Source: Anaerolineae bacterium
GTDB lineage: Bacteria; Chloroflexota; Anaerolineae; B4-G1; SLSP01
Length of the DNA stretch: 8,183 nucleotides
Direction: 5' to 3'
NCBI GenBank assembly: GCA_016934645.1
Contig: JAFGSL010000608.1
Span: forward strand, 1-8,183
Shown in pieces: positions 1 to 8,183 of the stretch. How positions within the stretch are numbered: the stretch's first letter is position 1; each line of letters opens with the position of its first letter. The position numbers were made by a program, and so were the translations under genes. The notes under the pieces are model-generated. The model saw only the letters and a list, made by a program, of their open reading frames with translations, had not been told where the DNA came from and made no database searches.

Positions 1-2
1 AA

Positions 3-30
3 GTAATTCGTAATTCGTAATTCGTAATTC
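3..30. repeat. GTAATTC heptamer tandem repeat (4 copies)
   Basis: Four perfect head-to-tail copies of the 7-mer GTAATTC, followed by a degenerate GGAATC. The array lies just downstream of the murE stop codon. The same heptamer occurs in the opposite orientation at 7328-7376 and again in this orientation at 7398-7418, so it is a dispersed intergenic element and not a local slip. Its function is unknown. Confidence 0.9.
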
Positions 31-40
31 GGAATCAGTC

Positions 41-68
41 TCACATTTCACGCATCACGCTTCACGTG
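41..68. repeat. TCACGCA-type heptamer repeat overlapping the murE 3' end
   Basis: Four 7-bp units in phase: TCACATT, TCACGCA, TCACGCT, TCACGTG. The first unit is outside the gene. The other three contain the murE stop codon (TCA at 48-50, read TGA on the minus strand) and encode its last residues (HVKRDA). A related TCACGCA unit occurs at 7387-7393, also next to GTAATTC units, which suggests that the two heptamer families travel together in spacers. Confidence 0.75.
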
Positions 69-1625
69 AGTCGGCAACGTATCCAATGTTTCGCCGTGCA
101 GCGCCCGTCGCAGTGCCTCGCGGTCATCCCAGGGATACTCGACCATTCCGAAACACATGCTCTGCTCGTGCCCTTTACCACACGTGAGGACGATGTCGTT
201 GGGCTGCGCCAACCTGACAGCGTGCAAAATCGCCGCGCCGCGATCCGGCACACGCCAGAAGTCCACGCCTTCCACACGTGGGTAACGCATCACACCGCTT
301 GCCATTTCAGCAAGGATGTCATCCAGGGGTTCCGTGCGCGGATCTTCGGCGGTCAATACGATCAGGTCGGCCAATTCTCCGGCGACTTCGCCCATCATGC
401 GGCGCTTCTCGCGATCCCGCAATCCGGCAGAACCAAAGGTGACAATGACGCGCCCGCGGGCGCGTCCCTGTCCCTCCACCCACTGCCGTGCCGCGATCAG
501 CGCCACGCGCAGCGCGTTGGGCGTGTGGGCGAAATCCACAATCGCCGTGAAGGACTGTCCTTCATCAATGCGCTCCATGCGCCCCGGCACACCTTGCACC
601 GCCGCAATCCCTTCGACCACCGCGTCGAGTGGTGCTCTCAGCGCCAGCGCCGCCGACGCTGCCGCCAGGATGTTGCTTACGTTAAACGCGCCCACCAGCG
701 GCGAAGCCACTTCCACCTTTCCCCACGGACTGTGCAGCATCGCGCGGATACCCTGCGGCGAATAATCGATATCACGGGCGGCCACATCCACATCCGCCGC
801 ATCAATACCGTACACCACCTGCTGCTCCACAGAAATCGCACGGAGATAATCGAACGAACGGGGATCATCACGATTGAGCACAGCGACCTTCGGCACATCG
901 GGTTTGCGCGCAGCCGTCGCCAGGCCGCGGAAGAGCGTCGCTTTCGCCTCACGGTAGGCTTCCCATGTGCCGTGGGAAGTCACATGCTCGTGCGTGATGT
1001 TGGTGACGACCGCTACGTCAAAGTCACACCCGGCGAGGCGCTGTTGCGCCAGTCCCTCCGACGTCGTCTCCAAGACAGCGTGCGTCGCGCCCGCCGCGAC
1101 CATGTCGGCTAGATAACGCTGCACGTCGGCGGGGTGCGGTGTAGTGGTGTGCAGGCCCGTATCTAGATTCAGTGCGCCGATCCGCGCGTTGACTGTGCTG
1201 ATCATACCCGTCTCATGTCCGGCAGCGTGCAGGATCGCGTAAAGGAGGTTGGTCGTCGTTGTCTTGCCGTCGGTGCCAGTGACGCCAGTCAGCGCCAGGT
1301 GACGCGAGGGAAAACCGTGCCAGGTCGCGTGCAGCCATCCCAATGCTAGGCGGGCATCAGTCACGCGCAGATAGGGCAAACCAGATGGCAGATTCAAGGC
1401 AACGGCAGGTTCTTCACCGACAATGGCAGCCGCACCGGCAGCGACAGCCGCTGGAATGAAACGGTGACCGTCCACATGCACGCCACGCACCGCAACAAAC
1501 AGAAAGCCGGGCTGAACCTGCCGGGAATCGTCGGTGATCCCCACAATTGGTGTATCACCCGGCGTCGCACTACCATTAGTTTCCAGCACACCCGGCACAG
1601 CCATCATCAACTGACGAAGCGGCAT
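48..1625 (-). CDS. murE: MurE-type Mur ligase (UDP-MurNAc-tripeptide synthetase)
   Basis: ATP-dependent cytoplasmic ligase that adds the third, usually diamino, residue to UDP-MurNAc-L-Ala-D-Glu in peptidoglycan synthesis. Three Mur-ligase domains are visible: an N-terminal domain with DSRQVQPGFLFVAVRG (about residues 33-48), a central ATPase with P-loop TGTDGKTTT (about 117-125) and a likely carbamylated lysine in REAKATLF (K228), and a C-terminal domain with VPGRMERI, DFAHTPNALR, EDPR (427-430) and GKGHE (483-487). The length of 525 aa is normal to slightly long. I chose the second ATG because AGGAGG (1634-1639) sits 8 nt before it; the ATG at 1631 has only 2 nt and would give 527 aa. The usual DNPR specificity motif reads EDPR, and the usual EVSSHAL reads ETTSEGL, so the amino acid added (DAP, Lys, Orn) cannot be called. 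It follows the redox operon after a hairpin and is probably functionally unrelated to it. Confidence 0.9.
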   Translation of the reverse strand: MPLRQLMMAVPGVLETNGSATPGDTPIVGITDDSRQVQPGFLFVAVRGVHVDGHRFIPAAVAAGAAAIVGEEPAVALNLPSGLPYLRVTDARLALGWLHATWHGFPSRHLALTGVTGTDGKTTTTNLLYAILHAAGHETGMISTVNARIGALNLDTGLHTTTPHPADVQRYLADMVAAGATHAVLETTSEGLAQQRLAGCDFDVAVVTNITHEHVTSHGTWEAYREAKATLFRGLATAARKPDVPKVAVLNRDDPRSFDYLRAISVEQQVVYGIDAADVDVAARDIDYSPQGIRAMLHSPWGKVEVASPLVGAFNVSNILAAASAALALRAPLDAVVEGIAAVQGVPGRMERIDEGQSFTAIVDFAHTPNALRVALIAARQWVEGQGRARGRVIVTFGSAGLRDREKRRMMGEVAGELADLIVLTAEDPRTEPLDDILAEMASGVMRYPRVEGVDFWRVPDRGAAILHAVRLAQPNDIVLTCGKGHEQSMCFGMVEYPWDDREALRRALHGETLDTLPTHVKRDA

Positions 1626-1633
1626 TTCCATTC

Positions 1634-1639
1634 CCTCCT
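1634..1639 (-). promoter_or_regulatory. Ribosome binding site that decides the murE start
   Basis: A perfect AGGAGG on the minus strand. Its spacing is 2 nt to the ATG at 1631 and 8 nt to the ATG at 1625, so the inner ATG is favoured. Confidence 0.7.
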
Positions 1640-1664
1640 AAAAGCCCACCTCGAGTCTAAACCA

Positions 1665-1696
1665 CCGCGCCCCGCGATGACGTGTGCGGGGCGCGG
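1665..1696 (-). terminator. GC-rich hairpin between the polyferredoxin gene and murE
   Basis: Perfect 11-bp inverted repeat: CCGCGCCCCGC at 1665-1675 and GCGGGGCGCGG at 1686-1696, with a 10-nt loop. It begins about 20 nt past the polyferredoxin stop codon. On the minus strand the stem is followed by TGGTTTAG, so the U-tract is poor. It fits an intrinsic terminator or partial attenuator separating the redox operon from murE. It could instead be a structure protecting the 3' end of the upstream mRNA. Confidence 0.55.
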
Positions 1697-1716
1697 CAAA
1701 GATCGATTGCCAAGAC

Positions 1717-2685
1717 CTACTCAAGTTCCTTGACGCGTGACTTGCCACCCTTCAACGCAAGGATTAAGTCTCGACGACGTACGGCGCGCTTGCGGTCGAT
1801 TTCGACCTGGCTGGCCTTTTCATCAGCGAGCTTCGCCAGAGCCTCGAGCCAAGAGGCGCTCTCGACGGGCGTATGGCGCACGCGCCACCGCTCCACAAGC
1901 ACCGGTAGTTCGTCAGCATTTGTCATCCGCTGATGTGTCCGCGTGTAAATGACGCCCTGAGACTCGAAATGCACCTCATAGTCTTCCCATTCTGCCTTGA
2001 CCGGACAGATTTGCATACACGCGCCGCACTTGATACAGAAGTAGTCCGCATGCACCAATTCACCATCTTCGTTGATATGCAGCGCACGCGTCGGGCAGAC
2101 ATCGGCACAGGCAAAACAGCCCTCGACGCACAACTCCCGGCGCAGCAGCACTGTGCCCTGCCAAGGTTGATTCACTTCGAAAGCGCCGTTACTGGCAACC
2201 TCACACTGACGGCAGCGAATACAGTGCTCCTGATCCACTTTCATCGTGTCGTGTTCCGCATCGTAGCTGATGACGTCCGCAGAGCAGTTCTCGATGACGA
2301 AGTCCTTCAGGCTGAAGTCGAACGCATCCTTGTTGAACTTGGTGGACTTCATCAGCTTAGGGAACGCTTCATGCTCAATGACGGGATTGTATGGCTCACC
2401 ATTGAGCGTTAGCGTAATCGCACGCATCGGGCACATTTCCACACACATCCCACAGAAGACGCACTTGTCAGGATCGACATCCACCAGCAGCTTTGTTACC
2501 ATATGCCCATTCTCAACCACGCCATCAATGTGGCTGATGGCTTCCTTCGGGCACACCTTAGGTCCAATCTGGCAACCCACACAGCGGTCTAAATCCCAGG
2601 TCAAGACGTCATGGTGCGTAACCATCTTCCGCTCCAGCGTGAGCGATGTTTCAGTGCGCTGTTTCAAAGTAGTTCCACGTTTCAC
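1717..2685 (-). CDS. Polyferredoxin, 4Fe-4S binding protein with degenerate cluster sites
   Basis: Predicted soluble 322-aa iron-sulfur electron carrier, probably wiring the HdrABC complex. Residues 35-227 form three tandem two-cluster ferredoxin units. The motifs are: C35-C38-G41-C45, lacking the third Cys; C75-C78-C81-C85, complete; a remnant with only C134; C155-C158-C161 with S165 in place of the fourth Cys; C186-C190-C193-C197, with an extra residue after the first Cys; and C217-C220-C223-C227, complete. Under normal ferredoxin cross-ligation this gives four full [4Fe-4S] sites and one three-Cys site. Residues 245-322 are cysteine-free, charged and probably helical. The GTG start at 2685 was chosen for AAAGGAG 7 nt upstream; an ATG at 2625 (302 aa) with GGAG 6 nt upstream is an alternative. 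Extending to 2820 would overlap hdrB without a ribosome binding site. The gene is 55 nt after hdrB and probably cotranscribed. The overall style resembles polyferredoxins associated with Hdr or formylmethanofuran dehydrogenase; the exact family is not identified. Confidence 0.85.
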   Translation of the reverse strand: MKRGTTLKQRTETSLTLERKMVTHHDVLTWDLDRCVGCQIGPKVCPKEAISHIDGVVENGHMVTKLLVDVDPDKCVFCGMCVEMCPMRAITLTLNGEPYNPVIEHEAFPKLMKSTKFNKDAFDFSLKDFVIENCSADVISYDAEHDTMKVDQEHCIRCRQCEVASNGAFEVNQPWQGTVLLRRELCVEGCFACADVCPTRALHINEDGELVHADYFCIKCGACMQICPVKAEWEDYEVHFESQGVIYTRTHQRMTNADELPVLVERWRVRHTPVESASWLEALAKLADEKASQVEIDRKRAVRRRDLILALKGGKSRVKELE

Positions 2686-2692
2686 ACTCTGT

Positions 2693-2699
2693 CTCCTTT
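2693..2699 (-). promoter_or_regulatory. Ribosome binding site supporting the GTG start of the polyferredoxin
   Basis: AAAGGAG on the minus strand, 7 nt upstream of the GTG at 2685-2683. It lies in the 55-nt gap after hdrB. It is the main reason to prefer the GTG over the internal ATG at 2625. Confidence 0.6.
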
Positions 2700-2740
2700 G
2701 GAATAGTCCGGTCGTCGTTAATCCAAGAGTCGATAAATCC

Positions 2741-3616
2741 CTACGCCCTGATTCGCGTGACGACACTTGTCGTCGGAACAATGTGGCGTTGCAAACCCAA
2801 CTGTGAGGGATCCAGGCCAAGCGCCAGCCCCATCAGTTGCGTGAAGAACACCACCGGCAAGTCGAGAGCACGCCGCACAACTTTCTCAGCCTTCGATTGG
2901 TACAGGTCGAGTGCCATGTGGCACATCGGGCATGCCAGAGTAACCGCTTCCGCACCACGCCCCTTGGCTGACGCCAGCACATCGCCCGCCATACGTGCGG
3001 TCGTTCCCCCATGCGAAAGCGCCATCGCACCGCCGCAGCACTTAGCCTTGTAGTCATAATCTACCGGTTCGGCGCCCAGCGCTTTGACCAAGCGATCCAG
3101 CCCAATGGGTCGTTCTGCGCTATCGAACTCATCCGACGGACGGGTGAGCATACAGCCGTAATAGCTGGCGACTTTCAGACCGGTCAACGGGCGCACCACA
3201 CGCTTCTCCAGAGCATCCAGGCCGTAGTCCCGCAGAATGAGATACAGTGGATGCAGCACTTCGACTTTGCCCGAACAACTGAAAGCCTCTTCCAGTTCGT
3301 TATTCACACGGGTGCAGATTGTCTTGTCAGCTTCAGCGAGCTTGGCCGCACGGCGCAGGTTCTTGTAACACGCGCTGCACGGCGCGACGACAGCGTCATA
3401 GCCCTGTGCTTCCGCCAGCGCCAAGTTACGCAGCGAGAGCAGGAAACGCGAGTCGCTGTTGTAAATAGCGGAATGGGTCGCGCCGCAGCACGTCCACCCC
3501 TCCAGTTCGTGCAGTTCGATATCCAATGCGGCAAAGACGACACGCACAGACATATCGTATTCTTTTGCGGTGGATTCCAGGCTGCATCCGGGATAGTATG
3601 CGTAAGCTTTAGCCAT
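2741..3616 (-). CDS. hdrB: HdrB-like CCG-domain heterodisulfide reductase subunit B
   Basis: 291-aa catalytic-type subunit of an HdrABC complex. HdrB proteins carry two noncubane [4Fe-4S] clusters in two CCG domains, where methanogens reduce CoM-S-S-CoB; the bacterial substrate here is unknown. Both cysteine sets are complete: C11, C43-C44, C80-C83 (GWTCCGATHS and PCSACY) and C155, C193-C194, C229-C232 (KCCGGA and CPMC). This argues for a functional active site. Length is normal for the family. The start is the ATG at 3616 with GGAGGTG just upstream; a longer reading to 3682 would add about 22 unlikely residues inside hdrC. The start overlaps the hdrC stop by 8 nt, which suggests translational coupling. 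No signal peptide or membrane segment is seen, so it is cytoplasmic unless held by HdrC. HdrD or BamD-like use is possible, but the separate small HdrC makes HdrB the best name. Confidence 0.92.
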   Translation of the reverse strand: MAKAYAYYPGCSLESTAKEYDMSVRVVFAALDIELHELEGWTCCGATHSAIYNSDSRFLLSLRNLALAEAQGYDAVVAPCSACYKNLRRAAKLAEADKTICTRVNNELEEAFSCSGKVEVLHPLYLILRDYGLDALEKRVVRPLTGLKVASYYGCMLTRPSDEFDSAERPIGLDRLVKALGAEPVDYDYKAKCCGGAMALSHGGTTARMAGDVLASAKGRGAEAVTLACPMCHMALDLYQSKAEKVVRRALDLPVVFFTQLMGLALGLDPSQLGLQRHIVPTTSVVTRIRA

Positions 3617-4268
3617 GGAGCACCTCCTTCTTGCCACCCGAGAACAACTTGCCGATGCTGGCGAAAACGCCCAGAACCGCAATCATGATAGCAATCACGC
3701 GGTCGTCAAATTTCCTGCGAGGATCAGCCTCAACCGGCGGTATAACGCCGGTGTCCCGTAGTTTCTGGGATGCGGCGATGTTCGTAGGCGTGAAAGCCAC
3801 TTTACGCTTTAACAGCATCTTCAGACCCGGGCCGACCATCCCCAGCATACCTTTCACATCAAATGTGCGCAGGTAATAGCGCGTCAGTAGCTCCGGTTCG
3901 AACATCCGCCCGTGCTGCGCCAGTGTCACAGTGAACACCTGGCCAAATTGCGCCTCTTTGTCCTTCACATAGCCTTTTTGGATAGCAAGCCGGCGCAGTT
4001 CGGAGAACAAAACAGTAATTTCGATACCGCGCGGGCAGCGATTCATACAGGAATAGCACGAGACACAGCGCCAGATGTCCGGGCTGGAGAGGACTTCCTC
4101 CTCCATCGCGTTTTGGATCATGTACATAATACGGCGTGGCCCGTGGACCATATCCGGCAGCGCGGGGCACGAGGCGGAACACGTACCGCATTGATAACAT
4201 TCCAGCACGTCTTGGCCGCCGCGTAAGGCTAACACTTCAGTGAGAAAAGGATGCATTTCAGAAGTCAT
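3609..4268 (-). CDS. hdrC: HdrC-like 4Fe-4S subunit with a C-terminal hydrophobic segment
   Basis: 219-aa electron-transfer subunit linking HdrA to HdrB. Two complete [4Fe-4S] motifs are visible: C24-C27-C30-C34 (CYQCGTCSASCP) and C68-C71-C74-C78 (CVSCYSCMNRCP), with the usual helical region between and after them. The protein is longer than a minimal HdrC. Residues 191-209 (VIAIMIAVLGVFASIGKLF) form a hydrophobic stretch flanked by RRKFDDR and GGKK, which looks like a single membrane helix or amphipathic anchor; HdrC of soluble methanogen complexes lacks one as far as I recall. The ATG overlaps the hdrA stop by one nt (TAATG), preceded by a purine-rich GGGGGGAGA ribosome binding site. The last codons contain the hdrB ribosome binding site, so hdrC and hdrB should be translated together. 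Confidence 0.92.
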   Translation of the reverse strand: MTSEMHPFLTEVLALRGGQDVLECYQCGTCSASCPALPDMVHGPRRIMYMIQNAMEEEVLSSPDIWRCVSCYSCMNRCPRGIEITVLFSELRRLAIQKGYVKDKEAQFGQVFTVTLAQHGRMFEPELLTRYYLRTFDVKGMLGMVGPGLKMLLKRKVAFTPTNIAASQKLRDTGVIPPVEADPRRKFDDRVIAIMIAVLGVFASIGKLFSGGKKEVLHG

Positions 4269-6811
4269 TATTTCTCCCCCCGTTCATACGCCTGTTGGAT
4301 TTCGGTTTTGACACCTCGCAGACGCGCTTCGAAGATATCGAGCACGCGCGCGGCATCCGCGCCTTCACGGACACGCCGGAGTTGGCGCTCCAGTTGCGGC
4401 AGCATCTTTTCGTTCTCAGCATGCACGCCCTCAGGCCCCAAACCGGTGATCACCTCGCTCATCTCGGTCATAATACGCGCCCACTTCGCGCCCTCGGTGG
4501 CGGAAACCTCCTCGGTACGGAAGCGCTCTGGCGTCATTCCCATACGCTCCAACTGCTTCCGCAGCCGCTCCATGCGTACGTCGGCCTTTTGCCGCCCGGT
4601 AATGTAGTGACAGTCCTGCACGTGACATCCCGAGACCAGCACCGCCCCCGCCCCAAGCTTGAACGCCTCCATCACGAAGTCCGGATCGATACGCCCGGAG
4701 CACATCACCATGATGTTGCGAGTGTTGGCCGGATACTGGAAGTGGCTCACACCGGCATTGTCGGCGCCCAGGCCACTGCACCAACGGCAGGTGAAGGCCA
4801 GCACCTTCTCTTCAGGCTTGTCGGCGAGCAACGCGTGAACCTGCGCCAGGATTTGCCCATCGGTGAAGTGCCACTGCGTGATGGCATTAGCCGGACATTC
4901 GGCCACACATGTTCCGCACCCATGACACTTTGCCGGGATGATCTGGCTCGGCTGGCCCGTACCAGGATTGTTGATCACGGCCCCATACGGGCACGCCTGC
5001 GCGCACTGCGTACATTTGCCTTTGGGATTGGCATTGAGGCAGCGCGTCGGATCCACGTAGGCGACAATAGGGTCGATCTCCCATTTCCCGGCGTTGAGCA
5101 CGCGCGCGGCGCGACCAGCGGCCGCACTCCCCTGCGCCACACTCTGCGGGATGTCCTTCGGTCCCTGCGCCGACCCGGCCAGGTAGACGCCTTCGGTGGA
5201 CGAGTCAATCGGCTTGAGCTTGGGATGCGATTCCAGGAACCAACCGTGTGTGTCCAGCGGGACGGTAAGCGCGCGCGCCAGATCGGTCACGCCTTCCGAC
5301 GGGATTGCCGCCGTCGCCAGCCCCACCATCTCGAACTCGTACTCCATCTGCCGGTCCAATCCTGCGTTGTAGGTCTGCACGAAAAGGTTTTTCGTCACCG
5401 GATCCTCACGGATTTCGGCGGGCCGTCCCTGTACGAAATGGATGCCCGCCTGCCGCGCGCGTTCGTAAAATTCCTCGTAGGTCTTGCCCGGCGTGCGGAT
5501 GTCAATGCGGAAGATGGTGATGTCGATTTCCGGGTAGAGCCACTTGAGCAAAAGCGCGTTCTTGATGGTGTACATGCAGCAGAAACCGGAACAATACTCA
5601 TTGTAACGCTTGTCGCGCGAGCCGACGCACTGAATCAAACCAAGTGTTTGAGGCGTTTTACCGTCGGAGGGGCGAACAAATTCGCCCACCGTTGGGCCAC
5701 CGGCGCAGTGCAAGCGCTCGATTTCCATCATCGTCGAAACGTTGTCGAAAAGGCCGAAGCCGTACTCTTCCAACGGCGTGGGGTCCCACATATCCAGGCC
5801 CGTCGCCACGATGATCGTGCCAACATCCAGCGTCTCGATTTTCGGTTCATCGAAAAAGCTGATAGCCTGCAAACTGCCGCACGCCTCGACGCACTTGAAA
5901 CACTCAATACAGGCGTCCATGTCAATCGTGAAAATGGCCGGAACGGCTTGCACGAGCGGCACATAGATGGCCTTGCGTGGCCCCAGGCCCTCTTCGAACT
6001 CAAAATTGGGCACCGAAATGGGGCAAACGTCGGAGCAGAGGCCGCAGCCGGTGCAGCGATCTTCGAGCACGTAACGTGGCTTGCGCTCCACCTTGACCTT
6101 GAAGTTGCCGATGTAGCCCTCAACCTCTTTAACTTCAGAATAGGTCATCAGGTTGATGTACTTGCTTTTGCCCACATCTACCATCTTCGGCGCTTCGATG
6201 CAGATCGAGCAGTCCATCGTCGGGAAAGTTTTGTCCAGTTGCGCCATCCGCCCGCCAATGGAGGAAGATTTGTCTACCAGATAGGTGGGAATGTGCATAT
6301 CGGCCAGGTCCAGCGCCGCGCTGATTCCGGCGATACCACCGCCAATCACCAGAGCTTTACGTGTCACCGGGACTTCGAACATATCTAACGGACGCACAAA
6401 ACTGACCTTCGCCACTGCCGACGAGACAATTTCCTTCGCCTTGAGCGTCGCCGCCGGCTTCTCGTGGGTGTGGACCCACGAGGAATGCTCACGGATGTTC
6501 GCCATCTCAAAGAAAAAAGGATTGACACCCTCATCGGCAAGCACCGCCCGGAAGGTTGGCTCGTGCATCGATACCGTACACGCCCCCACTACCAGGCGAT
6601 TCAGCTTGTACTGCCGGATGTCCTGCTTGATCATGCTCTGACCAGGATCGGAGCACATATACTTGTGCTCCTTCGCCACCACCACGTTGGGCAGCGTCGC
6701 GGCGTATTCCACCACATCCGGCACCGTCACCGTACTGGCGATATTCGACCCGCAGTGACAGATGTAAACGCCGATGCGCAGTTCTTCGTTGTTGTTGTCG
6801 TTTTCGGTCAT
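4268..6811 (-). CDS. hdrA: HdrA-like FAD iron-sulfur subunit fused to an MvhD domain
   Basis: 847-aa flavoprotein core of an HdrABC complex, the family that performs flavin-based electron bifurcation. Domains in order: N-terminal cluster domain (C18, C20, C53, C78; IREHSSWVH at 106-114); thioredoxin-reductase-like FAD domain with GGGIAG (157-162); inserted two-cluster ferredoxin (C253/256/259/263 and C301/304/307/311); the HdrA-specific C395, C407, C411-C412 motif next to the flavin, with K417 placed like the conserved flavin-contacting lysine I recall from methanogen HdrA; C-terminal ferredoxin (C591-x8-C600-x2-C603-x3-C607 and C629/632/635/639); MvhD domain (about 670-793) with C675, C678, C704, C729 and C734; and a charged helical tail (about 796-847). 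MvhD normally passes electrons from hydrogenase or another donor into HdrA, so the fusion fixes that wire. The start has GGGAG 4 nt upstream, 9 nt after the ferredoxin stop. Odd points are S110 where HdrA usually has Cys and the enlarged C591-x8-C600 spacing. Confidence 0.95.
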   Translation of the reverse strand: MTENDNNNEELRIGVYICHCGSNIASTVTVPDVVEYAATLPNVVVAKEHKYMCSDPGQSMIKQDIRQYKLNRLVVGACTVSMHEPTFRAVLADEGVNPFFFEMANIREHSSWVHTHEKPAATLKAKEIVSSAVAKVSFVRPLDMFEVPVTRKALVIGGGIAGISAALDLADMHIPTYLVDKSSSIGGRMAQLDKTFPTMDCSICIEAPKMVDVGKSKYINLMTYSEVKEVEGYIGNFKVKVERKPRYVLEDRCTGCGLCSDVCPISVPNFEFEEGLGPRKAIYVPLVQAVPAIFTIDMDACIECFKCVEACGSLQAISFFDEPKIETLDVGTIIVATGLDMWDPTPLEEYGFGLFDNVSTMMEIERLHCAGGPTVGEFVRPSDGKTPQTLGLIQCVGSRDKRYNEYCSGFCCMYTIKNALLLKWLYPEIDITIFRIDIRTPGKTYEEFYERARQAGIHFVQGRPAEIREDPVTKNLFVQTYNAGLDRQMEYEFEMVGLATAAIPSEGVTDLARALTVPLDTHGWFLESHPKLKPIDSSTEGVYLAGSAQGPKDIPQSVAQGSAAAGRAARVLNAGKWEIDPIVAYVDPTRCLNANPKGKCTQCAQACPYGAVINNPGTGQPSQIIPAKCHGCGTCVAECPANAITQWHFTDGQILAQVHALLADKPEEKVLAFTCRWCSGLGADNAGVSHFQYPANTRNIMVMCSGRIDPDFVMEAFKLGAGAVLVSGCHVQDCHYITGRQKADVRMERLRKQLERMGMTPERFRTEEVSATEGAKWARIMTEMSEVITGLGPEGVHAENEKMLPQLERQLRRVREGADAARVLDIFEARLRGVKTEIQQAYERGEK

Positions 6812-6820
6812 AAAGCTCCC

Positions 6821-7315
6821 TTATCGTGGCCCGTGTACCTCTTCGTGAATGAGCTTATGGCGCGCCTTTTGCGCGCGTTGGTCGGGTGTCGTCAATTCGA
6901 GCGCGTCCTTCGGACACCACTTCACGCACTGCGGACCATCTTCCTCGTCCTGGCATTGATCGCAAACCTCGGCCATCTTAGTCGTCGGGTTGATGGAGAT
7001 TGCGCCAAAGTCGCATGCTTCAATACACCAGGCACAGCCATCGCAGCGCTCCGCGTCCACGTTGATGAGGCCAGTCTCTGGGTCCTGCGTCAGCGCGTCG
7101 CGTGTACAGGCGATGACACAGGGCGCATCCTCACACGTGCGGCAAGCCACCGCCGTTATCAAAATTTCGTCCACGCGCACGGTACGGATGCGACTGCGAT
7201 AGGTGTTGTACTCACCGGTTTTGGTATAGGAGCAGATGTACTCGCACAACTGGCACCCGATACATTTCGTTGCATCACACGCAATGTAGGCATATTTGGA
7301 TGTTGAAGTTACCAT
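6821..7315 (-). CDS. Four-cluster ferredoxin, AOR/BamC-type electron-transfer subunit
   Basis: 164-aa soluble ferredoxin of the DMSO-reductase-B/HycB-like type. Sixteen cysteines fall in four motifs: C18-C21-C24-C28; C58-C61-x4-C66-x3-C70; C91-C94-C97-C101; and C118-C121-x8-C130-x3-C134, enough for four [4Fe-4S] clusters. C13 is additional. This arrangement is that of electron-transfer subunits that partner AOR-family enzymes (AorA, BamC), and it lies directly downstream of the AOR gene. Its likely role is to carry electrons between the tungsten or molybdenum enzyme and HdrA, encoded 9 nt downstream. The ATG at 7315 is preceded by AAGGAG with 6-nt spacing, placed right at the edge of the heptamer repeat array. 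No twin-arginine or other signal peptide is seen, so it is cytoplasmic. I cannot separate BamC from AorA by reading alone. Confidence 0.9.
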   Translation of the reverse strand: MVTSTSKYAYIACDATKCIGCQLCEYICSYTKTGEYNTYRSRIRTVRVDEILITAVACRTCEDAPCVIACTRDALTQDPETGLINVDAERCDGCAWCIEACDFGAISINPTTKMAEVCDQCQDEEDGPQCVKWCPKDALELTTPDQRAQKARHKLIHEEVHGPR

Positions 7316-7327
7316 ACTATTCTCCTT

Positions 7328-7376
7328 GAATTACGAATAGCGAAAAGTGAATTGCGAATTACGAATTACGAATTAC
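7328..7376. repeat. GAATTAC heptamer array, seven in-phase units
   Basis: Seven consecutive 7-bp units: GAATTAC, GAATAGC, GAAAAGT, GAATTGC, then three perfect GAATTAC. This is the reverse complement of the GTAATTC array at 3-30. It occupies nearly half of the 103-nt spacer between the AOR gene and its ferredoxin partner, ending at the ferredoxin ribosome binding site. Its role is unknown; it could be a spacer element, a protein-binding site or a transcript structure. Confidence 0.9.
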
Positions 7377-7417
7377 GGACACGCAGTCACGCAACTCGTA
7401 ATTCGCGATTCGTAATT
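7357..7417. repeat. Imperfect 21-bp inverted repeat (hairpin) in the AOR-ferredoxin spacer
   Basis: The arm 7357-7377 pairs with 7397-7417 over 21 bp with two mismatches and a 19-nt loop. The arms consist of GAATTAC units facing GTAATTC, GCGATTC and GTAATT units. It starts immediately after the AOR stop codon (TAA at 7421-7419 on the minus strand). The stem is AT-rich and no strong U-tract follows on the minus strand, so it is a weak terminator candidate. It could act as an mRNA stabiliser or processing site that sets different levels for AOR and the downstream genes. Confidence 0.65.
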
Positions 7418-7418
7418 T

Positions 7419-8183
7419 TTACACGCCGATTTCCTCCGCCACGTCCTCCATCCCCAGCTCGATCAGCTTTGCTTTGGGGATCAGGCCCTCCGGTGTCCAG
7501 CCTTTGGCTTCGTAGTAGAGGTCTTTGAGGTATTCCAGTTCCTCTTCAGTGACGACGTATCCGGCGGAAGCGCCTTCCTTGAGCGGATCGTGATGCCAGC
7601 GGTAGGGCAAATGATCGTCTGCACGCGTCCAGCCCTCGCGGATGTTGAACGCTTTCTTGATAGTATGCGCCCGCACACCGATAAGGTCCACGGCGTCGTA
7701 GTCGAAATTCCAGCCGGTGGTGGCATTGATGAGCGCCGCGATGGCCGGCCATGCACCGGCACGGTCGGCTTTACCGGTGAAGCAACGCCGGATGAATTTG
7801 CACAGCGGCAGCGTGTCGTAGACGGCGGCGTACTCCTCGGTGCTGGCAGCTAACCGACCGCGCGTCTCATCCACGCTGAAGCGATCCACCTCGCCCTGAA
7901 TATCGGGGTCGTAAGCCGCCGAACGGTTGTGACAGCCACCGCGCGTTCCCGCTGCCAGCCCAACAGCAAAGGTCTTGAGACCCCGCGCGTCGTAGCCAGG
8001 ATTTTCCAAACCCTTGATGTTCATCGCCCACTTGTACGACTCCGTACCGCGGTCTGCATCGGTGCGCTGGCTGGCGATACGCGTCCCCTCGGACAACAAG
8101 TCGCCGATACCCTCGCGGTCGCGGATCATTTCTGCCAACGCGACGGCAGCCTCGCCATTGCCGAAGTTCGGCTCGAAGCCATC
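7419..8183 (-). CDS. Aldehyde:ferredoxin oxidoreductase (AOR/BamB) family enzyme, C-terminal part
   Basis: The last 254 residues of an AOR-superfamily tungsten- or molybdenum-bis-pterin enzyme. The frame is open to the window edge, so the N-terminus and the first cluster motif are not visible. Recognisable family segments, numbered within the visible part: NFGNGEA (6-12), REGIGDLLSEG (23-33), KGLENPGYDARGLK (57-70), GTRGGCHNRS (79-88), DTLPLCKF (123-130), and FNIREGWTRADDHLP near the C-terminus. C128 corresponds to the last [4Fe-4S] ligand of AOR; the preceding DxxGLC pterin motif has Pro instead of Gly. AOR enzymes oxidise aldehydes to acids with ferredoxin, or run the reverse; the BamB branch reduces benzoyl-CoA. 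The neighbouring BamC-like ferredoxin and Hdr/MvhD genes make a Bam-like multi-subunit complex plausible, but I cannot assign a substrate or choose W over Mo. The TTG at 8138 is not a start: the protein continues upstream in frame with typical family sequence. Confidence 0.9.
   Translation of the reverse strand, partial: DGFEPNFGNGEAAVALAEMIRDREGIGDLLSEGTRIASQRTDADRGTESYKWAMNIKGLENPGYDARGLKTFAVGLAAGTRGGCHNRSAAYDPDIQGEVDRFSVDETRGRLAASTEEYAAVYDTLPLCKFIRRCFTGKADRAGAWPAIAALINATTGWNFDYDAVDLIGVRAHTIKKAFNIREGWTRADDHLPYRWHHDPLKEGASAGYVVTEEELEYLKDLYYEAKGWTPEGLIPKAKLIELGMEDVAEEIGV

Follow-up and report, generated by a model that had tools for sequence, protein, structure and literature searches.

An Hdr-linked module of Anaerolineae with a probable tungsten-type aldehyde oxidoreductase, a putative electron-splitting HdrA and an exchangeable outlet

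Background

Several complexes are known in which HdrA is partnered by other redox enzymes, among them MvhAGD-HdrABC and Flx-Hdr, the latter with an NAD(P) partner. Hdr-formate dehydrogenase and MetVF-HdrABC-MvhD have been reported for Chloroflexi (PMC5736913), while HdrA2B2C2 of Methanosarcina acetivorans, in which HdrA is fused to MvhD and HdrB and HdrC are separate, uses ferredoxin/F420H2 and CoM-S-S-CoB (PMC5296606). Selenocysteine-containing HdrA, with UGA at the CxxU position, has likewise been described (PMC13188914, PMC12054007, PMC11291895). The class IV bifurcating WOR of A. mobile and E. limosum, WorLSABC, splits electrons with a NuoEFG-like module, WorABC (PMC13328260, which divides WOR into 92 clades). 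In the class II benzoyl-CoA reductase BamBCDEFGHI, an AOR-like and an Fe-S subunit are combined with parts resembling HdrA, MvhD and HdrD (PMC13328260, PMC9304861).

The locus described here lies in a stretch of 8,183 nucleotides from an Anaerolineae bacterium (the window). Like WorLSABC, it joins an AOR-type large subunit and a four-cluster small subunit to what may be a splitting module serving ferredoxin and a second carrier, but here the splitting module would be HdrA and the second carrier exchangeable. Against the Bam complex, it has an aldehyde-type AOR/FeS pair and a different gene order, and neither BamGHI nor aromatic genes were seen. The HdrA-MvhD fusion and the separate HdrB and HdrC recall HdrA2B2C2, which differs from the AOR-linked arrangement here, where no F420 or ComA marker was found in the relatives searched. 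In contrast to the other partnered HdrA systems, a single position of an AOR operon here takes either HdrB or one of three of their partners (hydrogenase, NAD(P) or formate). Finally, unlike the Sec-containing HdrA proteins, the window HdrA carries Cys, a state which goes with HdrB and the absence of SelA.

Results and discussion

Gene content of the window

An earlier note, made from the sequence alone, had proposed a six-part set in the order AOR-Fd-HdrA-HdrC-HdrB-polyferredoxin on one strand. This order was borne out, with all genes on the minus strand and AOR represented by its 3' part only, since its 5' end lies off the window (full-length relatives have approximately 630 aa). The features are as follows.

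7419..8183, minus strand: AOR (WorL-like) large subunit, 3' part of the gene encoding the C-terminal 254 aa (AFOR_C, 208.8 bits)
7316..7418, no strand: gap between AOR and FeS, containing short repeats of the AATTCG type (sequence and consensus scan)
6821..7315, minus strand: FeS (WorS-like) subunit, 164 aa (Pfam, Cys positions, best PDB match 9mqx_E)
4268..6811, minus strand: HdrA with C-terminal MvhD domain (HdrA2-like), 847 aa (FlpD 149 bits, NF040770, 5odc_A)
4436..4804, minus strand: MvhD (FlpD) domain of HdrA, residues 670-792 (Pfam)
6200..6202, minus strand: HdrA Cys204 codon (DCSIC), a site occupied by UGA in every typed relative of the non-HdrB types
3609..4268, minus strand: HdrC, 219 aa, two [4Fe-4S] Cys sets (Pfam, model matches, Cys positions)
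2741..3616, minus strand: HdrB, 291 aa from ATG, with both of its CCG motifs intact; outlet module in the window variant (CCG 91.5 bits, SdhE/HdrB models, 5odc_B)
1717..2685, minus strand: polyferredoxin (pFd), 322 aa from GTG, 19 Cys, the module's last gene (Pfam, Cys count, position conserved in relatives)
48..1631, minus strand: MurE, a neighbour outside the module (model match)

The starts used for HdrB (ATG at 3616) and pFd (GTG at 2685) replace mechanical open reading frame starts at 3682 and 2820, respectively. Pfam placed Fer4 families in FeS, HdrC and pFd, Fer4 plus FlpD in HdrA, and CCG twice in HdrB. The junctions in the Hdr half are 9 nt between FeS and HdrA, a 1-nt overlap of HdrA and HdrC, an 8-nt overlap of HdrC and HdrB, and 55 nt between HdrB and pFd. 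AOR and FeS are separated by a 103-nt gap, in which a crude consensus scan listed no terminator-like or sigma-70-like site. Adjacency of pFd and MurE was seen in 9 of the 40 loci with room for it.

Conservation of the module

Loci with AOR numbered 91, of which 83 were kept after eight duplicates were dropped: 46 could be typed, eight were without HdrA and 29 were not typed, mostly owing to contig-end cuts, although this label ('trunc') also takes in L001, L010 and L107, where there is room but HdrA does not sit beside FeS. HdrA lies at most 2 kb from AOR in 54 of the 57 loci at an AOR identity of at least 53%, and in none of the nine below 53%. The suggestion that AOR and the hdr genes belong together thus stands, and the occurrence that had been named as counting against it, AOR homologs without hdr genes, is confined to loci outside the clade but for the three exceptions. 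These are L010, where HdrA is found 8.6 kb off behind unrelated genes, and L001 and L107, where no HdrA was seen at the locus despite room for it. As the same gene order recurs in many genomes, the order in the window is not due to chance, and at the level of gene order AOR-FeS-HdrA-HdrC-outlet-pFd is a conserved module of Anaerolineae.

Identity of the AOR and FeS subunits

The AOR was assessed in part on L005, a full-length relative which is 94% identical over the window's part. Its best PDB match is 1aor (364 bits), followed by 9mqx_D, while the benzoyl-CoA reductase 4z3w_A scored 195 bits and ranked seventh of nine PDB matches. The 1aor active-site residues, which we take to be Cys288, Cys291, Cys295, Cys494, Glu313 and His448, are all kept in the alignment of L005 with 1aor, the three first-named Cys and Glu313 falling outside the window. 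The window FeS matched 9mqx_E best (85 bits, the partner subunit in 4z3w reaching 40), and 16 of its 17 Cys could be grouped manually into four [4Fe-4S] sets. The AFOR_C domain and the match to solved AORs, the latter on L005, place the pair in the AOR/WOR family (WorL plus WorS). The AOR is probably a tungsten-type aldehyde oxidoreductase, with tungsten favoured over molybdenum.

The earlier note had also considered aryl-CoA chemistry of the class II benzoyl-CoA reductase kind. The part types are indeed common to Bam (AOR-like, FeS, HdrA/MvhD-like and CCG proteins), but both AOR and FeS rank nearer the aldehyde enzymes than the 4z3w subunits, no BamGHI-like gene was present in the window (open reading frame list and Pfam), and Pfam found none of the NuoEFG-like genes there either, the slot of WorABC being filled by HdrA-HdrC-HdrB. 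Moreover, the FeS subunit has four cluster sets against the three stated for BamC in PMC13328260. Membership in this class was rejected on the similarity ranks and missing subunits, and a Bam-like aryl-CoA enzyme is accordingly very hard to credit.

On the 5' side of AOR, read in the relatives' loci, a MoaD/ThiS-like gene was found in 28/45, 16/17 and 4/12 loci of three AOR identity bands (L031, at 73% after rounding, was counted in the lower band). Other upstream genes vary, so the neighbours give no hint of the substrate.

An exchangeable outlet between HdrC and pFd

Among the 46 typable loci, the position between HdrC and pFd is taken by HdrB in 14 (including the window), a NiFe hydrogenase in 16 and an NAD(P) module in 13, with single cases of formate dehydrogenase, of hydrogenase plus NAD module (L121, which brings loci with NiFe hydrogenase to 17) and of nothing at all. 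The NAD type occurs in the cultured Ornatilinea apprima P3M-1 (L032). The window itself holds neither hydrogenase nor NAD module, as noted earlier. Sister loci with 91-92% identical AOR differ in the outlet between colinear flanks. For L009 and L011 (AOR 92% identical), the DNA aligns at 84% over a stretch that starts upstream of AOR and ends within HdrC, then not at all for 3.6 kb, and then at 93% across pFd; L118 and L125 show a similar pattern with a gap of 3.75 kb. One in-frame stop was seen in the pFd of L118. The number of outlet changes required was 12 on the AOR tree, 11 on the HdrA tree and 12 on the pFd tree, these being quick trees with SH-aLRT support only.

FlpD is retained on HdrA in the hydrogenase and formate types; for the NAD type, the MvhD region was deduced from tblastn coverage. 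In the hydrogenase-type L018, HdrC too bears a fused FlpD, which together with the one on HdrA suggests two docking sites. Since hydrogenase, NAD module or formate dehydrogenase fill the same slot in relatives, the module looks like a plug-and-socket energy device.

HdrA and a possible loss of selenocysteine

The window HdrA matched the NF040770 HdrA2 model at 1009.6 bits (under the cut-off of 1100) and 5odc_A at 782 bits, and has the FAD fold and fused MvhD. It carries Cys at the CxxU position and is not a selenoprotein. By contrast, in all 32 typed non-HdrB modules the HdrA reading frame contains a UGA with a conserved hairpin behind it, whereas 14/14 HdrB modules have Cys and lack the hairpin. 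Across 58 HdrA rows, the hairpin core past the UGA was present in 42/42 UGA rows and 0/16 Cys rows; this pattern count included the window, which was left out of a separate fold comparison. A second in-frame stop was observed in the HdrA of L127.

SelA was found in 34 of the 35 UGA-type genomes (33 full-length, one partial), the exception being G498, which has UGA-type HdrA but no SelA match. The UGA-type proteins thus combine UGA at CxxU, a downstream hairpin and SelA in the genome, as expected of selenoproteins. The 13 Cys-type genomes (of unstated completeness) gave weak SelA matches of at most 48 bits or none. The weak SelA-family matches, at 42-48 bits in G010, G591, G536 and G668 (the last counted as Cys type, its contig ending before the outlet), are formally above the Pfam cut-off of 22.8, and some UGA-type genomes have such matches besides a full SelA. 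The SelA split gave a Fisher value of 7e-11 with kinship ignored, and separation of UGA and Cys types on the AOR tree was not rejected (p 0.87). Because the HdrB types form one clade, HdrB, Cys and lack of SelA count as a single evolutionary event, and the association does not establish a cause. The HdrB variant probably arose once, in a lineage where SelA was not found, with a Cys-type HdrA-HdrC-HdrB block taking the place of the UGA-type HdrA core and outlet; the block-replacement test on HdrA gave moderate support only (AU p 0.021).

Proposed electron flow and alternatives

The reading we favour, at a probability of roughly 55% as judged from the genomic record, is an Hdr-linked variant of tungsten-type aldehyde oxidoreductase in which HdrA splits electrons between ferredoxin/pFd and the exchangeable outlet. 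The proteins would form a physical complex, in which AOR would oxidise an aldehyde and pass electrons through the four-cluster FeS to HdrA, with its MvhD domain as the proposed entry point. At the HdrA flavin they would part, some taking a low-potential route to ferredoxin, probably via pFd, and others a route of higher potential that leads by way of HdrC to the outlet, with H+ (MvhGA), NAD(P)+ (HydBG/Flx-like) or CO2/formate (Fdh) as presumed acceptors in the relatives. Bifurcation is not strictly required, since the potential of an aldehyde is low enough for it to reduce ferredoxin unaided, and HdrA might therefore not split electrons at all.

In the window, the acceptor would be a disulfide or a quinone reached through HdrB. 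The protein has two CCG patterns (C11/43/44/80/83 and C155/193/194/229/232), accompanied by two sets of four Cys in HdrC, and matched 5odc_B at 152 bits; both motifs are intact in 13/14 HdrB loci, L095 being cut by the contig end. Of the markers for possible HdrB partners, DsrC was found in 0/18 genomes of relatives, and ComA (a marker of one CoM route) and CofH above the cut-off in 0/25 each, with one sub-threshold CofH match (19.4 bits, G012). DsrC, ComA-made CoM and F420 were rejected as HdrB partners on these missing markers, and CoM-S-S-CoB is an unlikely substrate given the ComA result. With no known soluble partner left, the same complex might deliver electrons through an SdhE-like HdrB to membrane quinone, in which case the HdrB type would be the respiratory counterpart of an otherwise fermentative device. 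The SdhE model gave HdrB a marginally better score (193.6 bits) than the HdrB model did (183.6), and some HdrB-type loci have Nuo membrane genes after pFd, but both scores are far under their cut-offs and the difference is small, and in the window MurE follows pFd and the module showed no membrane subunit. We regard this version as unlikely, though worth keeping in view. A supercomplex with Nuo was considered and set aside: where Nuo membrane genes lie 3' of pFd, NuoC was found on another contig in four HdrB-type genomes (G004, G007, G010, G017), and it is present in 10 of the 12 genomes checked.

The enzymes might also act in sequence without any complex, AOR-FeS reducing pFd/ferredoxin and the Hdr part separately re-oxidising it towards the outlet. 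AOR-FeS without HdrA in the outgroup loci L051, L128, L129 and L130 indicates that the pair can stand alone, and in L010 it lies apart from HdrA; on the other hand, order and adjacency are retained in 54/57 loci and an MvhD domain on HdrA generally serves for the docking of an enzyme, which makes sequential use rather improbable. Still less probable is operation in reverse, with the Hdr part supplying low-potential electrons and AOR reducing a carboxylic acid to the aldehyde. AOR-family chemistry is reversible, and Bam drives a reduction with its HdrA module (PMC9304861), but in the hydrogenase, NAD and formate types, which have no HdrB, no high-potential acceptor that could drive such a reaction is apparent.

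Conclusions

Taken one step beyond the favoured electron flow, and at somewhat less than even odds, the module may represent a further class of tungsten oxidoreductase, in which an Hdr socket (AOR-FeS-HdrA-HdrC-pFd) has H2, NAD(P)H, formate or disulfide/quinone outlets swapped in place as cassettes. At the loss of selenocysteine in one lineage, a Cys-type HdrA-HdrC-HdrB block would have replaced the entire UGA-type HdrA core and outlet, perhaps making a respiratory or thiol-linked enzyme of what had been a fermentative aldehyde oxidase. The absence of selenocysteine machinery would thereby be linked to the replacement of an energy-conserving core, and the question is raised of what HdrB acts on in bacteria without the searched CoM, F420 and DsrC markers. 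Alongside the NuoEFG design of known bifurcating aldehyde enzymes there would be one built on Hdr, and with near-isogenic natural variants of one putative bifurcating enzyme that differ in the outlet, the rules by which HdrA couples electron flow could be put to the test.

Gene content and conservation of the AOR–Hdr module

The gene set, order and shared strand proposed in the earlier note were confirmed, with a MurE gene following the module.

Gene content of the window, in module order
Minus strand: AOR, 3' part, 254 aa
Minus strand: FeS, four-cluster ferredoxin-like subunit, after AOR
Minus strand: HdrA with fused MvhD domain, after FeS
Minus strand: HdrC, then HdrB, then polyferredoxin (pFd), after HdrA
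Minus strand: MurE, after pFd

The junctions from AOR to pFd measured 103, 9, -1, -8 and 55 nt, the last four agreeing with the tight and overlapping spacing already described for the Hdr half. A crude consensus scan of the 103-nt gap between AOR and FeS gave no terminator-like or sigma-70-like sites. This gap (7316-7418) is made up of short AATTCG/GTAATTC-type repeats.

A single scan with the AOR fragment across GTDB species genomes yielded 40 loci, of which one (L001) was titled Pseudomonadota and the rest bore Chloroflexota-type names; Thermoflexus, Brevefilum and Ornatilinea are members of that phylum. Among 301 genomes sampled from the phylum, 12 matched a full-length AOR relative used as query (E ≤ 1e-140), as did 55 of 396 genomes of the class (E ≤ 1e-160). 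The lowest AOR identities among these matches were 43% and 47%, and not all of the matches were module-type. In total, 91 loci with AOR were compared (83 once duplicates were removed, the window counted). FeS lay within 1 kb after AOR in all 62 loci with at least 53% AOR identity and in 5 of 11 below. The proposed joining of AOR to hdr genes also held, as HdrA followed no more than 2 kb away in 54 of 57 loci at or above 53% identity (0 of 9 below), the exceptions being L001, L010 and L107. The AOR–Hdr module is real and conserved, and richer than could be seen from the window at first reading.

In L010 (11524-19292) and L001 (2979-5901), FeS precedes unrelated genes rather than HdrA (PIG-L and a 945-aa protein; DUF6036 and a Methylase_S-like gene, respectively), and HdrA of L010 lies 8.6 kb further on. 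The 20 genomes behind the loci held 1 to 13 PF01314 matches each, some being fragments, with one match each in G008, G018 and G019; for 6 of 13 genomes, a cut-off of E ≤ 1e-90 left the module HdrA as the single match. Near relatives of the window carry extra small same-strand genes at module junctions (L003:11395-12109 and 16771-17210; L004:9356-10182; L005:11338-12031 and 13551-14162), and none occurs at the window's own junctions. Pfam assigned DUF4160 (L003, L004), DUF2442 (L004) and HicB-like and HicA+HicB (L005), suggesting toxin–antitoxin-like pairs, and gave no match for 4 of 10 scanned proteins. In a Brevefilum-like group (L016, L019, L024, L026, L027, L029, L034, L040), a MoaD-like gene does not adjoin AOR, and the region upstream of AOR contains an ECF-type transporter set along with a squalene-cyclase-like gene.

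An exchangeable outlet between HdrC and pFd

The partner genes in the slot between HdrC and pFd, here called the outlet, could be typed in 46 loci, the window among them.

Outlet types
14 of 46: HdrB, window included
16 of 46: MvhG-MvhA hydrogenase
13 of 46: NAD(P) module, with HydB- and HydG-like proteins and an Fe-S protein
1 of 46: molybdopterin formate-dehydrogenase-like enzyme (L017)
1 of 46: hydrogenase and NAD module together (L121:13654-17991, module orientation)
1 of 46: empty slot (L031)

The hydrogenase of L018 retains RICGVC and DPCIGC. Outlet type requires 12, 11 and 12 changes on the AOR, HdrA and pFd trees, respectively, where the minimum for five states is 4. Loci L009 (NAD) and L011 (hydrogenase) differ in outlet, yet share 92% (AOR), 91% (HdrA) and 96% (pFd) identity; their DNA aligns at 84% from 5' of AOR into HdrC, fails to align for 3.6 kb, and aligns again at 93% across pFd. 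L118 and L125 show the same pattern, with 3.75 kb unaligned. MurE follows pFd in 9 of 40 loci with enough sequence, the HdrB, NAD, hydrogenase and formate types all being represented. Because outlets differ between colinear flanks and the pFd–MurE adjacency spans outlet types, the swap is read as a probable in-place cassette exchange. At L053 (6479-13307), which has a more distant AOR (46%) and no HdrA, a gene resembling formate dehydrogenase, with 48% identity to its L017 counterpart, lies 3.4 kb downstream.

Selenocysteine and the origin of the HdrB type

The HdrA position following MDCSI and preceding ILAPKMVDA was UGA in every one of the 32 typed non-HdrB modules, and each of the 14 HdrB modules had Cys there; 12 untyped rows had UGA in 10 and Cys in 2. 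All 42 UGA rows showed a hairpin core within 60 nt past the UGA, and none of the 16 Cys rows did. All 10 UGA-type genomes of one set had full-length SelA, as had 23 of 25 in a second; of the other two, G322 carried only a fragment at the end of a contig, and the search of G498 gave no match. Among 13 Cys-type genomes (HdrB seen in 12, the contig of G668 ending before the outlet), 9 had no match, and G010, G591, G536 and G668 gave weak matches of 42-48 bits, such as can also occur in UGA-type genomes alongside SelA. Two further genomes, placed in the HdrB lineage by their AOR and showing no HdrA, gave no SelA match. The HdrB type is a putatively selenium-free version of the module.

An AOR tree with outgroup rejected a UGA-type clade excluding HdrB types (AU p 4e-5), and in the HdrA tree HdrB types stood separate from every UGA type. 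Forcing them beside their AOR relatives in that tree was rejected moderately (p 0.021). The simplest account would be a single replacement of the HdrA-HdrC-outlet block, from which neither the cause nor the order of the changes follows.

Candidate acceptors of HdrB

DsrC was found in none of 18 relatives searched (8 HdrB-type), and neither ComA nor CofH over the cut-off was found in 25 relatives (13 Cys-type). A disulfide of some kind or a quinone remain as putative acceptors. The window HdrB scored slightly higher with the SdhE model than with the HdrB model, both under cut-off. In an HdrB-type subgroup (L131:6676-15966; also L006, L007, L012 and L022), Nuo membrane genes (NuoA, H, J and three antiporter-type genes) follow pFd; in L131 they sit exactly between pFd and MurE, with NuoC on a different contig.

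Proposed working of the module

AOR and FeS resemble aldehyde enzymes rather than class II benzoyl-CoA reductase (Bam), so that the earlier note's Bam or aryl-CoA branch was not borne out. HdrA of the window bears an MvhD domain, and so does HdrA of those hydrogenase- and formate-type loci that were checked. The hydrogenase-type locus L018 has a second copy fused to HdrC, and the NAD type has MvhD as a separate gene (L009). In methanogens, MvhD/VhuD is described as central to coupling HdrA to a hydrogenase or formate dehydrogenase (PMC13188914). The proposed docking site for AOR-FeS is the MvhD domain of HdrA; the outlet would bind HdrC, via its own MvhD where needed, while low-potential electrons would pass to ferredoxin/pFd. 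Direction, complex and bifurcation are what we infer for the module.

The HdrABC part is HdrA2-like, yet there are no signs of the HdrA2 enzyme's known substrates. No description of an AOR–Hdr module was found in the openly licensed literature, as far as its accessible parts go, and Appel et al. 2021 on HdrA(BC) modules may hold part of one. For an Anaerolineaceae genome, the accessible text notes AORs and proposes that they oxidise amino-acid-derived aldehydes, without Hdr (PMC5481317).

In its proposed working, the module is like bifurcating WOR, but without the splitting module WorABC. For class IV WORs, it is argued that reducing ferredoxin at low aldehyde takes a second exergonic acceptor (PMC13328260). 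By analogy, this argument would extend to the AOR–Hdr module, whose anatomy is a constraint on its putative mechanism.
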